Below are positions 1-64,000 of a stretch of 64,000 nucleotides of DNA, piece after piece (positions within the stretch are counted from its first letter, which is position 1; every line of letters begins with the position of its first letter). Where the stretch lies: assembly GCF_017301635.1 (NCBI RefSeq), contig NZ_CP071091.1, forward strand, positions 7,432,501-7,496,500. Direction: 5' to 3'. Under the pieces are notes generated by a model, which had not been told where the DNA came from, did not search any database, and was given only the letters and a program-made list of their open reading frames with translations. The stretch comes from Myxococcus landrumus. Its GTDB lineage: Bacteria > Myxococcota > Myxococcia > Myxococcales > Myxococcaceae. The translations under genes were made by a program, and so were the position numbers.

Positions 1-1
1 G

Positions 2-658
2 CTGAGCCATGAAATCAACAACTCGCTCTCACCCATCCAATCCATCGCGGAGTCGCTGAGGGACTTGCTGATTCAGCAGCCGCGCCCCTCGGACTGGGAG
101 GACGACGCGAAGAGCGGCCTGGGCATCGTCGCGCGGCGCTCGGAGTCCCTGGCGCGCTTCATGTCCGCGTATGCGCGGCTGGCGCGACTGCCTCCGCCGG
201 TGCTCTCCGGCGTGGAGGTGGACGGCTGGGTGCGGCGGGTGGCGGCGCTGGAGACGCGGCGTCCGGTGGAGGTGCGGGCGGGGCCGGCGCTGGTGGTCCG
301 AGGAGACTCGGACCAGCTCGAGCAGATGCTCATCAACCTGGTGCGCAACGCGGTGGACGCGGTGCTGACGGAGTCCCAGGCGAGCCAGGTCTGGGTGTCC
401 TGGGCGGTGCTGTCGCCCGGCGCGGTGGAGGTCTGGGTGGAGGACGAAGGAGCGGGCCTGGCGGACACGGGCAACCTCTTCGTGCCCTTCTTCACGACCA
501 AGCCCCAGGGCAGCGGCATCGGCCTGGCGCTGTGCCGGCAAATCGCGGAGGCCCACGGCGGGACGCTCCGGCTGGAGAACCGACCCGAGGGGCGCGGGTG
601 CCGCGCGCGCCTCAAGCTGCCCCTGGAAGGGCACAACGCCATCGCGAACCTGGGCTGA
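2..658 (+). CDS. Sensor histidine kinase, NtrB/NtrY-like, truncated at left edge
   Basis: The frame is open from the first bases, so the start lies outside the window and only the last 218 residues are visible. They form a complete transmitter core: an H box LSHEINNSLSPI with the likely phospho-His at visible residue 3, an N box around residues 103-120 (INLVRNAVDAV), a G1 box VEDEGAGL near 145, an F box FVPFFTTK and a G2 box GSGIGLALC near 170. By family knowledge it autophosphorylates and passes phosphate to a response regulator. The FTTK-type ATPase core and the 'N-S-LSPI' H box resemble NtrB/NtrY kinases, which usually pair with sigma-54 activators. The sensor region and any partner lie to the left and cannot be judged. 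Confidence 0.93.
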   Translation: MSHEINNSLSPIQSIAESLRDLLIQQPRPSDWEDDAKSGLGIVARRSESLARFMSAYARLARLPPPVLSGVEVDGWVRRVAALETRRPVEVRAGPALVVRGDSDQLEQMLINLVRNAVDAVLTESQASQVWVSWAVLSPGAVEVWVEDEGAGLADTGNLFVPFFTTKPQGSGIGLALCRQIAEAHGGTLRLENRPEGRGCRARLKLPLEGHNAIANLG

Positions 659-669
659 CGCGGGAGGGC

Positions 670-1203
670 TCAGGCCACCTGCGCGCGGGCGGCGCCAGGC
701 TCTGGCGGCGCGTCATACGTGGGCGTGAGGTCCACCACGTTCACCGTCACCAGGTGGTAGACGATGACGTTGCTGACCCAGAAGAACAGGGCGGCGTAGT
801 GGACGTAGATGAGTGGCGAGCCGGGCCACACCTGGAGCGGGTAATTGAAGACATTGGCCGCCAGGTAGCCGCCGAACCACTCCCCCAACCAGCACACCAC
901 CGTCCCGATGACCACGCGGGTCCAGACCTTGACCTTGCGCGGGTAGAAGAAGAAGTAGTGCAGCGTCCACAGCAGGCCCACGCAGCCAGCCCACAGAATC
1001 ATGCTGGCGAACGAGAACCAGTGATACGGGGAGGTGGGGTAGTGCCAACCCCAATCATCGTTCATCCAGTGCCAGGCGATGTTCTGGGACAGCTCCATGA
1101 ACCAGAACAGCGGTGCGAGATAGAGCACCTGCGTCATGAGGACTCGCAAGAAGCATATCAACGTCTTCCAGAGTCTCAGCGTGGACCCATCGTGTGTCGT
1201 CAT
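670..1203 (-). CDS. Polytopic membrane protein, unknown function
   Basis: A 177-residue protein with about four to five hydrophobic segments, rich in Trp, Tyr and Phe (for example NIAWHWMNDDWGWHYPTSPY). The start at 1203 is chosen because a run of G just upstream can serve as ribosome binding site and the upstream frame looks non-coding. The tail is short, polar and Pro/Ala-rich. I do not recognise a family; aromatic-rich loops near the membrane are seen in many small myxobacterial inner-membrane proteins. It converges on the histidine kinase with only 11 bases between their stops, so no regulatory link is implied. Its promoter should lie in 1204-1477. Confidence 0.8.
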   Translation of the reverse strand: MTTHDGSTLRLWKTLICFLRVLMTQVLYLAPLFWFMELSQNIAWHWMNDDWGWHYPTSPYHWFSFASMILWAGCVGLLWTLHYFFFYPRKVKVWTRVVIGTVVCWLGEWFGGYLAANVFNYPLQVWPGSPLIYVHYAALFFWVSNVIVYHLVTVNVVDLTPTYDAPPEPGAARAQVA

Positions 1204-1477
1204 CGTCCCCCCCCGTGTCTCGGCCCTGCTGCCCGAGGGCTGTGCAACGAACGGCGCTTCCGAAAGTCGCATGACCTGAAACACGGGCGGGCGACAAGTG
1301 GTTGCGTACTGACGCCACTTCGAGGGTTGCGCGCTGAACGCGTCCCCCCGTCATTCATGGCGGAAGCATGACACAACCGGGGATGGCTGGTGCCCATAGG
1401 GTCTTCGAGCCGCCGTAGGTTGCAGCGCTCCAGACGAGGGCGCATGCCGCGTCCTCTCTGCTTGGGAGGGAGTGCGG

Positions 1478-3172
1478 ATGCTTGGGAATCGGGCCGGGCG
1501 TTGGCGCGTCGCGCCATCAAAGGTCGTGGGGTGTCGGGAGACCCTGGGCGTGTGGCGTCGTGCGGGAATGCGGGGGAGGCGGGTCGCGGCGGTGGCTGGC
1601 CTCGGGTGTCTGGCTGTTTCATGGCTCACGGCGGCGGATGCACCCAGGCCCGCGACGAAGTGGCTGCATCGCCCCGACGAGTCCGCCCGGGTGGCGCGCG
1701 TGGAGGCGGGGCTGGAGGCGGTGCCGCTGCCTGGAGGCGAGCACCTGCGCCTGACGCTCGCGGAGTGGATGGCGCTCTACAAGCTTCCTGGGTTGAGCAT
1801 CGCGGTGTTCGACGGGCACTCGCTGCGCTGGGCGAAGTCCTTCGGCGTGAAGCAGGCGGGAGGGACGGAGCCCGTCACGCTGGACACGCTGTTCCAGGCG
1901 GGCTCCATCAGCAAGCCGATGACGGCGCTCGCGGTGGCGCATCATGCGCAGCGGGGCCGCTGGTCTCTCGACGAGGACGTCAACGGCAAGCTGGTGTCGT
2001 GGAAGGTGCCGGACAGTCCCTTCACGCGGGAGCGGAAGGTGACGCTGCGGCGTCTGCTCAGCCACAGCGCGGGACTGCCGATGCATGGCTTTGATGGGTA
2101 TGCGTCGGGAGCGCCCGTGCCCACGCTGCTGGAGAGCCTGGAAGGGAAGGCGCCGGCGAACTCGCCTCCCGTGCGGGTGGTGGCCGAGCCTGGAACGGTG
2201 GCGCGCTACAGCAACCTGGGGCTGAGCGTCGTCCAGCAGGTGATGGAGGATGTGCTGGAGAAGCCCTTCGCGCGAATCATGCGCGAGACGGTGTTGCAGC
2301 CCTTGGACATGAAGCACAGCACGTTCGAACAGCCGTTGCCCCAGGCGCTCGCGCCGCTGGCGGCGGTGGGGACTCGCGCGGATGGCTCGAGCCTTCCGGG
2401 GGGATGGCACACGTATCCGGACCAGGCAGCCGCGGGGCTGTGGACCACGCCGTCGGACCTGGCGCGCTTCGCGATGGAAGTCTCGAAGGCGCGGGCGGGG
2501 ACGTCGCGGCGGGTGGTGTCGCGGGCGATGGCGAAGGAGCTGTTGTCCCGACAGGGCCCGGAGCCGACGGGGCCGAAGCCGCCGCCGCCGTGGCAGCCGG
2601 AGCGCTTCGGGCTGGGCTTCCGCCTTCAGGAGGACCCGAACTACTTCGCCCATGGTGGCTGGGTGGAGGGTTATCGCTCTCAGTTGGTGGCGTATTCGAA
2701 CACCGGCAGCGGCGTGGTGCTGATGACCAACTCAGACAACGGGCGGTTCCTCCTGTCGATGCTCGCCGACGCCGTGGCGAGGGAATATGGCTGGAAGGGA
2801 CATGTCTTCATTCCCCGAGGGCCGTATGCGACGGCGGACCTGATTGTCCGGCTCAAGGGCGTGGACACGGCGCTGGCGTGGTTCAAGGAGCAGCACGCCG
2901 CGGGCGTATTGGAGCACCAGTCCTCGGAGTCGCTGAACGGGCTGGGCCATGACCTGCTGCGGAGTGACAAGGTCGCCGACGCGGTGAAGGTGTTCGAGGC
3001 GAGCGTCGCGCTCTTCCCCCAGGACGCGGAGGCGCACGTCGGCCTCGCCGAGGGGTACGTCCAGGCGGGCCGCGCGGACGCGGCCATCGCCTGTCTCAAG
3101 AAGTCGCTCGTGCTGGAGCCGAAGCACGAAGAGGCCTTGAAGCTGCTCAAGACGCTCGGCGCGCGTCCGTGA
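1478..3172 (+). CDS. Serine beta-lactamase-fold hydrolase with C-terminal TPR region
   Basis: About 564 residues. The class C beta-lactamase/penicillin-binding fold is shown by SISK (about residues 143-146, catalytic Ser and Lys), a YSN triplet (YSNLGLS) and HGG in place of KTG (HGGWVEGYRSQL). This HGG variant is usual in the esterase/peptidase branch, so true beta-lactam resistance is not implied. The last roughly 110 residues look like TPR helices (AHVGLAEGYVQAGRADAAIA), suggesting protein docking. A hydrophobic stretch after MRGRRVAAVAGLG looks like a signal peptide. Start 1478 has a strong GGGAGGGAG site; an ATG at 1568 would give a cleaner signal peptide but has a poor binding site, so the start is unsettled. 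Confidence 0.88.
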   Translation: MLGNRAGRWRVAPSKVVGCRETLGVWRRAGMRGRRVAAVAGLGCLAVSWLTAADAPRPATKWLHRPDESARVARVEAGLEAVPLPGGEHLRLTLAEWMALYKLPGLSIAVFDGHSLRWAKSFGVKQAGGTEPVTLDTLFQAGSISKPMTALAVAHHAQRGRWSLDEDVNGKLVSWKVPDSPFTRERKVTLRRLLSHSAGLPMHGFDGYASGAPVPTLLESLEGKAPANSPPVRVVAEPGTVARYSNLGLSVVQQVMEDVLEKPFARIMRETVLQPLDMKHSTFEQPLPQALAPLAAVGTRADGSSLPGGWHTYPDQAAAGLWTTPSDLARFAMEVSKARAGTSRRVVSRAMAKELLSRQGPEPTGPKPPPPWQPERFGLGFRLQEDPNYFAHGGWVEGYRSQLVAYSNTGSGVVLMTNSDNGRFLLSMLADAVAREYGWKGHVFIPRGPYATADLIVRLKGVDTALAWFKEQHAAGVLEHQSSESLNGLGHDLLRSDKVADAVKVFEASVALFPQDAEAHVGLAEGYVQAGRADAAIACLKKSLVLEPKHEEALKLLKTLGARP

Positions 3173-3181
3173 GCGCGCGCC

Positions 3182-5935
3182 TCAAGGGGTGAAGCGGCTG
3201 GCCGGGTCATCCGGGCGCGTGCCCCGGTCCAGCTCATCCCGGTCCAGGGCGCCGTCCAGGTCCCTGTCGATGCCGATGCGGACCTCGGAGCCCTTGGGCA
3301 CCACGGTGTAGGTCAGCTCTCCTCCGGCCCGTGCGAGGGTTTGCAGCAAAGACGCGGTGACCGTCTCGGCCGCGCGGTCTGTCTGGAACAGGCCGCCGCC
3401 CATGTATGTGAATCCTCGCGCCACGCCCCCTTGAAGGCCCTTCACCACCACGCCCACCTTGCCGGTGTCGGCGAGGGAGAGGAACGTGGTCAGGGTGCTC
3501 GTCTGCGCGGTGGTGGGGCTCGCCGAGGTCAGCGTCACCTGCCTGCCGACGGCCGCGTGGGTGTCCTTGCTGTCGGGGCCCGGGGGCTCGGCCACGGTGG
3601 TGTTCGAGCCCTTGGGCAGGTCCGAGCCGGAGAACGCGAGCATGAAGGCCACCATGTCGGCCACCTCCTGGTCGCTCTGGAGGGTGAACACGGGCAGGGT
3701 GAGGAAGCGCGCAATCGAATCCACGCCGCCGTCATGCGAGAAGCCGAAGCCCGCGAGGTTGGAGGTCTGCGTGAACTCCATGCCGACCTTCTCGTAGAGG
3801 TTGCGGAGCTGGGAGATTTTCATCGTCACGTTCGAGAACCCATCCACCGAGATGAGGCCCGTGTGGCGCTCTCCGCCGGGGCCCGCGGCGAAGGGGACGA
3901 ACTGGTTGCCATTCCACTGCACGTCCGCGCCCATGCCGGTGGGCAGCGTGTGGCACGTCGAGCAGGCGAACCGGCCCGAGTCGAGGAGGCGCGGCGGACG
4001 GTAGATGCGCAGGCCGTTGACCGCGTTCCCATTGGGCAGGGGCTGTCCCGCCGTGCCGAAGCGGCCGGTGGTGAAGTGGCCGGGCAGCGGCAGACTGGTG
4101 GGCAGCGAGTTGTCGAGGTTGCGGAAGGGATTGGGTGGGAAGGTGAGCGTGGCGAGGAAGTCCTCGAACTGCTGCATCTCCACGAGGGTGAGGAGGGTGT
4201 CGTCGCCCTGGAGGCTCTGGAAGGCGTCGTTGAACTCCTCCAGCCCCGCGCGGTCTCCGCGCCAGTGCAGCGGCTCCTTGCCGATGATGTCCTGGAGCGT
4301 CTGCGTGGTGATGGGGCCCTTCATCGTGTGCCAGGACTGGAAGCCCGCGGTCAGTCCGGGGATGCCCATGCCCAGGTTCTGTCCGGTGACAGGCTTCATG
4401 TTGCCGGAAGGGTCTCCCAGGTCCCACGCGAGCCGGTCGAGGCGTCCGTCGATGTGACACGACGCACAGGCGATGTGGCCCAGGCCCGAGCTCTTGTGCG
4501 TGTCATAGAGGTGCGGACGCCCGGCCTTGATGGCGATGGGCGTCGGGTCGAAGAACGGCACGCGGAACAGCTCGGTGTTCGTGGAGGTGTCCACGATGGA
4601 CAGGCTGGCCGAGAACTTGTTGAGCACGTAGAGGCGGGTGCCCGAGAGCACGACACCCGTGGGGCCCTCGCCGACGTTCACCTGGGTGATGCGGGCGCCG
4701 GTGTCGTCCATCACGGCGACGTTGTTGGAGCCCATGCCCGTCACATAGGCGCGAGTGCCCGCGGTGTTCCAGGCGATGCCGCGCGGGTCCCCGAGCGCCA
4801 GGTCTCGCGTCGCCTGGGGCAGCGAGGGCGTGGTGTACGTCAGGTGGGGGTTGAGGTCGAAGCGGGCGACGGTGGAGGGATTGGCGGGGTCGACGGAGGC
4901 CGCGAGGACACGGAGGAAGCGGCCTTTGAGGTTGGGCTCGAAGCGGACCTCGTTCGTCGCGTCGGTGCCCACGACGACGACGCGGCCACCAGGATGGACG
5001 GACAGGGCCATGTCCAGGTTCATCAACCCGCTGGCGTAGGTGACGGCGAGCGTGGACGCGTTGATGATGGCGAGGTCCCGGTCCGGCAGGTCCCAGCCAG
5101 CGCGACGTCCCGAGGACGCGGCGCTGCTTCCCGAGACGAAGCGAGTCCAATCGCCCCGGTTGTCATCCAGCCAGCGGCCGCTGGCGTCCTTCTTCACGAT
5201 GAGGCCGACGGGGGGAGGCGCGGGGTTGCCCGTCTTCTTCGGTGGATTGAAGGTGGTGCCCGAGTTGGGCGGTGGGTTGACGCCGCCGTAGGGGCCTGCG
5301 CTGCTGCTCACGACGTTGGGAGGAAAGCCGCCGCTGCCCATGGCGTTGCCGCCTCCGAGCACGGTGGTGCGATTGCCGGACTCGAAGAACGCGACATAGA
5401 CCTGGGTGCCCGCGGCGTTGACGGCGAGGGCTCGTGGCTCCTCGCCTTGCAGGGCAACGCGCGTGGGGGCGGCGAGGGGATTGGAGGCGTCGACGACGAG
5501 GACGCGATTGACCTGGGAGCAGGAGATGAACGCGCGTTGGGGTGTGCCGGCGAAGACGACGTCAGCGGGCTCGTCGTCGGTGGGGACGGTGGCCTTCACG
5601 TTGGAGGTGGTGAGGTCGACGATGCTGACGCTGTCGGAGACGTGGTTGACGACCCAGGCTTCCGTGTTGCTTCGGGCGCGCACGGACACGGGGTCCAGTC
5701 CCACGGGGATGGACGCGGTGAGGACGGGCGTGCCGCTGGAGAGGGAGAACACCAGCAGCCGGTTGTCCGCGGTGTTGACGGCCAGCAGCCGAGCGCCGTC
5801 GGGAGTCAGCTCCAGGGGATGCACATGGGGATGCTCCCAGTTCACGAATCCGCTGGAGGTTTGAGCCCAGGAAGCGCTCGCGGCCAGCACAAGGCACGGC
5901 AACATCGAGACCAGCACCCTTCGGACGACCGACAT
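3182..5935 (-). CDS. Exported YVTN beta-propeller / c-type cytochrome fusion
   Basis: A 917-residue exported protein. The start at 5935 has a perfect AGGAGG site and is followed by a signal peptide ending near SASWAQT. Residues about 30-470 carry repeated beta-propeller blades of the YVTN/surface-layer type (phrases such as 'LYVLNKFSASLSIVDTS'). Two haem-binding motifs follow: CASCH near residue 489 and CSTCH near 655, in a region resembling dihaem cytochrome c peroxidase/MauG-like proteins. The tail (DRDLDGALDRDELDRG) resembles a calcium-binding dockerin/thrombospondin-3-type repeat. It probably acts in the periplasm or at the surface in electron transfer or oxidation; substrate unknown. Its stop lies 10 bases from the stop of the convergent hydrolase. 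Confidence 0.9.
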   Translation of the reverse strand: MSVVRRVLVSMLPCLVLAASASWAQTSSGFVNWEHPHVHPLELTPDGARLLAVNTADNRLLVFSLSSGTPVLTASIPVGLDPVSVRARSNTEAWVVNHVSDSVSIVDLTTSNVKATVPTDDEPADVVFAGTPQRAFISCSQVNRVLVVDASNPLAAPTRVALQGEEPRALAVNAAGTQVYVAFFESGNRTTVLGGGNAMGSGGFPPNVVSSSAGPYGGVNPPPNSGTTFNPPKKTGNPAPPPVGLIVKKDASGRWLDDNRGDWTRFVSGSSAASSGRRAGWDLPDRDLAIINASTLAVTYASGLMNLDMALSVHPGGRVVVVGTDATNEVRFEPNLKGRFLRVLAASVDPANPSTVARFDLNPHLTYTTPSLPQATRDLALGDPRGIAWNTAGTRAYVTGMGSNNVAVMDDTGARITQVNVGEGPTGVVLSGTRLYVLNKFSASLSIVDTSTNTELFRVPFFDPTPIAIKAGRPHLYDTHKSSGLGHIACASCHIDGRLDRLAWDLGDPSGNMKPVTGQNLGMGIPGLTAGFQSWHTMKGPITTQTLQDIIGKEPLHWRGDRAGLEEFNDAFQSLQGDDTLLTLVEMQQFEDFLATLTFPPNPFRNLDNSLPTSLPLPGHFTTGRFGTAGQPLPNGNAVNGLRIYRPPRLLDSGRFACSTCHTLPTGMGADVQWNGNQFVPFAAGPGGERHTGLISVDGFSNVTMKISQLRNLYEKVGMEFTQTSNLAGFGFSHDGGVDSIARFLTLPVFTLQSDQEVADMVAFMLAFSGSDLPKGSNTTVAEPPGPDSKDTHAAVGRQVTLTSASPTTAQTSTLTTFLSLADTGKVGVVVKGLQGGVARGFTYMGGGLFQTDRAAETVTASLLQTLARAGGELTYTVVPKGSEVRIGIDRDLDGALDRDELDRGTRPDDPASRFTP

Positions 5936-5992
5936 GGGACCTCCTGCTGCGAACGTCGTGTGCGCTCGTGATGGAGATTGCCATTGAGTCTG

Positions 5993-6005
5993 TAATCGCA
6001 GATTA
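5993..6005. promoter_or_regulatory. Short AT-rich dyad upstream of the cytochrome gene
   Basis: TAATC-GCA-GATTA is a perfect 5-base inverted repeat in the AT-richest part of this intergenic stretch, about 60 bases upstream of the start at 5935. It could be an operator or lie within the promoter. Only position and symmetry support this. Confidence 0.3.
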
Positions 6006-6033
6006 GTATGAAAATCGCGCGTGCGGTGAGGCA

Positions 6034-6066
6034 AAGACTGCTCACCGTTGGCGAAAGCACACCAGA
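6034..6066 (+). repeat. 33-base intergenic repeat, copy 1
   Basis: This copy matches 6631-6663 at 30 of 33 positions, beginning AAGACTG and ending AGCACACCAGA. It lies about 100 bases upstream of the minus-strand cytochrome gene at 5935. No other similarity between the flanks of the two copies was seen. Confidence 0.7.
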
Positions 6067-6179
6067 GGGGTCGAAGCTCAGGGCGGAGTGGGCGCGGGTG
6101 CCTTGGCGACGGCGACGCCTTGCGCTGTGACGGCGTAGACCTCCCACCAATCGAGGACGCGCCCACTGGAGCCGCCGCA

Positions 6180-6491
6180 TCAGTCGAAACGCTGCTCCAC
6201 GACGACGAAGTACAAACCGGGTGTCTGATCCGAGAAGACCGACACATCCAAGCCTTGCTCTGGACTCGAGCAGCCAGCGAACAGGTTGGGGACTCGAGTG
6301 CTGCTCACCACCTCGCGGATGGCGCCTGCGGCGGCGAGTGCCGCGCCTGCTTCCAGCGGTTCGACCAGCCTCTTGGAGGCGGTTTCATCGGGCCAATGCA
6401 CCACACCCTCCCAGGCCGCGGAGGGCGCAGTGCATCCATGGAGTACCGCGACGATTCCCACCCGGCTCACGGCCTTGAACATGATTCCCAT
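6180..6491 (-). CDS. Small putative lipoprotein
   Basis: A 103-residue product with a short basic N terminus, a hydrophobic stretch (VGIVAVL) and a lipobox-like HGC, then a hydrophilic mature part ending in an aromatic/valine stretch (LYFVVVEQRFD). It would be a small envelope lipoprotein of unknown role. An internal ATG at 6482 is an equally likely start; neither has a strong binding site. It lies alone between the two copies of a 33-base repeat and is divergent from the glucoamylase. I do not recognise the family, and the gene is supported mainly by the signal peptide and by filling otherwise empty space. Confidence 0.5.
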   Translation of the reverse strand: MGIMFKAVSRVGIVAVLHGCTAPSAAWEGVVHWPDETASKRLVEPLEAGAALAAAGAIREVVSSTRVPNLFAGCSSPEQGLDVSVFSDQTPGLYFVVVEQRFD

Positions 6492-6630
6492 CTCAGCAGT
6501 CCGTGACGGGACGAGCCATCTCGGTGGGCGGGATGGCACCCGTTTGGAGCGTGGTAACCCTGGTAACGGGTTCGAGGGTGCGGGCCGTGGAGTCCACTTG
6601 ACCCCCGGAAAAGAGAGTCATGTCCCACCG

Positions 6631-6663
6631 AAGACTGGTCACCGTTGGTGGAAGCACACCAGA
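6631..6663 (+). repeat. 33-base intergenic repeat, copy 2
   Basis: Second copy of the repeat at 6034-6066, ending only 9 bases before the glucoamylase ATG at 6673. In this copy CACC-GTT-GGTG can form a small hairpin, nested within CTGGT/ACCAG arms. Copy 1 breaks part of this pairing, so a conserved RNA structure is not proven. It may be a leader or binding site for the downstream gene. Confidence 0.7.
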
Positions 6664-6672
6664 ATCCGCCGG

Positions 6673-9252
6673 ATGAAGCGCTTCCCCTTGCTGTGCCGTG
6701 GCCGGGTGACGTCGAGCGTCGCGCTCCTCCTGGTGTCCCTGCTGTGGAGCCTTCCGCCAGAGGCCCATGCGGAGGTGGCCGTCCGGCGCACGTTCTTGAA
6801 GCTGGCGTCATCGAACGGGCACGGCGCGGTGATGTTGGACCTGGAGGGGAAGAAGGTGTCGCACTTCCGCGAGCACCTCTTCGCGACGGAAGAGCCCGTC
6901 ATCGACGCGCTGGGCAATGACGTCTTCGTGCGAGGCCAGCCTCGGGTGGTGCACTCGCGCGACGTGTTGTTCGATGCGTTCTTCGGCCTGCGCTCCGAAG
7001 GCACGCAGCGCTGGTTGACCTCGCAGGACGCGGACCTGGATGCCAGTGGTTACGCCCCCTGGGCGCCCGGAAGAACGGGCGGCACCGGCCTGGCGACCCT
7101 CGTCCAACGCGTGGGGACGCTGGAGGTGACGACGTATGTCTTCGCGCCCCAGACGGTGCCGCATGCCGCGTTCGTGATGGCGCTGCGTGTCCGCAACACC
7201 GGCGCGTCCACGTCCACGGGCGTCAGCGTGTTCTCGCTCCACAACTTCCACCTGGGCTTCGGCCGCCCCGGCGTCCTCGCGGACCTGGATGAGAATGGTG
7301 AGACGGTGGAGGTGCACGGCGACGACTTCGTGGAGAAGGGCTTCGCGGGTGTCGTCATGGGACGTCCGCTGGGCGCGGTGGCTCGCAAGGCCGCGTGGAC
7401 CTCTGGCGACTCGGGCGCTGGCAATGGCTTTATCACCGTGCGGAACGGGGGACAGCAGGATCTGAGGGACTTCACGGCCGCGCCGTCCGCGGCGACGGGG
7501 TGGGCCTCCGCATATCAGTTCAACCTGGGGGACATCGCCGCCGGCGCGGAGAAGTGGGCGGGCGTGGCCTTCGTGCACCTGGGGAACCCAGACGGAATGG
7601 CCACGGCGAGGCAATGGCTCTCCGATTACGTGAGCACCTCCGACGCGAAGGCGCTGGTGGACGCGGAGGTGGCGCGCTGGGCGTCCTTCCAGACGGACAC
7701 GGTGAAGGTGCCGACGGGCACGGCGGCGAGCGAGGAGACGCTGGTGCGCCACTCCGCGGTGGTGCTCCACATGGCACAGGTCCGCGAAGCGGAGTCCTTC
7801 CTGCGTGACGCCTTGAGCCGCGATGGAGAGCCGCGCCTGACGCGCTTCAAGGCGCCGAATGGTGCGCCCGCCGCGTTGCCGGGCATGGTGAAGCACGCGG
7901 GCAAGGGCGCGGTGCTGGCCAGTCTTCCTCCAGGCGAGTGGACCTATGCGTGGATTCGCGATGGCGCCTACGCGGCGGCGGCGATGGCCACGCTGGGCAT
8001 GCGGAGCGACGCACGCGAGGCGCTGTCGTACTACCTGAACGCGGACAGCGGCCGGTTCCAGCACTGGCGCGAGCTTCAGCCCTACGGCATGCCGCCGTAC
8101 CTCATCACGCTCACGCGCTACCACGGCTTCGGCGTGGAGGAGACGGACTTCAACGAAGCGGGGCCGAACCTGGAGTTCGATGGCTTCGGCCTGTTCCTCT
8201 GGGCGCTGCGGCACTACGAGCGCACCACGGGAGACCTCACGCTGGTGGACCAGACATGGCCCACGGTGTCGACGAAGGTGGCGGATGCGCTGGTGGCGCT
8301 CATCGACCCGGAGACAGGGCTCATCCGTCCGGACTCGTCCATCTGGGAGACACATTGGAATGGGCGTCAGCGCGCGTGGGCGTACACCAGCCTGACGGCG
8401 GCGCGTGGCCTGTGCGACGCGGCGGTGCTCGCCGAGCGCGTGGGGGACTCCGCGCGAGCGGCTCGCTACCGGACCGCGGGTGAGTCCATCCGCCGGGCGA
8501 TGGCGGAGAAGCTGACGGACCACCACTTCGCGCTGGCCTCCAACCTGGAGGAGCTGCGGTCCGGACGCGGCTACTGGGATACCGCGGTGTTCGACGCGTT
8601 CGCCATGGGCCTGTTCGACCCTGCGGGGAAGATTGCGCGCGAGACGGTTCGTGGACTGGACCTGCGCCTGTCGTCACCCGCGGGCGCGGGGTGGTCTCGA
8701 AACGATGACCGCTATGACCACACGGGCTGGGCGGACATGAGCCCGTGGGGCAGCGAGTACGACAGCGCAGAGTGGGTCATCGTCAGCCTGCGTGGCGCGA
8801 TGGTGAAGCGGATGGCGGGAGACTCGGCGCGAGCGGACCGGGTGCTGAAGTGGGTGACCGACCAGTCGCTGAAGAACTACCTCGCGGTGGCGGAGACCTA
8901 CGACGAGCAGAACGGCACGTACAAGTTCAACGCCCCCATGGTGGGCTTCGGCGCGGGAGCGTATGCGCTGGCGCTGGCGCACCGCGCGGACGGTACGGCG
9001 GACCCCGCGTGTGGTGCGTACCTGGACGAGAGCACGCTGTCGAAGCCTCCGGATGCAGGTCCTGGCGAGCCGGACGCGGGGCCGGTCGATGCCGGTCACG
9101 ACGCGGGCTCTGGTGAGCCCGATGCGGGGCCCGTGGAACAGCCGCTCGTCACCGGAGGTGGCTGCACTGCCACCGGGCCAGGTGCGATGGCGGTGTGGCT
9201 GATGCTGGTGCTCGCGGGGCTCCTCGCGCTGACGCGTACGAAGCGGGCCTGA
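6673..9252 (+). CDS. Exported GH15 glucoamylase-family protein with MYXO-CTERM-like tail
   Basis: 859 residues. A signal peptide (basic MKRF start, hydrophobic core, cleavage near EAHA) is followed by an N-terminal beta-sandwich domain as in bacterial glucoamylases/glucodextranases. The (alpha/alpha)6 GH15 domain shows WIRDGAY near residue 426, a candidate catalytic Glu in SSIWETHWNG near 560 and a second candidate in WGSEYDSAEW near 694. By family it removes glucose units from alpha-glucans or oligosaccharides. The C terminus has a Pro/Asp/Ala/Gly linker (repeated PDAGP-type units), a Cys in GGGCTATGPG, a hydrophobic helix and TRTKRA, which fits a MYXO-CTERM sorting signal. The ATG at 6673 has a weak binding site and lies right after the 33-base repeat. 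Confidence 0.92.
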   Translation: MKRFPLLCRGRVTSSVALLLVSLLWSLPPEAHAEVAVRRTFLKLASSNGHGAVMLDLEGKKVSHFREHLFATEEPVIDALGNDVFVRGQPRVVHSRDVLFDAFFGLRSEGTQRWLTSQDADLDASGYAPWAPGRTGGTGLATLVQRVGTLEVTTYVFAPQTVPHAAFVMALRVRNTGASTSTGVSVFSLHNFHLGFGRPGVLADLDENGETVEVHGDDFVEKGFAGVVMGRPLGAVARKAAWTSGDSGAGNGFITVRNGGQQDLRDFTAAPSAATGWASAYQFNLGDIAAGAEKWAGVAFVHLGNPDGMATARQWLSDYVSTSDAKALVDAEVARWASFQTDTVKVPTGTAASEETLVRHSAVVLHMAQVREAESFLRDALSRDGEPRLTRFKAPNGAPAALPGMVKHAGKGAVLASLPPGEWTYAWIRDGAYAAAAMATLGMRSDAREALSYYLNADSGRFQHWRELQPYGMPPYLITLTRYHGFGVEETDFNEAGPNLEFDGFGLFLWALRHYERTTGDLTLVDQTWPTVSTKVADALVALIDPETGLIRPDSSIWETHWNGRQRAWAYTSLTAARGLCDAAVLAERVGDSARAARYRTAGESIRRAMAEKLTDHHFALASNLEELRSGRGYWDTAVFDAFAMGLFDPAGKIARETVRGLDLRLSSPAGAGWSRNDDRYDHTGWADMSPWGSEYDSAEWVIVSLRGAMVKRMAGDSARADRVLKWVTDQSLKNYLAVAETYDEQNGTYKFNAPMVGFGAGAYALALAHRADGTADPACGAYLDESTLSKPPDAGPGEPDAGPVDAGHDAGSGEPDAGPVEQPLVTGGGCTATGPGAMAVWLMLVLAGLLALTRTKRA

Positions 9253-9422
9253 GCCAGGCGCCCTTGCGTGAGGAGCCGTCGCTTGTGTTGCCTCGTATGA
9301 GGCGCGCGCGAGCGAGATGCCCGTGTTCCATCTCGCGGTGCGCAGGGGCCGCCTGTCTGCATGGGGCCGCCAGCGCGGAGCGGAGGGCGTGGGCTGGCGC
9401 TCGTCCCGCGAGCCCCCAGCCC

Positions 9423-10427
9423 TCAAGGCGCGCGAAGGAAGGCGCTCAGCTCGGGCACCACGGTGTCCGAATGGGTGAGGAAGAAGTAGTGATTCGCCTC
9501 GCGTACGCCCACGACGCGCGCCGTGGGCAGTGCCTGGGTGAGCCGCTTCTGCTCCGCCGCACCGAAGGTTTGAAGCTTGCGCAGCACCTTGGAGATCTGC
9601 TCCTGCTCGCTCGGCGTCATCGCCTTCGTCCACGGGAACACGACGTCGACGGCCTCCTCGACCACGTAGTACGCCAGCACCGGGGCCATCACGGAGGCGT
9701 AGTCCGGTGTCGCGTTGCCCTGGGCCAAGCGTTCATAGACGAAGCCCGGCGTGACATCCGCCGTCCACTGTCCCCTCGCGTCGAAGACGTTGCCCGTCCT
9801 CACCTCTGCTTCGGGAATCTCGAAGCCGTGCATGCGCGACTGCCACGCGGTGAACGCCTGGGGTGATGAGCGCTCCTCGTCACTGGGACCCGACGGTGTC
9901 GGCGCCCCCTCCACGAGTGCATCCATCCGCGTGTGGTCATACGCGGCCTCCAGGTAGACGAGCTTGTGGACGCGCTGGGGATGCAGGGCCGCGAAGGCCG
10001 TCAGCTCATCCCCCGCGAGCGAGTGGCCCACGAGCGAGACCTTGTCGAGCTTCAGCTCATCCAGCGCCCGTCGCACATCCTCCACCCGTGTCTTCACGTC
10101 ATAGCCGGACTCCGGCTTGCTCGACTTGCCGAAGCCGCGCCGAGTGAGCGCCACGACGCGGAACTCCCGGGTGAGCAGCGGCGCGAAGTCATCGAAGATG
10201 TGCGCGGTGTTTCCCTGCCCCGCGAGCAGGACCACGACGGGGCCCGTGCCGCCCCAGTCGAGATACTCCAGCGAGACACCCGGCTCGACGGTGACGGCGC
10301 CCTCTCGATGCGGCGACGGGTCTGTCCACGGCGCGTCCGCACGGACACCGCCCTTGGAAGCGCAGGCCAGGAAGGACAGACATGCCACGAGAAGGACCGC
10401 ACCACCCCACCGCTGGTTCGCGCTCAT
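9423..10427 (-). CDS. Alpha/beta hydrolase lipoprotein
   Basis: 334 residues. The N terminus (MSANQRWGG, hydrophobic core, FLACAS) is a lipoprotein signal, placing the enzyme in the envelope. The alpha/beta hydrolase fold is seen in an oxyanion-region stretch (VVVLLAGQGNTAHIFDDF), the nucleophile elbow GHSLAG (Ser about residue 138) and a late His in REANHYFFLTH. Substrate is unknown; esters or peptides are typical. A 60-base gap separates it from the basic protein upstream on the same strand, so they might be co-transcribed. Confidence 0.9.
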   Translation of the reverse strand: MSANQRWGGAVLLVACLSFLACASKGGVRADAPWTDPSPHREGAVTVEPGVSLEYLDWGGTGPVVVLLAGQGNTAHIFDDFAPLLTREFRVVALTRRGFGKSSKPESGYDVKTRVEDVRRALDELKLDKVSLVGHSLAGDELTAFAALHPQRVHKLVYLEAAYDHTRMDALVEGAPTPSGPSDEERSSPQAFTAWQSRMHGFEIPEAEVRTGNVFDARGQWTADVTPGFVYERLAQGNATPDYASVMAPVLAYYVVEEAVDVVFPWTKAMTPSEQEQISKVLRKLQTFGAAEQKRLTQALPTARVVGVREANHYFFLTHSDTVVPELSAFLRAP

Positions 10428-10487
10428 TCCTCCCCTGATAGTCCGAAGCGCGCCCGCGCGTCACCTGCCCCACGGGTCGCGAGAGCC

Positions 10488-11060
10488 TCAGCGCCGAGAG
10501 TCCTTGCGCGCCTGGGTCCGACGGTTGCGAGCCACCACATGGGAGTTGCGGCGCACCGCGCCGAAGCTCTGCTGCTTGCGCGCACCTCCCTTGCGACGCT
10601 GGGCCTTCATGCCCCGCTGAGATGCCGTCGCCGTCTTCCCCGCCGTCCGTGTCCTGCGCACGGGCTTGCGGCCCACGGCGGCTCGTTGGGTGCGCACCGC
10701 CCTGCGAGGCTTCGCCATCTTGCGCTTGGCGAGCGCCGCGGCCCGGGCCTCCTGTCGCTCGAGCAGGGCCAGCCGCTTCTCGAAGCGGGACAGCGCCTGC
10801 TGGAAGTACAGCGCCTTGCGCAGCGTGTTCGCGTTGCCCTCCGCTCGACGGGAGCGGGTCGGCGTGCGCTTGCGCAGGGCCTCACGCCGCTGGCGCCGCG
10901 CCGTGTCCTGGTACTTCCGCATCAACTTGCGCGAGCGCAGGATGCGGGCACGCAGCTCCCGCGAGGACAGCTCCGTCAGGTTACGAGGCGAGCTGGACAA
11001 CACGAGCCGTGCTTCGGGCTCCGTCAGCAGGGACATCTTCTTCGAGGGACTCGTCGGCAA
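10488..11060 (-). CDS. Small, strongly basic Arg/Lys-rich protein
   Basis: About 190 residues, extremely rich in Arg and Lys, especially the last 100 residues (RRKGGARKQQSF). The N-terminal part (LTELSSRELRARILRSRKL) looks helical. A TTG start at 11060 is preferred because AAGGAG lies 8 bases upstream; an ATG eight codons later (11036) lacks a good site. The composition recalls histone-H1-like or ribosome-associated proteins that bind nucleic acid, but no domain is recognised. Low-complexity Arg runs are easily produced by GC-rich DNA, yet the binding site and clean fit between neighbours argue for a gene. Confidence 0.75.
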   Translation of the reverse strand: MPTSPSKKMSLLTEPEARLVLSSSPRNLTELSSRELRARILRSRKLMRKYQDTARRQRREALRKRTPTRSRRAEGNANTLRKALYFQQALSRFEKRLALLERQEARAAALAKRKMAKPRRAVRTQRAAVGRKPVRRTRTAGKTATASQRGMKAQRRKGGARKQQSFGAVRRNSHVVARNRRTQARKDSRR

Positions 11061-11165
11061 GGGGCTTGCTCCTTCAAGACACCGTGGACTTCCTCGCGGA
11101 ACGTCCGCACATGTCCCCCAGGGAGCAACCTGCACCCTGGGGCGATTGAGCAGCCCCTCCGCGCG

Positions 11166-12458
11166 TCACTCGAACACGGACAGCTCCGAGAGCGCGTAGA
11201 CAGGGAGCGTCCGGCTCGTGTCCTGCGAGCGCACCCGCAACCGGATGTGGCGAACGACGACGTCACCCGCGAGCGGCATGTCGAAGAAGCGCGCCTGGCG
11301 GATGACATCCAGGGGCGAGTCCCCATAGGGGCTGTCCGCCTCGGTCCCCTCGAGGGCGATGTTGATGACCTGACCGAAGGGAGAGGCGGGGTCGAAGTTC
11401 TGATGGAGCACGTCCGCGAGCGGCGCCCAGGTGATGCCATCCATGCTGCCTTCCATCAAGACGTGCATGGCGGGGTCGTAGCCGGTCACGACCTCCAGGT
11501 TCCGGAGGACGATGCGCCGCGGGCGCACGGACGTCTCCCAGGAGAGCACCACCTCCTCCACGCCAGAGCCCCGCGACTCCGGCTTCGTCTGCACGATGCG
11601 CAGCGAGCCATCCGTGTACGCGCACGGCGCATCGACCGGCGAGGGGTAGCACGTCGCGCCTCGGCTGACCGGGCGCACGGTGCCGGAAGGGACACGCTCG
11701 CGAGGCCCCCGCCACTCCACGCGGAAGGACACGCTGCTGTTGCTGCCACCCAGCGGCTCGAAGAACCACGTCCCCATGGTGACGGAGCGAACCTGGGCCT
11801 CCACGCCCGGAAAGTCTTCCAGTTGATAGGGATTGGGCTGCCAGGGCGAGGCGGGGTCGTGCGCCTCCCAGACCAGGCCCTCCGGCCCGAGGAGCTGCAC
11901 CACCGGAACGGGAACGAGGGGGGCGATGTCCTGGAACTCCGTCCCATTCGGGAGGACGACCTGGGGCAGCTTCGCGGAGAAGGGCTGCGTGAGCGGAGGA
12001 GGCGCCTTGGCGAAGCTCAGGGCTGGGCCTTCCTGTCCCTGTGACACCACCAGCCGGGTCTCCCAGGGCCGCAGCGGCGGAAGCTCCACGTCGTCGTCGA
12101 AGCGGAACGACGTGAAGACCCCATGGCCCTGCTCCAGGGGCATGGCGACGCGGAAGCGGGCCTCGGTGAAGCCTCGGGTGTCGTCATGGGCGGCTTCGCC
12201 CGCGAGGACCTCCAGCACGTAGTCCCCGCGGTTGTCGCTTTGAAACTCCCGGAAGGGAGTGAACGGCTCGGGCGTGGACGGAGGTCCGTAGGGGTCGAAG
12301 GTGTACGGCCTGTGCTCCAGCGTCACCGGCGCGTGGGCGGATGGCGAGCCATCCAGGTGTTGCAGGGTGCCGTAGACGAAGACGGGGTCCTCCGGCATGC
12401 GTTCGCAACCGGTGCACAGCAGCGCGAGGAGGGCCAGGGAATGAGTCAGTCCGCGCAT
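11166..12458 (-). CDS. Lipoprotein partner of outer-membrane receptor
   Basis: 430 residues with a clear lipobox (LALLCTGCERMP). The first half resembles a carbohydrate- or cargo-type beta-sandwich (VTLEHRPYTFDPYGPP; YVLEVLAGEAAHDDTRG). The C-terminal half resembles an F5/8-type (discoidin-like) domain (VVTGYDPAMHVLMEGSMDGITW, then VRHIRLRVRS). The gene begins one base beyond the stop of the upstream TonB-type receptor, so both are surely co-transcribed. This arrangement resembles SusC/SusD-like pairs, although the protein itself is not an obvious SusD; it may bind the ligand at the surface for the receptor. That role is inferred from linkage only. Confidence 0.85.
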   Translation of the reverse strand: MRGLTHSLALLALLCTGCERMPEDPVFVYGTLQHLDGSPSAHAPVTLEHRPYTFDPYGPPSTPEPFTPFREFQSDNRGDYVLEVLAGEAAHDDTRGFTEARFRVAMPLEQGHGVFTSFRFDDDVELPPLRPWETRLVVSQGQEGPALSFAKAPPPLTQPFSAKLPQVVLPNGTEFQDIAPLVPVPVVQLLGPEGLVWEAHDPASPWQPNPYQLEDFPGVEAQVRSVTMGTWFFEPLGGSNSSVSFRVEWRGPRERVPSGTVRPVSRGATCYPSPVDAPCAYTDGSLRIVQTKPESRGSGVEEVVLSWETSVRPRRIVLRNLEVVTGYDPAMHVLMEGSMDGITWAPLADVLHQNFDPASPFGQVINIALEGTEADSPYGDSPLDVIRQARFFDMPLAGDVVVRHIRLRVRSQDTSRTLPVYALSELSVFE

Positions 12459-12459
12459 G

Positions 12460-15228
12460 TCAGTAGGTCCCCTTCAGGCCGAACAGAGGGAGGATGACGG
12501 GGATGTTCGTGGGCTTCCGCTCGGCGGCGCCGGTGTTGAAGCTGAAGCCATACTCGTACGCCACCACTTCCTTCTGGGCCGACACGTTGAGGACGTCCAG
12601 GTAGGCGTCGAGCGTGAAGTCCTCCATGGCCCACGACTTCGCGACGCGCAGGTCCACGCGGAAGAAGGCATCCAGCCGCTCGGCCTTGTCCCGGTCCTGC
12701 CGCACCCATTGCTGCTCTCCATCGGGCGTGGTGACGAGCCGCTGGGTGAGGCTGGTGATTTCCCCCGCCTCCGGGCGGCCGGTGTTGAAGTGGAACACCG
12801 TGCCCACCGTCCAGTTGTTGCCGAACTTGTAGCTGACCGCCGCGTTGACCACGTGAGCCTGCTCGAAGGCGAAGGGCAGGGTGACCTTCTCCGAGCCCAC
12901 CACGCGGTTGTCATCGCCATAGCGGTCGATGCTCACGCGGCGCTTGCTCTGGAGGAAGCTGTAGGAGACCCAGCCGAACCAGTCGCGGCCCAGCGGGTGA
13001 CGGGCCATCAGCTCGAAGCCGTACGCGTAGCCGCTCGTGGCGGGCTGGGTGTTGCCCACGCCTCCGCGCCGGCGGTTCTCCGCGACCTGCTCCAGGTCCA
13101 GCTCCACCGCGCGGGAGATGGGGTTGTAGAAGACGTCGCCGCTCAGCTCCAGGCCCTCCGCCGCCTTCCACTCGGCGCCCACGTCGAACTGGAGGCCCTC
13201 CTGGAGTCCGTAGCGGAGGCTCGCGGTGTCCACGGCCGGCAGGTGCAGCAGCACGGTGGGCGGCTGGTGGAACAGTCCCGCGCCCCCCTTCACGACCAGC
13301 GTCTCGGTGAGGCGCCGGCGGACGGACAGGCGCGGCTCCACCACCGTGTGCTGGATGCCCGGGGACAGGTGGTAGCTGTCCACGCGCACACCGGGCTGGA
13401 GCACCCACGCGTCCGAGGGCAACCACGTCACGGAGGCATACGCGCCGGAGAAGGTCGCCAGCGACGAGGGGCGCTTGAGCGGGTCGGCCGAGTCCTCTGG
13501 CCGCGTCCCCGGAGGAATGCCCGTGCCGGACATCTGGGTGGCGGCGCGGCGGTGCTCGATATCCCCGCCGACGATGAACTCCAGCGTCTCGTGCAGGCGG
13601 CGCTTCCAACTGGTGCGCGCGGCGAAGCTCACCTGGTTCATCCCGTACTCGCCCACCTCGCGGCGGCCCATGCCCGCGCCGTTGGGACGCCGGTACGACT
13701 CCTCACCCACCAGGCCCATGGCATCCGAGCCCACGGTGACGCCGGCCTCCGCTTCGCCCTCCGCGAGCGGATGGGTGAACCGCAGGTCCGCGCGGTGGAA
13801 GCGGGAGGTGATGCCGACGCCCAGGTCTCCCTCGTAGTCCGTGCCCGGCGTGGAGCCCACGTTGTCGGAGCTGCCCAGGGCGAACAGGCGCAGCCGCCCC
13901 TGGCCGACCTTCTGTTCGACGCGGGCCTGGTAGTCCCAGAAGTTCGCGTGCACGCCCGGGTCGCTCGAGCCAGTCATCAGCTTGGAGCCCACGGTGAGCA
14001 GCAGCGCGGAGTAGCTGATGCGGCCCGCGACGCTGACGGAGGTGCCGGTGCTCTCGAACGGGTACTCGATGAAGCCGCCGCTGTTGAGCAGGTCCGCGTA
14101 CGCGGTGAAGTGCAGCCGGTCCTCGCGAGGACGGCTCAGCCGGCCCTCCACCGCGCCGCCCAGCACGCGGCCGTACTGCACGGGGGGCGCGCCCGGGAAG
14201 AAGTCGACGGTGTCGATGAAGTCCGGGTGGATGACCGCGGGCCCCAGCAGCAGGTGGTACAGCATGGGGATGCGCACGCCGTCGAGGAAGAAGCCGGTGG
14301 CGGCCGGCTGGCTGCCGCGCACCACGGGATAGCTGATGCCCGAGGCGAGGCTGCCCACGCCGGGCATGAGCATGACGACGCGGAAGGGGTCTCCCAGCGT
14401 GCCGGGCACCTCGCGAATCTCCTGCTCGTGCAGGGTGATACGCGTCACCTCGGTGCGAGGCCGGTCATCGCGCACCACCGTCTCGTAGGGATTCACGCGG
14501 CCGGGCTGGAGCCGGTAGATGACCTGGAGGGACTGGCCGTCGGCGAGGGTCTCCTCGAACTGGCCGGGCTGGTGTCCGGGGGCGCGCACCTCGACCTTGT
14601 GCGGACCGGGGCCGAGCTCCAGGGCGAAGCGGCCCTCGGCGTCCACGGTGCCCACGGGCTCGGCGCTTCCGTCGATGAAGAGCGTGGCGTCGGCCAGGGG
14701 GCGGCGGGTGCCTCGGGCGCGCACCTCTCCGGTGAGGCGCGCGGTGGCGACGGGGACGGGCGCGGCGGGGGGCTCGAAGCGGTAGAGAAAGGGCAGCCGC
14801 ACCGCGACGGGGGCACCGGCCAGCGTGGCGGGGGTGAAGCGCAGGCCCGGGGCGGCCTGGAGCGCGGCCTCCGTGAGCCGGGGCTCCTGGGGCGCGGTGA
14901 CGACCTTCACCTCGGAGACGGTGCCCTCGGTGCTCACGAGCAGCTCCAGGACGACCTCGCCCGGGGTGCCCTCCAGGCCCTCGGGCCAGGCGGCGGGAGA
15001 CGGCGTCACCAGCGTGGGCGGCACCAACTGGGCCTCGCTGCTGTCGGGGGCAAGGCCCAACCGCCGGGCGTCCTCGGCGGAGAGGGCGGGGCCTCCGTCC
15101 TGGTTCTGGAGCTCGACCTCCACTTCACGCGACTCGGCGGTGGGCGTGGGCAGCCCTTGTGTCCAGGCGAGGCCGGGCCAGAAGGCCAGCAGCAACAGGG
15201 CACGGACGACGTGACGATGAAACTTCAT
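12460..15228 (-). CDS. TonB-dependent outer-membrane receptor with N-terminal TonB_C-like domain
   Basis: 922 residues. Start 15228 has a GAGGGGG site and is followed by a signal peptide (cleavage near LAWTQG). Residues about 75-145 resemble the C-terminal domain of TonB (VVLELLVSTEGTVSEVKVV and LRFTPA). A carboxypeptidase-regulatory-like beta domain follows (GEVRARGTRRPLADATLFIDG). Next come a plug (LMPGVGSLASG, PVVRGSQPAATGFFLDGVRI) and a long 22-strand-type barrel ending in Tyr. It should import or sense a large ligand at the outer membrane. The lipoprotein gene follows after one base. The built-in TonB_C-like domain is unusual in a receptor and may mediate self-energising contacts or partner docking. 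Confidence 0.92.
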   Translation of the reverse strand: MKFHRHVVRALLLLAFWPGLAWTQGLPTPTAESREVEVELQNQDGGPALSAEDARRLGLAPDSSEAQLVPPTLVTPSPAAWPEGLEGTPGEVVLELLVSTEGTVSEVKVVTAPQEPRLTEAALQAAPGLRFTPATLAGAPVAVRLPFLYRFEPPAAPVPVATARLTGEVRARGTRRPLADATLFIDGSAEPVGTVDAEGRFALELGPGPHKVEVRAPGHQPGQFEETLADGQSLQVIYRLQPGRVNPYETVVRDDRPRTEVTRITLHEQEIREVPGTLGDPFRVVMLMPGVGSLASGISYPVVRGSQPAATGFFLDGVRIPMLYHLLLGPAVIHPDFIDTVDFFPGAPPVQYGRVLGGAVEGRLSRPREDRLHFTAYADLLNSGGFIEYPFESTGTSVSVAGRISYSALLLTVGSKLMTGSSDPGVHANFWDYQARVEQKVGQGRLRLFALGSSDNVGSTPGTDYEGDLGVGITSRFHRADLRFTHPLAEGEAEAGVTVGSDAMGLVGEESYRRPNGAGMGRREVGEYGMNQVSFAARTSWKRRLHETLEFIVGGDIEHRRAATQMSGTGIPPGTRPEDSADPLKRPSSLATFSGAYASVTWLPSDAWVLQPGVRVDSYHLSPGIQHTVVEPRLSVRRRLTETLVVKGGAGLFHQPPTVLLHLPAVDTASLRYGLQEGLQFDVGAEWKAAEGLELSGDVFYNPISRAVELDLEQVAENRRRGGVGNTQPATSGYAYGFELMARHPLGRDWFGWVSYSFLQSKRRVSIDRYGDDNRVVGSEKVTLPFAFEQAHVVNAAVSYKFGNNWTVGTVFHFNTGRPEAGEITSLTQRLVTTPDGEQQWVRQDRDKAERLDAFFRVDLRVAKSWAMEDFTLDAYLDVLNVSAQKEVVAYEYGFSFNTGAAERKPTNIPVILPLFGLKGTY

Positions 15229-15522
15229 GGACCCCCTCAACACCTGAGGACTCGAGAACTGTTACCTGGTGGGCACCGCATCAGGCGGGCCCAGGCTCGC
15301 CCCTCGGTGCGGGGGGAGTCCACATCTTCCGGTGGGGCGCGAGGTGGGGGCTTTCCGTGGAATCGGAGGGGGCGATGAACCCGGAGGAGTGCCCGAGGGT
15401 GCGGCCGCGTGTGTGGCACCTCACGGACAAGGGGCACGGGCGTGCCGCCTGCGTGAAGGCGACTGGGGGGCACCATTACTGTTGAGGCGGGGGTGGGGCT
15501 CATGGGGGAAGGAGCGCGAGGT
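15229..15522. other. Divergent intergenic region, receptor / GRAS protein
   Basis: This 294-base stretch separates two divergent genes and must carry both promoters. No convincing -35/-10 pair, dyad or terminator was found by eye. The part nearest the receptor (15240-15275) is the least GC-rich. Confidence 0.4.
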
Positions 15523-16632
15523 ATGCGCACGTCGAAGGATGAGCTGCTCTTCCGGGCGATGGAGCACGCCGTCGCGGGAAGGGCCGTGGAGGCGCGGCGG
15601 GCGTTGAGCTCGCTGGAGTCGCGGTTGCAGGTGGACGTGGTGCCGGAGGACCTGGGCTACCACCTCTTCGCGATGGCGGTGGCGCACCGGTTGGAGGGCT
15701 CGGGTGCGCGCAATCCCTATCTGAATCCACGGGTGGAGGAGGGTGGGCGGCAGATTGATTTGTTCCGTTCGCTGATGACGTACATGCCATTGGCGGCGAC
15801 GGCGGATGTGTTGGCGAACGCGGTGCTGGAGGAGCTGCTGGGGACGCGAGGCGAGGCGACGCTCGTCGACGTGGGCATCGGGCAGGGGCGCCAGGAGGCG
15901 CGGCTGCTGAGGTTGTTGTCGAGGCGCGGGGTGTTGCCACGCCGGTTGACGCTGGTGGGCGTGGACCCGAGCGGCGCGAGCCTCGAGCAGGCGGAGTCCA
16001 CGGTGGCGAAGGTGGCGAGCGAGGTGGGCGGGACGGTGCGCTTCTTGGGCGTGGAGGCGCCGGTGGAGGAGGTGTCCGAGGCGACGTGGTCGAAGCTGCG
16101 CGAGCTGCCGGGGCCTCGGGTGGTGAACGCGGCGTTCGCGATGCATCACGTGGCGGAGCAGCCGGGGCGCGCGGGCGCGGCGCGGGATGAGGTGCTCAGG
16201 CACCTGCGTGGGTTGGACCCGGTGGGGCTGGTGTTGTCCGAGCCGAACACGGACCACTTCGGCGCCTCGCCGCTGGTGCGCTTCGAGCATGCGTGGCGGC
16301 ACTTCACGCATGTCTTCCAATTGCTCGACACGCTGGGGGTGCCGAGCGAGGAGCGCGCCGCCATCAAGCGCTTCTTCGGGCGCGAGGTGGAGGACGTGGT
16401 GGGCACGGTGGATGAGGCGGCGCGCTGCGAGCGGCATGAGACGGCGGCGACGTGGATGGAGCGGCTGCGCCGGGCGGGGTTCGTGCCGCTGGAGTTGCTG
16501 GAGCGGGTGCGGCCCGAAGGAGTCCATCCTGCGCTGACGCTGCGGCGGGAGCCGGGGCTCGTGGGGCTGAGCTGGCGGGAGGAGATGCTGGTGGCGGTGC
16601 TCGCCGTGCGGCCGGATATCGCGCGAGCGTGA
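15523..16632 (+). CDS. Bacterial GRAS-domain protein (methyltransferase-like Rossmann fold)
   Basis: 369 residues. Start 15523 is chosen for its GGAAGGAG site. The sequence follows the order of motifs of the GRAS domain known from plant regulators: VDVGIGQGRQEARLL (115-129, VHIID-like), a Rossmann strand LTLVGVDPS (142-150), VNAAFAMHH (201-209, equivalent to plant VNSVF.LH), RFEHAWRHFTHVFQLLDTL (253-271), ERHETAATWMERLRRAGF (303-320) and LSWREEMLVAVLAV (349-362, the C-terminal SAW-like segment). Bacterial GRAS proteins are described as relatives of SAM-dependent methyltransferases thought to bind or modify small molecules. The substrate here is unknown. A single CinA-C gene follows 161 bases downstream. 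Confidence 0.82.
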   Translation: MRTSKDELLFRAMEHAVAGRAVEARRALSSLESRLQVDVVPEDLGYHLFAMAVAHRLEGSGARNPYLNPRVEEGGRQIDLFRSLMTYMPLAATADVLANAVLEELLGTRGEATLVDVGIGQGRQEARLLRLLSRRGVLPRRLTLVGVDPSGASLEQAESTVAKVASEVGGTVRFLGVEAPVEEVSEATWSKLRELPGPRVVNAAFAMHHVAEQPGRAGAARDEVLRHLRGLDPVGLVLSEPNTDHFGASPLVRFEHAWRHFTHVFQLLDTLGVPSEERAAIKRFFGREVEDVVGTVDEAARCERHETAATWMERLRRAGFVPLELLERVRPEGVHPALTLRREPGLVGLSWREEMLVAVLAVRPDIARA

Positions 16633-16793
16633 AGGGCCGGGTTGCGCATGCCGAGCGCGGTCTTCGCGGTGCACGCTGTGAGGTGACTGGCGGGAGCGAA
16701 GCCTCCGCGGTGGCGCGCGAGGCCCGGGCGTGGGAGAGGAGGACACGGAGGCGCGAGCGAAACAGCTCGTCCTCGGGAGCGGGAGGCACGCGC

Positions 16794-17291
16794 GTGGCGG
16801 CAGACGTCCTGGAGGATGTGGCGAGACAGGTGCTGGAGCGCTGCCGCTCCACCGGCGTGCGGTTGGCGCTGGCGGAGGCGTGTACGGGCGGGCTGCTCTG
16901 CGCGCGGCTGACGGACATCCCGGGCGCCTCCGCCGTGGTGGAGCGGGGCTTTGTCCCGTACTCCCATGAGTCCAAGGTGGAACAGCTCGGCGTGCCGCTG
17001 GAGTTGCTCCAGGCGCATGGCTCGGTGAGCGCGGAGGCGGTGGAGGCGCTCGCGCGAGGGGCGCTGGTGCACTCCCGCGCGGACTGGGCCATCGCCGAGA
17101 CGGGCATCGCGGGGCCGGGGGGAGGCACGCCGCACAAGCCCGTGGGCCTGGCCTTCATCGCCGTCCTCCGCCGAGGAGGCGTCCCCACCGTCGAGCGTCA
17201 TGTCTTCACCGGCGACAGACGTCAGGTGCGCCACGCGGTGGCGGAGCGCGCGCTCCTGTTGTTGCTGGCGCGGATGAGCGTCGAATCGTGA
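16794..17291 (+). CDS. CinA C-terminal domain protein, NMN amidohydrolase-like (PncC)
   Basis: 165 residues, the usual length for stand-alone CinA-C. The GTG at 16794 with GGGAGG seven bases upstream is preferred; further upstream the frame lacks family similarity. Motifs are LALAEACTGGLL, VVERGFVPYSHESKVEQLGVP, GSVSAEAV and ETGIAGPGGGTPHKPVGL, matching the family that hydrolyses nicotinamide mononucleotide to nicotinic acid mononucleotide in NAD salvage. The full-length CinA partner domain is absent, as in many bacteria with separate PncC. Cytoplasmic. Confidence 0.92.
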   Translation: MAADVLEDVARQVLERCRSTGVRLALAEACTGGLLCARLTDIPGASAVVERGFVPYSHESKVEQLGVPLELLQAHGSVSAEAVEALARGALVHSRADWAIAETGIAGPGGGTPHKPVGLAFIAVLRRGGVPTVERHVFTGDRRQVRHAVAERALLLLLARMSVES

Positions 17292-17381
17292 ACTGGACGT
17301 TGGCCCCGCACTCCCGGGTGCCTGGGCACCCGTCGGGTTACTACTTACGCTCCTCCGGGTCCGTGTGGCGAAGGAGCGCCG

Positions 17382-17792
17382 GTGTTCCGAATCGACGTCG
17401 ACGGCGAGCACGCCATCGTGGAGTTCGTCCTGGACGGCTACATCCGCGTCCAGGAGATGGAGTCTTTCGTTCAGGAGTTGGAGAAGGCCACGGCCTCGCT
17501 CTCGGGGCGTGATATCAAAATCCTGGCGGACCTGAGGACGCTGCGCCCGGCTTCACCGGAGGCGGCGAACATGATTCGCCGGGTCCAGGAGTACGGCCTG
17601 CGCTCCGGCGTGGTGCGTGTGGCGGAGCTGGTGGAGAGCGAGCTCGTCGCGCTTCAGCTCAACCGCGTCGCGGAGAACAGCCACACGGACAAGATTCTGC
17701 GCCGCTTCTGGGAGGAGGCCCCGGCGCGCCACTGGCTCATTCACGGCGATGAGGTGGAGGGGGCTCGCCCCAGCTCCCGCCCAATGCCTTGA
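17382..17792 (+). CDS. STAS-like (SpoIIAA-type) small protein
   Basis: 136 residues with a GTG start and an excellent GAAGGAG site. The pattern (FRIDVDGEHAIVEFVLDGYIRVQEMESF, IKILADLRTLRPASPEAANMI, then a mobile C-terminal helix) matches the SpoIIAA-like/STAS-like fold seen in myxobacteria as a single-domain protein. Such proteins usually act as soluble interaction modules in signalling. A phosphorylatable Ser at the classic STAS position is not obvious. It converges on the kinase-ATPase-histidine kinase gene with 37 bases between stops; a functional link is possible but unproven. Confidence 0.75.
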   Translation: MFRIDVDGEHAIVEFVLDGYIRVQEMESFVQELEKATASLSGRDIKILADLRTLRPASPEAANMIRRVQEYGLRSGVVRVAELVESELVALQLNRVAENSHTDKILRRFWEEAPARHWLIHGDEVEGARPSSRPMP

Positions 17793-17829
17793 TGAGGCCC
17801 ACGGTGGACACCATCCGCTGACCCGCGAC

Positions 17830-20800
17830 TCAGGTGGGCAGCGTGAGGGTGAAGGTGCTGCCCACGCCCGGCGTGCTCTCCACGCGGATGCTCCCGCCCA
17901 GCGCGGTGACGATTTCCCGGGCGAGATGCAGCCCCAGCCCGAGCCCCCCGTACGCGCGGACGGAGACGGCGCGCTCGAAGCGCTCGAAGATGTGAGGGAG
18001 CTGGTCGGCGGAGATGCCGATGCCCTGGTCCCGGACGCTCACGTGGACGCGCACGCCGTCATCGGCCCAGGCGCGCAGGGTGATGGGCTTGCCGGGGCCG
18101 AACTTGAGGGCGTTGGACACCAGGTGCACCAGGACTTGTTGCAACCGGGTGGCGTCCCAGTGGCCCACCAGCGGGCCCTCCACCTGGAGCTCCAGCTCGC
18201 AGTGCGCGCGCTGGAGGGGCTCGCGCAGGAGCCGGGCGACGGTGTCGATGACGTCCGCCAGGTCGACGAGCGACAGGTTCAGGTCCAGGCGACCCGCCTG
18301 GAGATGGGAGATGTCGAGCATCTCCTCCACCAGCGTGGTGAGCTTCGCGCTCTGCTTGTCGAGCGTGCGCAGGCTGCGCACCGCGAGGGGCGGAAGCTCC
18401 GGCGGCATGTGGCGCAGCAGCGTCTGCACCATGAGGCGCAGCGAGGTGAGCGGGGTGTTCAGCTCGTGCGAGGCCACGCTGAGGAACTCATCGCGCAGGC
18501 GGATGGAGTCCTGGGACTCGCGATAGAGGCGGGCGTTGTCGATGCAGACCGCGACGCGCCGGGCGAGCTCCTGTGCGAGGTCCAGGTCCACCTGGCCATA
18601 GCGCCGCCCGGGCGTGGACGAGACGAAGGTGGCGACGCCGAGAATCTTCCCTCGGGCGATGAGGGGCACGTGCATGGCGGCCCGCGGGTTGAGCTCCCGC
18701 ATGCGCTCGACGTAGTCGTGGCCGTGGCCGTGCTCGCGCAGCACGGACTGGGGGACGTCGGCGCGCAGGAAGGGCTGGCCGGTGCGCAGCACGTGGACGA
18801 TGGCGGGAGGCGAGGTGCAGCCGATGGGGTACTTCTCGTACAGCTCATGCAGCAGGTGGTCTTTCTCCGGGTCCACGTGGACGGCGGCCAGCATGCGCAG
18901 CTCGTCTCCGCGGTCCACCACGGAGAACGTGCACCAGTCCGCCAGGAAGGGCACCACCAGGCGCGTGGCCTGGGCGAGGGTCTTCTCCAGGTCCAACGAC
19001 TCCGCCAGCGCGAGCCCGGAGTCGGCCAGGAAGCGCACGGCCTCCTCGGCGCGCCGGCGCTCCTTCACCTCGATGTGGAGCTGCTCGAACAGCCGGCTGT
19101 TCTCCAGCGAGATGGCAATCTGCGAGGAGAGCGTCCGCAAGAGCCCCATCCGCTCCGGCGTGAAGGCGCGCGTGGCCAGGTCGTTCTCCAGGTAGAGCAC
19201 GCCCGCTGTCTTCCCATGTCGCTGGATGGGAATGGCCAGCGCGGACTTCACGGCCCGGCGGACCACGTAGGCGTCCTGGATGAAGCGGCCCTGGTGCGCG
19301 GCGTCGGCCAGGACCAGCGTCTCACCGGTGCGGCACGCGTGCTCCAGGAGGGAGACGGGCACCTGGGTCGACTCCGAGAGCGGCGTGTGCTCCAAGCTGA
19401 CGGGCTCGGAGATGGCCCCCACGGCGCGCACTTGCAGGGTGCCTTCCTCCTCCAGCACCAGCGCGCCCCGCGTCGCCCCCGCGGCCTCGAAGCACACCGC
19501 CATCAACTTCTCCAGGAGCCGGTCCAGCACCACCTCGCCCATCAGCGTCTCGGACGCCTTGAGCAGCGTGAGCAGGTCCAGCGACGCACCCGGTGCGCCC
19601 AGGTTCGTGTGTGTCACGCCGGGCTCGGTCCATGGGCGGTCGACCACGCTCTTGAGCTCGGGGAACTCCTCCTCCAGCAGCGTCACCTTCGCCTGGGCAC
19701 CCCAGCGCGTGAAGCAATCCATCGCCGCGCGCAGGTGGAGGGTGGCGAAGCGCTTGTGGCCAAGTTGTTGATGGAAGCGCCCCGCCAGCTCGTTCGCGAT
19801 GGCCTCGTCATGGAGGAAGCCCTGGAGGTGGGCGCCGTCGATGGCGCTGTCATAGAGGCCCATGGCCTCCAGGTACCGTCCCTCGACGCGGGCCATTTCG
19901 GCGGCGACGAGCTGGTGTTTGTGGCGGAAGTTCTCCGGGCATAGGCCCGCCCAGGCGCCCAACTGGCGCTGGTTCTCCTCGACGGTGGCGAGCGCCACGT
20001 CCTGCTCTTGAGGAAGGCGGGTGGCGCGCGCCAGCAACGTCAGCGAGGTCAGCACGTTGAAGTCGACGTTGCGGAAGAAGCCCTGGGCGAAGTGGACATA
20101 GGGCAGGACCTCGCGAGACATCCTCGCGGCCTCGTCGAGGTCTCCCAGGACGTAGGCGACGAACAGCCTCAGCAGGGAGCGCAGGTAGAGGCTCGTGTGG
20201 GCCATCTGCCCCGAGGCGAGGAAGTCCTTCTCGACGAAGTCGTCATCATCCAGGCGCGCGAGCTGGTGGGTGCGTCCCTGGAGCGCGCGGATGGCCTGCC
20301 GGTAGAGGACGGAGACATCCGCCATCACCTGCACGCCGCTGCGCCGGGCGAAGGAGAGGCTGGTGTCGATGGAGCCGAGGATGCGCACCAGCTCGGTGCC
20401 CATGGCCAGCTCGGTGGTGACGACGTTGGCGAGCGCGTAGCTGGTGTACTGCAGGTCGCCGCTGGCCAGGCCCGTGGTGATGGCCCGCCGCAGCAGGGAC
20501 AGGTTGGTGCGCAGGGGCGCGCGCCAGTGATTGATGTTGAGGGTGAGCGTCACCAGCGCCCGGCACTCCTGCCTCGAGTCCCCCATGCGCCGGGCCAGGG
20601 AGATGCCCAGGTGGCAGAAGGACTCCGCGCGCGCCGCGTCGCCCCGGCTGGCCAGCAGCGTGCCGTGATAGGCATACACGGACGGCGCCCAGCGTGAGTT
20701 GCCATGCTCCAGCGTGAGCGCGAGCGCCCGCGTGTTGAGATACGCATACAGGTCCGGGTCGACGAAGTACGCGGGCGTGACGAGCTCCGAGAGGAGCTGG

Positions 20801-23580
20801 ACACACGCGAGGTGCCTCGGGTCCTCCATGGGCGGCGCGTTCAGCAGTTCTTCCACCGCGCGCCCTCGAAGCTGGTGCTCCACGTTCCCGAGCTCGGCGG
20901 AGAGGGCCTGGGTGTAGCCCTCCTCTGGCAGCTCCATGCCGAACAGGCGCAGCCCTTCCTGGCCCGCGCGGACGGCCTCCGCGTAGTGGCCGTTGAGCAG
21001 GTGGGCCAGCACCTGGAGGACATACAGGTCCACCTTGCGAGGCGCGGAGGCGGCGTGCTCGTGGGCGGTGTGCAGCAGCTCCTCGGCTTGTCTGCCATTG
21101 CCGGAGAGGTAGGCGCACTCGGCGGCCTCCTTGTGGACCTGGAAGAGCTGCTCGTGGCGCCGAGGCCACTCGGTGGGAGGCAGCAGCGACAGGCCCCGCG
21201 TGAGGTACACCAGCGCGGCGCCGAAGGCGGAGGCCGCCTTGGCCTTGAGGCCCGCGCGGAAGAGCAGCTCCGCCAGCGCCTGGCGCTCCGCGACGTCCCG
21301 CGACTTCTCCAGGCCCCGGTAGAGGTGGTCCACCACCGAGAAGAGGCGCTCCTCCAGCACCTCGCCCCGAGCACCCCGCAGCAGCCATTGCCCCGCGGCG
21401 CGGTGCAGCTCCGCGCGCTGGTCCTCGGTGAGCAGCGAGTACGCGGCCTGCCGGACGCGGTCATGCGCGAAGCGGTAGACGGCCTCCTGTGGCGAGGAGG
21501 CATCCGGCGGCGTTCGCGGATGGGGCGGTTCATTCTCCGGGATGAGCAGGCCCTCGCGCAGCAGGGTCCACAGCGCGGAGGCGGCGTCTTCGTCGCGCGC
21601 TCCCACCAGGGCGGACAACACCCTCAGCTCCACGCGGTCGCCCAGGCACGCGGCCACCTTCAGGACGTGCTGGACCCGCCCTGGCAGCCGGCGGATGGCG
21701 TGGAGCATCAGCTCCACCACGTTCTCCGTCGCCTCCACGCGCTCCAGCCGCTCCAGCTCCCAGGTCCACGTGCCGTGCTCCCAGTCGAAGCTCAGCAGGC
21801 CGGAGCCATGCAGCATCCGCAGCAGGCGGGTGAGGAAGAGGGGGTTGCCCGCGGTCTTCCGAAGCAGCAGCCGGGCCAGGGGCGCGACGTCCTCGGGCTG
21901 GCGGCGGAAGGTGTCCGCGCACAGCGCGGTGATGGCGGCGTCGTCCAGCGGCGCCAGCTCGAAGGCGCGTGTGGGAATGGCGCCCTCTTCGTCGAGCGTG
22001 CGCAGGACGCGGGGCAGGAGCGGCTCGGGCCCCAGCTCCTGCGGACGCCACGCGACGATGAAGAGCAGGTGCAGCGAGCCGGGGTCTCCGCAAAGGCTCT
22101 TGAGGAGCTGGAGCGAGCCCGGGTCCGCCCACTGGAGGTCATCCAGGAACAAGACGAGCGCATGGCGAGGCGTAGCCAGCGCCTGCACGAAGGACTGGAA
22201 GAGGAGGTGGAAGCGCGCGGCGGCCTCCACCGGTCCCAGCCTGGGAGGCAGGGGCTGGGGGCCCAGCAGCTCCTCCAGCGCGGGGATGACATCGGTGATG
22301 ACGCGCGCGTGGGGCCCCAGCGCGCCCAGCAGGCGCTGACGCCAGACATCGCGCGCCTCGGGGGGCTCCTCCATCAGCTCTCGAATGAGCCCTTGAAACG
22401 CCTGGACGAAGGCGGAGTAGGGGACATTGCCCTGGAGCTGGTTGAACTTGCCCGTCAGCAGCCGGTCCCCTGGTGCCGCGTCGCGGGAGAGGTCGTGGAC
22501 GAGCGCGGACTTGCCGATGCCCGCCGCGCCGGACAGCAGCACCCGCTCGCTGGTGCCTCGGCGCACCCGCTCGCGCGCGGCGCGCAGCTCGGCCTGCAGG
22601 GGCTCGCGGCCGTAGAGGCGCTCCGGGAGCGAGAGCAGCCGGGCCAGGTCCAGCCGTCCCAGCTCGAAGTCCTCCGGCGCGTGCTGGGCCTGCCGCCGGC
22701 GCACTTCCTGGAGGTCGGCGAGCAGGGAGTCGGCGCTCTGGTAGCGCTCCTCCGGCATCTTCGCGAGCAGCTTGAGGACGATGTTCGCGATGACGCGGGG
22801 GACGGTGGGGTTGACGAACGTGGGAGGGACGGGCGCCCGGGCCAGGTGCGCGTGGACCAGCTCCACCGGGTCCGACGAGGTGAACGGCGGCAGTCCGGTG
22901 AGCAGCTCGTAGAACGTGGCGCCCAGCGAGTAGAGGTCGGCGCGGTGGTCGATGGGCCGGTTCATCCGCCCGGTCTGCTCCGGGGCGATGTACGGCAGCA
23001 CCCACTGGAGCTCCGCGGGCATTCCCCCCGAGGGCGCGAGGCCGGAGACGCGGGTGGCCAGGTCGAAGTCGACGAGGGTGAGGTGACGGCCGTCGGGGCT
23101 CATCACCAGGTTGGTGGGGTTGATGTCCCGGTGGATGACGTGCTGGTGGTGGAGCCCGGCGAGGATGCCGGTGACCTGGAGGGCCAGCTCCATGAAGATC
23201 TCCACCTCCACGGGCCTGCGATGCTGCCAACCCTGGAGGTTGTGAGGGCCGCTGTCCTCCAGCGCGAGCACGGGCAGGCGCGGAGGCAGGTCCTCCAGCC
23301 ACCGGGCGCGGGAGATGTGCGGCACGGTGTCGCGCATCTCGCGCAGGAGCGTGTACTCGTGGCGCAGCATGGCCGCGCTGCCGGCGGCGAGCGGCCCCTG
23401 GCGGACCTGCTTGATGACCAGCGGGACGCCGTCCTGTCCCCAGGTCCGCAGGACGACGTACCGGCGTCCCCGGTGGATTTCCCGCAGCCCTTCGGTGCCC
23501 GGCGACTGCCACATCTCGCCCTCGCCCGTGAAAGCCATGCCCTCCATGGCGCGGGCGCCGCACGGCTCGGGGCCAGGCAA
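17830..23580 (-). CDS. Ser/Thr kinase - AAA-type ATPase - GAF - histidine kinase fusion
   Basis: 1916 residues, cytoplasmic. In order: an N-terminal protein kinase domain (VVIKQ-type Lys written LVIKQV; HRDINPTNLV near residue 148; DFDLA near 170 in place of DFG); an ATPase domain with Walker A LSGAAGIGKSALVHD near 342 and Walker B LVLFLDDLQWADP near 475; a long helical TPR-like region (about 650-1330); two GAF-like domains (about 1335-1500 and 1527-1680); a HisKA H box ASHELNTPLTSL (His near 1703), N box HLVSNALKF, G1 RDQGIGIS and G2 GGLGLGLHLA. This PknK-like architecture is known from myxobacteria and cyanobacteria. The start is uncertain: 23580 is a TTG, and ATGs at 23547 and 23538 are possible. 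No response regulator is adjacent. Confidence 0.93.
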   Translation of the reverse strand: MPGPEPCGARAMEGMAFTGEGEMWQSPGTEGLREIHRGRRYVVLRTWGQDGVPLVIKQVRQGPLAAGSAAMLRHEYTLLREMRDTVPHISRARWLEDLPPRLPVLALEDSGPHNLQGWQHRRPVEVEIFMELALQVTGILAGLHHQHVIHRDINPTNLVMSPDGRHLTLVDFDLATRVSGLAPSGGMPAELQWVLPYIAPEQTGRMNRPIDHRADLYSLGATFYELLTGLPPFTSSDPVELVHAHLARAPVPPTFVNPTVPRVIANIVLKLLAKMPEERYQSADSLLADLQEVRRRQAQHAPEDFELGRLDLARLLSLPERLYGREPLQAELRAARERVRRGTSERVLLSGAAGIGKSALVHDLSRDAAPGDRLLTGKFNQLQGNVPYSAFVQAFQGLIRELMEEPPEARDVWRQRLLGALGPHARVITDVIPALEELLGPQPLPPRLGPVEAAARFHLLFQSFVQALATPRHALVLFLDDLQWADPGSLQLLKSLCGDPGSLHLLFIVAWRPQELGPEPLLPRVLRTLDEEGAIPTRAFELAPLDDAAITALCADTFRRQPEDVAPLARLLLRKTAGNPLFLTRLLRMLHGSGLLSFDWEHGTWTWELERLERVEATENVVELMLHAIRRLPGRVQHVLKVAACLGDRVELRVLSALVGARDEDAASALWTLLREGLLIPENEPPHPRTPPDASSPQEAVYRFAHDRVRQAAYSLLTEDQRAELHRAAGQWLLRGARGEVLEERLFSVVDHLYRGLEKSRDVAERQALAELLFRAGLKAKAASAFGAALVYLTRGLSLLPPTEWPRRHEQLFQVHKEAAECAYLSGNGRQAEELLHTAHEHAASAPRKVDLYVLQVLAHLLNGHYAEAVRAGQEGLRLFGMELPEEGYTQALSAELGNVEHQLRGRAVEELLNAPPMEDPRHLACVQLLSELVTPAYFVDPDLYAYLNTRALALTLEHGNSRWAPSVYAYHGTLLASRGDAARAESFCHLGISLARRMGDSRQECRALVTLTLNINHWRAPLRTNLSLLRRAITTGLASGDLQYTSYALANVVTTELAMGTELVRILGSIDTSLSFARRSGVQVMADVSVLYRQAIRALQGRTHQLARLDDDDFVEKDFLASGQMAHTSLYLRSLLRLFVAYVLGDLDEAARMSREVLPYVHFAQGFFRNVDFNVLTSLTLLARATRLPQEQDVALATVEENQRQLGAWAGLCPENFRHKHQLVAAEMARVEGRYLEAMGLYDSAIDGAHLQGFLHDEAIANELAGRFHQQLGHKRFATLHLRAAMDCFTRWGAQAKVTLLEEEFPELKSVVDRPWTEPGVTHTNLGAPGASLDLLTLLKASETLMGEVVLDRLLEKLMAVCFEAAGATRGALVLEEEGTLQVRAVGAISEPVSLEHTPLSESTQVPVSLLEHACRTGETLVLADAAHQGRFIQDAYVVRRAVKSALAIPIQRHGKTAGVLYLENDLATRAFTPERMGLLRTLSSQIAISLENSRLFEQLHIEVKERRRAEEAVRFLADSGLALAESLDLEKTLAQATRLVVPFLADWCTFSVVDRGDELRMLAAVHVDPEKDHLLHELYEKYPIGCTSPPAIVHVLRTGQPFLRADVPQSVLREHGHGHDYVERMRELNPRAAMHVPLIARGKILGVATFVSSTPGRRYGQVDLDLAQELARRVAVCIDNARLYRESQDSIRLRDEFLSVASHELNTPLTSLRLMVQTLLRHMPPELPPLAVRSLRTLDKQSAKLTTLVEEMLDISHLQAGRLDLNLSLVDLADVIDTVARLLREPLQRAHCELELQVEGPLVGHWDATRLQQVLVHLVSNALKFGPGKPITLRAWADDGVRVHVSVRDQGIGISADQLPHIFERFERAVSVRAYGGLGLGLHLAREIVTALGGSIRVESTPGVGSTFTLTLPT

Positions 23581-23710
23581 GAAGGCTCCGCCGCGGGGCT
23601 TCCCGCTCCCCTCACGATTTGGACGGAGGGGCTCGCTGGCACGAGTGGCCCCCCCGGACAGCGGGCGGCCCGCCGGGGCCTCGCGCGACGTCCGGGCGGG
23701 GACAGCGCGC

Positions 23711-24772
23711 CTAGCTCACCCGGCGCAGCTCCGGCAGGTCCTCCGGCCGCAGAGACCAGGGAGGCACGGGCGGCAGCGAGGACAGGAAGCCCGTCTGCAC
23801 CGCGGGGAAGCCATCCACCTGCGCGGCGTCCGGGAACAGCGTCCCCGCGCGCACCATGCTGCCGGCCCCCACGACACACCCCCGCCCCAGGCGGCTCCTG
23901 TCGCAGAGGATGGCGCCGGGCTCCACCACCGTGTTCGCCCCCACGAAGCAGCCGTGCACCACGCACCCCGGCCCCAGGAGGACCCCGTCCTCCAGCACCA
24001 GACTGCCACCCAGTTGCAGGTGAATCACGGTGTTGGCGTGGATGCGCACGCCCGCGCCGATGCGCAGGGGCACGTGCGATTCACCGACGATTCTCACCCC
24101 CGGGCCGATGATGGAGCCCGGGCCGATGATGACGTCGCCCGTCACCTCGCAGGAGGAGAACAGCGTGGCGGTGGGGTGGACCAGCGGATGTTTGTCTCGG
24201 AAGGAATAGAGCTGTCCCATGGGTGCATCCTCGGCGCGGTCTTTCGCGAAGAAGGGGGTGAGAGGTTGCTCGGGCAGCGTGAGGCTGCCGCCACGAGTCA
24301 TGCGCAGTCGCTCCAGGTCGCCTGTGTCGACCCGGCGCACGACGCGGGCGGGGCGGCCCACCACGACGGAATCCGAGGGGACCCACATGCCAGGGGGCAC
24401 CAACGCCCCCTCGCTCACCAGGCAGCGGTCGCCCAACTGGCTGCCCGGCATGAGGATGGCGCCCGCGCCCACCTCGCACAGATGGCCTGTCGTGGCGCCC
24501 AGCAGCAGGCTCCGGGGGCCCAGTGAGGTCTTCTCCCCCACCGTGACAGGGTTTCGGGCCGTGCCGACGACGGTGGCGTTTTCACGCACCGCGCTGCCCG
24601 CACCCAGTTGGACGGAACCGTCTGGAGAGCACACCACCGCGCCTTGTGCGAGGTGCACCCCCGGTCCCAGATGCACGCGTCCCAGTACGCGCGCACTGCT
24701 GGCCAGACGGAAGTGTGAGACGCCCCGGCTGGGTTCGGACGGGGCTGATACATGTGAAAAGCGTGTCACCAT
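23711..24772 (-). CDS. Protein with two left-handed beta-helix (hexapeptide) regions
   Basis: About 353 residues made of two hexapeptide-repeat blocks separated by a linker. Residues about 20-150 (LGRVHLGPGVHLAQGAVV, VGAGAILMPGSQLG, LVPPGMWVPSDSVVVGRPARVVRRV) end like gamma-carbonic-anhydrase/acetyltransferase proteins. Residues about 185-330 (DVIIGPGSIIGPGVRIVG, VHGCFVGANTVVEPGAI) form the second block. Family members are sugar or amino-acid acyltransferases or carbonic-anhydrase-like enzymes. The fused pair is unusual and no catalytic His triad is clear, so the reaction cannot be named. Start could also be 24796; neither ATG has a good binding site. Confidence 0.82.
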   Translation of the reverse strand: MVTRFSHVSAPSEPSRGVSHFRLASSARVLGRVHLGPGVHLAQGAVVCSPDGSVQLGAGSAVRENATVVGTARNPVTVGEKTSLGPRSLLLGATTGHLCEVGAGAILMPGSQLGDRCLVSEGALVPPGMWVPSDSVVVGRPARVVRRVDTGDLERLRMTRGGSLTLPEQPLTPFFAKDRAEDAPMGQLYSFRDKHPLVHPTATLFSSCEVTGDVIIGPGSIIGPGVRIVGESHVPLRIGAGVRIHANTVIHLQLGGSLVLEDGVLLGPGCVVHGCFVGANTVVEPGAILCDRSRLGRGCVVGAGSMVRAGTLFPDAAQVDGFPAVQTGFLSSLPPVPPWSLRPEDLPELRRVS

Positions 24773-25024
24773 GAGTGCGCGCAAGCTACACCCCATGGTG
24801 ATGCCAATGGACGGTCCGACGGAGTGGGATGGGTGTTCGAGGTAGGACGGTATGGGTCGGTGGCGTCCTGCCGCAGGGCGAGAACATGCCTGTCAGGCCG
24901 CCTGATGGGGGGCCTCCAGGGTGGGGCCCCGAGTCAGGCGGTGCTGGAAGGAGTCGTCCCTGGACGCGGTCGCGCCTTCCTGCCAGAAGGTCCCCGGTTC
25001 GGGGGGCGGCCTGGAGGCTGGACA

Positions 25025-26443
25025 ATGTCTGACGTGGGAGTGCCCTCTGAAGGGCGCGCGATGGGGTTCTGGGCGTCACTCAAGGAAGCAATGCATGGCA
25101 CGGAGCGGGACCTCACCGAGCTCCCGGTGAAGCGCGCCATCTTCCTGCTCGCCGTTCCCATGGTGCTGGAGATGGTGATGGAGTCCATCTTCGCCGTGGT
25201 GGACGTCTTCTTCGTGGGCCGTCTGGGAGCTGACGCCGTCGCCACGGTGGGGCTGACGGAGTCGCTGCTCACCATCATCTACGCGGCGGCCATGGGCCTG
25301 AGCATCGGCGCCACGGCGATGGTGTCACGTCGCATCGGAGAGAAGGACCCGGAGCGGGCGGCGCGCACGGCGGTGCAAGCCATTGGGCTGGGTGTGATGC
25401 TGGCCATCCCCATCTCGGCCGCGGGCGTCATCTTCGCCCGGCCGCTGATGGCGCTGATGGGCGGCTCGCCGTGGGTGCTGGAGCACGGCGTGCGCTACAC
25501 ACAGGTGATGCTGGGCGGCATGGCGAGCGTGTTCCTGCTGTTCCTCATCAACGCCATCTTCCGGGGTGCGGGCGACGCGGCCATCGCCATGCGGGTGCTG
25601 TGGCTGGCCAACGCCATCAACATCGTCCTGGCGCCCATGCTCATCTTCGGCGTGGGGCCCTTCCCGGAGCTGGGCGTCATGGGCGCCGCGGTGGCGACGA
25701 CGTTCGGACGCACGTGCGGCGTGGCGTATCAGCTCTACCGGCTTGGGCGAGGCAGCGGGCGGCTCCAGATTCGCCGGGAGCACGTGCGGCTGGAGGCGGG
25801 GACGATGGTGTCCATGCTGAAGCTGTCGGGCGCGGGGACGGCGCAGGCGCTGGTGAACACCACCAGTTGGGTGATGCTGGCGCGCATCGTCGCGACGTTC
25901 GGCAGCGCGGCGGTGGCGGGCTACACCATCGCCATGCGCATCGTCCTCTTCGCGCTGCTTCCCTCGTGGGGACTGGCCAACGCGGCGGCCACCATGGTGG
26001 GGCAGAGCCTGGGGGCCAAGGACCCGGCGCGCGGCGAGCGCGCGGTGTGGACGGCGGCTCGCATCAACGCCGTCTTCCTGGGCACGCTGGGGCTCTTGTT
26101 CGTCCTCTTCGCGGACCCGCTGGTGGGCACCTTCTCCACGGACGCGGCGGTGAGGGACCATGCGTCGCATGCGCTGCGCATCGTCAGCGGAGGCTTTCTC
26201 TTCTACGCCTTCGGCATGGTGCTGACGCAGTCCTTCAACGGCGCGGGCGACACGGCCACCCCCACCATCATCAACATCTTCTGCTTCTGGCTGCTGGAGC
26301 TGCCGCTGGCGTGGGTGTTGTCGGGGCCCGCGGGCATGGGGCCCTCGGGCGTCTTCCTGGCGCTCTCGGTGGCCTTCTCGATGGTGGCCATCATCTCCGC
26401 CATCTTGTTCCGCCGAGGCGCCTGGAAGCTCCGGACGGTGTAA
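25025..26443 (+). CDS. MATE-family multidrug/cation efflux transporter
   Basis: 472 residues, twelve hydrophobic segments in two repeats. Start 25025 has GGAGG seven bases upstream; the longer upstream frame looks non-coding. Hallmarks are VPMVLEMVMESIFAVVDVFFVGRLG, INAIFRGAGDAAIAMR and its counterpart QSFNGAGDTATPTIIN, the duplicated G-A-GD motif of the NorM/DinF-type MATE fold. By family it exports drugs or metabolites in exchange for H+ or Na+ across the inner membrane. A short soluble N terminus (MSDVGVPSEGRAMGFW) precedes the first helix. Its TAA directly abuts the stop of the convergent VOC gene. Confidence 0.95.
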   Translation: MSDVGVPSEGRAMGFWASLKEAMHGTERDLTELPVKRAIFLLAVPMVLEMVMESIFAVVDVFFVGRLGADAVATVGLTESLLTIIYAAAMGLSIGATAMVSRRIGEKDPERAARTAVQAIGLGVMLAIPISAAGVIFARPLMALMGGSPWVLEHGVRYTQVMLGGMASVFLLFLINAIFRGAGDAAIAMRVLWLANAINIVLAPMLIFGVGPFPELGVMGAAVATTFGRTCGVAYQLYRLGRGSGRLQIRREHVRLEAGTMVSMLKLSGAGTAQALVNTTSWVMLARIVATFGSAAVAGYTIAMRIVLFALLPSWGLANAAATMVGQSLGAKDPARGERAVWTAARINAVFLGTLGLLFVLFADPLVGTFSTDAAVRDHASHALRIVSGGFLFYAFGMVLTQSFNGAGDTATPTIINIFCFWLLELPLAWVLSGPAGMGPSGVFLALSVAFSMVAIISAILFRRGAWKLRTV

Positions 26444-26863
26444 TCAGGCGCCGTGGCCGCCGCCCATCGAGGTGTCCCAGAAGGACGCCTCGATTTTGTG
26501 CCCGTCCAGGTCCCTCACGAAGCAGCCGTAGTACGGCTCGCCGTACAGCGGGCGGGGGCCGGGGGCGCCATCGTTGGTGGCGCCCGCCGCGAGCGCGGCC
26601 TCATGGAAGGCATGCACCGCCTGCTTCGAGGGGGCGATGAATCCGAAGTGCGTGCCATTGCCCACGTTGGCGCGAGAGCCGTCGAGCGGCGTCTGCACCC
26701 AGAACTCGGGGAACTGCTTGCCGTAGGCGACGGCGTTGGGGAACTCCAGCACGCGGCCATAGCCGAGCGCGGCCATCACGCGGTCATAGAAGGCCACGGC
26801 GCGCGCGAAGTCGTTCGTGCCGATGGAGACGTGAGAGAGGATGCTCGGGTTGTTGTCGCTCAT
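26444..26863 (-). CDS. VOC (glyoxalase/bleomycin-resistance) superfamily protein
   Basis: 139 residues, normal for a single VOC module. Motifs: SHVSIGTNDFARAVAFYDRVMAALG at the N terminus, GTHFGFIAPSKQAVHAFHEAAL in the middle and RDLDGHKIEASFWDTS at the C terminus. Candidate metal ligands are His near residue 11, His near 72 and Glu near 127. Such proteins bind a divalent metal and act on small molecules, or sequester antibiotics. Substrate unknown. It starts with a normal ATG and ends flush against the MATE gene on the other strand. Confidence 0.93.
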   Translation of the reverse strand: MSDNNPSILSHVSIGTNDFARAVAFYDRVMAALGYGRVLEFPNAVAYGKQFPEFWVQTPLDGSRANVGNGTHFGFIAPSKQAVHAFHEAALAAGATNDGAPGPRPLYGEPYYGCFVRDLDGHKIEASFWDTSMGGGHGA

Positions 26864-26936
26864 GGGTCCTCGGGAAAGAAGGGGGCCCTGGCTTAACGCG
26901 GACCGGGCATCCCGCGCGTGCTGAAATCACGGGCCC

Positions 26937-27347
26937 TCAAGGGCAGTGAGGGCAGGACGGACTGCCGGGGTTGTCTGTCTGGAACCGGGTGTAGGCCCGG
27001 CAGTTCTCGTCCCGCCTCGACGTGTTGCCCTGGCAGCCGTACTGGTACGCGGCCCCGCAGAGTGTCGCGGCGAGGTCCGGGGACGAGGGGCCCTTGTAGG
27101 GCTGGGTGCAGGAGCTCGAGCCGCCACACTCGGCGGGGTCGTCCCTCAGCTCCTGGTACTCGCACGAGCCGCCTTCGCCGTTGAGGGAGCAGGTGCTGTC
27201 GCCCGGGCACCACTTGCACGCCTGGTCCACGTACGCGCTCGCGCAGGCGCCGCACGTGGTCAGCTCGGTGCAGGCGTCCTCCTCGGCGCAGGCGGAGAGG
27301 CCCAGCGTCAGCAGGGCGAGGGTGAGCAAGGGGAGGGTGCGAGACAC
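26937..27347 (-). CDS. Cys-rich lipoprotein with PSI-like motif
   Basis: 136 residues. A GTG start at 27347 preceded by CTGGAG opens a lipoprotein signal (TLPLLTLALLTLGLSACAEE). The mature part has more than a dozen Cys. The first group (CTELTTCGACASAYVDQACKW) followed by CPGDSTCSLNGEGGSC matches the plexin/PSI-type spacing with a CKWC core. A second Cys group includes PSCPHCP at the extreme C terminus. Disulphide-rich surface lipoproteins of this kind are common in myxobacteria and may mediate adhesion or ligand binding; no enzyme activity is suggested. Confidence 0.85.
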   Translation of the reverse strand: MSRTLPLLTLALLTLGLSACAEEDACTELTTCGACASAYVDQACKWCPGDSTCSLNGEGGSCEYQELRDDPAECGGSSSCTQPYKGPSSPDLAATLCGAAYQYGCQGNTSRRDENCRAYTRFQTDNPGSPSCPHCP

Positions 27348-27417
27348 GGTGACTCCAGAAGCCGGGGGGACAGGGGATTGTCGTCGGAGCCCCGTCACCC
27401 GGGCAACGTCCGGTTGC

Positions 27418-28452
27418 TCATCCCCGGGGAAAGAGGCGCGCCTGGCGGATGCGGACCGGGAGGGTCTGGCCGGGGCGCACGTCGAGCGGCGGGGCCACCA
27501 CGCGCAGGAGCGTGCCGTCGACGGGGAAGCGGTACTCGGCCGCGTAGCCCAGGAACAGGCGCGCGGAGAGGGGCAGCGGTGTGCCGTGTCCTCCCAGCTC
27601 CAGCTCTTCGGGGCGCACCACCAGCGTGGCGGCGCCGTGCGTCGCGGAGACCTCCGGGGGCAGGGAGAACACTCCGCCGCCGTGGGCGGTGTGGAACGCG
27701 CCGTCGCGCACCTCGCCAGAGAGCACGTTGGCGCCTCCGACGAAGCCCGCGACGAAGGGCGTGGCGGGCTCGCGGTAGAGCGTCTCTGGCGTGGCCACCT
27801 GCTCCAGGACGCCCTGGTTCATCACCGCGATGCGGTCCGACAGCGCGAGCGCCTCGCCCTGGTCATGGGTGACGAAGACGAGGGTGGTGCCCAGCCTCGC
27901 GCGCAGGGCCGCGATTTCGGCGCGCAGCTCTTCTCGCAGCGCCGCGTCCAGGTTGGAGAGGGGCTCGTCGAGCAGCAGCACACGCGGCCCCGCGACCAGG
28001 GCCCTCGCCAGGGCGACGCGCTGGAGCTGTCCCCCGGAGAGCTCATGCGGCTTGCGCGTCGCGAGCTTCTCCAGCCGCACCCAGCGCAGCGCCTCGCTCA
28101 CCTGGGCTGCGAGCGCTGTCTTGGGCATGCGACGCAGCGTCAGCGGATAGGCGACGTTCTCCTCCACCGTGCGGTGGGGCCACACGGCATAGCCCTGGAA
28201 CACCATCCCCAGTCCGCGCCGCTCGGGAGGCACCCGCACGCCGGGCCCGGCCACCACGTCACCGCCGAGACGGAGGACTCCCGCGTCGGGGTGCTCCAGC
28301 CCCGCGAGCATGCGCAGCGTCGTCGTCTTCCCGCAGCCGGACGGACCCAGCAGCGAGACGAGCTCTCCCTCCTGGACCTCCAGGCTCAGGCCGCGCACCA
28401 CGGGCGTGGTGCCGTAGGACTTGAACACGCCCTCCAGCGAGATGGCCGCCAT
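27418..28452 (-). CDS. ABC importer ATP-binding protein, FbpC/PotA type
   Basis: 344 residues. Walker A LLGPSGCGKTTTLRMLAG, Q loop, signature LSGGQLQRVALARAL, Walker B RVLLLDEPLSNLDA, H loop FVTHDQGEA, then a C-terminal TOBE-like region (about 240-344) typical of Fe3+, spermidine and phosphonate importers. The ATG overlaps the stop of the permease gene (TGATG), with GGAGG upstream, so the two are translationally coupled. It should energise the permease encoded just upstream. The substrate is not set by this subunit. Confidence 0.95.
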   Translation of the reverse strand: MAAISLEGVFKSYGTTPVVRGLSLEVQEGELVSLLGPSGCGKTTTLRMLAGLEHPDAGVLRLGGDVVAGPGVRVPPERRGLGMVFQGYAVWPHRTVEENVAYPLTLRRMPKTALAAQVSEALRWVRLEKLATRKPHELSGGQLQRVALARALVAGPRVLLLDEPLSNLDAALREELRAEIAALRARLGTTLVFVTHDQGEALALSDRIAVMNQGVLEQVATPETLYREPATPFVAGFVGGANVLSGEVRDGAFHTAHGGGVFSLPPEVSATHGAATLVVRPEELELGGHGTPLPLSARLFLGYAAEYRFPVDGTLLRVVAPPLDVRPGQTLPVRIRQARLFPRG

Positions 28453-30116
28453 CACCGCGCCTCCGTCGTGCGTCGAGAAACCAGCGCGAGCACGACTTGT
28501 CCCAGCACCACCAGCATCACGAAGGCACAGGCGAGCACCGCCGCCGCCGCGGGGTCCGCATAGCTCTGCAAGTCGAAGAGCAGCTTGCCCAGCACCTCCG
28601 AGCCCGCGGGCACCAGCAGCACGGACATGGTGATTTCCGTCGCGCACGAGAGGAACGCGAGGATGAAGGCCACCGTGAGCGCGGGCCGCAGGAGCGGCAG
28701 GGGCACATCGAGGAAGGCGCGCAGAGGGCTCGCGCCGCTGACCCGCGCCGCCTCCGTCAGCGAGGGGTCCAGTTGCGCCAGCGCCTCCGCGCTGTTGCGA
28801 GTCCCCAGCGCCAGGTACTTCGCCGCGTAGGCCACCAGCAGCAGCCACGGCGTATGCGCCATCGTCAGCACGAAGGCCACCTTGTCCAACAGGATGAAGC
28901 GCCAGTCCCGGGAGAACGCGAGCAGGAGCGCCAGCGCCAGCACCGTGCCCGGCACGGCATAGGGCCACACGGCCAGCGCCTCCACGCCGGCCCCGAGCCG
29001 CCGGAAGGCTCGCTGGAGCATCGCCGACGCCAGGCCGAAGCCACACACCAGCACTCCCGCCCCCGCCGCGAGCAGGAGGCTGAGCCCCGTGGCTCGCAGG
29101 GTGCGAGGCTGCGTCAACACGCTGGCCCAATGCGAGAGCGTCAATTCCTCCCACGCGAGCTGTGCGCCGAAGCCCCGCTGGAGCGAGGTGAGCAGGATGG
29201 CGCCCAGGGGCAACAGCACCAACAAAAGACACACGCTCGAGACACCCACGGTGGCCACCGTCCGCGCGCGGCCCAGCGCGAGAGGCCGCGAGGCCAGTCC
29301 CTTGCCCGCGCTCAACCTCACCCGGCCGGAGCGCCCCAGGGCCCACGTCACGAGCAGCGACAGCGGCGTCAGCGCCAGCAGCACGAGCGCGAGCACACAC
29401 GCCCGTCCCAGTCCTTCATCTCCTTGCAGCACCAGCTCGTAGATGCGCGTGGTGAGCACCCGCGTCGGAGGCGTCGCGGACACGCCCAGCAGATACGGGA
29501 CACCGAAGGATGACGCCGCCATGAGGAACACCATCACCGCGCCGGACAGGAGCGACGGGAGCACCAGCGGCACCGTCGTCGTCAGCAGCGCCCTCACTGG
29601 CGAGGCACCACACACGCGCGCGGCCTCCTCCAGCGCCGGGTCCATCCTGCGCAGCGCCGCCGCGCTCGCGAGCAGCACCAGGGGCAGGCCGGACAGCCCC
29701 TCGACGAAGGCGATGCCCACGGGCCCATGGATGTCGAGGGTGCCTTCCCCCAGCATCCGGTTGAGATAGCCCGCGCGAGGGCTCGCCAATGACAACCAAC
29801 CCATGCCCCAGATGAACGCGGGGATGGCGGAGGGCAGGGTGAAGAGGACGGTGAAGACGCCTCGCATCGGCAGGTCCGTGCGGAACAGCAACAGCGACAG
29901 CGGCGCCCCCAACGCGAGCGCGAGCAGCGCGGCCCCTCCCGAGATGACGAGCGTGTTCCCCAGCGCACCCAGCTCCGAGGCCAGTCCCTCCGTCCCCAGG
30001 TCTCCCGGTGCCCCCGCGCCGCGCGAGAGCAACATCACCACCGGTCCCACGGCGAACACGACCACCGGCACCAGCCACGCGGCCAATCCCAGCCATCGCG
30101 CCGAGGACGTGCTCAT
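28452..30116 (-). CDS. ABC importer fused double permease, FbpB/ThiP type
   Basis: 554 residues with about twelve membrane segments. Two binding-protein-dependent permease modules are fused in one chain; each has an EAA-type coupling loop (EEAARVCGASPVRALLTTTVPLV and a second, TEAARVSGASPLRAF). Fused permeases are typical of iron(III), thiamine and 2-aminoethylphosphonate importers. The ATG at 30116 overlaps the stop of the binding-protein gene (ATGA), and the ATPase gene overlaps its own stop, giving a three-gene coupled operon. Confidence 0.94.
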   Translation of the reverse strand: MSTSSARWLGLAAWLVPVVVFAVGPVVMLLSRGAGAPGDLGTEGLASELGALGNTLVISGGAALLALALGAPLSLLLFRTDLPMRGVFTVLFTLPSAIPAFIWGMGWLSLASPRAGYLNRMLGEGTLDIHGPVGIAFVEGLSGLPLVLLASAAALRRMDPALEEAARVCGASPVRALLTTTVPLVLPSLLSGAVMVFLMAASSFGVPYLLGVSATPPTRVLTTRIYELVLQGDEGLGRACVLALVLLALTPLSLLVTWALGRSGRVRLSAGKGLASRPLALGRARTVATVGVSSVCLLLVLLPLGAILLTSLQRGFGAQLAWEELTLSHWASVLTQPRTLRATGLSLLLAAGAGVLVCGFGLASAMLQRAFRRLGAGVEALAVWPYAVPGTVLALALLLAFSRDWRFILLDKVAFVLTMAHTPWLLLVAYAAKYLALGTRNSAEALAQLDPSLTEAARVSGASPLRAFLDVPLPLLRPALTVAFILAFLSCATEITMSVLLVPAGSEVLGKLLFDLQSYADPAAAAVLACAFVMLVVLGQVVLALVSRRTTEAR

Positions 30117-31159
30117 TTCGAGAAGGCCCGCGTGAAGGACTCCTTGAGCGAGCCCCCTCGCGCGAGCCCCTGCTGGAGCAGCTCTGGCGTCCACGGCTGC
30201 GTGCGCTCGAGCAGCACCTCCACGCCGGGCTCGCCCCGAGGCCCCGTGAGCCGAGGGTCCACCGCGTGCATGTCTCCCTTCTCGACGATGAGCCGCTGAC
30301 CCTCGGGAGACAGGAGCACATCCACCACGGCCCGCGCCGCCACGGGGTTGGGGGTCTTCGCGAGGATGGCCACGGGGCCTGGGATGGTGACCGCGCCATC
30401 CGTGGGCCAGACCACGTGAATCCGGCTGCCGCGTGTGCGCGCCGTCAGCGCGTTCTCCAGCAACAGGACACCCGCGTCGGCTTCACCGCTCTCCACCTTC
30501 TGGAGCACCGCCGCGTTGCCTCCCGCGACGATGGCGCCCTGCTTGCGCAGGCCCGCGAAGTAGCCCTCGCCATGCTGGGCCTGGCAGAACACCGCCCAGG
30601 TGAAGGCCGTGCCCGACGTGAGCGGGTCGCCGATGGCCACGCGCCCGGGCCATGTCCCATCCACCAGCGCCGCGAACGACGTGGGCGGAGGAAGCGAGCC
30701 CTCGCGGTGCACCAGCACCATGGTGGACACACGGATGGCGGCGTAGCGCGCGTCCAAATCCAGCAGCGCGCGAGGAACCCGCAGCACATGCGAAGACGCA
30801 TACGGCAGGAAGGTGCCGTCCCTCGCGAGCCGCTCCACGAGGAACGGGTCCGACGTGGCGAGGAGGTCGGCGCGGATGGCCCCCGCGGCGCGCTCGGCCT
30901 CCAGCCGGCTGGCCACCTTCTCGCTGCCGGCCTGGTACCAGCGCACGGTGACGCCGGGCAGCTCCCGCTTCAGCAGCGGCTCCAGCGCATCCAGCACGTG
31001 CTGGTACATGGACGTGTAGACCCAGACCTCGCCGGTGGGCGCGCCCTCGGAGGCGGCGCGGGTGCCGGAGGAGGGCGCGGCGGACTCGATGCGGCACGAG
31101 GCGAGCACGGCCAGCGCCAGGGCGAGGCCAGTCCCCCGGACAAGCGCGGGAAGGGACAT
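30113..31159 (-). CDS. ABC importer substrate-binding lipoprotein (Fe3+/phosphonate type)
   Basis: 348 residues. Start 31159 gives a lipoprotein signal (GLALALAVLASCRIE). The mature protein begins VWVYTSMYQHVLDALEP and continues with VRWYQAGSEKVASRLEAE and ADLLATSDPFLVERL, the pattern of the FbpA/PhnS binding-protein cluster. Two Tyr typical of iron ligands in FbpA are not clearly placed, so iron, aminoethylphosphonate or another anion remain possible. It heads a coupled operon with permease and ATPase. A strong terminator for the previous gene ends only about 25 bases upstream of its ATG. Confidence 0.92.
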   Translation of the reverse strand: MSLPALVRGTGLALALAVLASCRIESAAPSSGTRAASEGAPTGEVWVYTSMYQHVLDALEPLLKRELPGVTVRWYQAGSEKVASRLEAERAAGAIRADLLATSDPFLVERLARDGTFLPYASSHVLRVPRALLDLDARYAAIRVSTMVLVHREGSLPPPTSFAALVDGTWPGRVAIGDPLTSGTAFTWAVFCQAQHGEGYFAGLRKQGAIVAGGNAAVLQKVESGEADAGVLLLENALTARTRGSRIHVVWPTDGAVTIPGPVAILAKTPNPVAARAVVDVLLSPEGQRLIVEKGDMHAVDPRLTGPRGEPGVEVLLERTQPWTPELLQQGLARGGSLKESFTRAFSK

Positions 31160-31183
31160 GCGCCCGGGATTATGCACACAAAT

Positions 31184-31221
31184 GAAAAGCCCCTCCCGTG
31201 CGCGTGGGCACGAAAGGGGCT
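31184..31221 (-). terminator. Rho-independent terminator / possible attenuator
   Basis: On the minus strand AGCCCCT (31221-31215) pairs with AGGGGCT (31194-31188), and inner GTGC/GCAC bases extend the stem. TTTTC follows directly. It ends the dihaem cytochrome transcript and leaves only about 25 bases before the ABC operon start, so it may also gate readthrough. Confidence 0.85.
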
Positions 31222-31244
31222 GGCTTGCGTGGACGGACCGCCCG

Positions 31245-32567
31245 CTACTTGCAGCTTCGCGGCGGCATGGCGTCAATCCAGTCGGCGATGAGCTGGGCTC
31301 CCGCCTCGTGGCGCACGGCCCGGCCAATCTCCGGCATCATCTTCCCGGAGATTTCCGTGTGCATCCGGAACCAGAGGATGGACGTGTCGTGGCTGCCGGG
31401 GACGATGTCGAACTCACCGCCCACGCCGCCACCGGCGGAGCCCGGGCGCTTGCAATAGCCCAGGCTGAACTCATCCGTCGTCTTGATGTCCAGGAACAGC
31501 CGGCTGGTGATGCCGGGCTGCGCCTTGGGGTTGTGGCAGTGCGCGCAGTTGATATCCAGGTAGGTGCGCGCCCGCTGCGTCAGGTCCGCCTCGCCCGCGT
31601 TGAAGGCATCCGGAGCGCGGGGAACCTGCGCCGACGGCGGCAACCCCTCCAGCTTCCCGAGATTCGCCAGGTGCTGGAGCTGGTTGATGGGCTGGACGCC
31701 ATAGGTGTGCTCCCGGTTGAGATACCGGGCCTTCACGCCAATGGGCAGCAGGTGCTGGTTGTCCTGCTCATCCACCACGTGGTGACACTTCTGGCACTGG
31801 TTGCGCTGGGGCACCAGGTAGTCGAACTTCTTCGTCGCGCCCTGCTCGTCGATGAACGAGAAGTCCTTGAACACCTTCCCGCCGCTGGCCAGCGTCGCCT
31901 CCGTCAGCGCGTCGTTCCAGACGTAGGGATACGCCACCCAGCCCACCGGCTGAGGCTGCCGCACCAGGACGCGCGTCTCCAACGGACGCACGTTCTTCGT
32001 CGGCTCACGGAAGTCCGCCGGGAAGGCGAACGTCTTGGTGATGATGGTGCCCACCGGCAGGTCCAGCACCGCATCCGCCGAGTACAGCGCCGCCTTGCCC
32101 GCGGGGATGTACAGCGTGCGGGACTTGAGGGAGTAGTCGGAGAAGAGCGGCGTGGTCAGCTCATACGGGATGTTGCCTTCCACGGGCTTGAAGTCGCCGC
32201 CCGCGGGAGTCCCCGTGAAGAGGTTGTACCCCGACAACTCGTTGGGAATGGTCACCGTCCCCGGAGGGGGCCCAGCGTCCGTTCCCGCGTCGGAGCCCGC
32301 ATCGGTCCCCGCGTCCGTTCCTCCATCCTCGTGTCCCGCGTCAGTCCCCCCGTCGTCTCCAGCATCGGTGCCTCCGTCCTCTCCAGGACCAGAGTCACCC
32401 GCGTCCCGCCCGGAGTCGGGCGTGGATGCATCTCCGGCGTCGCCCGCATCCGGCGGGTCGATGATGTGGGTATTGTCTTCATCCCCACCGGAGCAGGCGG
32501 CCACCACCGCGGCAAGCAACACCGCGGTGAGGCCCAGGCGCGTCATGTACGGCGAACGCATGGTCAT
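31245..32567 (-). CDS. Dihaem c-type cytochrome lipoprotein, SO_2930/HNE_0200-like
   Basis: 440 residues. A lipoprotein signal (LLAAVVAACSGGDED) is followed by a 60-residue linker of repeated DAG/DGGTDAG units. The catalytic part carries two haem motifs, CQKCHH near residue 264 and CAHCHN near 347, with candidate axial Met late in the chain (GKMMPEIGR). The layout and the neighbouring parallel beta-helix gene match a conserved two-gene pair (TIGR03806 with TIGR03805, from family knowledge). It should be an envelope electron-transfer protein acting with its neighbour; the partner substrate is unknown. A strong terminator follows. Confidence 0.88.
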   Translation of the reverse strand: MTMRSPYMTRLGLTAVLLAAVVAACSGGDEDNTHIIDPPDAGDAGDASTPDSGRDAGDSGPGEDGGTDAGDDGGTDAGHEDGGTDAGTDAGSDAGTDAGPPPGTVTIPNELSGYNLFTGTPAGGDFKPVEGNIPYELTTPLFSDYSLKSRTLYIPAGKAALYSADAVLDLPVGTIITKTFAFPADFREPTKNVRPLETRVLVRQPQPVGWVAYPYVWNDALTEATLASGGKVFKDFSFIDEQGATKKFDYLVPQRNQCQKCHHVVDEQDNQHLLPIGVKARYLNREHTYGVQPINQLQHLANLGKLEGLPPSAQVPRAPDAFNAGEADLTQRARTYLDINCAHCHNPKAQPGITSRLFLDIKTTDEFSLGYCKRPGSAGGGVGGEFDIVPGSHDTSILWFRMHTEISGKMMPEIGRAVRHEAGAQLIADWIDAMPPRSCK

Positions 32568-32586
32568 GAGTCCTTGAGACTTCGGC

Positions 32587-34143
32587 TCAGGGGAGCTTCA
32601 GCGCGGGCGCGAAGCCCGAGCAGTTGAACGGCGCGGCCCCCGGGTTGTAGCGCCGCGTCTCCGCCCAGGCGCCGACGATGTCCGGCGTCGCCGAGGTGAG
32701 CTTCTTCTGCACGGCCTCCAGGTCCAGGTCCACCACCGCCGCCTTCGTGGTGGCGGGCACCGTGTTGTTGCTGAAGCAGAGGTTCATGCCGTTGGCCACG
32801 TTCTCGTTGCGCGGCGCCGGGTCGATGCCGTCCCACATCACGTGCTCCACGCGGTCCACGCCCGCGGCCGCCTTGCCGTAGGCATAGAGGTTGGAGATGA
32901 GGTAGCCCAGCGGACGGGACGCGGGGTTCGTCTCGCCGCTGTCCACGTTCTCACCGCTGCCACCCAGGAAGGTGTTGTGGTGGATGGACACGTCCGACGT
33001 GGAGAAGTTGAAGAAGCCCGCGGACCACAGCACGGGGTTGGGCTCGATGGCCAGACCGCTCAGCACCGCGATATCCACCGTGTTGTTGTTGCCCCACGTG
33101 TTGCCCACGAACTCCACCCGGCGCGACGCCAGGATGAACGTGCCCGTTCCGGCCGGCACCTGCGACACGGTGCTGCTGCTGCCGGAGTCCGACGCGAAGT
33201 TCTTCCGGTTGTTGCCCGTGATGGTGTTCTTGGTGACGAGCACGTCCGTGCCCTGGATGGGGTTGCCCGGCAGGTCGAACACCACCAGACCCGTGGTGTT
33301 GTCGATGGCCGTGTTGCCCTCCACGAAGGCGAACTTCGTGTTCTCGATTTCAATGCCCGCCACGTTCTGCTTCGCGATGTTCCGGCGCACGATGGCGTAG
33401 CGCGTCTGGCCCACGTAGATGCCCGCGTCCGACGCGTTGTAGGCCTCGCAGTCCTCCACGATGACGTAGCGCGACTTCACCGGGTAGATGCCGTACTTGC
33501 CGTTGGTCGGCTGGTTCGGGTTCGCCCACTCGGTGCGGATGCGCTGGATGAGGACGTTGCTGGAGTTCTCCACGCGCAACGCGTCCTTCTGCGCGCCCCA
33601 CAGCGCCACGTCGCGCAGCGTGAAGAGCTTGCCCACCACGTCCAGGCCGTTGGTGTTCGCGGCGGCGGTGGAGAAGTCCAGCACCGTGCTGGCCGCGCCA
33701 CCGGTGGCCTGGCCCTGCGCGCCCCGGCCCGCGCCCTGGAAGGTGATGCCGTCCTGGCGGATGGTCACCGCGTTGTCGAAGTGGAAGGTGCCCGCCCCCA
33801 GGGTGATGGTGGTGCACGGCTTCAAGTCATTGACGGCGTTCTGGAGCTGCTGCTCCTGGCCCGGGTTGAAGCTCAGCGCGTGGGTCTCCTTGCCCGCGCA
33901 CGTGAACTCCTGCGGCCAGACCGTGGGGCCCGCGTCCGGCGTGCCCGAATCCGGCTGCCCCGAGTCCGGCGTGCCGGAGTCCGGCGGCCCCGCGTCCGGT
34001 GTCTCCGCGCCCGGCCCCTTGGGAGGGTTGGGGTCCGCGTACGACCCGTCACCATCGTCATCCGAACAGGCGGGAATGGCGAGCAGGCTCATCAGGGAGA
34101 CGAGCGCGACACGGGTCACGCGCGAAAGCGGCAGACGGTTCAT
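32587..34143 (-). CDS. Parallel beta-helix repeat lipoprotein (TIGR03805-like)
   Basis: 518 residues. Start 34143 has a GGAGGAAG site. Lipoprotein signal (LLAIPACSDDD), then a PDSG/PDAG-repeat linker, then right-handed parallel beta-helix rungs (ITFQGAGRG, DAGIYVGQTRYAIVRRNI, GIEIENTKFAFVEGNTA, NPIQGTDVLVTKNTI). Such domains often bind or cleave polysaccharide, but no catalytic Asp cluster is obvious. The dihaem cytochrome gene begins 19 bases after its stop, so the pair is probably one operon whose promoter lies in 34144-34835. Confidence 0.9.
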   Translation of the reverse strand: MNRLPLSRVTRVALVSLMSLLAIPACSDDDGDGSYADPNPPKGPGAETPDAGPPDSGTPDSGQPDSGTPDAGPTVWPQEFTCAGKETHALSFNPGQEQQLQNAVNDLKPCTTITLGAGTFHFDNAVTIRQDGITFQGAGRGAQGQATGGAASTVLDFSTAAANTNGLDVVGKLFTLRDVALWGAQKDALRVENSSNVLIQRIRTEWANPNQPTNGKYGIYPVKSRYVIVEDCEAYNASDAGIYVGQTRYAIVRRNIAKQNVAGIEIENTKFAFVEGNTAIDNTTGLVVFDLPGNPIQGTDVLVTKNTITGNNRKNFASDSGSSSTVSQVPAGTGTFILASRRVEFVGNTWGNNNTVDIAVLSGLAIEPNPVLWSAGFFNFSTSDVSIHHNTFLGGSGENVDSGETNPASRPLGYLISNLYAYGKAAAGVDRVEHVMWDGIDPAPRNENVANGMNLCFSNNTVPATTKAAVVDLDLEAVQKKLTSATPDIVGAWAETRRYNPGAAPFNCSGFAPALKLP

Positions 34144-34835
34144 CAGACTTCCTCCAGCAGTGGAGCGCACCTCCCCTTCTCACGGGGAGCAAGCGGAGCG
34201 GTGCGCGGGATGCGCGAATCCTCGGTCTCATGACGCCCGACCTCAAGGGTCTGATGAGGAATTCGGCGCAGCGCATATTCATGACGCGCTGCAATGCGTG
34301 CTGGAGTGATGCTTGTATTTCCCGAGCCAGCAGATGTGTCCGCGTGTTGCCCTGTTTCCCCTTTGAGCAGGGCTCATTTTGGCCGTGGCACTTGGAGTAC
34401 GCGCCCCGAGGCCCGGTGAAACACTCATCGAAATAGACGCGCCGCATTACAGCGCTGAGCTGGCGTTGAATGACTCGCTATTGCGCGAGGGTTTCCGCGT
34501 GCCTTTCAAGTCCTGCCAGGGCGGGTGGTGATGTGATGGGAGGCGTTGCGCCTGTTCGTGATGGGGATGGTGCAAGGGGTGGGGTTGCGCGGAGGCCTGG
34601 GCCGCCCGCCGCTGGATGCCCAGGGAGGTGCTGGTGGACGCGTGCGCCCACCCCGAGTCCAGGCCGCGAGGACGCTGGGTGGAGAAATATCCCACCTGAG
34701 TGAAACGCGGGACGCGGAGCCGTGTGGTGCCGGGCAGATGTTCGGGGATTTCTGTAGTAGGAAGTCGCCCCTCTAGGAATTGTGATGGGCAGCGGGATTG
34801 CGGCCGCTGCAAGCAAGCCAAGGAAGGGCAAACAC
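34144..34835. other. 692-base region without a convincing gene
   Basis: This stretch separates divergent lipoprotein genes and must hold both promoters. It is less GC-rich than its surroundings between 34240 and 34500. A small hairpin TGAGC-AGG-GCTCA followed by TTTT (34364-34380, plus strand) could end a short RNA. Open frames here have atypical composition, no good ribosome binding sites and no recognisable domains. Confidence 0.45.
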
Positions 34836-35585
34836 ATGCGGAAGATGTGTCTTGTTGCGATGATGCTGAGCCTGGCGGCCTGCCAGCCTCAGGGGGCGAA
34901 GGACGGGGCCAGCGCCGCGGCGGCGGCAAACCCCCAGACGGATGAGCAGAAGACGCTGTACGCGCTCGGCGTGACGCTGGGCCGGAACATCAGCATCTTC
35001 GACCTGTCCCAGGAGGAGATGGCGTACGTCCAGGCGGGTCTCAACGCCCAGGTGAAGGGTGAGAAGTCCGCGGTGGAGCTGGAGACGTACGGCCCGAAGC
35101 TGTCGGAGCTGGCCCGCGCGCGCAGCACCCGCCGCGCCGAGAAGGAGAAGGAGAAGGCGAAGGCCTTCCTGGACACCCAGGCCAAGGAGCCCGGCGCGCA
35201 GAAGACCGAGTCCGGCCTGGTCTACAAGGAGCTGACCCCGGGCACGGGTGAGTCCCCGCAGGCCACGGACATGGTGAAGGTCCACTACAAGGGCACGCTG
35301 GCCGACGGCACGGAGTTCGACTCCTCCTACAAGCGGGGCGAGCCCACGCAGTTCCCGCTCCAGGGCGTCATCAAGTGCTGGACGGAGGGCGTGCAGAAGA
35401 TGAAGGTCGGCGGCAAGGCCAAGCTGGTGTGCCCGTCCGACATCGCCTACGGCGACCGCGGCGCGCCGCCGAACATCCCGGGCGGTGCGGCCCTGGTGTT
35501 CGAGGTGGAGCTGCTGGAGATCGTCAAGCCGCCGGTGGCTCCGCCGGCGCCCGCGATGCCGCCTTCCGCCGAGCAGAAGAAGTAG
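34836..35585 (+). CDS. FKBP-type peptidyl-prolyl isomerase lipoprotein (FkpA/Mip-like)
   Basis: 249 residues. Start 34836 follows AAGGAAGGG. Lipoprotein signal LVAMMLSLAACQPQ. An N-terminal helical dimerisation region (about 35-125, QTDEQKTLYALGVTLGRN and a Lys/Glu-rich long helix) precedes the FKBP domain (about 130-230): VKVHYKGTLADGTEFDSS, GVIKCWTEGVQKMKVGGK, IAYGDRGAPPNIPGGA. It speeds cis-trans proline isomerisation and helps fold envelope proteins. The tail is Pro/Ala-rich. A strong terminator follows, so it appears to be monocistronic. Confidence 0.95.
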   Translation: MRKMCLVAMMLSLAACQPQGAKDGASAAAAANPQTDEQKTLYALGVTLGRNISIFDLSQEEMAYVQAGLNAQVKGEKSAVELETYGPKLSELARARSTRRAEKEKEKAKAFLDTQAKEPGAQKTESGLVYKELTPGTGESPQATDMVKVHYKGTLADGTEFDSSYKRGEPTQFPLQGVIKCWTEGVQKMKVGGKAKLVCPSDIAYGDRGAPPNIPGGAALVFEVELLEIVKPPVAPPAPAMPPSAEQKK

Positions 35586-35615
35586 TCTCCCGGCTCCAAC
35601 GAGCGTGGGTGATAC

Positions 35616-35655
35616 GAGGGCTGGCCGGGGAATCCCCTGCCGGCCCTCTTGTTTT
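35616..35655 (+). terminator. Rho-independent terminator after FKBP gene
   Basis: GAGGGCTGGC (35616-35625) pairs with GCCGGCCCTC (35639-35648) with one G-T pair; inner GGGGA/TCCCC extends the stem. TTGTTTT follows. Confidence 0.9.
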
Positions 35656-35671
35656 CGCGCTGGGACCCGCC

Positions 35672-36520
35672 ATGAAGACCGCCATGCACCGCCACGTGTT
35701 GCTCCTGGGCTCGCTGCTGTTGCTGGGCGGCTGCATGCGCGGAGGCGTCCCGCGCGAGGTGCTGCGGGGCCCGTCGCCCACGGGCGCCATCACCGAGGAG
35801 GAATTCAAGGCGCTGCACACCTCGCCTGCCCAGGCGCCAGCCGTACCCCAGGGGCAGGAGGTGGAGGTGGGCGGGATGAAGGCCTACCTGAGCCTCCCGG
35901 AGAACGCGAAGGCGCCGCTGCCCGCGGTGCTCGTCATCCACGAGCAATGGGGGCTCGACGCGCACATCCGCCACTGGGTGGACCGGCTGGCGGCCAACGG
36001 GTACGCGGCGCTGGCGGTGGACCTGTATGACGGCAAGGTGCCCACCACGGCGGTGCAGGCGCTCGCGCTGTCGCGGAGGCTGGACCCGGCGCGGACGACG
36101 CTGGCGCTGAAGGCGGCGCATGCGTTCCTCCAGGAGGACACACGCGTGCGCGCCACGCGCACCGGGGTGTTGGGGTGGAGCGTGGGCGGGGGCTGGTCGC
36201 TCAAGGCCGCCATGGAGATTCCGGAGCTGGACGCGGCGGTGCTCTACTACGCCAACCCGGTGGTGACGGACGTGGAGGCGCTGGCCACCATCCGAGCCTC
36301 CGTGCTGGGCATCATCGCGGCGCGCGACGAGGTGATTCGCCGGGAGGAGTCGTGGGTGCTCCGCGATGCGTTGGATGGCGCGGGGGTGCGCCACCGCATC
36401 GTGGAGCTGGAGGGGGCGCATGGCTTCGCGAACCCGATGGACCCAGGCTACGACGAGCGCTCGGCGGCCATGGCCTGGGCGGAGGCGTCGATGTTCTTCG
36501 AGCACCACCTGCGGCGCTGA
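35672..36520 (+). CDS. Dienelactone-hydrolase-family lipoprotein
   Basis: 282 residues. Lipoprotein signal (LLLGSLLLLGGCMRGG), so an envelope enzyme. The alpha/beta hydrolase domain shows VLVIHEQWGLDAHIRHWVD, DRLAANGYAALAVDLYDG, nucleophile elbow GVLGWSVGGG, Asp in IIAARDEVI and His in EGAHGFANP. Classical dienelactone hydrolases have Cys at the nucleophile; Ser here points to an esterase-like activity. Substrate unknown. The gene starts just after the FKBP terminator and converges on the CAP protein with 9 bases between stops. Confidence 0.9.
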   Translation: MKTAMHRHVLLLGSLLLLGGCMRGGVPREVLRGPSPTGAITEEEFKALHTSPAQAPAVPQGQEVEVGGMKAYLSLPENAKAPLPAVLVIHEQWGLDAHIRHWVDRLAANGYAALAVDLYDGKVPTTAVQALALSRRLDPARTTLALKAAHAFLQEDTRVRATRTGVLGWSVGGGWSLKAAMEIPELDAAVLYYANPVVTDVEALATIRASVLGIIAARDEVIRREESWVLRDALDGAGVRHRIVELEGAHGFANPMDPGYDERSAAMAWAEASMFFEHHLRR

Positions 36521-36529
36521 GCGGCTGGC

Positions 36530-37126
36530 TCAGTAGGGCCGCTCGCCGACGTAGTTGCCCGGCGGCGCGTAGTTGCAGACCCAGAGCTGCCACTTGGGCC
36601 ACTGGGCACCGAAGGGCGAGTTCGTCGTGCAGGTCTGCGTGGCGCAGCCGATGCGCTTCGTGTTGCGCCACACGATTTGCGTGTAGTGGCCACACATCTT
36701 GCCCTGCGCACAGGAGTTGGCGGCGTAGTTGTAGTCGGTGATTTCGTCGCTCCAGCCCTTCACCACACCCAGGGTGTCCACGGCGTTGGGCGTGGCGGCG
36801 TAGAGGTTCTCGCCCAGGTTGCCCCTGTCGGCGTTGTGCTTGAACTCACACCGGGCCGCATAGGCCTTCGCGACTTTCTCCGCGTTCGTGTCCCAGGTCA
36901 GGGGCGCCAGCGCGGGGCTGGGCACGGGCTTCGCGGCCGCTCGCGTGGCGTTGTGCCCGTCCAGCATGTCCTTCGCGAACTGCGACAACGTCTCGCCGCC
37001 ACCGGGAGTGCCCGCATCCCCCGAGGGCGGGTCCTCCTCGGTGGGCTCATCCGAGCCGCAACCCGTGGAGAGCCACGGCACGAGGAGACCCAGGGCCAGC
37101 AGACGTCGGACGAAGGAGCGGTTCAT
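36530..37126 (-). CDS. CAP/SCP-domain (PR-1-like) lipoprotein, copy A
   Basis: 198 residues. Signal with lipobox-like STGCGSDE. CAP signatures: DGHNATRAAAK, RGNLGENLYAA, CGHYTQIVWRNTKRIGCA and WVCNYAPPGNYVGERPY. The His and Glu cavity residues of the family (H in HN, E in GENL, H in GHYTQ) are present. CAP proteins bind lipids, sterols or small metabolites outside the cell; some are surface effectors. A close paralogue follows in tandem at 37217-37867. Confidence 0.93.
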   Translation of the reverse strand: MNRSFVRRLLALGLLVPWLSTGCGSDEPTEEDPPSGDAGTPGGGETLSQFAKDMLDGHNATRAAAKPVPSPALAPLTWDTNAEKVAKAYAARCEFKHNADRGNLGENLYAATPNAVDTLGVVKGWSDEITDYNYAANSCAQGKMCGHYTQIVWRNTKRIGCATQTCTTNSPFGAQWPKWQLWVCNYAPPGNYVGERPY

Positions 37127-37216
37127 GGCGCGGATTATCAGCCGCCGCCCCCGCGCCCGAAAGGGTGTGCCGCCTACCCACCCGATGGGGTGTGAGACGT
37201 CTTGCGTCGGTGAGAC

Positions 37217-37867
37217 TCAGTAGGGCCGCTGTCCGACGAAGTTTCCGGGCGGCGTGTAGTTGCACACCCAGAGCTGCCACGTGGGGAACGCGTCGCCGAA
37301 CGGTGAGTTCTTCTTGCACAGCACCGTCGCGCAGCCGACGCCCGTCGTCTTGCGCCACACCACCTGCGTGTAGTGGCCGCACACCTTGCCCTTCTTGCAG
37401 GTGTTGCGCGTGTGGTCATAGTCGCTGACTTCATCCGCCCAGCTCTTCACCACCTGGGCCGTCCCCCACATGTCCGGCGTGGCGGCGGCCAGGTTCTCTC
37501 CGAGGTCACCCCGGTTCGGGTTGTGCTCGAACTTGCACGCCTTGGCCCAGGACGCGGCCTGCCTCGCCGCCGCGTCGGACCAGACCAGGGGCGGCAAGGG
37601 GGGCTTGGGCGTGGGCCGGGCGCTCGCTCGGGCTTCGTTGTGCGCCTCCACCATCTCGAGCGCGAAGTCCTTGGCGGAGGGCGGCGGCGCGGCGCGGGGT
37701 TCGGGGGGCGTGGCGCGGGCCGGGGGGCTTCGCTGCGGGGAGGTCACGCTCGAGCGATGGGGCGTGGAGGTCTTGCGTTGAGCCGACTTCGATGCGGAGA
37801 CACAGCCGAGAGGAAGAACGAGGAGGACGAGCAGAGGCCCGCGAAGCGCGGCGGAAGACAAACGCAT
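37217..37867 (-). CDS. CAP/SCP-domain (PR-1-like) lipoprotein, copy B
   Basis: 216 residues. Signal LLVLLVLPLGCVSASK. A Pro/Ser/Arg-rich linker replaces the acidic linker of copy A. CAP motifs are EAHNEARASAR, RGDLGENLAAA, CGHYTQVVWRKTTGVGCA and WVCNYTPPGNFVGQRPY. The start at 37867 is chosen for the signal peptide; a longer start (37903) is possible. The shared C-terminal frame with copy A shows a tandem duplication that has since diverged. Confidence 0.92.
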   Translation of the reverse strand: MRLSSAALRGPLLVLLVLPLGCVSASKSAQRKTSTPHRSSVTSPQRSPPARATPPEPRAAPPPSAKDFALEMVEAHNEARASARPTPKPPLPPLVWSDAAARQAASWAKACKFEHNPNRGDLGENLAAATPDMWGTAQVVKSWADEVSDYDHTRNTCKKGKVCGHYTQVVWRKTTGVGCATVLCKKNSPFGDAFPTWQLWVCNYTPPGNFVGQRPY

Positions 37868-37965
37868 GTCCGGGATGATGCGACAGGACGCCCACGCGCG
37901 CATGGGGACGTTGCACGCCCGCGCGTGCGCCCCATGCCCGCATGCCTGCTTCGCGAGGTCGGCCC

Positions 37966-39312
37966 CTACCCACCGAGCCCGGCGAGCTCCTGCGTGCCAT
38001 CCGCGCCGAACGTGTTGACGTTGGGCACACCCATGGCGCGCATCAGGGAGATGTAGAGGTTCGCGATGGGGATGCCCGGAGCGCGGAGGTGACGGTCCGT
38101 GGCGATGGCGCCGCCGCCCTTGCCCGCGAGGAGCACGGGCAGGTTCTTGTGGATGTGCCCGTTGCCGTCCTCGATTTCGCTGGTGAAGTAGACCAGGGCG
38201 TTGTCGAGCAGCGGCACACCCTGCGCGTCCTTCACTTCCTTCAGGCGGCGCACGAGGTAGGCGTACTGCTCCACCTCCCAGCGGTCGATGCGCGCGAGCG
38301 CGTCGAAGTTGGACGACACGTGCTGGTGGTGGGAGTACGCGTGGTGTCCACCGCTGAGGCCCAGGAAGCCATACACCTTGTTGCTGCGCGCGTTGGCCAG
38401 CATGAAGGTCACCACGCGGGTGAGGTCACATTGGAAGGCGAGGACGATGAGGTCCATCATCGCCTTCGTCTTGGCGCGAGGGTCCTCGTCGCCCCCCGGC
38501 GCGGTGGGCGTCCCGCATGCGGAGGTGGGGGTGCCCATGGCATCCACCTGCTTCTCCAGGTCGCGGACGCTGGTGAAGTACTCGTCGAGCTTGCGCTGGT
38601 CCGTCGTGCCCAGCCTTCGCTGGAGCACGGTGGCGTCCTCGCGGACGGAGTCGATGATGCTCATGCCGTAGGCGCGGCGCCGCGCGGCCTGGGCCTGCGT
38701 CTCCCCGGCGTGGGTGCCGCCGAAGAGTCGGTCGAAGACGGCCTGGGGCACCACCTCCTTGGCCATGGGCGTGTGCGGCCCCGCCCACGCGATGTTGTTC
38801 GCGTAGGGGCACGCGTAGCCGGAGTCGCAGTTGCCGATGCCTCGGCCCGCGTCGATGCCCAGCTCCAGCGAGGCGAAGCGCGTGGCCTTCTGCCGCGCCA
38901 GGTGGTTGGCGATGACCTGGTCCATGGAGATGCCCGCGCGCAGGTCGGTGCCCTCCGTCTTGAAGGCCTTGGTGCACGACAGGAGCGCGGCGGTGCCCGC
39001 GGCGTGGTGGCCATCTCCATCCGGCCTGCCCGCGTCGTTGGCGAGCCCGCTGATGACGAGCACGTCGCTCTTCACCGACGCCAGCGGCTGGAGCGTCGGC
39101 GTCAGCTCCCAGGCGGGGCCGGTGCCCGTGGGCGTCCACTTGGGCATGTGGATGCCATTGGGCACGTAGAACACGGCCAGGCGCTTGGGCGAGAGCGAGG
39201 GGGCCGCGGCTCGGGCGGCGCCCGGGAGCATCTGCTCCAGCCAGGGCAACGCCAGCAGCGCGCCCGCGCCGCGCAGCACCGTTCGTCGAGAGAGGGACGG
39301 CTTCCTGCTCAT
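37966..39312 (-). CDS. DUF1552 protein, Tat-exported
   Basis: 448 residues. The N terminus MSRKPSLSRRTVLRGAGALL is a twin-arginine signal. The body (KRLAVFYVPNGIHMPKWTP, DVLVISGLAND, GHHAAGTAALLS, DLTRVVTFMLAN, GGHHAYSHHQHV) matches DUF1552, a sulfatase/alkaline-phosphatase-like family found in planctomycetes and myxobacteria, nearly always beside a DUF1592 cytochrome. The start codon overlaps the stop of the DUF1592 gene (ATGA), giving a coupled pair. Reaction unknown; many His and Asp suggest a metal centre. Tat export fits a cofactor or fast-folding protein. Confidence 0.92.
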   Translation of the reverse strand: MSRKPSLSRRTVLRGAGALLALPWLEQMLPGAARAAAPSLSPKRLAVFYVPNGIHMPKWTPTGTGPAWELTPTLQPLASVKSDVLVISGLANDAGRPDGDGHHAAGTAALLSCTKAFKTEGTDLRAGISMDQVIANHLARQKATRFASLELGIDAGRGIGNCDSGYACPYANNIAWAGPHTPMAKEVVPQAVFDRLFGGTHAGETQAQAARRRAYGMSIIDSVREDATVLQRRLGTTDQRKLDEYFTSVRDLEKQVDAMGTPTSACGTPTAPGGDEDPRAKTKAMMDLIVLAFQCDLTRVVTFMLANARSNKVYGFLGLSGGHHAYSHHQHVSSNFDALARIDRWEVEQYAYLVRRLKEVKDAQGVPLLDNALVYFTSEIEDGNGHIHKNLPVLLAGKGGGAIATDRHLRAPGIPIANLYISLMRAMGVPNVNTFGADGTQELAGLGG

Positions 39313-40994
39313 GGGGATTGTGCCTCCGTGTCACCTCGCCGGGAGGTGAAGTGGTCGCTGAGGACGATGGCGAGGATGTAGTCGCTGAGGCGTCCGCCCC
39401 GAGCCTCCGCGGTGGCCGCGATGAGCCGCACCGCGCACTCATCCGCTTCCGATGTACCCCGGCCCAGCGCATAGGTGAGCAGATGCTCGGTCATGCACTC
39501 GGGCAGCTTCGGGTCCGCCTTCACGAAGCGCCGCATGTCCGCGCCGCCGTTGAGGACGTTGCCGTCGGGCAGGTCTCCCGTCGCGTCCACGGGCGCGCCG
39601 CTCACTTCCTTCAGCCGCCAGCGGCCGATGGGGTCGTAGTTCTCCAGCGCGAGCCCCAGCGGGTCCATCATCCGGTGACAGCCCTGGCACTGGGGCAGGC
39701 TGCGGTGCAGCGCCATGCGCTCCTTCATCGTCATGCTGGGATTCACGGGCGGCGGCAGGCCCTCCACGTTGGGCGGTGGCGGCGGTGGCGCGGAGCACAG
39801 CAGCTGCTCCAACACCCAGACGCCGCGCTGCACGGGCGAGGTGCGGTCGGAGTTGGACGTGACGGTGAGCAGCGAGCCGTGGCCGAAGATGCCTCGGCGC
39901 TCGGGATGCTCGGACAGGTCCACGCGCTGGGGCGTGGTGCTCCCGGGCAGCGGCAGTCCGTAGTGCGCGGCGAGCGCGTCGTTCACGAAGGTGAAGGGCG
40001 CATCCACCAGGTCCTTCAGCTTGTGGTCGCTGGTGAGGAACTCCTGGAAGACGAGCTCGGTCTCCTGGCGCATGGCCCTTCGCAGCGTGTCATTGAAGGC
40101 GCCGTAGAGCGTCGGGTCCGGCTCCGCGGAGTCGAGCGCGCGGGTGAAGAGCCACTGGCCGGCGAAGTTGCTCACCAGGGCCTGGGCCTTCGGGTCCGCG
40201 AGCATCCGGCGCACCTGGGCCTCCAGCTCCTTGGGCGTGCGCAGCTTGTTCTGCTCGGCGGCCTGGAGGAGCGCCTCGTCGGGCATGCTGCTCCAGAGGA
40301 AGTAGGAGAGGCGACTGGCCAGCTCGAACGCGCTGACCTTGTGCGGCGTCTTCGAGCCCGGCTCGGGGTCTGTCTCCACGCGGAAGAGGAAGTGGGGCGA
40401 GACGAGCACCGAGCGCAGGGCCAGCTTCACGCCGACCTCGGGCGGGTCTCCGTGCTGCTTCGCGAGCGCGAGGGGGCGCAGCAGCCGGTCCACTTCCTCG
40501 GGGGTGACGGGGCGGCGCCAGGCGCGGCGCGCGAAGCGGGAGAGGATGTCTCGCGCGCAGGGCTCGGGACGGGCGGCGTCGAGCGCGCAGGTGCTCAGGG
40601 TGCCTCGCGTCCACGCGCTCTCGATGAGTGCCTCCGCGGCGGAGGCGTACTTCTCCATCAGCAGGGGGGACAGGCTGAGGACGTCCGCGTTGTTGTCGAA
40701 GCCATAGCCGTGGTCATCCACGGGGAACGCGCGCGCGGGGTGGGTGGTGTCACCCAGCAGGTCTCGCACGGTGGCGTCGTACTCGGCGCGGTTGAGCCGG
40801 TGCAGGGTGACGCGGCCCGGGTCGATGGAGGTGTTCTCGCAGCCCGTGACGTGGATGGGCGGGTCGTCCTGGGGCGTCTCGGGGAGGACGCGCGCAGAGG
40901 GAGGCGAGTCTCCCTTGCAGCCGGCGAGCAGCAGCAGGCAGCCCGTGCCCGCGAGCCCAAGCCAGCGCCTTCGTTCGTGAAGTCTGGAAGTCAC
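39309..40994 (-). CDS. DUF1587/1592/1588/1585 cytochrome-like lipoprotein
   Basis: 561 residues. A GTG at 40994 preceded by AAAGGGGGG gives a lipoprotein signal (GTGCLLLLAGCKGD). The chain shows DUF1587 (VTLHRLNRAEYDATVRDLLGD, YGFDNNADVL), DUF1592 (SRLSYFLWSSMPDEALLQ, FAGQWL), DUF1588 (RRGIFGHGSLLTVTSN, RTSPVQRGVWVLEQLLC) and a C-terminal DUF1585 part with CQGCHRMMDPLG, a haem-like CXXCH. It should be an envelope electron-transfer partner of the DUF1552 protein, whose gene overlaps its stop. Substrate unknown. Confidence 0.93.
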   Translation of the reverse strand: MTSRLHERRRWLGLAGTGCLLLLAGCKGDSPPSARVLPETPQDDPPIHVTGCENTSIDPGRVTLHRLNRAEYDATVRDLLGDTTHPARAFPVDDHGYGFDNNADVLSLSPLLMEKYASAAEALIESAWTRGTLSTCALDAARPEPCARDILSRFARRAWRRPVTPEEVDRLLRPLALAKQHGDPPEVGVKLALRSVLVSPHFLFRVETDPEPGSKTPHKVSAFELASRLSYFLWSSMPDEALLQAAEQNKLRTPKELEAQVRRMLADPKAQALVSNFAGQWLFTRALDSAEPDPTLYGAFNDTLRRAMRQETELVFQEFLTSDHKLKDLVDAPFTFVNDALAAHYGLPLPGSTTPQRVDLSEHPERRGIFGHGSLLTVTSNSDRTSPVQRGVWVLEQLLCSAPPPPPPNVEGLPPPVNPSMTMKERMALHRSLPQCQGCHRMMDPLGLALENYDPIGRWRLKEVSGAPVDATGDLPDGNVLNGGADMRRFVKADPKLPECMTEHLLTYALGRGTSEADECAVRLIAATAEARGGRLSDYILAIVLSDHFTSRRGDTEAQSP

Positions 40995-41297
40995 TGCGTC
41001 CCCCCTTTCACTCCGCCGCGCATGACGATGCTGGGCGGGACGAAGCAAGACGCTCACCAACGCCGGGCGATGGACAGTGAACGTGGGGAACTCCCTGGAG
41101 GGGCGTGGAACGGGTGCGGCGTGCCCTTGCGTAGGTGGTGTGTGGCTGCGGGGGGGAAGTGGGGTGCCTTGGGTGGGCAGGTGGCGTGGGAGCAAGAGGC
41201 CGAGCGTGGCGGACGCATGCGGGGGCTGTGGAAAGGGAGCAGGTTGAGCCGAGGAGGCATGGAAGCGGCGCCGGGCCTCCGGTAGAGGAGTCGTGTC
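40995..41297. other. Divergent intergenic region, DUF1592 / R3H genes
   Basis: 303 bases between two divergent starts. It should carry both promoters. It is G-rich on the plus strand from 41120, and no clear promoter elements, dyads or small genes were seen. Confidence 0.4.
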
Positions 41298-43004
41298 ATG
41301 ACCTCATCGCGTGTCGATGCCGCCGCCGTGGATGACTTCCTCCTGTTGGTGGAGGTGTTGCCGGAGGAGCTGCGAGCGGTGGTCCGGGCGCTTGCCCCCG
41401 AGCAGGTGCTGGAGGTGGTGTTGGATTTGGGGCGGGCGCCGGAGGCCCGGCTCGTGGACCGGGTGGTGAAGCTGCGCGAGTCCCCCGTGGGACCAGAGGA
41501 CCTGGCGCAGGTGATGGCGCAGGTGGGAACCCCGGGAGAAGACAACCGGGCGGGCATCGAGCGGACGCTGCACCGGGTGTCGGCGATTCGGAACCGGCGG
41601 GGCCAGGTGGTGGGGTTGACGCTGCGGGTGGGGCGCGCGGTCTACGGCACCATCGACATGTTGAAGGACTTCATCAGCTCGGGGCGCAACGTGTTGCTGT
41701 TGGGGCGGCCGGGCGTGGGGAAGACGACGAAGCTGCGCGAAGTCGCGCGGGTGCTCGCGGACGACCTGGGCAAGCGGGTGATGGTCGTCGACACCTCGAA
41801 CGAGATTGGTGGGGATGGAGATGTGCCGCATCCGGGCATCGGTGGGGCTCGGCGGATGCAAGTGTCACGGCCGGACCGTCAGCACGACGTGATGATTGAG
41901 GCGGTGGAGAACCACATGCCGGAGGCCATCATCGTCGACGAGATTGGGACGTCGGCGGAGGCCGCGGCGGCCCGGACGATTGCCGAGCGCGGTGTGCAGT
42001 TGGTGGCGACCGCGCACGGCAACACGCTGGAGAACCTGGTGCTGAACCCCACGCTCTCGGACCTGGTGGGCGGGGTGCACACGGTGACGCTGAGCGACGA
42101 TGAGGCGCGGCGGCGTCGCACGCAGAAGACGGTGAGCGAGCGCAAGGCGCCGCCCACGTTCGACATCGTGGTGGAGATGGTGAGCCGCGATGAGGTGCGC
42201 GTGCATGCCAACACCGCGGAGGCGGTGGACCGCCTGCTGTCCGGCAAGGACGTGGGCGGTGAGCGGCGCTGGCAGGACATGGCCTCGGGGCGGATGGAGG
42301 TGGCGCCATCCAAGGCCACGGAGGTCGAGAAGGCGCCGCCGAAGGACGTCGCTCCGCCCCAGGTGGCAACAACGATGGGCCCCGTGGAGAACGTCGCGAG
42401 CCCCGTGCCCGCCGCCGCCGAGCCCCGCGTGACACGGTTCGGACCGAGGCCCTCGGAGGACTCACCCGACGCGGTGCCCTCGGAGGACCTGCGCGGCCTC
42501 ACCCGCATCTACGCGCACTCGGTGAGCCGTGACTTGTTGCAGAAGGTGCTGCGCGAGCTGCCCGTGGAGGCGCGGCTGGTGAGCCGGATGGAGTCCGCGG
42601 ACCTGGTGGTGACGGTGCGCTCGAAGGCCAACGACCCGAGGATGCGGCGGGTGGTGGCGAAGACCGGCGCGCGGGTGGAGTCCGTGAAGCGCAGCAGCAC
42701 GGCGGAGCTTCGCCGGGCGCTCAAGGGCTTCTTCAACATGCTCGAAGGCGTGGATGAAGAGGAGGTCCGCGAGGCGGTGGCGGAGGCCGAGCAGGCGATA
42801 CAGCGCGCGCTGCACGAGGGCATCTCCGTCCCGCTGTCACCGCGTCAGCCCCGGCTGCGCAAGCTCCAGCACCGCCTGGTGAGCCGCTATCCGCTGGAGG
42901 CCGTGAGCCACGGCAGCGAGCCCTCGCGGCACCTGGTCGTCTACCCGCTGGGCGCGGAGGTCGAAGCGGCGCTCGCGAAGGAGGACGTCGAAGGCAACGC
43001 GTGA
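41298..43004 (+). CDS. SpoIIIAA/Ycf45-like ATPase with C-terminal R3H-type region
   Basis: 568 residues, cytoplasmic. After a helical N terminus the ATPase core shows Walker A LLLGRPGVGKTTKLREVA near residue 134, MVVDTSNEIGGDGD, a Walker B-like AIIVDEIGTSAEAAA and an arginine-rich tail. A Pro/Ala linker (about 335-390) leads to a C-terminal nucleic-acid-binding region (YAHSVSRDLLQKVLRELP; then about 455-560 with RRALKGFFNML and HRLVSRYPLEAVSHGSEPSRHLVVYP, the last segment typical of R3H). By family it may bind single-stranded nucleic acid with ATP; the cellular role is unknown. The ATG follows GAGGAG. A stem-loop follows its stop. Confidence 0.9.
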   Translation: MTSSRVDAAAVDDFLLLVEVLPEELRAVVRALAPEQVLEVVLDLGRAPEARLVDRVVKLRESPVGPEDLAQVMAQVGTPGEDNRAGIERTLHRVSAIRNRRGQVVGLTLRVGRAVYGTIDMLKDFISSGRNVLLLGRPGVGKTTKLREVARVLADDLGKRVMVVDTSNEIGGDGDVPHPGIGGARRMQVSRPDRQHDVMIEAVENHMPEAIIVDEIGTSAEAAAARTIAERGVQLVATAHGNTLENLVLNPTLSDLVGGVHTVTLSDDEARRRRTQKTVSERKAPPTFDIVVEMVSRDEVRVHANTAEAVDRLLSGKDVGGERRWQDMASGRMEVAPSKATEVEKAPPKDVAPPQVATTMGPVENVASPVPAAAEPRVTRFGPRPSEDSPDAVPSEDLRGLTRIYAHSVSRDLLQKVLRELPVEARLVSRMESADLVVTVRSKANDPRMRRVVAKTGARVESVKRSSTAELRRALKGFFNMLEGVDEEEVREAVAEAEQAIQRALHEGISVPLSPRQPRLRKLQHRLVSRYPLEAVSHGSEPSRHLVVYPLGAEVEAALAKEDVEGNA

Positions 43005-43008
43005 AGCA

Positions 43009-43037
43009 GGGAGCCCGCCAGGACGGCAGGGGCTCCC
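43009..43037. terminator. Stem-loop between convergent genes
   Basis: GGGAGCCC (43009-43016) pairs perfectly with GGGCTCCC (43030-43037), with GCC/GGC inside. There is no T run on either side, so it is a terminator-like or 3'-end-protecting structure for the two convergent genes. Confidence 0.7.
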
Positions 43038-43053
43038 GGATGCAGACGTGGGA

Positions 43054-45147
43054 CTACTTCGCCTTCGCGGCGTCGACGTAGGAGCGGTACGCGTCGAAGC
43101 CGTAGTCGCGGCCGAGGAAGTCCTTCACCAGCTCCGCGGCGGGCTTGGCGCCACCGGGCTCCAGCACCGTGCGGCGGTACTTCATCGCCGTCTCACGGTC
43201 CAGGTAGCCGTGCTTCTGGAACTCCGTCTCCAGGTCCTTCGCGATGACGGAGGACCACAGGTACGTGTAGTACGCCGCCGAGTACCCATCCAGGTGCCCG
43301 AAGGCGAGCTCGAAGTGGGTGCCGGGGCGGTGCTCGTGCTTGAACGGGCTGAGCTTCGTCTGCTGCTCCACCAGCGCCGCCGTGGTGTCGAAGCCCGGCT
43401 TGCGCGAGTAGTAGTCCAGGCTCACCGCGGACAGGAAGAGCTGCCGGCGCGCCCACAGGCCGATGCCGAACTCCTTGGACGTGCGCAGCTTCTCCACCAG
43501 CTCCGCGGGAATCGCCGCGTTCGTCTCGTGGTGCTTCGCGAACTCCTTGAGCACCTCGGGGCTGTTGGCCCACTGCTGGAGGAGCATGGACGGCGTCTCC
43601 ACGAAGTCCCACTCCGTGCGGATGCCGCTGATGCCGCTCCACTGCTGCTTGCCGGAGAAGACGGCGTGCAGCAGGTGGCCGAACTCGTGGAAGAACGTCT
43701 CCACCTCGTCGTGGGTCATCAGCTCGCCGGGGCGCGCGAAGTTGCACACCAGCGTGCCTTCCGGGAGCCGCTTTCCCGCCTGGCCCTGCGCCAGGTCGAA
43801 CTGCGCCGCGTGCTTGTACTTGTCATCGCGCGGGTGCATGTCCAGGTAGATGCGGCCCAGCAGCGTGTCGCCCTCGAGCACGTCGTAGGCCTCCACCTCG
43901 GAGTGCCACACCTTGGCGTCCTCCGCGCGGCGGTAGGTGATGCCCCAGATGCGCGAGGTGATGTCCAGCACGCCGGCCTTCACGCGGCTGTACTCGAAGT
44001 AGGGCCGCACCACCTGCGAGTCGAAGCCGAAGCGCTCCGCGCGCAGCCGGTCCTCGTAGTAGTCGTGGTCCCACGGCTCCAGCGTCTTGGCGTTGGGGAC
44101 GTCCTTCTTCTTGCGCGCCAGCAGCTCGCCGAACTCCTGCTTCGCCCGCGCCTGCGTGGCCGTCGACAGCCGGTCGATGAAGTCCGCCGCCGCCTGCTGC
44201 GTGCGGGTCATCTTCGTCTCGGTGGTGTACGCCGCCCAGCTCGCGTAGCCCAGCAGCGTCGCCAGCTCGTGCCGCTTGGCGATGAGCTGCGCGAGCACCT
44301 CCTGGTTGCCGGGGAACGCGCGCTGCCGGTAGGTGCGCCACATCTTCTCGCGCGCCTTGGCGTCCTTCGCGTACGTCATGAAGGGGAAGTAGTCGGGGTA
44401 GTTGGTGGTGATGACCACCTTGCCGTCCTTCCCCGCGGGGTGCGCCTTCACGTAGTCCTCGGGCAGCCCGGCCAGCTCCTTCGTCGAGAAGGACTCCTGG
44501 CGCACGCCCTCGGCGATGTTCTTGCCGAACTGCTGGCCCAGCTTGAGCAGCTCCTCGTTGAGGGCCTTCACCCGGGCGCGCGTGGCGTCGTCGCGGTCCA
44601 CGCCGGAGCGGCGGAAGTCGAGCAGCGTGCGCTCCATCCAGTAGCGCGTCGGGCCGTCCGCCTGGGACAGGTCCACGGCGGAGAGGGCGTCATAGACGCC
44701 TCGGTCCTGGGAGATGTCCACGTTGGTGGCGTCCACGCGCTGCTCGCACTCGCGGGCGGCGTCGCGGAAGGGGGCCTGCGGGTGGACCTCGCGGGCGAGG
44801 CTGGCGCGGTTGGCCGAGGCGATGAGCGAGCCCGTCGCTTCGTCATACGCGGCGAGCACGGCCGGGCCGTCCTTGCGGGCGTCCAGCTTCTTCAGCGCGG
44901 TGATTTGCGCCTGGGCCCGCTCGATGTCGGCGGTGCACGCGGCGGTGAACGTCTCCACCGTCCCCGAGAGCAGCTCGGACGTGCGCGGCGGCGGGAGTGG
45001 CTTGGGGGCCGGCGCGGCCTGCTGGGCGGGAGTGGTGGGAGCGGGCGCTTGCTCGGCGGGGGTGGACGGCTGGGTGGCCATGTTGCCACTCGTGCAGCCA
45101 GCCGCCGTCAGGGCCGCCGACAGGGTGAGCGCAGTCAGTCTCTTCAA
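43054..45147 (-). CDS. M3-family zinc metallopeptidase lipoprotein
   Basis: 697 residues. A TTG start at 45147 with GGAGGAAA upstream gives a lipoprotein signal (LTLSAALTAAGCTSG) and a Pro/Ala/Gln linker. The peptidase domain shows HEFGH (near residue 484; two zinc His and catalytic Glu) in FFHEFGHLLHAVF, and the third ligand region DFVETPSMLL about 30 residues later, as in thimet oligopeptidase/Dcp-type M3A enzymes. By family it cleaves short peptides; lipidation places it in the envelope, where it may help feed on prey peptides. Confidence 0.95.
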   Translation of the reverse strand: MKRLTALTLSAALTAAGCTSGNMATQPSTPAEQAPAPTTPAQQAAPAPKPLPPPRTSELLSGTVETFTAACTADIERAQAQITALKKLDARKDGPAVLAAYDEATGSLIASANRASLAREVHPQAPFRDAARECEQRVDATNVDISQDRGVYDALSAVDLSQADGPTRYWMERTLLDFRRSGVDRDDATRARVKALNEELLKLGQQFGKNIAEGVRQESFSTKELAGLPEDYVKAHPAGKDGKVVITTNYPDYFPFMTYAKDAKAREKMWRTYRQRAFPGNQEVLAQLIAKRHELATLLGYASWAAYTTETKMTRTQQAAADFIDRLSTATQARAKQEFGELLARKKKDVPNAKTLEPWDHDYYEDRLRAERFGFDSQVVRPYFEYSRVKAGVLDITSRIWGITYRRAEDAKVWHSEVEAYDVLEGDTLLGRIYLDMHPRDDKYKHAAQFDLAQGQAGKRLPEGTLVCNFARPGELMTHDEVETFFHEFGHLLHAVFSGKQQWSGISGIRTEWDFVETPSMLLQQWANSPEVLKEFAKHHETNAAIPAELVEKLRTSKEFGIGLWARRQLFLSAVSLDYYSRKPGFDTTAALVEQQTKLSPFKHEHRPGTHFELAFGHLDGYSAAYYTYLWSSVIAKDLETEFQKHGYLDRETAMKYRRTVLEPGGAKPAAELVKDFLGRDYGFDAYRSYVDAAKAK

Positions 45148-45370
45148 GGGCAGTTTCCTCCGGGTCCAACGAAACGCCCGAGCGTCATGCCATATCCCGG
45201 CCTGCTTCGCTCGCTTGACCCCCGGGCGCCTGGGCGGATGATTCCAGGCGAAGTGTCCGCTTTCCGGATTTCTCCCAGGAGACACCGGGGCTCACCCGGG
45301 CCCGTGGTGACGCCCAGGGCGTGGGAGCACAGATTGGCGGGCGCTCCGTCGGGGTGCGCGGGAGAACAGG

Positions 45371-46288
45371 GTGAGGGACGAGGACTGCGCGGAGCTGCTG
45401 CAATGGATTGCGCCCCGGTTGCGGCTGCGGCCGGAGGGCTTCCGGCGGGTCCGCGGGCAGGTCTGCAAGCGCATGGCGCGGAGGCTCGCGGCGCTGGGGC
45501 TTGCGAGTGTCTCGGCGTATCGCGCGAGGCTGGAGTCGGACCCGGAGGAGTGGGCGGTCCTCGACGCGCTCTGCCGCGTCACCATCTCCCGCTTCTATCG
45601 GGACGCCCGCGTCTTCGATGTCCTGCGCGAGGCGCTGCTGCCCGCGCTGCTGGAGTCCTCCCCGGTGTTGCGAGTCTGGAGCGCGGGCTGTGCCTCTGGC
45701 GAGGAGCCCTACACGGTGAGCATCCTGTTCCGGCTGGGACTGCTGCCTCGGTTTCCGGGGGCCCGCCTGGAGCTCGTCGCCACGGAGGTGGATGCGGGGC
45801 TGCTCGAGCGGGCGCGGCGGGGATGTTATCCGCGGGGGACGTTGAGGGAGCTGCCGCCTTCCTGGGTGGCGCGAGCCTTTCCGGGGTCGGGCTCGGAGCC
45901 GTGTCTTTCGCCTGAGTATCGGGAGGGGCTCGTCTTCCAGCGGGAGGACTTGCGGGTGGGCATGCCGGAGGGGCCCTTCCAGCTCGTGCTGTGTCGCAAC
46001 GTCGCGTTCACGTACTTCGCGCCGCCGCTCCAGCGGGAGGTGTTGGCGGGGTTGGTGGCGAGGCTTGCTCCGGGAGGGCTGCTCGTCACAGGGGATGGGG
46101 AGTCATTGCCGGAAGGGGGCGTCGCGTTGGAGCGTGTCGCGGGCCCGCTGCCCATCTTCCGAGTCCCCGCAGGGCCGAGAGTCCTGGCGCCGGGTCCCTC
46201 CGCACCCGCGAAACACAGGCTCGATGTTTCAGATGGGGGAGGGGGATGTGACGCACTCCGCCTTGAGAGAAGTGTGAGCACCCGATAG
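45371..46288 (+). CDS. CheR-like methyltransferase, orphan
   Basis: 305 residues, GTG start. The N-terminal helical CheR domain (RVRGQVCKRMARRLAALGL, VTISRFYRDARVFDVL) is followed by the SAM-binding domain RVWSAGCASGEEPYTVSILF (AGCSTGEEPYS-like) and LVATEVDAGLLERARRG, then LVLCRNVAFTYFAPPLQREVL. By family it methylates Glu side chains of chemoreceptors; no receptor, CheB or kinase is next to it, so its target could be different. The C-terminal 40 residues are low complexity. A short ACCCG/CGGGT hairpin with a T-rich end overlaps its stop (46280-46304). Confidence 0.9.
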   Translation: MRDEDCAELLQWIAPRLRLRPEGFRRVRGQVCKRMARRLAALGLASVSAYRARLESDPEEWAVLDALCRVTISRFYRDARVFDVLREALLPALLESSPVLRVWSAGCASGEEPYTVSILFRLGLLPRFPGARLELVATEVDAGLLERARRGCYPRGTLRELPPSWVARAFPGSGSEPCLSPEYREGLVFQREDLRVGMPEGPFQLVLCRNVAFTYFAPPLQREVLAGLVARLAPGGLLVTGDGESLPEGGVALERVAGPLPIFRVPAGPRVLAPGPSAPAKHRLDVSDGGGGCDALRLERSVSTR

Positions 46289-46340
46289 CACGACGGGTCT
46301 TCTTGGGACGGAATCCCTGGTCGGGAGGGAATGCAACGGT

Positions 46341-47222
46341 ATGCGCAAGGCGCTCTGTGCGGTCGCGACGTTGATGCTGTGGGCCTGTGGTGATGAGCCT
46401 TCGCGGGCGAAGCAGGATGGACTGTCGTTGGGCAGCGAGACGGGCGTCACGCAGGGCGCGTTCAGCCGCGAGACGGGAGAGGTGTCCTTCTCCTCGCGCG
46501 AGGTAGAGCCCGGCGTCTACCGGCTGGAGGTGCGGCTGAGAGGGATGACGTTGTCGGGGTTGATGGACCCGGCGAGCGGTGTCTCCACGTTGGATGGCTT
46601 CGCGGATGAAGGCGCGGCGGACACGCAGTTGACGGACGCGGACCGGGAGCTGCTCAAGTCGCTCTACGACGCGCTGAGCGCGGAGCTGCCGGTGGGTGAC
46701 GCGGCGGCGCCGGAGGCCATGTATCTGCGGCGCGCGGTGGGCCTGTGGGCGCAGCACCCGTCCACGGTGGAGCTTCAGCGCACGGTGATGGGCGAGCAGG
46801 GGCGCGGCTACACCATGCTGTGCAGCTACGCGCGCTGCAATGGCCGGAACACGGGCAGCTGCGGCGGTGTGTACAACTGGTATTCGTATTCGAAGCACGA
46901 CTGCAACAAGGGGGGCTTCAGCTACGCGGGCAACCAGCAGATCGCGCAGCTGGGTGACCATGCCTCGTGCAACGGGGATGAGTACTACCTGAACGGAAGC
47001 ACGTGGGTGTGCGGCGAGCCGGACCACTGGTCGCGTCCCAAGGTGATGGGCAACTGCTTCGGCCGCTGCGGCGGTGACTGTGGTGGTGACACGCAATACA
47101 CGCTGGATGCGACGAACCACGACGGCTGTGTTCGCAACGGGCACATGCTGGCGAGCGCCTGGTGTGACGACCAGTTCGTGTCCGCGGCGGACGACGAGCT
47201 GTTCGCGCCCAACTGCTACTGA
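46341..47222 (+). CDS. Cys-rich lipoprotein with phospholipase A2-like HDxC motif
   Basis: 293 residues. Lipoprotein signal (ALCAVATLMLWACGDE). Residues about 20-135 are a poorly conserved region. The C-terminal half has twelve or more Cys and the pattern GNCFGRCGGDCG followed by TLDATNHDGCVRNGH and WCDDQF, which resembles the calcium loop (GxCG) and catalytic HDxC of secreted phospholipase A2. The spacing is close but I cannot verify homology. If correct, it could hydrolyse lipids at the cell surface. Two small envelope genes follow at 3 and 12 bases, suggesting one transcript. Confidence 0.85.
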   Translation: MRKALCAVATLMLWACGDEPSRAKQDGLSLGSETGVTQGAFSRETGEVSFSSREVEPGVYRLEVRLRGMTLSGLMDPASGVSTLDGFADEGAADTQLTDADRELLKSLYDALSAELPVGDAAAPEAMYLRRAVGLWAQHPSTVELQRTVMGEQGRGYTMLCSYARCNGRNTGSCGGVYNWYSYSKHDCNKGGFSYAGNQQIAQLGDHASCNGDEYYLNGSTWVCGEPDHWSRPKVMGNCFGRCGGDCGGDTQYTLDATNHDGCVRNGHMLASAWCDDQFVSAADDELFAPNCY

Positions 47223-47225
47223 GAC

Positions 47226-47603
47226 ATGGGCCTCCGGAGTTGGCGGTGCGTTGGGGTGAGCGGGGCGCTGTGGGCCCTGCTCGCGTGTTCGTCCACGGCC
47301 TCGAAGACGGAGGCCGCGGAGGCGACGGTTCGGCGCTTCTTCGAGGCGCTGCCGTCGGGGGACTGTGAAGTCTTGGGGCCGCTGCTGGCCACCGGGGGCG
47401 GCATGCGCCCGTGCGAGGAGGCCGTGCGGGAGATGCGGGAGCACGGCTTGTCGCTGGTGGACATCGTGGAGTCGAAGTTGGATGGCAGGGATTCGGACGC
47501 GGTGCTGGTGAGGGCGCGAGTCGCGCAAGACGGTGAAGTGGGCAAGGAGCCGTGGTTGTTGCGCGTGGAGCGGCGGTCCGGTGGTTGGCGCGTTCGTTTC
47601 TGA
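47226..47603 (+). CDS. Small lipoprotein, second gene of envelope cluster
   Basis: 125 residues. Lipobox ALLACSSTA, then a compact alpha+beta domain (EATVRRFFEALPSGDCEVLGPLL ... WLLRVERRSGGWRV) resembling the NTF2-like/DUF4878 lipoproteins, which have a helix followed by a curved sheet. Only three bases separate it from the upstream PLA2-like gene and 12 from the next gene. Function unknown; it may assist or regulate the first gene's product. Confidence 0.82.
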   Translation: MGLRSWRCVGVSGALWALLACSSTASKTEAAEATVRRFFEALPSGDCEVLGPLLATGGGMRPCEEAVREMREHGLSLVDIVESKLDGRDSDAVLVRARVAQDGEVGKEPWLLRVERRSGGWRVRF

Positions 47604-47615
47604 GGGAGGCGGGAC

Positions 47616-48173
47616 ATGCGGGACATGGATGAGTTGGCCCCTCGGTTGAAATGGGGGCTGCTGGGGCTGGGCCTCGCGCTCGTGTTGCTCGTTCTCGTGA
47701 GCGTGCTGGAGTGGAGACCGCTCTCGAGCAAGACAGAGGCGATGGCTCCGGAGGCGGAGGTGGTCGCTCCAGGTGCTCAGGCTGCCCAGGCGACGAAGAC
47801 TCCCCGCGCCAAGGTCGTGTCGCCCGTGGAGGCTCTGCCCGCCGCGACGGTGGTGGCGCTGGAGCCCGGAGATGTGGTGCCGGAGCCGGAGGTGGAGAAC
47901 GCGCCGCCGCAGCAGAACGACGAGATACAGCCGGAGCTGCCGCAGACGGCGCGGTGGCGGCTGGAGAAGACGACGCACATCACCACGCTGCTGGGCCGCG
48001 ACGTGGAGCGGCTGGAGCGCGAGCGGGCTCAGGCGGACGCGCGAGGGGATGCGGGGCGGGTCCGTCAGCTCGACACGATGCTCCAGCGCAACCGGGGGCG
48101 CCTGGTCATCCTGCGTGAGGAGATTCGCACGTTGACGGACGCGGCGGAGCAGGAGTCCCGCAACGAGCGGTAG
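47616..48173 (+). CDS. Membrane-anchored coiled-coil protein
   Basis: 185 residues. One N-terminal membrane helix (LGLALVLLVLVSVLEW), a Pro/Ala/Val/Glu-rich linker (about 40-105) and a C-terminal coiled coil (about 110-185) with heptad-like charged repeats (LERERAQADARGDAGRV). Its topology suggests a periplasmic arm from the inner membrane. It is third in the cluster with the two preceding lipoproteins. A GC stem (CCGC/GCGG) and a TTTTTT run (48181-48186) just after the stop may terminate the transcript. Confidence 0.82.
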   Translation: MRDMDELAPRLKWGLLGLGLALVLLVLVSVLEWRPLSSKTEAMAPEAEVVAPGAQAAQATKTPRAKVVSPVEALPAATVVALEPGDVVPEPEVENAPPQQNDEIQPELPQTARWRLEKTTHITTLLGRDVERLERERAQADARGDAGRVRQLDTMLQRNRGRLVILREEIRTLTDAAEQESRNER

Positions 48174-48216
48174 CGAGCGGTTTTTTCACCTGACAGCAAG
48201 CACGACGAACGGGCGG

Positions 48217-49089
48217 CTACCTCGCGGAGCGGGAGCTGCGGGCCCAGCGAGCCCTCAGGACTTTCGCGAGGCTCTGACGCTGTCTTGCTCCGGAGCGACG
48301 CAGGGGGTCCTGCTTGGAGAGCCAGAATGGGTCGAGCCGCTTTGGATTCTCGCGCACCACGTCGACGAGCGCATCGAGGAGGTTCCGGACACGCTCCGGC
48401 TCCAGTCGCGCGGAGGGGGGCACCACGTTCCACAGTTGTTCCACCACCTGGACGATGCTGCCGTCTTCATAGGTAGCGACCCGGAGCGTGATGGCGAGCG
48501 CGCCGTCTGGGAGCTGTTCCGCGCCCCCCCAGAAGAGGACCGTGGAGTCTGTCTCGAGCGTTGGCAGGCCCTCGAGCCAGTCTTGCAGTGTCTGGGCCGA
48601 GAGCTCCTCGCCGGGAAGGAGGGGTTCATCGACAGTCTCCGCGGGCAAGAGGTCGAGCGCCCGCAGGTTGGGCGTGCCCGTCTGCGAAAAGACGACGGAG
48701 CGGATCCGTTTGCCGTCATCCTTGGCACGGGTCGAGAACACGTCGAGCCGACGTGCTTCCAGGTCGAAGACGTAGACGTAGACCGCCCTTCCGGTCTCGT
48801 CCGGGGTGACTCTCAGGCTGTCGTCCCCCTCTGTGATGCGGTCGCCCTCCGGTTCGTTGGGTCCCGGGATGTAGTGGCGCCAGCCCCAGGGGGCCTCATC
48901 GATGAGCTGGCACACCACGAACTGCATATCGCCTTGCGCGCGCTGAACGTGGGCCATGAGTTCATGCCCGAGGCCAGACGGATGGCCAGCCCAGTGCAGA
49001 TGGACCACCCCACGCCAGGGGCGCTCGGAGACGTGCTTGGGGGCTCCCGAGCCTGACGTGTACACAGCGATTGCGCCTGGAGTCGACAT
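48217..49089 (-). CDS. Conserved-looking protein of unknown function
   Basis: 290 residues with no signal peptide or membrane segment and ordinary composition. It begins MSTPGAIAVYTSGSGAP, has alternating hydrophobic patches (MQFVVCQLIDEAPWGWRHY, RAVYVYVFDLEARRLDVF) and ends in an Arg/Ser-rich tail. I recognise no domain. The Tyr/Val segments (about 95-115) suggest a beta-sandwich core. Start 49089 is an ATG with a weak binding site. Stop lies 43 bases from the stop of the convergent coiled-coil gene. Confidence 0.72.
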   Translation of the reverse strand: MSTPGAIAVYTSGSGAPKHVSERPWRGVVHLHWAGHPSGLGHELMAHVQRAQGDMQFVVCQLIDEAPWGWRHYIPGPNEPEGDRITEGDDSLRVTPDETGRAVYVYVFDLEARRLDVFSTRAKDDGKRIRSVVFSQTGTPNLRALDLLPAETVDEPLLPGEELSAQTLQDWLEGLPTLETDSTVLFWGGAEQLPDGALAITLRVATYEDGSIVQVVEQLWNVVPPSARLEPERVRNLLDALVDVVRENPKRLDPFWLSKQDPLRRSGARQRQSLAKVLRARWARSSRSAR

Positions 49090-49344
49090 GGGATGGCAAG
49101 TGTAACGCGAGAGGTTTCCAGGCCGTTGAAGAATCGCGAACTCCGAGGAGAACACTTGCATCGCTGCCCATTGCCCATCTGTGTGGCGTTGGGTTCCCCC
49201 TGTCCGATGTTCAACTCCCCGTCGCGGGATGCCCCCGAGGTGAAGTGACTGGAGCGCCGGATGTGATTCACTGACACCCGAGGCCTCATCCATCCGCTGT
49301 GGCTCCGTGTGACGGCCCACCGAATCTTTCGGAGGGGAGGCTCC

Positions 49345-49818
49345 ATGCGGAAGCTCCTGGCTTATGCGGGCACGGCGCTGGTCATCGCCGCCGTGCTGTC
49401 GTGGCCGATGGCGGCCCCCTCCTCGGAAGGGGAGCGCCGGCAGGGCGACTACCACGAGGAGTGCCAGAGCGAAGGCTGTGACACCGAGGAGCTGCGGGAG
49501 CTCTATGCCTCCTATGCCTCCGAGTGTCTGGATGAAGGGTGCTCGCCAGAAGAGGTCATCGAGCTGGCGGGGCATCCGGATGCCGTGGACGCGATGCGCG
49601 CGGCCTTCCAGCAACACGGCTGGAGGATAGACCCCAAGCACTTCCCCGCGTGCCGGCTGGAGCTGACGGAGACGTCGTGCGCCTTGCTGGCCCTGCTCTG
49701 CAAGGACCACTACCTGTGCCTGGATGGCGCGCAGGAGAGCGCCTGGTACGGCTGCGGCTTCTGCGTGGGAATCGGCTCATGCGCGGCGGGCGGGGGCAGC
49801 GAGAAGTGGGTGCCGTGA
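49345..49818 (+). CDS. Secreted 11-Cys protein, first gene of HTTM-like cassette
   Basis: 157 residues. Start 49345 has a very strong GGAGGGGAGG site. A signal-type N terminus (LLAYAGTALVIAAVLSW) precedes a mature region with 11 Cys and many Glu: EECQSEGCDTEELRELY, ECLDEGCSPEEVIEL, ACRLELTETSCALLALLC and YGCGFCVGIGSC. No lipobox is obvious, so it is probably exported as a soluble disulphide-rich protein. Its stop overlaps the next ATG (TGATG). The Glu- and Cys-rich composition next to an HTTM-like membrane gene raises the idea of a modified substrate. Confidence 0.82.
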   Translation: MRKLLAYAGTALVIAAVLSWPMAAPSSEGERRQGDYHEECQSEGCDTEELRELYASYASECLDEGCSPEEVIELAGHPDAVDAMRAAFQQHGWRIDPKHFPACRLELTETSCALLALLCKDHYLCLDGAQESAWYGCGFCVGIGSCAAGGGSEKWVP

Positions 49819-50408
49819 TGACGGAGTCCACGCCTTGGCGTGAGCGGCTGTTGGCGATGTGCGCGCCCGCGTTGCTGGTGCTGGTGGCGGCTGTTCATCT
49901 CTACCTCGTGGAGTCGAAGGGGCTGTCCCCGTGGAAGGGAGGCGGCTTCGGGATGTTCTCCACGGTGGACTCGCCCAGTGCTCGCTTCCTCCGGGTGTAC
50001 CTGGTGGAGGGTGCATCGGAGGTGCAGGTCCGCCTGCCCGACCGGATGAAGGAGCTGGGCTACGACGTCCGCGTGTTGCCGACGCACGATGCGCTGGAGG
50101 GACTCGCGACCCGGGTCGCGAATGGAACCTGGGTGCCCGAGCGGCTGGCCTCCGCCGTCACGCGCTACCAGGCGCTCCTCGCGGAGGGCGTCGAGCAGGC
50201 GCCCGGGGGCTCCGAGGTGGGGCGCGTCGACTTCATGGGCGTGCGCCTCCTGCGCATGCTGGAGCCTGGCGAGCCACCGCCTCCCCTCGGCCGGGCGCAT
50301 GTCTTCCAGCGCGTGCGCGTGGAGTTGTGGACGTTCCGGTTCGAGCCGTCCTCGGCGAGGCTGGTCGCCACCCGGCTGGCGGAGGCGAGCGCGGAGGTGC
50401 CGCCATGA
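49818..50408 (+). CDS. Membrane-anchored protein, second gene of HTTM-like cassette
   Basis: 196 residues. One N-terminal membrane helix (LLAMCAPALLVLVAAVHLYLV) then a soluble domain with KGLSPWKGGGFGMFSTVDSP, a pattern I associate with proteins encoded beside HTTM (vitamin K-dependent carboxylase-like) membrane proteins. The remainder is an alpha+beta domain (FMGVRLLRMLEPGEPPPPLGRA). The ATG overlaps the preceding stop (TGATG) and its own stop overlaps the next ATG (ATGA), so the three genes are translationally coupled. Function unknown. Confidence 0.8.
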   Translation: MTESTPWRERLLAMCAPALLVLVAAVHLYLVESKGLSPWKGGGFGMFSTVDSPSARFLRVYLVEGASEVQVRLPDRMKELGYDVRVLPTHDALEGLATRVANGTWVPERLASAVTRYQALLAEGVEQAPGGSEVGRVDFMGVRLLRMLEPGEPPPPLGRAHVFQRVRVELWTFRFEPSSARLVATRLAEASAEVPP

Positions 50409-51328
50409 GCCACGCCATTCCAGGAGAGGCTCCAGCGACATCCGCGCCGGCGAGGTCCTGGAGCGACGAGCTGCTCGCGAGCCTGCACGTCGACCGGTTC
50501 GAGCTCTGCGCCACGATGTCGCTGCTGCTCTTGATGCTCTATTCGAGCGGGGCCTTGCGGGTGAGGATTCCGCTGACCCTGGTCGCGGTGCTCGGGTTGC
50601 TGTTGCCCCGGCTCAAGCGCGAGCCGATGCTGTGGTTCATCGCCTTCGTCATCACGCTGGTGGGCACCTTCCAGGAGCGCTTCGAGGCGGACAATCACAA
50701 GTACCTCTTGAGCTACTGGTGTCTGGCCTTGTTCTGCGCGGCCTGCGCACGTGAGCCGGAGCGCGTCCTGGCCGTGAGTGCCCGAGCACTGGTGGGCGGG
50801 TGTTTCGCCTTCGCGGTGTTCTGGAAGCTCATCTCGGAGGACTACCTGGACGGGAGCTTCTTCCGCTACGCGCTGTTGCAGGACCCGCGCTTTCAGACGG
50901 TGGGGCAGGGCGTGGGACAGGTGACGGACGCCATGGCCGAGCTCAACACCGCGGCGCTGCACGCGTTGACGAACTACGACAGCACGTTGGGTTCGGTGCA
51001 GCTCGTCTCGACGCCGGCCGTGGACGGGCTGGCGACCCTGATGACGAGGTGGACGCTGGGAATCGAGCTCGCGGTCTCGCTGGCGTTCCTCGTCCCGATG
51101 CGAGGCGCGGTGGCGAGGAGTCGGGACGTGCTGTTGTTGGTGTTCGTCCTGTCGACCTATGCGCTCGCGCCCGTGCTGGGGTTCGGCTGGGTCCTGCTCA
51201 TCATGGGGCTGGCACAGTGCGAGGAGGACTCCCGGCTGTTTCCGGTGCTCTACCTGTTGGCCTTCGTCTGCCTCCAGGTCTACCGCTTCCCCTGGGGCTC
51301 GCTGCTCCAGGGGGGAGGACTGGCCTGA
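50405..51328 (+). CDS. HTTM-like polytopic membrane protein
   Basis: 307 residues with about eight hydrophobic helices (SLLLLMLYSSGALRV, MLWFIAFVITLVG, LVGGCFAFAVFWKLISEDYLDGS, LGIELAVSLAFLV). The segment FAFAVFWKLISEDYLDGSFFRYALL resembles the central motif of HTTM/DoxX-type proteins. HTTM domains are found in vitamin K-dependent gamma-carboxylase and its bacterial relatives. The catalytic residues of the carboxylase cannot be judged by eye. It is the third member of a coupled cassette with an exported Cys-rich protein. Confidence 0.8.
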   Translation: MSHAIPGEAPATSAPARSWSDELLASLHVDRFELCATMSLLLLMLYSSGALRVRIPLTLVAVLGLLLPRLKREPMLWFIAFVITLVGTFQERFEADNHKYLLSYWCLALFCAACAREPERVLAVSARALVGGCFAFAVFWKLISEDYLDGSFFRYALLQDPRFQTVGQGVGQVTDAMAELNTAALHALTNYDSTLGSVQLVSTPAVDGLATLMTRWTLGIELAVSLAFLVPMRGAVARSRDVLLLVFVLSTYALAPVLGFGWVLLIMGLAQCEEDSRLFPVLYLLAFVCLQVYRFPWGSLLQGGGLA

Positions 51329-51344
51329 CGGAGATGGATTCTCC

Positions 51345-51851
51345 TCACGACGTCGCGTTGAACGCGTCGTGATACGTCACCGAGCCCACGGGCCAGTCAC
51401 CGTGGAAGCGCAGGGCCTGGAAGTACTCGGGAGGCACGCCGGGGAGCACCAGCGCGGGCTGGGGTTGAAAGCCGAAGCGGCTGTAGAAGGCCGGGTCTCC
51501 GAGCAACACGCAGCCCGCGGCGCCCAGGTCCTTCAGCGCGGCCATCGAGGCGGTCATCAACCGCGCGCCGATGCCTTGCCCCTGTCGTTCGGGCAGCACG
51601 GAGATGGGGCCCAGTCCATACCAGCCCTTGGCGCCGGAGGAGATGCTCACGGGGGAGATGGCGACATGTCCGACGATGGCGCCACCGTCCTCCGCGACCA
51701 GGGAGATGGTCATCACTCCCGCGCGGCGGAGCGCGTTGACGATGAACTGCTCGGTGTGGTCCGTGTGGGGCGCGTTCTTGAAGGCGGCGACCGTCACGTG
51801 TTCGATGGCCGCGCTGTCAGCGGGGGCTTCGGGCCGGAGCGTCACGGGCAT
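51345..51851 (-). CDS. GNAT-family N-acetyltransferase
   Basis: 168 residues, normal for GNAT. Start 51851 has GAGGAACG upstream and overlaps the stop of the HD gene (TGATG), so they are coupled. Acetyl-CoA motif A is GPISVLPERQGQGIGARLM (Q/R-x-x-G-x-G type). The N terminus (LRPEAPADSAAIEHVTVAAF) and the C-terminal FYSRFGFQPQPALVLPG match the predicted YhbS-like branch. Substrate unknown, probably a small amine. Confidence 0.93.
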   Translation of the reverse strand: MPVTLRPEAPADSAAIEHVTVAAFKNAPHTDHTEQFIVNALRRAGVMTISLVAEDGGAIVGHVAISPVSISSGAKGWYGLGPISVLPERQGQGIGARLMTASMAALKDLGAAGCVLLGDPAFYSRFGFQPQPALVLPGVPPEYFQALRFHGDWPVGSVTYHDAFNATS

Positions 51852-52450
51852 CACGTTCCTCGAGGGTGGGGCTTGGGGGATTGCTCGCCCACCATACGCC
51901 GAGTCGTGTCGGCATCGATGAGCGTGCGCAAGGTGCTGAACAGCGGATGGCTGTCGGTGTACTTGCGGCCATAGGCCAGGTTGAAGGCGTAGTCGAAGTC
52001 GGCGGGGTTCCTGCCCTGGGTGTGCTGGAGAATCGTCTCCAGCTTGTCGAGCGCCTTCACGGCCTGGGCCTCGGGGGACGCGGCCTGCTCGTATTCGTCC
52101 CACAGGGAGAGGATGCGCTCGCGCAGCGGCGTGTCGAGCATCCGCGTCAACTGTCGCAGGTCTTCGCGCTCTCTTGCGCCCTTGTCGGGGTGGGCGCCCT
52201 GGTGGATGGCGGGGATGTCGCCGTGGATGGCTTCGCCCAGGTCGTGGACGACGCACATCTGGAGGAGCTTGAGCGGGTCCAGTCCAGGCAGTGAGTCGCC
52301 GAACACGAGCGCCATCAAGCACAGCCGCCAGGTGTGCTCGGCGGTGCTCTCCGGTCGGCCAGAGGAGGTGTGGCCACTTCGGAGGACATCCTTGAGCTTC
52401 TCCGCCTCACGGAGGAACGCGAGGCGACTCTGGAGGGTCTCGGTGTGCAT
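51851..52450 (-). CDS. HD-domain phosphohydrolase (YfbR/HDDC2-like)
   Basis: 199 residues. HD motifs: AEHTWRLCLMAL (first His), MCVVHDLGEAIHGDIPA (HD pair with following Glu and Asp) and a later Asp in ALDKLETI. This pattern matches the YfbR/HDDC2 group of 5'-deoxynucleotidases that hydrolyse nucleoside monophosphates with a divalent metal. Start 52450 follows AAGGACC. It is the upstream gene of a coupled pair with the acetyltransferase. Confidence 0.9.
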   Translation of the reverse strand: MHTETLQSRLAFLREAEKLKDVLRSGHTSSGRPESTAEHTWRLCLMALVFGDSLPGLDPLKLLQMCVVHDLGEAIHGDIPAIHQGAHPDKGAREREDLRQLTRMLDTPLRERILSLWDEYEQAASPEAQAVKALDKLETILQHTQGRNPADFDYAFNLAYGRKYTDSHPLFSTLRTLIDADTTRRMVGEQSPKPHPRGT

Positions 52451-52573
52451 GACAGGGTCCTTGCGGGTCACTGTCGAGCCTGGACAACCCGCTGCCCGGA
52501 GTCCACGCATGAAATATGCGCGAGGTTCAGCCTTGTGTAGCGTCATGGATGAGTCCTCGTCGAGGTCGGGGCC

Positions 52574-53128
52574 TCAGAGTGTCTCAACGAGGCGGGCCGC
52601 GGTGCCATCGGAGAGTGTCATCCGCGTCCAGCGGCACAGGCTGGCGCGGATGGGGATGATGGGGGAGGTGTTCGTGCCGCTGGGGAACTCCACGGAGGAC
52701 GGCGCGAGTGTCTCGCGCCAGCCGAGCGTGTCGAGCGCCGACTCCTTGAGGGCAATCTCGGCGGTGGAGTAGCGCCAGAGAGAGCGCCCCAGCAACTCGG
52801 AGAGAGGCACCGTGAACTCAGCGGCACGCGAGGGCGAGCACGCGAGCAGGCGGTGGGTCAGGTCGCAGATGAGATGCACGGGACGAGGGCTCTCGTTGAC
52901 GAGCCGGGCGAGGGCGTGGTCCGCCGCCGCGTCCAGACGGGCGGCCAGCAGGGACTCGACGCGTGTGCGTTCCGTGGGCTCCATGGCCTGTGTGCCGGCC
53001 TCCCAGCGGGAGATGGTGGACTGATTGACGCCGAAGAGCTCCGCGGCGTGGGACTGCTTGATGTGATGCAGCAGCCGCCAGCGCCGGAGGGCGATTCCGA
53101 GGGAAGGCTGCGGTAGGGTCTCGGTCAT
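52574..53128 (-). CDS. XRE-family regulator with PAS-like C-terminal domain
   Basis: 184 residues. The helix-turn-helix (about 12-60) reads IALRRWRLLHHIKQSHAAEL, then FGVNQSTISRWEAGTQ, a canonical XRE sequence. The rest (VHLICDLTHRLLACSPSRA, LLGRSLWRYST) resembles a small PAS- or MmyB-like ligand-sensing domain. It likely binds DNA as a dimer and responds to a small molecule. It lies 123 bases upstream of the HD/GNAT pair on the same strand and is divergent from the protease gene, either of which could be its target. Confidence 0.9.
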   Translation of the reverse strand: MTETLPQPSLGIALRRWRLLHHIKQSHAAELFGVNQSTISRWEAGTQAMEPTERTRVESLLAARLDAAADHALARLVNESPRPVHLICDLTHRLLACSPSRAAEFTVPLSELLGRSLWRYSTAEIALKESALDTLGWRETLAPSSVEFPSGTNTSPIIPIRASLCRWTRMTLSDGTAARLVETL

Positions 53129-53316
53129 GGCGCGAGGTGAGGGTGGACGGGGCAGCCAGAGGTAACGAGGGTGCGAGGATGATGCAGGGTGAAGGTTCCC
53201 GTCCCAGGCCCACCCTTCGGGTCGAGCACCTTCCCACGCGCCGGGACTCCGTTGCGCCCCACGATGACGCGGGCTGTGGGCAACTTGGGGGACACTTCAT
53301 CCGAGGTCTCAGGCTC

Positions 53317-54441
53317 GTGGCGCACCTCGGGCTGATGGTGTTCGCGGGATGGGTCGCGTGTATCCCGACAGTGGAGACAGAGCCGTCGCAGGCAGTGCAT
53401 CGCATCGTGCAAGGCACTGATGCACCGGACGATGTGGCAACCGTCGCGCTGCTTGCCCGGAGGACGCGGTGCACCGAGGACTCCCCCTTGTTGCTCTGCT
53501 CTGGTGTCCTCATCGCGCCGGACGTCGTGCTGACGGCGGCGCACTGCCTGGACCTCTTCGGCGTGGAAGGGGCTTACGAGGTCTATCTGGGGCCCGCGCT
53601 GCTGCCCACACCAGATGAGTCCGGGCGCTTCGTGCGAGTGTCTCGGGCGGTCATCCACCCGCGCCATGTGCCTCGCACCCATACGCATGATGCCGCGCTG
53701 CTGCGGCTCGTGACCCCCGTGCAGGTCGAGCCCGCCCGCCTGTCGGGATCGCCGCTGGCGCTGACAGGGGGCACGCGCGTGCGGGCCGTGGGCTATGGCG
53801 ACACGAAGGATGTGAATGCGCCGGCGGGGCGACGGAGGCAGGGGACACTCCAGGTGACCCAGCTGGAAGCCACGGTCTTCCGCGCGGAGCCAGGGCCAGG
53901 CATGAGCTGCGTGGGAGACAGCGGAGGGCCGGTGTTCGTGAGCGACGGCACCGGCCGCGAGGTGCTCGCCGGGCTCACCGTGAGCGGTGACGTGGCCTGC
54001 CGCGCCGAAGCCGTCAACCTGCGCGTGGATGTGTTGCGCGAGGACTTCATCCTCCCGTTCCTCGCGACACCTCCGCCCCCCACCGAGCCCACACTCGCTC
54101 CCGAGGCCCTGTGTCGGGAATCCTGTACGCGTGACACGGAGTGCCCCGCGGGGCTCTCCTGCGTCGCCACGCAAGACGGGCCGAGCCGCTGTCTCCTCCC
54201 GTCCCTACGCGAAGGCGCCTTCGGTCGAAGCTGTACCGAGGATGCGGCCTGCGGCGAGGGGAGCCTCTGCGCGCGATGGGAGTCAGAAGGCGCGAAGGCC
54301 TGTCGTTGTTTCACGCCTTGCGCGCCACCCCCTCCGGACCCGGAGCAATCACCAGGAGGCGGGGAGAGTGGTTGCTCCAGTGCACCGGGACTCGCGCTTC
54401 TCGGGGTGTTGCTCTTCGCGGGAGTCAAGCGACGCCGCTAG
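53317..54441 (+). CDS. Trypsin-like serine protease with MYXO-CTERM tail
   Basis: 374 residues. The catalytic triad is seen in VVLTAAHCLD (His), THTHDAALLRL (Asp) and CVGDSGGPVF (Ser). After the S1 domain comes a Cys-rich region (CRESCTRDTECPAGLSC; GRSCTEDAACGEGSLC), then a Pro/Glu/Gly linker and SGCSSAPGLALLGVLLFAG-KRRR, a textbook MYXO-CTERM sorting signal. It should be exported and retained on the surface. A GTG at 53317 gives the cleanest signal peptide (HLGLMVFAGWVAC); longer starts up to 53137 are possible but look non-coding. Confidence 0.9.
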   Translation: MAHLGLMVFAGWVACIPTVETEPSQAVHRIVQGTDAPDDVATVALLARRTRCTEDSPLLLCSGVLIAPDVVLTAAHCLDLFGVEGAYEVYLGPALLPTPDESGRFVRVSRAVIHPRHVPRTHTHDAALLRLVTPVQVEPARLSGSPLALTGGTRVRAVGYGDTKDVNAPAGRRRQGTLQVTQLEATVFRAEPGPGMSCVGDSGGPVFVSDGTGREVLAGLTVSGDVACRAEAVNLRVDVLREDFILPFLATPPPPTEPTLAPEALCRESCTRDTECPAGLSCVATQDGPSRCLLPSLREGAFGRSCTEDAACGEGSLCARWESEGAKACRCFTPCAPPPPDPEQSPGGGESGCSSAPGLALLGVLLFAGVKRRR

Positions 54442-54514
54442 CATCATCCGGTCGACTCAAACCCTGGCGTCACATTCCGCCGAGTCCCGGCGCACTGTCT
54501 GGTATTGTCCAGGA

Positions 54515-55651
54515 ATGCTCTTCACCGCGGACGGGTTTCGCCGGGCCATCCGCCGGCGGCCGGCGCTATTCATCGGCGACACGGCGGTATCAGGCAAATC
54601 CCGGTTCGTCGAGTCCCTGCTCATGCTGGGCGTCATGGGTGCGAGGGACTCCAGGCTGCGGGAGGTCTCGGCCACGCTCGCATCGGACGGTGCCTGTTCC
54701 GTCGCCTTCGACGGCTTGCCTTGGCCCACGACCCAGGGGGTATCGCCTTTCGCGGAGCTGGAGTCCTGGCTCACGTTCGCGAACGTCGACATGGCGGCGG
54801 GGCCACCCCCTGGGATGCCTCACGGCATCTTCCTTCAGACGCCCTGCATCGACCTGGGGCTGCTCAACGCGCTCTCCTCACCCCTGGATGTCATCGCCTG
54901 GTCTGGTGAGCAGACCTGGCGGCGGACCTTTCGCGAAGGGCTCCCCGTGGAGTCCCCCCTCGACACCGCGCCCGACCGGGTTCCTCCGTCCTCGGGCGCC
55001 GGGCTGCGCGTCACCTTGACCCCGGACCCGTCCATCTTCGACCCGCCCCCAGGCTTCTCCTGGGCCTGGCTGACGGAGCGCCTGTCAGCGCTCTCCGCGT
55101 TGGCGCCCGCCACGTCCTGGCGTCTACGTGACGAGGCCTCGGGGGCGGACGTGTTCTTCCGTCGCGAGCACGGACTCGCCGGCCTGTGCGCGGAGCGCTC
55201 CGCATCCTCCCGGCCTCTGCACGAACCGTGGGTCTTCACCGGACGCGCAGGGGCGACAGACGTCGACCTCGCGCTCCAGTGGGTCGAGGACCCCGCCAGC
55301 GCGAGCATCCTCTCCTGGGCCAATCACGAACCCAGCCCGCGACGTGGCTCGCATCATGCGGGGCTCTTCCGAGGACTGCGCACGGCCCTGCGCACCAGGA
55401 GGGAGACCCTCGGGCTCCCACCCGTGAGCCGCGCATTCTCAGACACGGCGCTGTCCGAGCGGCTCACGGTGGTGATGAGCATCAGTTCCTCCTCCATCGT
55501 CTGGCGTGGCTCGTTGATGCACCCGCTGGAGGCCCCCAAGGTCCGTAGCGATGTCTCGAAGCTCGTCAGGGACTGGATGAAGCAGACCCTCGCGAGTCAT
55601 CCGAAGGTGGAGTCGGAACTGTTCACCCTCCTGGGCGTCTCTCCGTCCTGA
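54515..55651 (+). CDS. Degenerate GyrB-like (GHKL ATPase/transducer) protein
   Basis: 378 residues that follow the order of DNA gyrase B N-terminal motifs: RRAIRRRPALFIGDT (residues 9-23, compare gyrase R-R-P-M-Y-I-G), a LLNALSSPLDVIAWSGEQTWRR stretch (115-136, the gyrase V-V-N-A-L-S strand), GLRVTLTPDPSIF (163-175), a transducer-like VDLALQWVEDP (250-260), NHEPSPRRGSHHAGLFRGL (270-288, where gyrase has GGTHxxGF) and a LTVVMSISSSSIVWRG segment (317-331). The catalytic Glu region (gyrase V-D-N-S-x-D-E-A) is not recognisable near residues 31-44, and no TOPRIM domain follows. It is therefore probably not a topoisomerase; it may be a binding or regulatory paralogue. Confidence 0.8.
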   Translation: MLFTADGFRRAIRRRPALFIGDTAVSGKSRFVESLLMLGVMGARDSRLREVSATLASDGACSVAFDGLPWPTTQGVSPFAELESWLTFANVDMAAGPPPGMPHGIFLQTPCIDLGLLNALSSPLDVIAWSGEQTWRRTFREGLPVESPLDTAPDRVPPSSGAGLRVTLTPDPSIFDPPPGFSWAWLTERLSALSALAPATSWRLRDEASGADVFFRREHGLAGLCAERSASSRPLHEPWVFTGRAGATDVDLALQWVEDPASASILSWANHEPSPRRGSHHAGLFRGLRTALRTRRETLGLPPVSRAFSDTALSERLTVVMSISSSSIVWRGSLMHPLEAPKVRSDVSKLVRDWMKQTLASHPKVESELFTLLGVSPS

Positions 55652-55753
55652 GCCCCACACCATGACGGCCCTGGCCCGTGGTTTGCTCTTGCTGCCCACC
55701 CAGCTTCTGGAACTCGTTCAACCGTGGCCGTGGGGCCACGGGCACAGGGCCCC

Positions 55754-56461
55754 ATGACCGCACCGCTCACCATGCCCTCTCACATGTCCTTCTTGTCCGT
55801 GTTGCGCCGTCACGGCCTGTGGCCCGCGGCCCTCAGCAGTGCCGTCGGCGTGGGCATGGTGGCCTACCGCCTCGACTGGAGCCAGAGCGCCAGCTACGCG
55901 TTCCTCGTGTGGAACCTCATCCTGGCCTGGGCCCCCTACGTCATCGCCCTGGCGGCGCGGGTCCTCATGCTCAGGGGCCACGGCCTCCGGGTGCTCGCGC
56001 CCATGGCCATGGCCTGGCTGGCGCTGTTCCCCAACGCGCCCTACCTCCTCACGGACTTCATCCACGTGCACCAGCGGCCCGTGGTGCCCATCTGGTTCGA
56101 CGTGGCGCTCATGACGCTCTTCGTCGCCACCGGCTGGCTCTTGGGCCTCTTGTCCCTGGAGGTGTGGAAGCAATGGCTGGAGGAGCGCTGGGGCCGCCGC
56201 ACCGCCTGGGGCTTCGTCGGCGTCACCTCCGTGCTGTGTGGCTACGGCATCTACCTGGGCCGGGTGGAGCGCTGGAACAGCTGGCACGTGCTCACCCACC
56301 CCTCGACGCTCTTCACCTCCATCGGGGCCCACCTGCGTGAGCCCCTGGCCTTCCCGTACCTGACCAGCCTCACCGTCTTCTTCGGCCTGCTGGTGCCCCT
56401 GTCCTACGTGGCCTACGAGGCGCTCGTCGCCCGCATCCGCCGCCCGCGCACGGCGAGCTGA
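55754..56461 (+). CDS. DUF1361 polytopic membrane protein
   Basis: 235 residues with about six membrane helices. Diagnostic DUF1361 stretch: WLALFPNAPYLLTDFIHVHQR, and a late GIYLGRVERWNSWHV. Members are conserved inner-membrane proteins of unknown function. Start 55754 is preferred over 55724 because the first residues of the longer form look non-coding; an ATG further in (MSFLSV) is also possible. Confidence 0.93.
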   Translation: MTAPLTMPSHMSFLSVLRRHGLWPAALSSAVGVGMVAYRLDWSQSASYAFLVWNLILAWAPYVIALAARVLMLRGHGLRVLAPMAMAWLALFPNAPYLLTDFIHVHQRPVVPIWFDVALMTLFVATGWLLGLLSLEVWKQWLEERWGRRTAWGFVGVTSVLCGYGIYLGRVERWNSWHVLTHPSTLFTSIGAHLREPLAFPYLTSLTVFFGLLVPLSYVAYEALVARIRRPRTAS

Positions 56462-56485
56462 GGACGGACGCGGGCGGACAAGACG

Positions 56486-56785
56486 TCAGCCGCCGTGAAG
56501 GCGTGAGCGATTGCGCGGGCCTCCTCGGTGCTTGATGGCCATGGCGCTGGGGGCCTTCTTGCGCCCGTTCAGCGAGGTGCGCCGCCGGTGACTCTTGGGC
56601 TCATGCTCCTGCGCCGCGGGGCCGAGCGTCACGCGCGACAGGGCCTGCCTGCGTCGCAGCGCGGCTGCTTCGTCCCGAGGCAGCGTCTTTCGTCCGTGAC
56701 TGGCCTGCACATTGGCTTGGGCCTCATCCGCCGTGGCCACGCGCCGCTTGTTCTTCACTCCCGCCATTCTCGTCCGGACCGCCAT
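56486..56785 (-). CDS. Small basic protein, unknown
   Basis: 99 residues with a perfect GGAAGGAGG site seven bases before the ATG. Rich in Arg, Lys, Ala and Gln: VKNKRRVATADEAQAN, KTLPRDEAAALRRRQA, EPKSHRRRTSLNGRKK. No signal, membrane segment or domain. It may bind nucleic acid, as its composition suggests, but this is a guess. It converges on DUF1361. Confidence 0.8.
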   Translation of the reverse strand: MAVRTRMAGVKNKRRVATADEAQANVQASHGRKTLPRDEAAALRRRQALSRVTLGPAAQEHEPKSHRRRTSLNGRKKAPSAMAIKHRGGPRNRSRLHGG

Positions 56786-56980
56786 GATGCCTCCTTCCCT
56801 GGTGAGGTAAGGACGGCCCTGGCTTTTCCAACCCCCTCCGGGGATGGGAGCGGGGGCCGCGCTCCGTGCCCGAAGGTCGCCCGGCCGCCTCACGCTCCCC
56901 CGAGGGAGAGGGCCCGGCCACGGGGTCGACCCGGAGCCTGGGACCCGCTGCCCCCGGCGGAAGTCTTCAAGAACCTGGCG

Positions 56981-57445
56981 CTACGTCGACGAGCGCTTGC
57001 CGCGACGCGGAGGCCGCGTGCTGGTCGTCGTCTCGGGCGGGAAGAGCCAACCGTCCGCGCTGTGCGAAGCGCTGGTGGTCGTCGTCTGCGAAGGCTGCTC
57101 ACTGGCCTCCAGGTGCTGGCCCCGGCAGCCGCGGCACCAGGACTGGGGACGGCGCTCGCCCTTCATGATGCGATAGCCGAAGTCCGCCTCCGTCAGGCCC
57201 ACGTGGTTGCAGCGGGGGCAGCGGCTCAGCGACGTGACGCCCGTCTCCTTCGCCTGCTGGCGGCCATGCTGGACCACCAGGGCGAGCGCCGCGGCGAAGC
57301 CCACCCGCTTCTCCGAGGCGACATGGAACTTGCGAGCGCGCTTGCGCCCTCCCCGGCCGAGCACAGGCATGAGGTCCATCCCCCCGAGCAGGTTTCGCTG
57401 CTCGAGCACGCGCGATGAAGAGCTGTTCAGGGTTGATTGGCTCAC
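56981..57445 (-). CDS. Zinc-ribbon protein with Thr/Ser-rich tail
   Basis: About 154 residues. Central zinc ribbon SRCPRCNHVGLTEADFGYR ... SWCRGCRGQHL, two CxxC knuckles about 25 residues apart. The N-terminal part (GRGGRKRARKFHVASEKRVGFAAAL) is basic; the last 40 residues are Thr/Ser-rich and end in Arg/Lys. A GTG start at 57445 is chosen, but the binding site is weak and an internal ATG (MDLMPVLG) is possible. It is the best of several overlapping frames here because of the zinc ribbon. Function unknown. Confidence 0.72.
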   Translation of the reverse strand: MSQSTLNSSSSRVLEQRNLLGGMDLMPVLGRGGRKRARKFHVASEKRVGFAAALALVVQHGRQQAKETGVTSLSRCPRCNHVGLTEADFGYRIMKGERRPQSWCRGCRGQHLEASEQPSQTTTTSASHSADGWLFPPETTTSTRPPRRGKRSST

Positions 57446-57540
57446 CCGACAACTCTTAGCGGAGGGGTCTGACACGCCTGTTCGAGGGGGAAGGCCCTTC
57501 CGCCCGCGATCAGTCCATACTGAACATAAAGCCAGTAAAT

Positions 57541-57575
57541 CCGCGCACCTGGGAGGTTGCCCCAGGTGTGCGGGC
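57541..57575. terminator. Strong stem-loop after HAD nucleotidase gene
   Basis: CCGCGCACCTGGG (57541-57553) pairs with CCCAGGTGTGCGG (57561-57573) with one G-T pair and a 7-base loop. The minus strand is moderately T-rich after the stem, and it lies 19 bases beyond the stop of the minus-strand nucleotidase gene. Confidence 0.75.
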
Positions 57576-57593
57576 AGGCATGGGGTGCCGCGG

Positions 57594-59093
57594 TTACTCG
57601 GCGTCCGCCATGCCGCCCCCACCATCGGCGGCGGGGAAGACGGGGGTGCCGCCCGGCAGGCTGGGGTCGTGCGGGAGGCTGCCGCGCGGGCTGCGCAGGT
57701 AGACGAAGGGCGTGGCGAACAGGAAGTTGGACACGCGCGACGTGTAGATGTCCGCGTAGCGCTCCACCTGGCGCGCCAGATGGCTCTTGTCGTTGCCGGC
57801 GCGGGTGAGCAGGCCCCAGATGGGATTGGACAGCTCGGTGGCGGCGCGGGCCATGGGGGCCAGCTCCGCGTCCAGGGCCTCCAGGGACTCACGCAGCTCC
57901 CCCAGCCGGCTCACCAGCTCCGCTTCCGGAGGCGTGTCGGAGCGAGGCCCGTAGTCCGCGCGGCGCCGCTGGAGCTCCAGCCGCAGCTGGCAGCTCTCCC
58001 ACTCCATCCGCTCCTTGAGCACCATGCGTTCGGCGAGCCGGGCCTCGGTGGAGCGGAAGGACGCGATGGCGCGCACCTCGTCCTCCAGCTCGCGGAGGAT
58101 GAGCGCGGTGCGCCACCGCAGCTCGCTCTTGGACACGTGCACGTCGCCGAACATGTGGTCGCCCACGTAGAGAATCTCGTCGCCGCTCATGCCCAGGTGG
58201 CGCTCCAGCTCCACCGCGCTGCCGCCGAAGTAGGGCGTGCCCGCCTTGAAGGGGCCGGAGTGCGGACGCAGCAGCGCCTCGCCGTTGGTCTCCACCACCT
58301 CGAAGAGCGCGGAGCGGGTGGTGAAGAACTCGGGCTTGCGCGCGGAGACAATCACCACGTCGAACAGCTGCCGCCACGTCATGCCCTGGGGCAGGTGCTT
58401 GTCGAAGGCGAAGTGCATCATGGGCTCGGTGTAGGCCCACTCGCTGTTGGTGATGAGCAGGAGCTTCTTGCCCGCGTTGCGCTGGTCCAGGAGCGCCAGC
58501 GGCGTCTCCGGGTCATCCAGCACGTAGCGCTCCGGGTCGGCGATGATTTCCGCCTTGAGCTGCCCCTGCATGTGCGTGGCGTCCAGGTTCTTTCGCACGT
58601 GCTCGTAGAGGTCCGCGTAGCCCATGGGGCCCGGCAGCACGCCCGCGTCCAGCCGGTCCACCAACTGCGCGTAGAGGCACGCCTCCGACAGCGAGAACAG
58701 CGTGTTGAGGAACACCCACCGGCGCTCGTGCAGGTCGATGACGACGTGGGAGTACTCGTCGCGCTGGGTGATGAAGTCCATGGCGCGCGTGCCATGGAGG
58801 GCCTTCTTCACGAAGCCGAAGCGGTTGGCCTTGAGCAGGTTGCCCTTCTCGGTGTCGATGATGAGGCCGCGGATGGCCAGCGCCGGGTCGAACTGGAGGT
58901 CGCCCACGGGCCAGCCCTGTGCAACGAGCCGGTCTCGGATGTGCTCGTAGGCGCGGCGCTCCCACGCTTCCACCCGGTAGTGGATGAGCGTGTAGTCCAT
59001 GTCGTAACCCACGGCCTTGATGGCGCGCAGGTTGAGGGTGCGGTTGCAGAACAGGCCCCGCTCGGGCGGGGGACCAGAAAGTTGCGAGCGCAT
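57594..59093 (-). CDS. HAD-IG family 5'-nucleotidase
   Basis: 499 residues. HAD motif I YDMDYTLIHY (Asp31 nucleophile, Asp33), motif II LLLITNSEW, motif III in DVVIVSARKPEFF, and motif IV YVGDHMFGDVHVSK. The size and motif spacing match the eukaryotic-like cN-II/HAD-IG purine 5'-nucleotidase group found in Bdellovibrio and myxobacteria. It would dephosphorylate purine nucleotides in the cytoplasm. A long helical insertion (about 325-420) follows motif IV. Start 59093 follows AGGACTTCCT. Confidence 0.93.
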   Translation of the reverse strand: MRSQLSGPPPERGLFCNRTLNLRAIKAVGYDMDYTLIHYRVEAWERRAYEHIRDRLVAQGWPVGDLQFDPALAIRGLIIDTEKGNLLKANRFGFVKKALHGTRAMDFITQRDEYSHVVIDLHERRWVFLNTLFSLSEACLYAQLVDRLDAGVLPGPMGYADLYEHVRKNLDATHMQGQLKAEIIADPERYVLDDPETPLALLDQRNAGKKLLLITNSEWAYTEPMMHFAFDKHLPQGMTWRQLFDVVIVSARKPEFFTTRSALFEVVETNGEALLRPHSGPFKAGTPYFGGSAVELERHLGMSGDEILYVGDHMFGDVHVSKSELRWRTALILRELEDEVRAIASFRSTEARLAERMVLKERMEWESCQLRLELQRRRADYGPRSDTPPEAELVSRLGELRESLEALDAELAPMARAATELSNPIWGLLTRAGNDKSHLARQVERYADIYTSRVSNFLFATPFVYLRSPRGSLPHDPSLPGGTPVFPAADGGGGMADAE

Positions 59094-59284
59094 AGGAAGT
59101 CCTGGCTTGCCCCGTCCCGGGGCAAAAGTCGATGCCTGTCTGGAGTCTCGTCGACTGTCCCGCACCCGGAGCCCGCCTGGGATGCCCTGGGGACCGGGTC
59201 GTCGTCTCGCATTGACTTTCATGGGTCGAAGTCGTGCTCTCCTGGACTAGTGTGCGCGCCCCTTCAACCCTTGAATCGAGGTCG

Positions 59285-59902
59285 ATGATGTCCTGGATGG
59301 TCCGAGCCCTGCTGGTCAGTGCGCTGTTCGTGGTGGGCTGCAAGCATGCGCAGGCCCCTGTCACGCCGGAGCCGGTGGCGCAGGCGTGTGATGCGAAGCA
59401 GCAGGAGATTTCCAAGGAGGCGGACCAGCGGGCCGCGCCGTGGAGCATCGAGCAGCACCTGGCGAAGAACTTCCCGGAGGGCTCGGTGTCGTGGCTGATG
59501 AAGGAGGGCCCGTACCAGACGTTCGTGGTGCAGTCGGGCGCGAAGAACTTTGGCCGCTGTGACGACAACGGCTGTTTCCTGTTCGCGGCGCCGTCGGCCG
59601 TCATCCACGAGGCGGTGAAGAAGTCGATGACGGGCGCGACGCATGACCCCGCGGTGCTGGGGCAGGCGCTGGGGCTGCCGGCGAAGAACTTCGAGGGGCC
59701 GCTGCGGATGATGACGCTGAACCTGAAGGCCTCGGGTTCGTGCGCGCGCCTGCCGGTGGACAGCGACCCGGGCGTGTGGAAGTGCCAGAGCGAGCAGGAC
59801 ACGGACTGCTTCAAGTTCGGTGGCTACACGTCCGGTGGCGTGCCGGAAATCATGGTCATCAACGCGCCGGTGGCCCAGGCGACGGTGGCTGAGATTCCGT
59901 GA
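59285..59902 (+). CDS. Lipoprotein of unknown function
   Basis: 205 residues. Lipoprotein signal (VRALLVSALFVVGCKHAQ), then a soluble domain with four Cys in pairs (FGRCDDNGCFLF, SCARLP, WKCQSEQDTDCFKF). No family recognised. Start 59285 follows GAGG at 3 bases; the adjacent ATG at 59288 is equally possible. It is divergent from the nucleotidase and 33 bases upstream of a small protein on the same strand. Confidence 0.85.
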   Translation: MMSWMVRALLVSALFVVGCKHAQAPVTPEPVAQACDAKQQEISKEADQRAAPWSIEQHLAKNFPEGSVSWLMKEGPYQTFVVQSGAKNFGRCDDNGCFLFAAPSAVIHEAVKKSMTGATHDPAVLGQALGLPAKNFEGPLRMMTLNLKASGSCARLPVDSDPGVWKCQSEQDTDCFKFGGYTSGGVPEIMVINAPVAQATVAEIP

Positions 59903-59935
59903 CGTGTCTGTCCTTGGCTCCGCGCGGGAGGCTTC

Positions 59936-60181
59936 ATGAGCGGTGAGCAGGTCGTCTACCAGAGCCCGCTGCTCTACCGCGTGTTGCGCGAGGCGGGGGG
60001 GGAGCTGGTCATCGAGGTCGTCGTGGGTGGCATCGCGATGGATGCGGTGCGGGTGCGGCTCACGGAGCGGGAGGCGGAGGACTTTGCCCGGGAAGGGCAT
60101 GCCTTCAGCGACAAGCTCGCGAGGGCCATCATGGCCCAGCCCTCCTTCGGTGGGCGGGCGTACGAGCCCCCGACGCGGTGA
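59936..60181 (+). CDS. Small protein, unknown
   Basis: 81 residues with a GGGAGG site. Short alpha+beta pattern (LLYRVLREAGGELVIEVVVGG, then DAVRVRLTEREAEDFAREG) and a Pro/Arg tail. It has no signal or membrane segment. Possibly in a transcript with the lipoprotein upstream. A strong stem-loop follows its stop. Confidence 0.8.
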   Translation: MSGEQVVYQSPLLYRVLREAGGELVIEVVVGGIAMDAVRVRLTEREAEDFAREGHAFSDKLARAIMAQPSFGGRAYEPPTR

Positions 60182-60184
60182 CGG

Positions 60185-60223
60185 CCAGGGCTCACGGTGG
60201 CTTCGAGTCGCCGTGGGCCCTGG
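60185..60223. terminator. Stem-loop after small protein gene
   Basis: CCAGGGC (60185-60191) pairs with GCCCTGG (60217-60223), extended by CACGG/CCGTG and GGC/GTC inside with a TTCGA loop. No T run follows, so terminator-like only. Confidence 0.7.
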
Positions 60224-60366
60224 AGCACCGCAAGAGCTGCGGAGGGGAGGGGAGCCCGCGCAAGCCTTGCGGTGGATTCAGGGGGCTGGGCTTGGGAGGC
60301 GTGCGGCACGGTTCCTGAACTTCCGGGCTCTCACTCTTCAGCAAGAGGGAGTCGCAGGAGGCGAGG

Positions 60367-60621
60367 ATGGACAGTCTGGCTCGTGAGGCGCGGGACGCCC
60401 TGGTGCAGCGTGGCGAGCGCCTGAGGAGGGCGCGGACGAGGCCTTCGCCGGAGGCCGAGGGGGAGGAGCGGGAGCTGGTGGAGATAGACGCGGCGCTCAC
60501 GCGAATCGCGCTGGGGTTGTTCGGCCGCTGTGAGCGATGTGGTGGGGCGATGGGGCGCAACCGCCTGCGAGCCGTCCCGGAGGCGCGCTACTGCGTGACG
60601 TGTGTGGCGCTGGGCGGCTGA
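60367..60621 (+). CDS. Small DksA/TraR-type zinc-finger protein
   Basis: 84 residues, shorter than DksA (about 150). Start 60367 follows GGAGGCGAGG. The last 30 residues form the C4 zinc finger: GRCERCGGAMGRNRLRAVPEARYCVTC. The N-terminal part is a helical hairpin (ERELVEIDAALTRIALGLFG) that resembles the coiled-coil of DksA/TraR. Such proteins can bind RNA polymerase's secondary channel; a short coil suggests a TraR-like rather than full DksA-like activity. It overlaps the immunity gene by 34 bases on the opposite strand at their 3' ends. Confidence 0.88.
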   Translation: MDSLAREARDALVQRGERLRRARTRPSPEAEGEERELVEIDAALTRIALGLFGRCERCGGAMGRNRLRAVPEARYCVTCVALGG

Positions 60622-61097
60622 GTGGAGACCTCCTCGAAGCTCACTCCGGTGAGCCGGGCGCGCTCCAGGACGACCTTGAGGTGCTCCGAGACGATGAGCG
60701 CGTCGGGCGGGTCCGAGGCGCGAAACACCAGGGCGCCGACGTCCTTCCGCGGGTCGATGCCCTCGACGAGCCTCGTGGCCACGAGGACGCTGTATTCATC
60801 CGAGCAGCCCTTGATGCGCACGGGGAGCAGTTGAACGTCCTCGGGGGCGAACTCCGCGAAGTGAGTCGCCATCCTGATGTGGACCACGGGGGTTCGGCTG
60901 TCGCCCGCGAGGTTGAAGTCGCGCCGACGCCCCTGGGCTCGTACGCGAAGCTTCAGGAGGGCAGGGGACGCGACGGGGTGGCCCGAGGTGAACTGGGTCG
61001 TGGGTTCCAGCTCCTGGCCCTGTCCGTCCAGGAGGGGGCCCAGGGACCAGGTCCCGGCCTGCGCGACTTCGGTGAGCTTGAAGTATCGAGTTGGCAT
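60588..61097 (-). CDS. Imm11-like (MXAN_0049-type) immunity protein, second copy
   Basis: 169 residues, cytoplasmic-looking. Motifs of the Imm11/DUF1629 family: MPTRYFKLTEV, GTWSLGPLLDGQG, HFAEFAPEDVQLLPVRIKG, YSVLVATRLVEGIDP and DALIVSEHLKVVLERARLTGVSFEEV. It is a clear relative of the gene immediately upstream in the operon (FAxLAPxDVQLxPV and the ALIVSExxKxxLE motif), but diverged. In the known MXAN_0049/0050 system such a protein neutralises an AHH nuclease. It is third in the toxin operon; whether it protects against the same toxin or another is unknown. Confidence 0.88.
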   Translation of the reverse strand: MPTRYFKLTEVAQAGTWSLGPLLDGQGQELEPTTQFTSGHPVASPALLKLRVRAQGRRRDFNLAGDSRTPVVHIRMATHFAEFAPEDVQLLPVRIKGCSDEYSVLVATRLVEGIDPRKDVGALVFRASDPPDALIVSEHLKVVLERARLTGVSFEEVSTQPPSATHVTQ

Positions 61098-61173
61098 CGC
61101 GGACTTCCCAACGACCTCGTTCGCCTGGAGTCTGGGCTTCTCGGACGGGAATGTGAAGCTCGCGCGGGTGCGC

Positions 61174-61767
61174 TCAGTGGAGACGTTCTTGAGGGCCTGT
61201 CACGCGCTCGAACGACACGCCCAGGTTCCCAATGTGTTCGAGCGCGGTCTTGATTTCCTCTGACACGATGAGCGCGTTCTTGAACTTCTTGAGGCGGAAG
61301 ATCTGCGCGCCCTCGGTCTTCGCAGGGTCGATTCGCAGTCCGTAGATCCACCGGTACTCTCCTGCGTACTCAGGGAAGGTGTCGGCGTCGGCTCCGTAAT
61401 GCTGCACCTCCTCGCAGTGTTCTTCGTGAATGCAATCAATCACCTTGATGGCATTGACGACGAAGTACGGCTCGGCGTCTCCCTCCACTGTGACCGGAAA
61501 GAGCTGAACATCCGCGGGGGCGAGTGTCCTGAGGGCGTTCGCGATTTCTTGGCTGACAATGGGAGTTCCCTCTACTCCCGCGAACATGAAGGTTCGCTTC
61601 CGACCCGGATGATAGACCTGCGCCTTGATGGGGCCAGGCTCTGGAAGAACGCGCCCATCCGTGAACAGCCAGGGCTCGTCAAAAGCCTCGCCAGATTCCA
61701 ATATGGGCGTCTCAAGGAGCCAGTGCGGCACATCTGCAAGTCCCACTGAGTAGAAATGGCGCTCCAC
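61174..61767 (-). CDS. Imm11-like (MXAN_0049-type) immunity protein, first copy
   Basis: 197 residues. GTG start with GGAG seven bases upstream, lying only one base from the toxin stop, as expected for toxin-immunity pairs. Imm11 motifs: FYSVGLADVPHWLLE, ANALRTLAPADVQLFPVTVEG, PYFVVNAIKVIDCIHEEH and NALIVSEEIKTALEHIGNLGVSFERV. It should bind and inactivate the AHH nuclease in the cytoplasm. A 76-base gap separates it from the second Imm11 copy. Confidence 0.92.
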   Translation of the reverse strand: MERHFYSVGLADVPHWLLETPILESGEAFDEPWLFTDGRVLPEPGPIKAQVYHPGRKRTFMFAGVEGTPIVSQEIANALRTLAPADVQLFPVTVEGDAEPYFVVNAIKVIDCIHEEHCEEVQHYGADADTFPEYAGEYRWIYGLRIDPAKTEGAQIFRLKKFKNALIVSEEIKTALEHIGNLGVSFERVTGPQERLH

Positions 61768-61768
61768 T

Positions 61769-63070
61769 TTAGTCTCCTGCCTTCACGATGAGTCGCCGCA
61801 ACGGCGTGTCCGGCGTTAGAAGTTCATCAGCAATCTTCGCAAGTTCCTCCACCAACGAGGCGCGGCAGGACTCAGTTGTCCGGCACCGCGCGACAGAGCG
61901 GTTGAGGCGTCGCACCACCTCTTTGTGATACAGCTCGGGGTGGGGCCCTTCGTGCCCACGGAGCCGTACCTTGTTTGCCACATCCTCAAGGGTCATGCCC
62001 GCCTTCCTGAAAATCCTCTCGCACTGAGGCGTCCAAGGACCTCCGGTCACATCGGAGATGGGGTTCTTGTTCGTACAGATGTGATGAACGGGCCCCACCT
62101 CGTCGCCAGGGAACCGCCCATCCGAGTACATCGCCAGGGCGGCAGCGGCTCCGGGCGATAGCGCCACGTTCAGCACGCCAGCCGCGGGCATCGCGATGGA
62201 TGTCACGCCGCCATTCATGGCCGCACCGAGCTGCAAGCCCGCCTCGGCCCGTGCCCGCACCGCAGCATGAGGGAAGCCAGGGAGCCTCGGCCCTTGGGCC
62301 GCCATCGCGCTCTTTCCTCCCAGGGCGGTCATGACGACCATCACGAGGACTCGCGCCCCGTTCGTCCCCAGCACCCTGCCGAATTGATGACCGATGTCCT
62401 GCAACTCGAGGATGCTCGTGGCCTTTTCCGCATCGTCCCACAGGCGCACGAAGCCTCGGCCCATCTCCCAGACTGGCACGATGCCCAGATAGGCCACCAT
62501 CGCCGCTGTCAGGGCGACCGCGATGGCCTTCGTGATGGGTTCAGGAAGGGCCATCGAGAGAAGCACGGCCAGCGCAGCCGACGTCACCAGGGCCTTGAGC
62601 GCCGTGGGGTTCAGCACCTTTCCGACCTCCGCCTCGACGCTCTCCCACACGGTGTCGAGCGCGAAGGACAGCGCCATCAACGTCCGGTCCTTGCGCGAGA
62701 ACGTCAGCCCAGTTCCGCCCACCAACGTCAAACACTCGTCGCCGTCGAGGCAGATTCGCGAGGACAGGGACTCCAGAGACGCCCCAGTCCCTGAATCCGC
62801 GAGTCCATTCGAGGAGGCGAGCAACGTCCTCGACCGCACCCAGCCCCGCTGGTCCGCCGCATCTGCCTCGCGGAAGGCCACATCCATCCTCAGATCGAGG
62901 ATGAGCCGGGTGAGCGCCGACTTGAACTCTTCCTCGCTCACCTCGACGGGCTCGACCTCCACCGACTCGTGGACCACCTGCCTGCCGCCTCCGACGTCAA
63001 TGTGAACGACGCGGGTCGTCGCACACCCTCCCGCGAAAAGCAATGACACGACAATCGCAACCCATTTCAC
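61769..63070 (-). CDS. Lipoprotein AHH nuclease toxin (MXAN_0050-type)
   Basis: 433 residues. A GTG at 63070 after a GGGGGG run gives a lipoprotein signal (AIVVSLLFAGGCATTR). Residues about 20-160 are the conserved myxobacterial lipoprotein part (TIGR02269-like by memory). Around 165-215 are hydrophobic segments (LAVLLSMALPEPITKAIAV, AAMVAYLGIVPVWEM). The C-terminal AHH domain shows HHICTNKNPISD near 328-339 and GHEGPHPELYH near 369-379. By family the HNH-type fold cleaves DNA or RNA in a recipient cell. Lipidation and kin-discrimination context suggest transfer between neighbouring cells through outer-membrane exchange or contact. Immunity genes follow immediately. Confidence 0.92.
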   Translation of the reverse strand: MKWVAIVVSLLFAGGCATTRVVHIDVGGGRQVVHESVEVEPVEVSEEEFKSALTRLILDLRMDVAFREADAADQRGWVRSRTLLASSNGLADSGTGASLESLSSRICLDGDECLTLVGGTGLTFSRKDRTLMALSFALDTVWESVEAEVGKVLNPTALKALVTSAALAVLLSMALPEPITKAIAVALTAAMVAYLGIVPVWEMGRGFVRLWDDAEKATSILELQDIGHQFGRVLGTNGARVLVMVVMTALGGKSAMAAQGPRLPGFPHAAVRARAEAGLQLGAAMNGGVTSIAMPAAGVLNVALSPGAAAALAMYSDGRFPGDEVGPVHHICTNKNPISDVTGGPWTPQCERIFRKAGMTLEDVANKVRLRGHEGPHPELYHKEVVRRLNRSVARCRTTESCRASLVEELAKIADELLTPDTPLRRLIVKAGD

Positions 63071-63375
63071 AGAACCCCCCCGAAGCATTGCAGCCCACAA
63101 TCCGAGACGGCGGGCATCCTTGCCACGGGGCGCTCCCGGCTTCAAGGCAGCCGTGTGGCTTGATTGTCTATGAGGAATGACAGGTGACCTGCTGAGTGCC
63201 AGTCCACATGCTGGCCGGACCTGTCAGGGCACTTTCATGGATATGAAGGTTTGAGGTCCAGCGCTGGTTGCACAAGTTGAAACATAAACCATCCATCTGG
63301 CTTCACCCTGTCGAGGGTTCGTGTCAGACCGACCCTTAGTGTGGAACATGTAGCAACCTGGAACTGGGGGAGCAC
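63071..63375. other. Divergent region, toxin operon / small exported protein
   Basis: 305 bases with starts facing away on both sides. It is comparatively AT-rich (63150-63370). It contains an imperfect dyad TGTCTAT-GAGG-AATGACA (63165-63182) and an 8-base inverted repeat, TGACAGGT (63178-63185) with ACCTGTCA (63219-63226). No standard promoter was convincing by eye. Confidence 0.5.
63165..63184. promoter_or_regulatory. Putative operator, half-conserved copy
   Basis: This 20-base stretch matches 63863-63882 at 16 of 20 positions, sharing TGTCTATG at one end and GACAGG at the other. It lies about 95 bases upstream of the toxin start and 190 upstream of the small exported gene. Confidence 0.45.
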
Positions 63376-63687
63376 ATGCGAAGAATCTCTGGAGGGGTGG
63401 CCGCCGTGGTGTGCACGTTCGCGCTGATGCAGGGGGGCTCCGTGGCGGCCGCGGACATCCGACAGGATGCGCAGGTGGAGACCATCACCTGCGAAGAGGA
63501 GGGCTCCTTCGAGCAGGCGCCGCTCCAGCGGGTGTCGCTGGATGCGGCCGGCTGCAGCGACGACGACTGGGCCGCCGTGAACGAGCACTGCCTGCGATAC
63601 CACCCGGGCTGCTACGTGCAGACCTGCTCGCGAATCGCGGAGGACAAGGTCGTCTACCAGTACGCCTGCATCGCGCCGCCGGGATGA
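63376..63687 (+). CDS. Small exported Cys-containing protein
   Basis: 103 residues. Signal peptide (VAAVVCTFALMQGGSVAAADI, cleavage near VAAA). The mature part has six Cys: ITCEEEG, AGCSDDD, EHCLRYHPGCYVQTCSRI and YACIAPPG, compatible with three disulphides. GGGGGAGC precedes the ATG. No family is recognised; small disulphide-rich exported proteins near polymorphic-toxin loci may be unrelated cargo. It is divergent from the toxin. Confidence 0.88.
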   Translation: MRRISGGVAAVVCTFALMQGGSVAAADIRQDAQVETITCEEEGSFEQAPLQRVSLDAAGCSDDDWAAVNEHCLRYHPGCYVQTCSRIAEDKVVYQYACIAPPG

Positions 63688-63862
63688 GCGGTGGGCGCTG
63701 ATGGGATGTGAACGGCTGGGGGCCATTCAAGTGGCCCCCGGTCGTCGGGCGGCGCGTGGGGCTTGTGTGCCCCACCCTCCGGTGGCCTGGGCGGGGTGTC
63801 AGCCACCGGTCGCCCGCCCGCCCTCCATGCGGGGTGCCGGAAAGAACCCGTGCGCCGTGGCG

Positions 63863-63880
63863 TGTCTATGGGTATAGACA
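63863..63880. promoter_or_regulatory. Perfect 18-base dyad at start of regulator gene
   Basis: TGTCTAT-GGGT-ATAGACA has perfect 7-base arms and a 4-base centre. TATAGA within it could be a -10 element, placing the transcription start almost at the ATGs of the following gene. A helix-turn-helix product encoded right after it makes autoregulation likely. Confidence 0.75.
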
Positions 63881-63888
63881 GGCCCCTC

Positions 63889-64000
63889 ATGTGTCCCATG
63901 GTGAAGACCGAAGACCTGATTGACGCTCAGGGGGTGGCGGGGCTGCTGCAGTTGAGCCACGCCAACAGTGTCAGCACCTACCTGCGCCGCTATCCGGACA
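63889..64000 (+). CDS. Start of a small helix-turn-helix protein, right edge
   Basis: Only the first 37 residues are visible (MCPMVKTEDLIDAQGVAGLL then QLSHANSVSTYLRRYPD). The pattern matches excisionase/MerR-type winged helix DNA-binding proteins, which read 'xxVAxLLxxSxxTVxxxxxxYPxxP'. Candidate starts are ATGs at 63868, 63889 and 63898 in the same frame; 63889 is used. It follows a perfect dyad that may be its own operator. Function and length cannot be judged. Confidence 0.75.
   Translation, partial: MCPMVKTEDLIDAQGVAGLLQLSHANSVSTYLRRYPD

What the first reader, a model, noticed from the sequence alone, without database searches (positions are those of the whole stretch)
49345..51328. Coupled cassette: secreted Cys/Glu-rich protein, anchored protein and HTTM-like membrane protein
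Three genes overlap by TGATG and ATGA. The first encodes an exported protein with 11 Cys and Glu-rich segments, the third an HTTM-like polytopic protein. HTTM domains occur in gamma-glutamyl carboxylase. A modification or anchoring system acting on the first gene product is a reasonable, unproven model.
Basis: inference. Interest (0 to 1): 0.6.

Follow-up and report, generated by a model that had tools for sequence, protein, structure and literature searches.

The report
SdpAB-like cassette with Gla-like precursor
Three overlapping genes in a soil bacterium look like a distant cousin of known peptide-toxin production operons: a small exported protein plus two membrane proteins that probably process it, with hints, not proof, of kinship to the vitamin K carboxylase that modifies blood-clotting proteins.

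Summary
Genes 49345-49818, 49818-50408 and 50405-51328 (+) overlap by TGATG and ATGA, are syntenic in three related genomes and evolve under purifying selection. They are rare: genes 1 and 3 in 3 of 195 genomes of the phylum, gene 2 in 3 of 145 of the order. Genes 2 and 3 recur as a pair on a Deinococcus plasmid, and degraded on another.

No curated model reaches its cut-off for any of the three. Best reading: a diverged SdpCAB-like cassette (exported precursor, one-helix partner, HTTM-type membrane protein), in the gene order of canonical myxobacterial sdp loci. Gene 3 has the Lys/DG signature of SdpB and an NHxYL motif like that of vitamin K carboxylase, but its profile scores are borderline and its structure model, whose best matches are GGCX, is partly circular. 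Gene 2 shares a motif with SdpA-type partners.

The carboxylase idea gains one point: gene 1 has two ExxxExC motifs and gives 2 of only 3 weak Gla matches in 145 genomes. It stays unproven: scores are sub-threshold, gene 3 does not match a carboxylase profile, and the best Gla match is an unrelated protein. New variant of a known kind, probably maturing a secreted peptide.

The parts
49345..49818 (+). Gene 1: exported Cys/Glu-rich precursor, 157 aa, signal-like N-terminus
   Evidence: of 195 Myxococcota genomes searched, found in the own genome and 2 others, plus one weak 50-residue match in a fourth
49459..49479 (+). first ExxxExC motif of gene 1 (residues 39-45, ECQSEGC)
   Evidence: inside the Pfam Gla stretch 31-55
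49522..49542 (+). second ExxxExC motif of gene 1 (residues 60-66, ECLDEGC)
49651..49782 (+). C-terminal Cys-rich, partly hydrophobic part of gene 1 (residues 103-146, 7 Cys); candidate mature peptide (inference)
49818..50408 (+). Gene 2: single-TM partner, 196 aa, SdpA-like topology
49938..49964 (+). GGGFGMFST motif of gene 2 (residues 41-49), starting shortly after the TM; FGMYA in Deinococcus
50405..51328 (+). Gene 3: polytopic HTTM/SdpB-like membrane protein, 307 aa
50696..50698 (+). His98 of gene 3 (ADNHKYLL), invariant in 5 of 5 homologues; looks like the NHxYL motif of GGCX
50825..50827 (+). Lys141 of gene 3 (WKLISEDYLDG), invariant in 5 of 5 homologues and in all 30 rows of A6
48217..49092 (-). 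divergent 291-aa gene that travels with the trio; no Pfam or PADLOC match; role unknown

Best explanation
A three-gene cassette that makes a secreted peptide and works like, but has diverged far from, the SdpC-SdpA-SdpB system. Gene 1 is an exported precursor (signal peptide, Glu-rich pro-region with two C-x4-C units, Cys-rich, partly hydrophobic C-terminus). Gene 2 is the single-TM partner (SdpA role) and gene 3 the HTTM-type membrane subunit (SdpB role). Together, genes 2 and 3 form an exoplasmic maturation complex that modifies, or enables processing of, gene 1. The product is probably an antagonistic peptide. SHOWN: overlapping genes, co-conservation, purifying selection, recurrence of the gene 2-3 pair in Deinococcus, accessory genomic site. 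INFERRED: HTTM fold of gene 3, SdpA role of gene 2, gene 1 as substrate, antagonism, and the chemistry.
For: Order and coupling: in 14 of 14 canonical myxobacterial SdpB loci examined, an SdpA-position ORF lies directly upstream and overlaps SdpB by 7 nt, with the starts I chose; in 13 of 14 an SdpC-position ORF precedes it after my GC3 filter. Models were run on one of these loci only, L042: TIGR04032 2e-52, TIGR04034 1.9e-63, TIGR04033 1.7e-140. The order is the finding's own, C-A-B. Gene 3: merged SdpB-class profile E 0.0049, against a best null of 0.043 in 40 block shuffles and 0.018 reversed. With the SdpB profile the two Deinococcus homologues score 0.0068 and 0.18, against 0.52 for the best reversed decoy. 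MAFFT places K141 and the DG on the SdpB K and DG in all three alignments. AF2 gave pLDDT 69, pTM 0.65 with the SdpB-class alignment, against 36 and 0.23 without. The seven best VIA rows are all GGCX entries, Z 10.3-11.4, next 7.3. Gene 2: aromatic-x-[FLM]-[FYM]-[AST] motif after the TM in 5 of 5, and in 27 of 29 SdpA-type partners (14/14, 8/9, 5/6); background 0.02-0.04 per 200 aa. Site: two of four related genomes examined lack the 3.2 kb at this site and a third holds an RHS gene there, as expected of a swappable antagonism cargo. B. subtilis SdpA and SdpB are required to process SdpC, and the C-terminal part of the paralogue YitM is unrelated to the SDP toxin (PMC6818787, passages), so an unrecognisable precursor is expected.
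Against: No Pfam, NCBIfam or PADLOC model reaches a cut-off for any of the three genes. TIGR04033 finds nothing in this genome at E<=0.001. Gene 3 against the VKGC profile: E 0.45, worse than its reversed control (0.058); against a single VKGC sequence 0.58. Gene 3 against the two other HTTM classes: 0.025 and 0.31; against its own reverse 0.02, and against reversed SdpB 0.072. In hmmsearch the window protein itself scores 12 with the SdpB profile, below several reversed decoys, and with the merged profile ranks 1201st of 1225. hhalign gives gene 2 against SdpA E 0.14, class E 0.099 and class D 0.039, the last not over the motif; reversed controls 0.15-0.8. The usable structure model used SdpB-class rows, so its GGCX match is partly circular. 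Foldseek itself listed no GGCX in its best 50. The motif spacer in gene 2 (13-16) is shorter than in the partners (27-30), and I wrote that motif after seeing the sequences. No SdpI/SdpR-like gene was recognised among the neighbours scanned with Pfam.
Confidence: 0.55

Rival explanations
1. Menaquinol-dependent gamma-carboxylation: gene 3 with gene 2 is a two-subunit relative of vitamin K-dependent carboxylase that turns glutamates of the gene 1 Gla-like motifs into Gla, giving a calcium- or metal-binding secreted protein.
For: Pfam Gla matches gene 1 at E 1.2e-4 (two stretches) and one orthologue at 8.6e-4; 0 of 9 shuffles of the mature part matched Gla. The Gla model run blind on 145 genomes gave 3 matches at E<=0.1, two of them gene 1. 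Gene 3 has NHxYL and K...DG motifs resembling those at His160 and Lys218 of GGCX (positions by my count), which a review calls essential for activity (PMC9146348, passages). The genome has a VKOR-family protein. The 24 VKGC homologues that my script extracted (of 30 loci tried) all carry a comparable W-R-V-M-[AT] motif 18-20 residues after the last TM.
Against: Gla score 22.6 is below the gathering score of 27 and the best single stretch covers 25 of 41 positions. The best of the three blind hits is an unrelated protein with no HTTM relative in the 14 kb around it, so such scores do arise by chance; the third orthologue of gene 1 did not reach E 0.1. Gene 3 does not align to a VKGC profile, and neither gene 2 nor SdpA aligns to the VKGC C-terminal part. 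A true VKGC homologue exists elsewhere in the genome (L001). No gene 1 homologue was found in the plasmid collection that holds the Deinococcus pairs.
Confidence: 0.15
2. Other chemistry on an exported peptide by an HTTM-type protein (disulfide formation, epimerisation, dehydration or proteolytic trimming), as HTTM proteins also occur in linaridin clusters.
For: An HTTM gene (crdG) lies in the corynaridin linaridin cluster, mechanism unclear (PMC9927463, one passage). Gene 1 has 11 Cys. On the D. taeanensis plasmid the gene 2-3 pair lies beside an M3 peptidase and a 44-aa exported CC peptide that is also found in D. grandis.
Against: No direct evidence for any one chemistry; neither partner gene matched an enzyme family.
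Confidence: 0.2
3. Gene 3 is an unrelated polytopic membrane protein (for example transporter or anchor) and its K...DG likeness to SdpB is coincidence; the trio is an envelope protein complex with gene 1 as a structural secreted protein.
For: Borderline profile scores; no curated match.
Against: Motifs aligned in order with SdpB, independent alignment of K and DG, and GGCX well above other VIA rows.
Confidence: 0.1

Closest known systems
SdpABC / YitPOM peptide-toxin system (TIGR04032, TIGR04033, TIGR04034, PF17418)
   Same: exported precursor, single-TM partner and polytopic HTTM-type protein, translationally coupled; same C-A-B order as the myxobacterial sdp loci examined; aromatic motif after the partner's TM; K...DG motif in the membrane protein
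   Different: no model match for any of the three; precursor unrelated; His at the TM4 entry (NHKYL, or GGH in Deinococcus) where SdpB has GDQ; shorter linker in the partner; no recognised SdpI/SdpR
Vitamin K-dependent gamma-carboxylase (GGCX) and bacterial VKGC homologues (PF05090), e.g. L001 in the same genome
   Same: NHxYL and K...(D/E)G motifs; predicted core resembles GGCX in the threaded model
   Different: 307 aa instead of 474 (L001) to about 760 aa; no lumenal domain in the same chain; not matched by PF05090 nor by a VKGC profile
Gla domain (PF00594)
   Same: two ExxxExC motifs with C-x4-C; 13 Glu in 46 residues
   Different: below the gathering score; only part of the profile is matched; the [ERK] position of the PROSITE pattern (recalled) is Ser or Asp here; no known propeptide
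Linaridin clusters with an HTTM protein (crdG of corynaridin; one passage seen)
   Same: HTTM-type protein in a peptide cluster
   Different: no linaridin modification genes were recognised in this cassette

Membership tests
SdpABC system | SdpB model TIGR04033 over cut-off for gene 3 | tested here: not met
   no NCBIfam match; none in the own genome
SdpABC system | SdpA (TIGR04034/PF17418) for gene 2 and SdpC (TIGR04032) for gene 1 | tested here: not met
   no match, while L042 proteins match strongly
SdpABC system | coupled genes: exported precursor, single-TM partner, polytopic protein | tested here: met
SdpABC system | precursor with signal and C-terminal hydrophobic toxin part | tested here: inconclusive
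   signal clear; C-terminal hydropathy peaks only moderate, 1.06-1.19
SdpABC system | partner proteins needed for toxin processing | not testable with these tools
   needs gene removal and mass spectrometry
HTTM superfamily (PF05090) | PF05090 over gathering score for gene 3 | tested here: not met
   PF05090 finds only L001 in this genome. Note that SdpB of L042 scores 23.9, also under the 27.7 cut-off
HTTM superfamily (PF05090) | HTTM fold | tested here: inconclusive
   threaded model, GGCX Z 10.3-11.4, but the alignment contained SdpB-class rows; Foldseek E no better than 0.098; model from 3 orthologues unusable
HTTM superfamily (PF05090) | profile homology to the VKGC membrane domain | tested here: not met
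   E 0.45; SdpB, class D and class E do meet it (1.5e-8, 1.2e-5, 9.7e-7)
Gla-domain substrate of a gamma-carboxylase | PF00594 over gathering score | tested here: not met
   22.6 of 27 bits; 0 of 145 genomes of the order over the cut-off
Gla-domain substrate of a gamma-carboxylase | ExxxExC core motif (recalled) | tested here: met
   twice, residues 39-45 and 60-66
Gla-domain substrate of a gamma-carboxylase | carboxylated Glu in the product | not testable with these tools
   needs mass spectrometry

The most novel reading that the evidence does not exclude
Genes 2 and 3 form a split, bacterial, menaquinol-dependent gamma-carboxylase (HTTM subunit with His98 and Lys141 as the catalytic pair, gene 2 as its detached exoplasmic module) with a dedicated substrate of two Gla-like motifs in the same operon. 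By extension, the SdpA/SdpB class would be the same kind of split enzyme. This would give cannibalism-toxin maturation a chemistry and would be a self-contained Gla system in a bacterium.
Probability: 0.1. Interest if true: 0.92.

Novelty: new variant of a known kind. Interest (0 to 1): 0.55.

Why it matters
What SdpA and SdpB do chemically was not stated in anything I saw (listings, passages). A diverged relative that keeps a His/Lys pair resembling that of GGCX, and whose presumed substrate carries Gla-like motifs, makes one answer directly testable with a single mass measurement. The shared motif after the TM helix of three partner families whose profiles do not clearly match each other also gives a handle for finding further peptide-maturation cassettes.

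Tried and rejected
Simple family assignment: nothing over a cut-off. More homologues: genome-contig scans with gene 3 and its Deinococcus homologue found none; viral-contig scans with the gene 3 and gene 2 alignments found none; phages none for gene 3 (genes 1 and 2 were not run there); plasmids two Deinococcus records for gene 3, one for gene 2, none for gene 1. PDB by sequence: none for gene 3. For gene 1 there were weak hits that include Gla domains of factors X, VII and IX at E 0.16-1.5 and factor X at 0.29, ranked below unrelated proteins (0.035-0.097 and 0.031-0.032). For gene 2 one chance hit at 2.2.

AF2 of gene 3 from its three orthologues was unusable. The idea that SdpA and gene 2 are the VKGC C-terminal domain got no profile support and only motif-and-spacing support, so it is kept as a hypothesis. 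A promoter/terminator scan found nothing. A fixed core operon of the genus was rejected: two related genomes lack the trio at the same site.

Rows dropped: alignment A6 used 12 of the 14 SdpB proteins (L043 and L045 left out as near-duplicates); the locus fragment L055 was left out of the 30 SdpB-model loci; of 30 PF05090 loci tried my script kept 24, by a filter that itself required the NHxY and K motifs.

Papers: passages of PMC6818787, PMC3924187, PMC9146348 and PMC9927463 were seen. The others were seen only in search listings. Perez Morales 2013 was seen only as a reference (not held). Searches: SdpB with vitamin K-dependent, 0 papers; HTTM with bacteriocin, 1; HTTM with gamma-glutamyl carboxylase, 1; Leptospira with carboxylase and gamma-carboxyglutamic acid, 1, not relevant by its abstract; linaridin epimerase, listing not useful.
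Full report
WHAT IS THERE. Three genes on the + strand, 49345-49818, 49818-50408 and 50405-51328, overlap as TGATG and ATGA. Gene 1 (157 aa) starts with a signal-like helix and has 11 Cys; I count 13 Glu in residues 28-73. Two units spaced 21 residues apart read ECQSEGCDTEE and ECLDEGCSPEE; the C-terminal part has seven Cys and moderate hydropathy peaks. Gene 2 (196 aa) has a single N-terminal TM helix and gene 3 (307 aa) about seven or eight.

REALITY AND SPREAD. The own genome is counted in each number here. Gene 3 was found in 3 of 117 genomes of the order and, as a 5-row profile, in 3 of 195 of the phylum. Gene 2 was found at high score in the same 3 of 145 (the other 36 genomes listed at E<=0.1 are weak, E 0.004 or worse). 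Gene 1 was found in the same 3 of 195, plus one weak 50-residue match in a fourth. Identity to the window is 95-96% (gene 1), 90-91% (gene 2) and 95-96% (gene 3). dN/dS is 0.05-0.39 over nine pairwise values, so all three are kept as proteins.

GENOMIC SITE. Of 27 genomes of the genus, 9 have the downstream GNAT gene at E<=1e-30: the three with the trio and six without. I fetched the stretch in four of those six. Two (L118, L119) have the upstream 185-aa gene directly followed by the GNAT gene, with neither trio nor the 291-aa divergent gene. One (L117) has about 5.9 kb there instead, with a 1228-aa RHS-repeat protein (PF05593 2e-81) and a 676-aa ORF. In one (L120) only the GNAT gene matched. 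So the trio and its divergent neighbour form an accessory insert. That a sister genome holds an RHS protein, a class that often carries toxins (general knowledge), fits antagonism but does not prove it.

DEINOCOCCUS. A D. taeanensis plasmid has genes 2 and 3 as an overlapping pair (L039; gene 3 28.8% identity, E 7e-20; gene 2 E 0.02). In D. grandis (L040) gene 3 matches at 31.7%, E 9e-20, but the gene 2 frame has a stop and a transposase follows gene 3, so the locus looks degraded. Both loci carry, on the other strand, an M3-type peptidase (PF01432 1.2e-15 in L039; two ORFs in D. grandis), a similar 582-aa protein (only sub-threshold TPR matches, L039) and a conserved 44-aa peptide with signal and CC. 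No gene 1 homologue was found in the plasmid collection. So the 2-3 pair is the conserved unit, again next to an exported Cys-containing peptide.

WHAT IT RESEMBLES. TIGR04033 (SdpB) was run on 195 Myxococcota genomes: 58 matched at E<=0.001, 14 over the cut-off, the own genome not at all. I examined 29 of the 30 loci it gave (L041-L070 without the fragment L055). In all 29 a partner ORF ends between 60 nt before and 40 nt after the start that I chose for the membrane gene: 14 SdpB loci (overlap 7 nt), 9 'class D' loci (one partner scanned: DUF5819) and 6 'class E' loci (overlap 4 nt). An upstream precursor-like ORF (GC3-filtered) was seen in 13 of 14 SdpB and 6 of 6 class E loci. L042 was checked by models and is SdpC-SdpA-SdpB. 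The finding therefore has the architecture and gene order of these cassettes.

GENE 3 TESTS. hhalign against SdpB E 0.0062, class D 0.025, class E 0.31 and one VKGC 0.58; merged class 0.0049; VKGC profile of 24 sequences 0.45, with 0.058 for gene 3 reversed. Nulls: merged class reversed 0.018, best of 40 block shuffles 0.043; SdpB reversed 0.072, gene 3 against its own reverse 0.02. hmmsearch with SdpB: Deinococcus homologues 0.0068 and 0.18, the three myxobacterial ones 2.7, 4.1 and 12, best reversed decoy 0.52; with the merged, class D and class E profiles the window protein scores like noise. SdpB, class D and class E themselves match the VKGC profile (1.5e-8, 1.2e-5, 9.7e-7). MAFFT puts gene 3 K141, D149 and G150 on the K and DG of SdpB in three alignments, and K141 and G150 are invariant over the 30 rows of A6. 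H98 is invariant in the five homologues; the SdpB rows have no His there. GGCX has NNHSYL and VKKLDADWVEG in the alignment, where by my count the His is 160 and the second Lys 218. AF2 with A6 gave pLDDT 69, pTM 0.65, against 36 and 0.23 with orthologues only. VIA-align ranks seven GGCX entries first (Z 10.3-11.4, 201-218 residues, rmsd 3.6-6.3), next Z 7.3. The tool warns that helical bundles under about Z 13 may share only a common arrangement; Foldseek lists no GGCX in its first 50; and the alignment contained HTTM-class rows. I read this as compatibility, not proof.

GENE 2 TESTS. Profile comparison with SdpA (0.14), class D (0.039) and class E (0.099) is near the reversed controls (0.15-0.8), and with the VKGC C-terminus it is 0.24. 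A motif is shared: [FWY]x[FLM][FYM][AST] lies 27-30 residues after the TM in 27 of 29 partners (14/14 SdpA, 8/9 class D, 5/6 class E) and 13-16 residues after it in 5 of 5 gene 2 homologues; background 0.02-0.04 per 200 aa. The motif was written after looking at these sequences, so the background understates chance. The 24 VKGC homologues kept have WRVM[AT] 18-20 residues after the last TM, 24 of 24.

GENE 1 AND GLA. Pfam Gla: E 1.2e-4, 22.6 bits, cut-off 27, two stretches; an orthologue 8.6e-4. Nine shuffles of the mature part gave no Gla match; the best match to any family was 0.0069. Blind six-frame scan of 145 genomes: 3 matches at E<=0.1, none over the cut-off; two are gene 1 (own genome 0.068, G074 0.067) and the best (0.0305) is an unrelated Cys-rich protein in G008 with no HTTM relative in the 14 kb fetched around it. 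The third orthologue (G084) did not reach 0.1. Of 14 control genomes none rang at E<=0.1, but 4 did at E<=1. The genome has a VKOR-family protein (1.1e-15) and a true VKGC homologue (L001; 1.4e-37 to GGCX over residues 9-456), neither next to the trio.

MECHANISM AND VERDICT. Most likely: gene 1 is exported and genes 2 and 3 mature it at the outer face of the inner membrane, as SdpA and SdpB are required to process SdpC (PMC6818787, passages). The chemistry is unknown. Carboxylation is a live minority option (0.15), other modification 0.2, an unrelated membrane protein 0.1. It works like an Sdp/HTTM peptide-maturation cassette; it is not a member of SdpA, SdpB, SdpC, HTTM or Gla by any curated threshold.

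Noticed in passing
L001 910-2334 (genome 10.11 Mb, - strand): A 474-aa true homologue of vitamin K-dependent carboxylase, including the lumenal part (E 1.4e-37 to GGCX). PF05090 matches occur in 69 of 145 genomes of the order at E<=1e-5.
   Followed up: partly
L056-L070 (without L055): Further HTTM cassettes with single-TM partners (class D, one scanned partner is DUF5819; class E, no family). The class E ones follow small ORFs, e.g. the Gly/Cys-rich 116-aa protein of L066.
   Followed up: partly
L117 4858-10593: RHS-repeat protein with a C-terminal HAE...PCPGHC deaminase-like motif (motif recalled), followed by a 676-aa ORF, at the site that holds the trio in the window.
   Followed up: partly
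L039 2581-2712 (-) and L040 2563-2694 (-): Conserved 44-aa exported peptide with CC, not in the gene tables, between an M3-type peptidase and a 582-aa protein on two Deinococcus plasmids, next to the gene 2-3 pair: possibly a peptide-signal or bacteriocin locus.
   Followed up: partly
28001-30000: AT skew of 0.286 in this 2-kb bin, the largest absolute value of the 32 bins.
   Followed up: no
L123 6760-7512 (-): Cys-rich protein whose C-terminus (NRECVEERCPF) gives the best Gla-model E-value in 145 genomes without an HTTM relative in the 14 kb around it; a useful warning control.
   Followed up: yes
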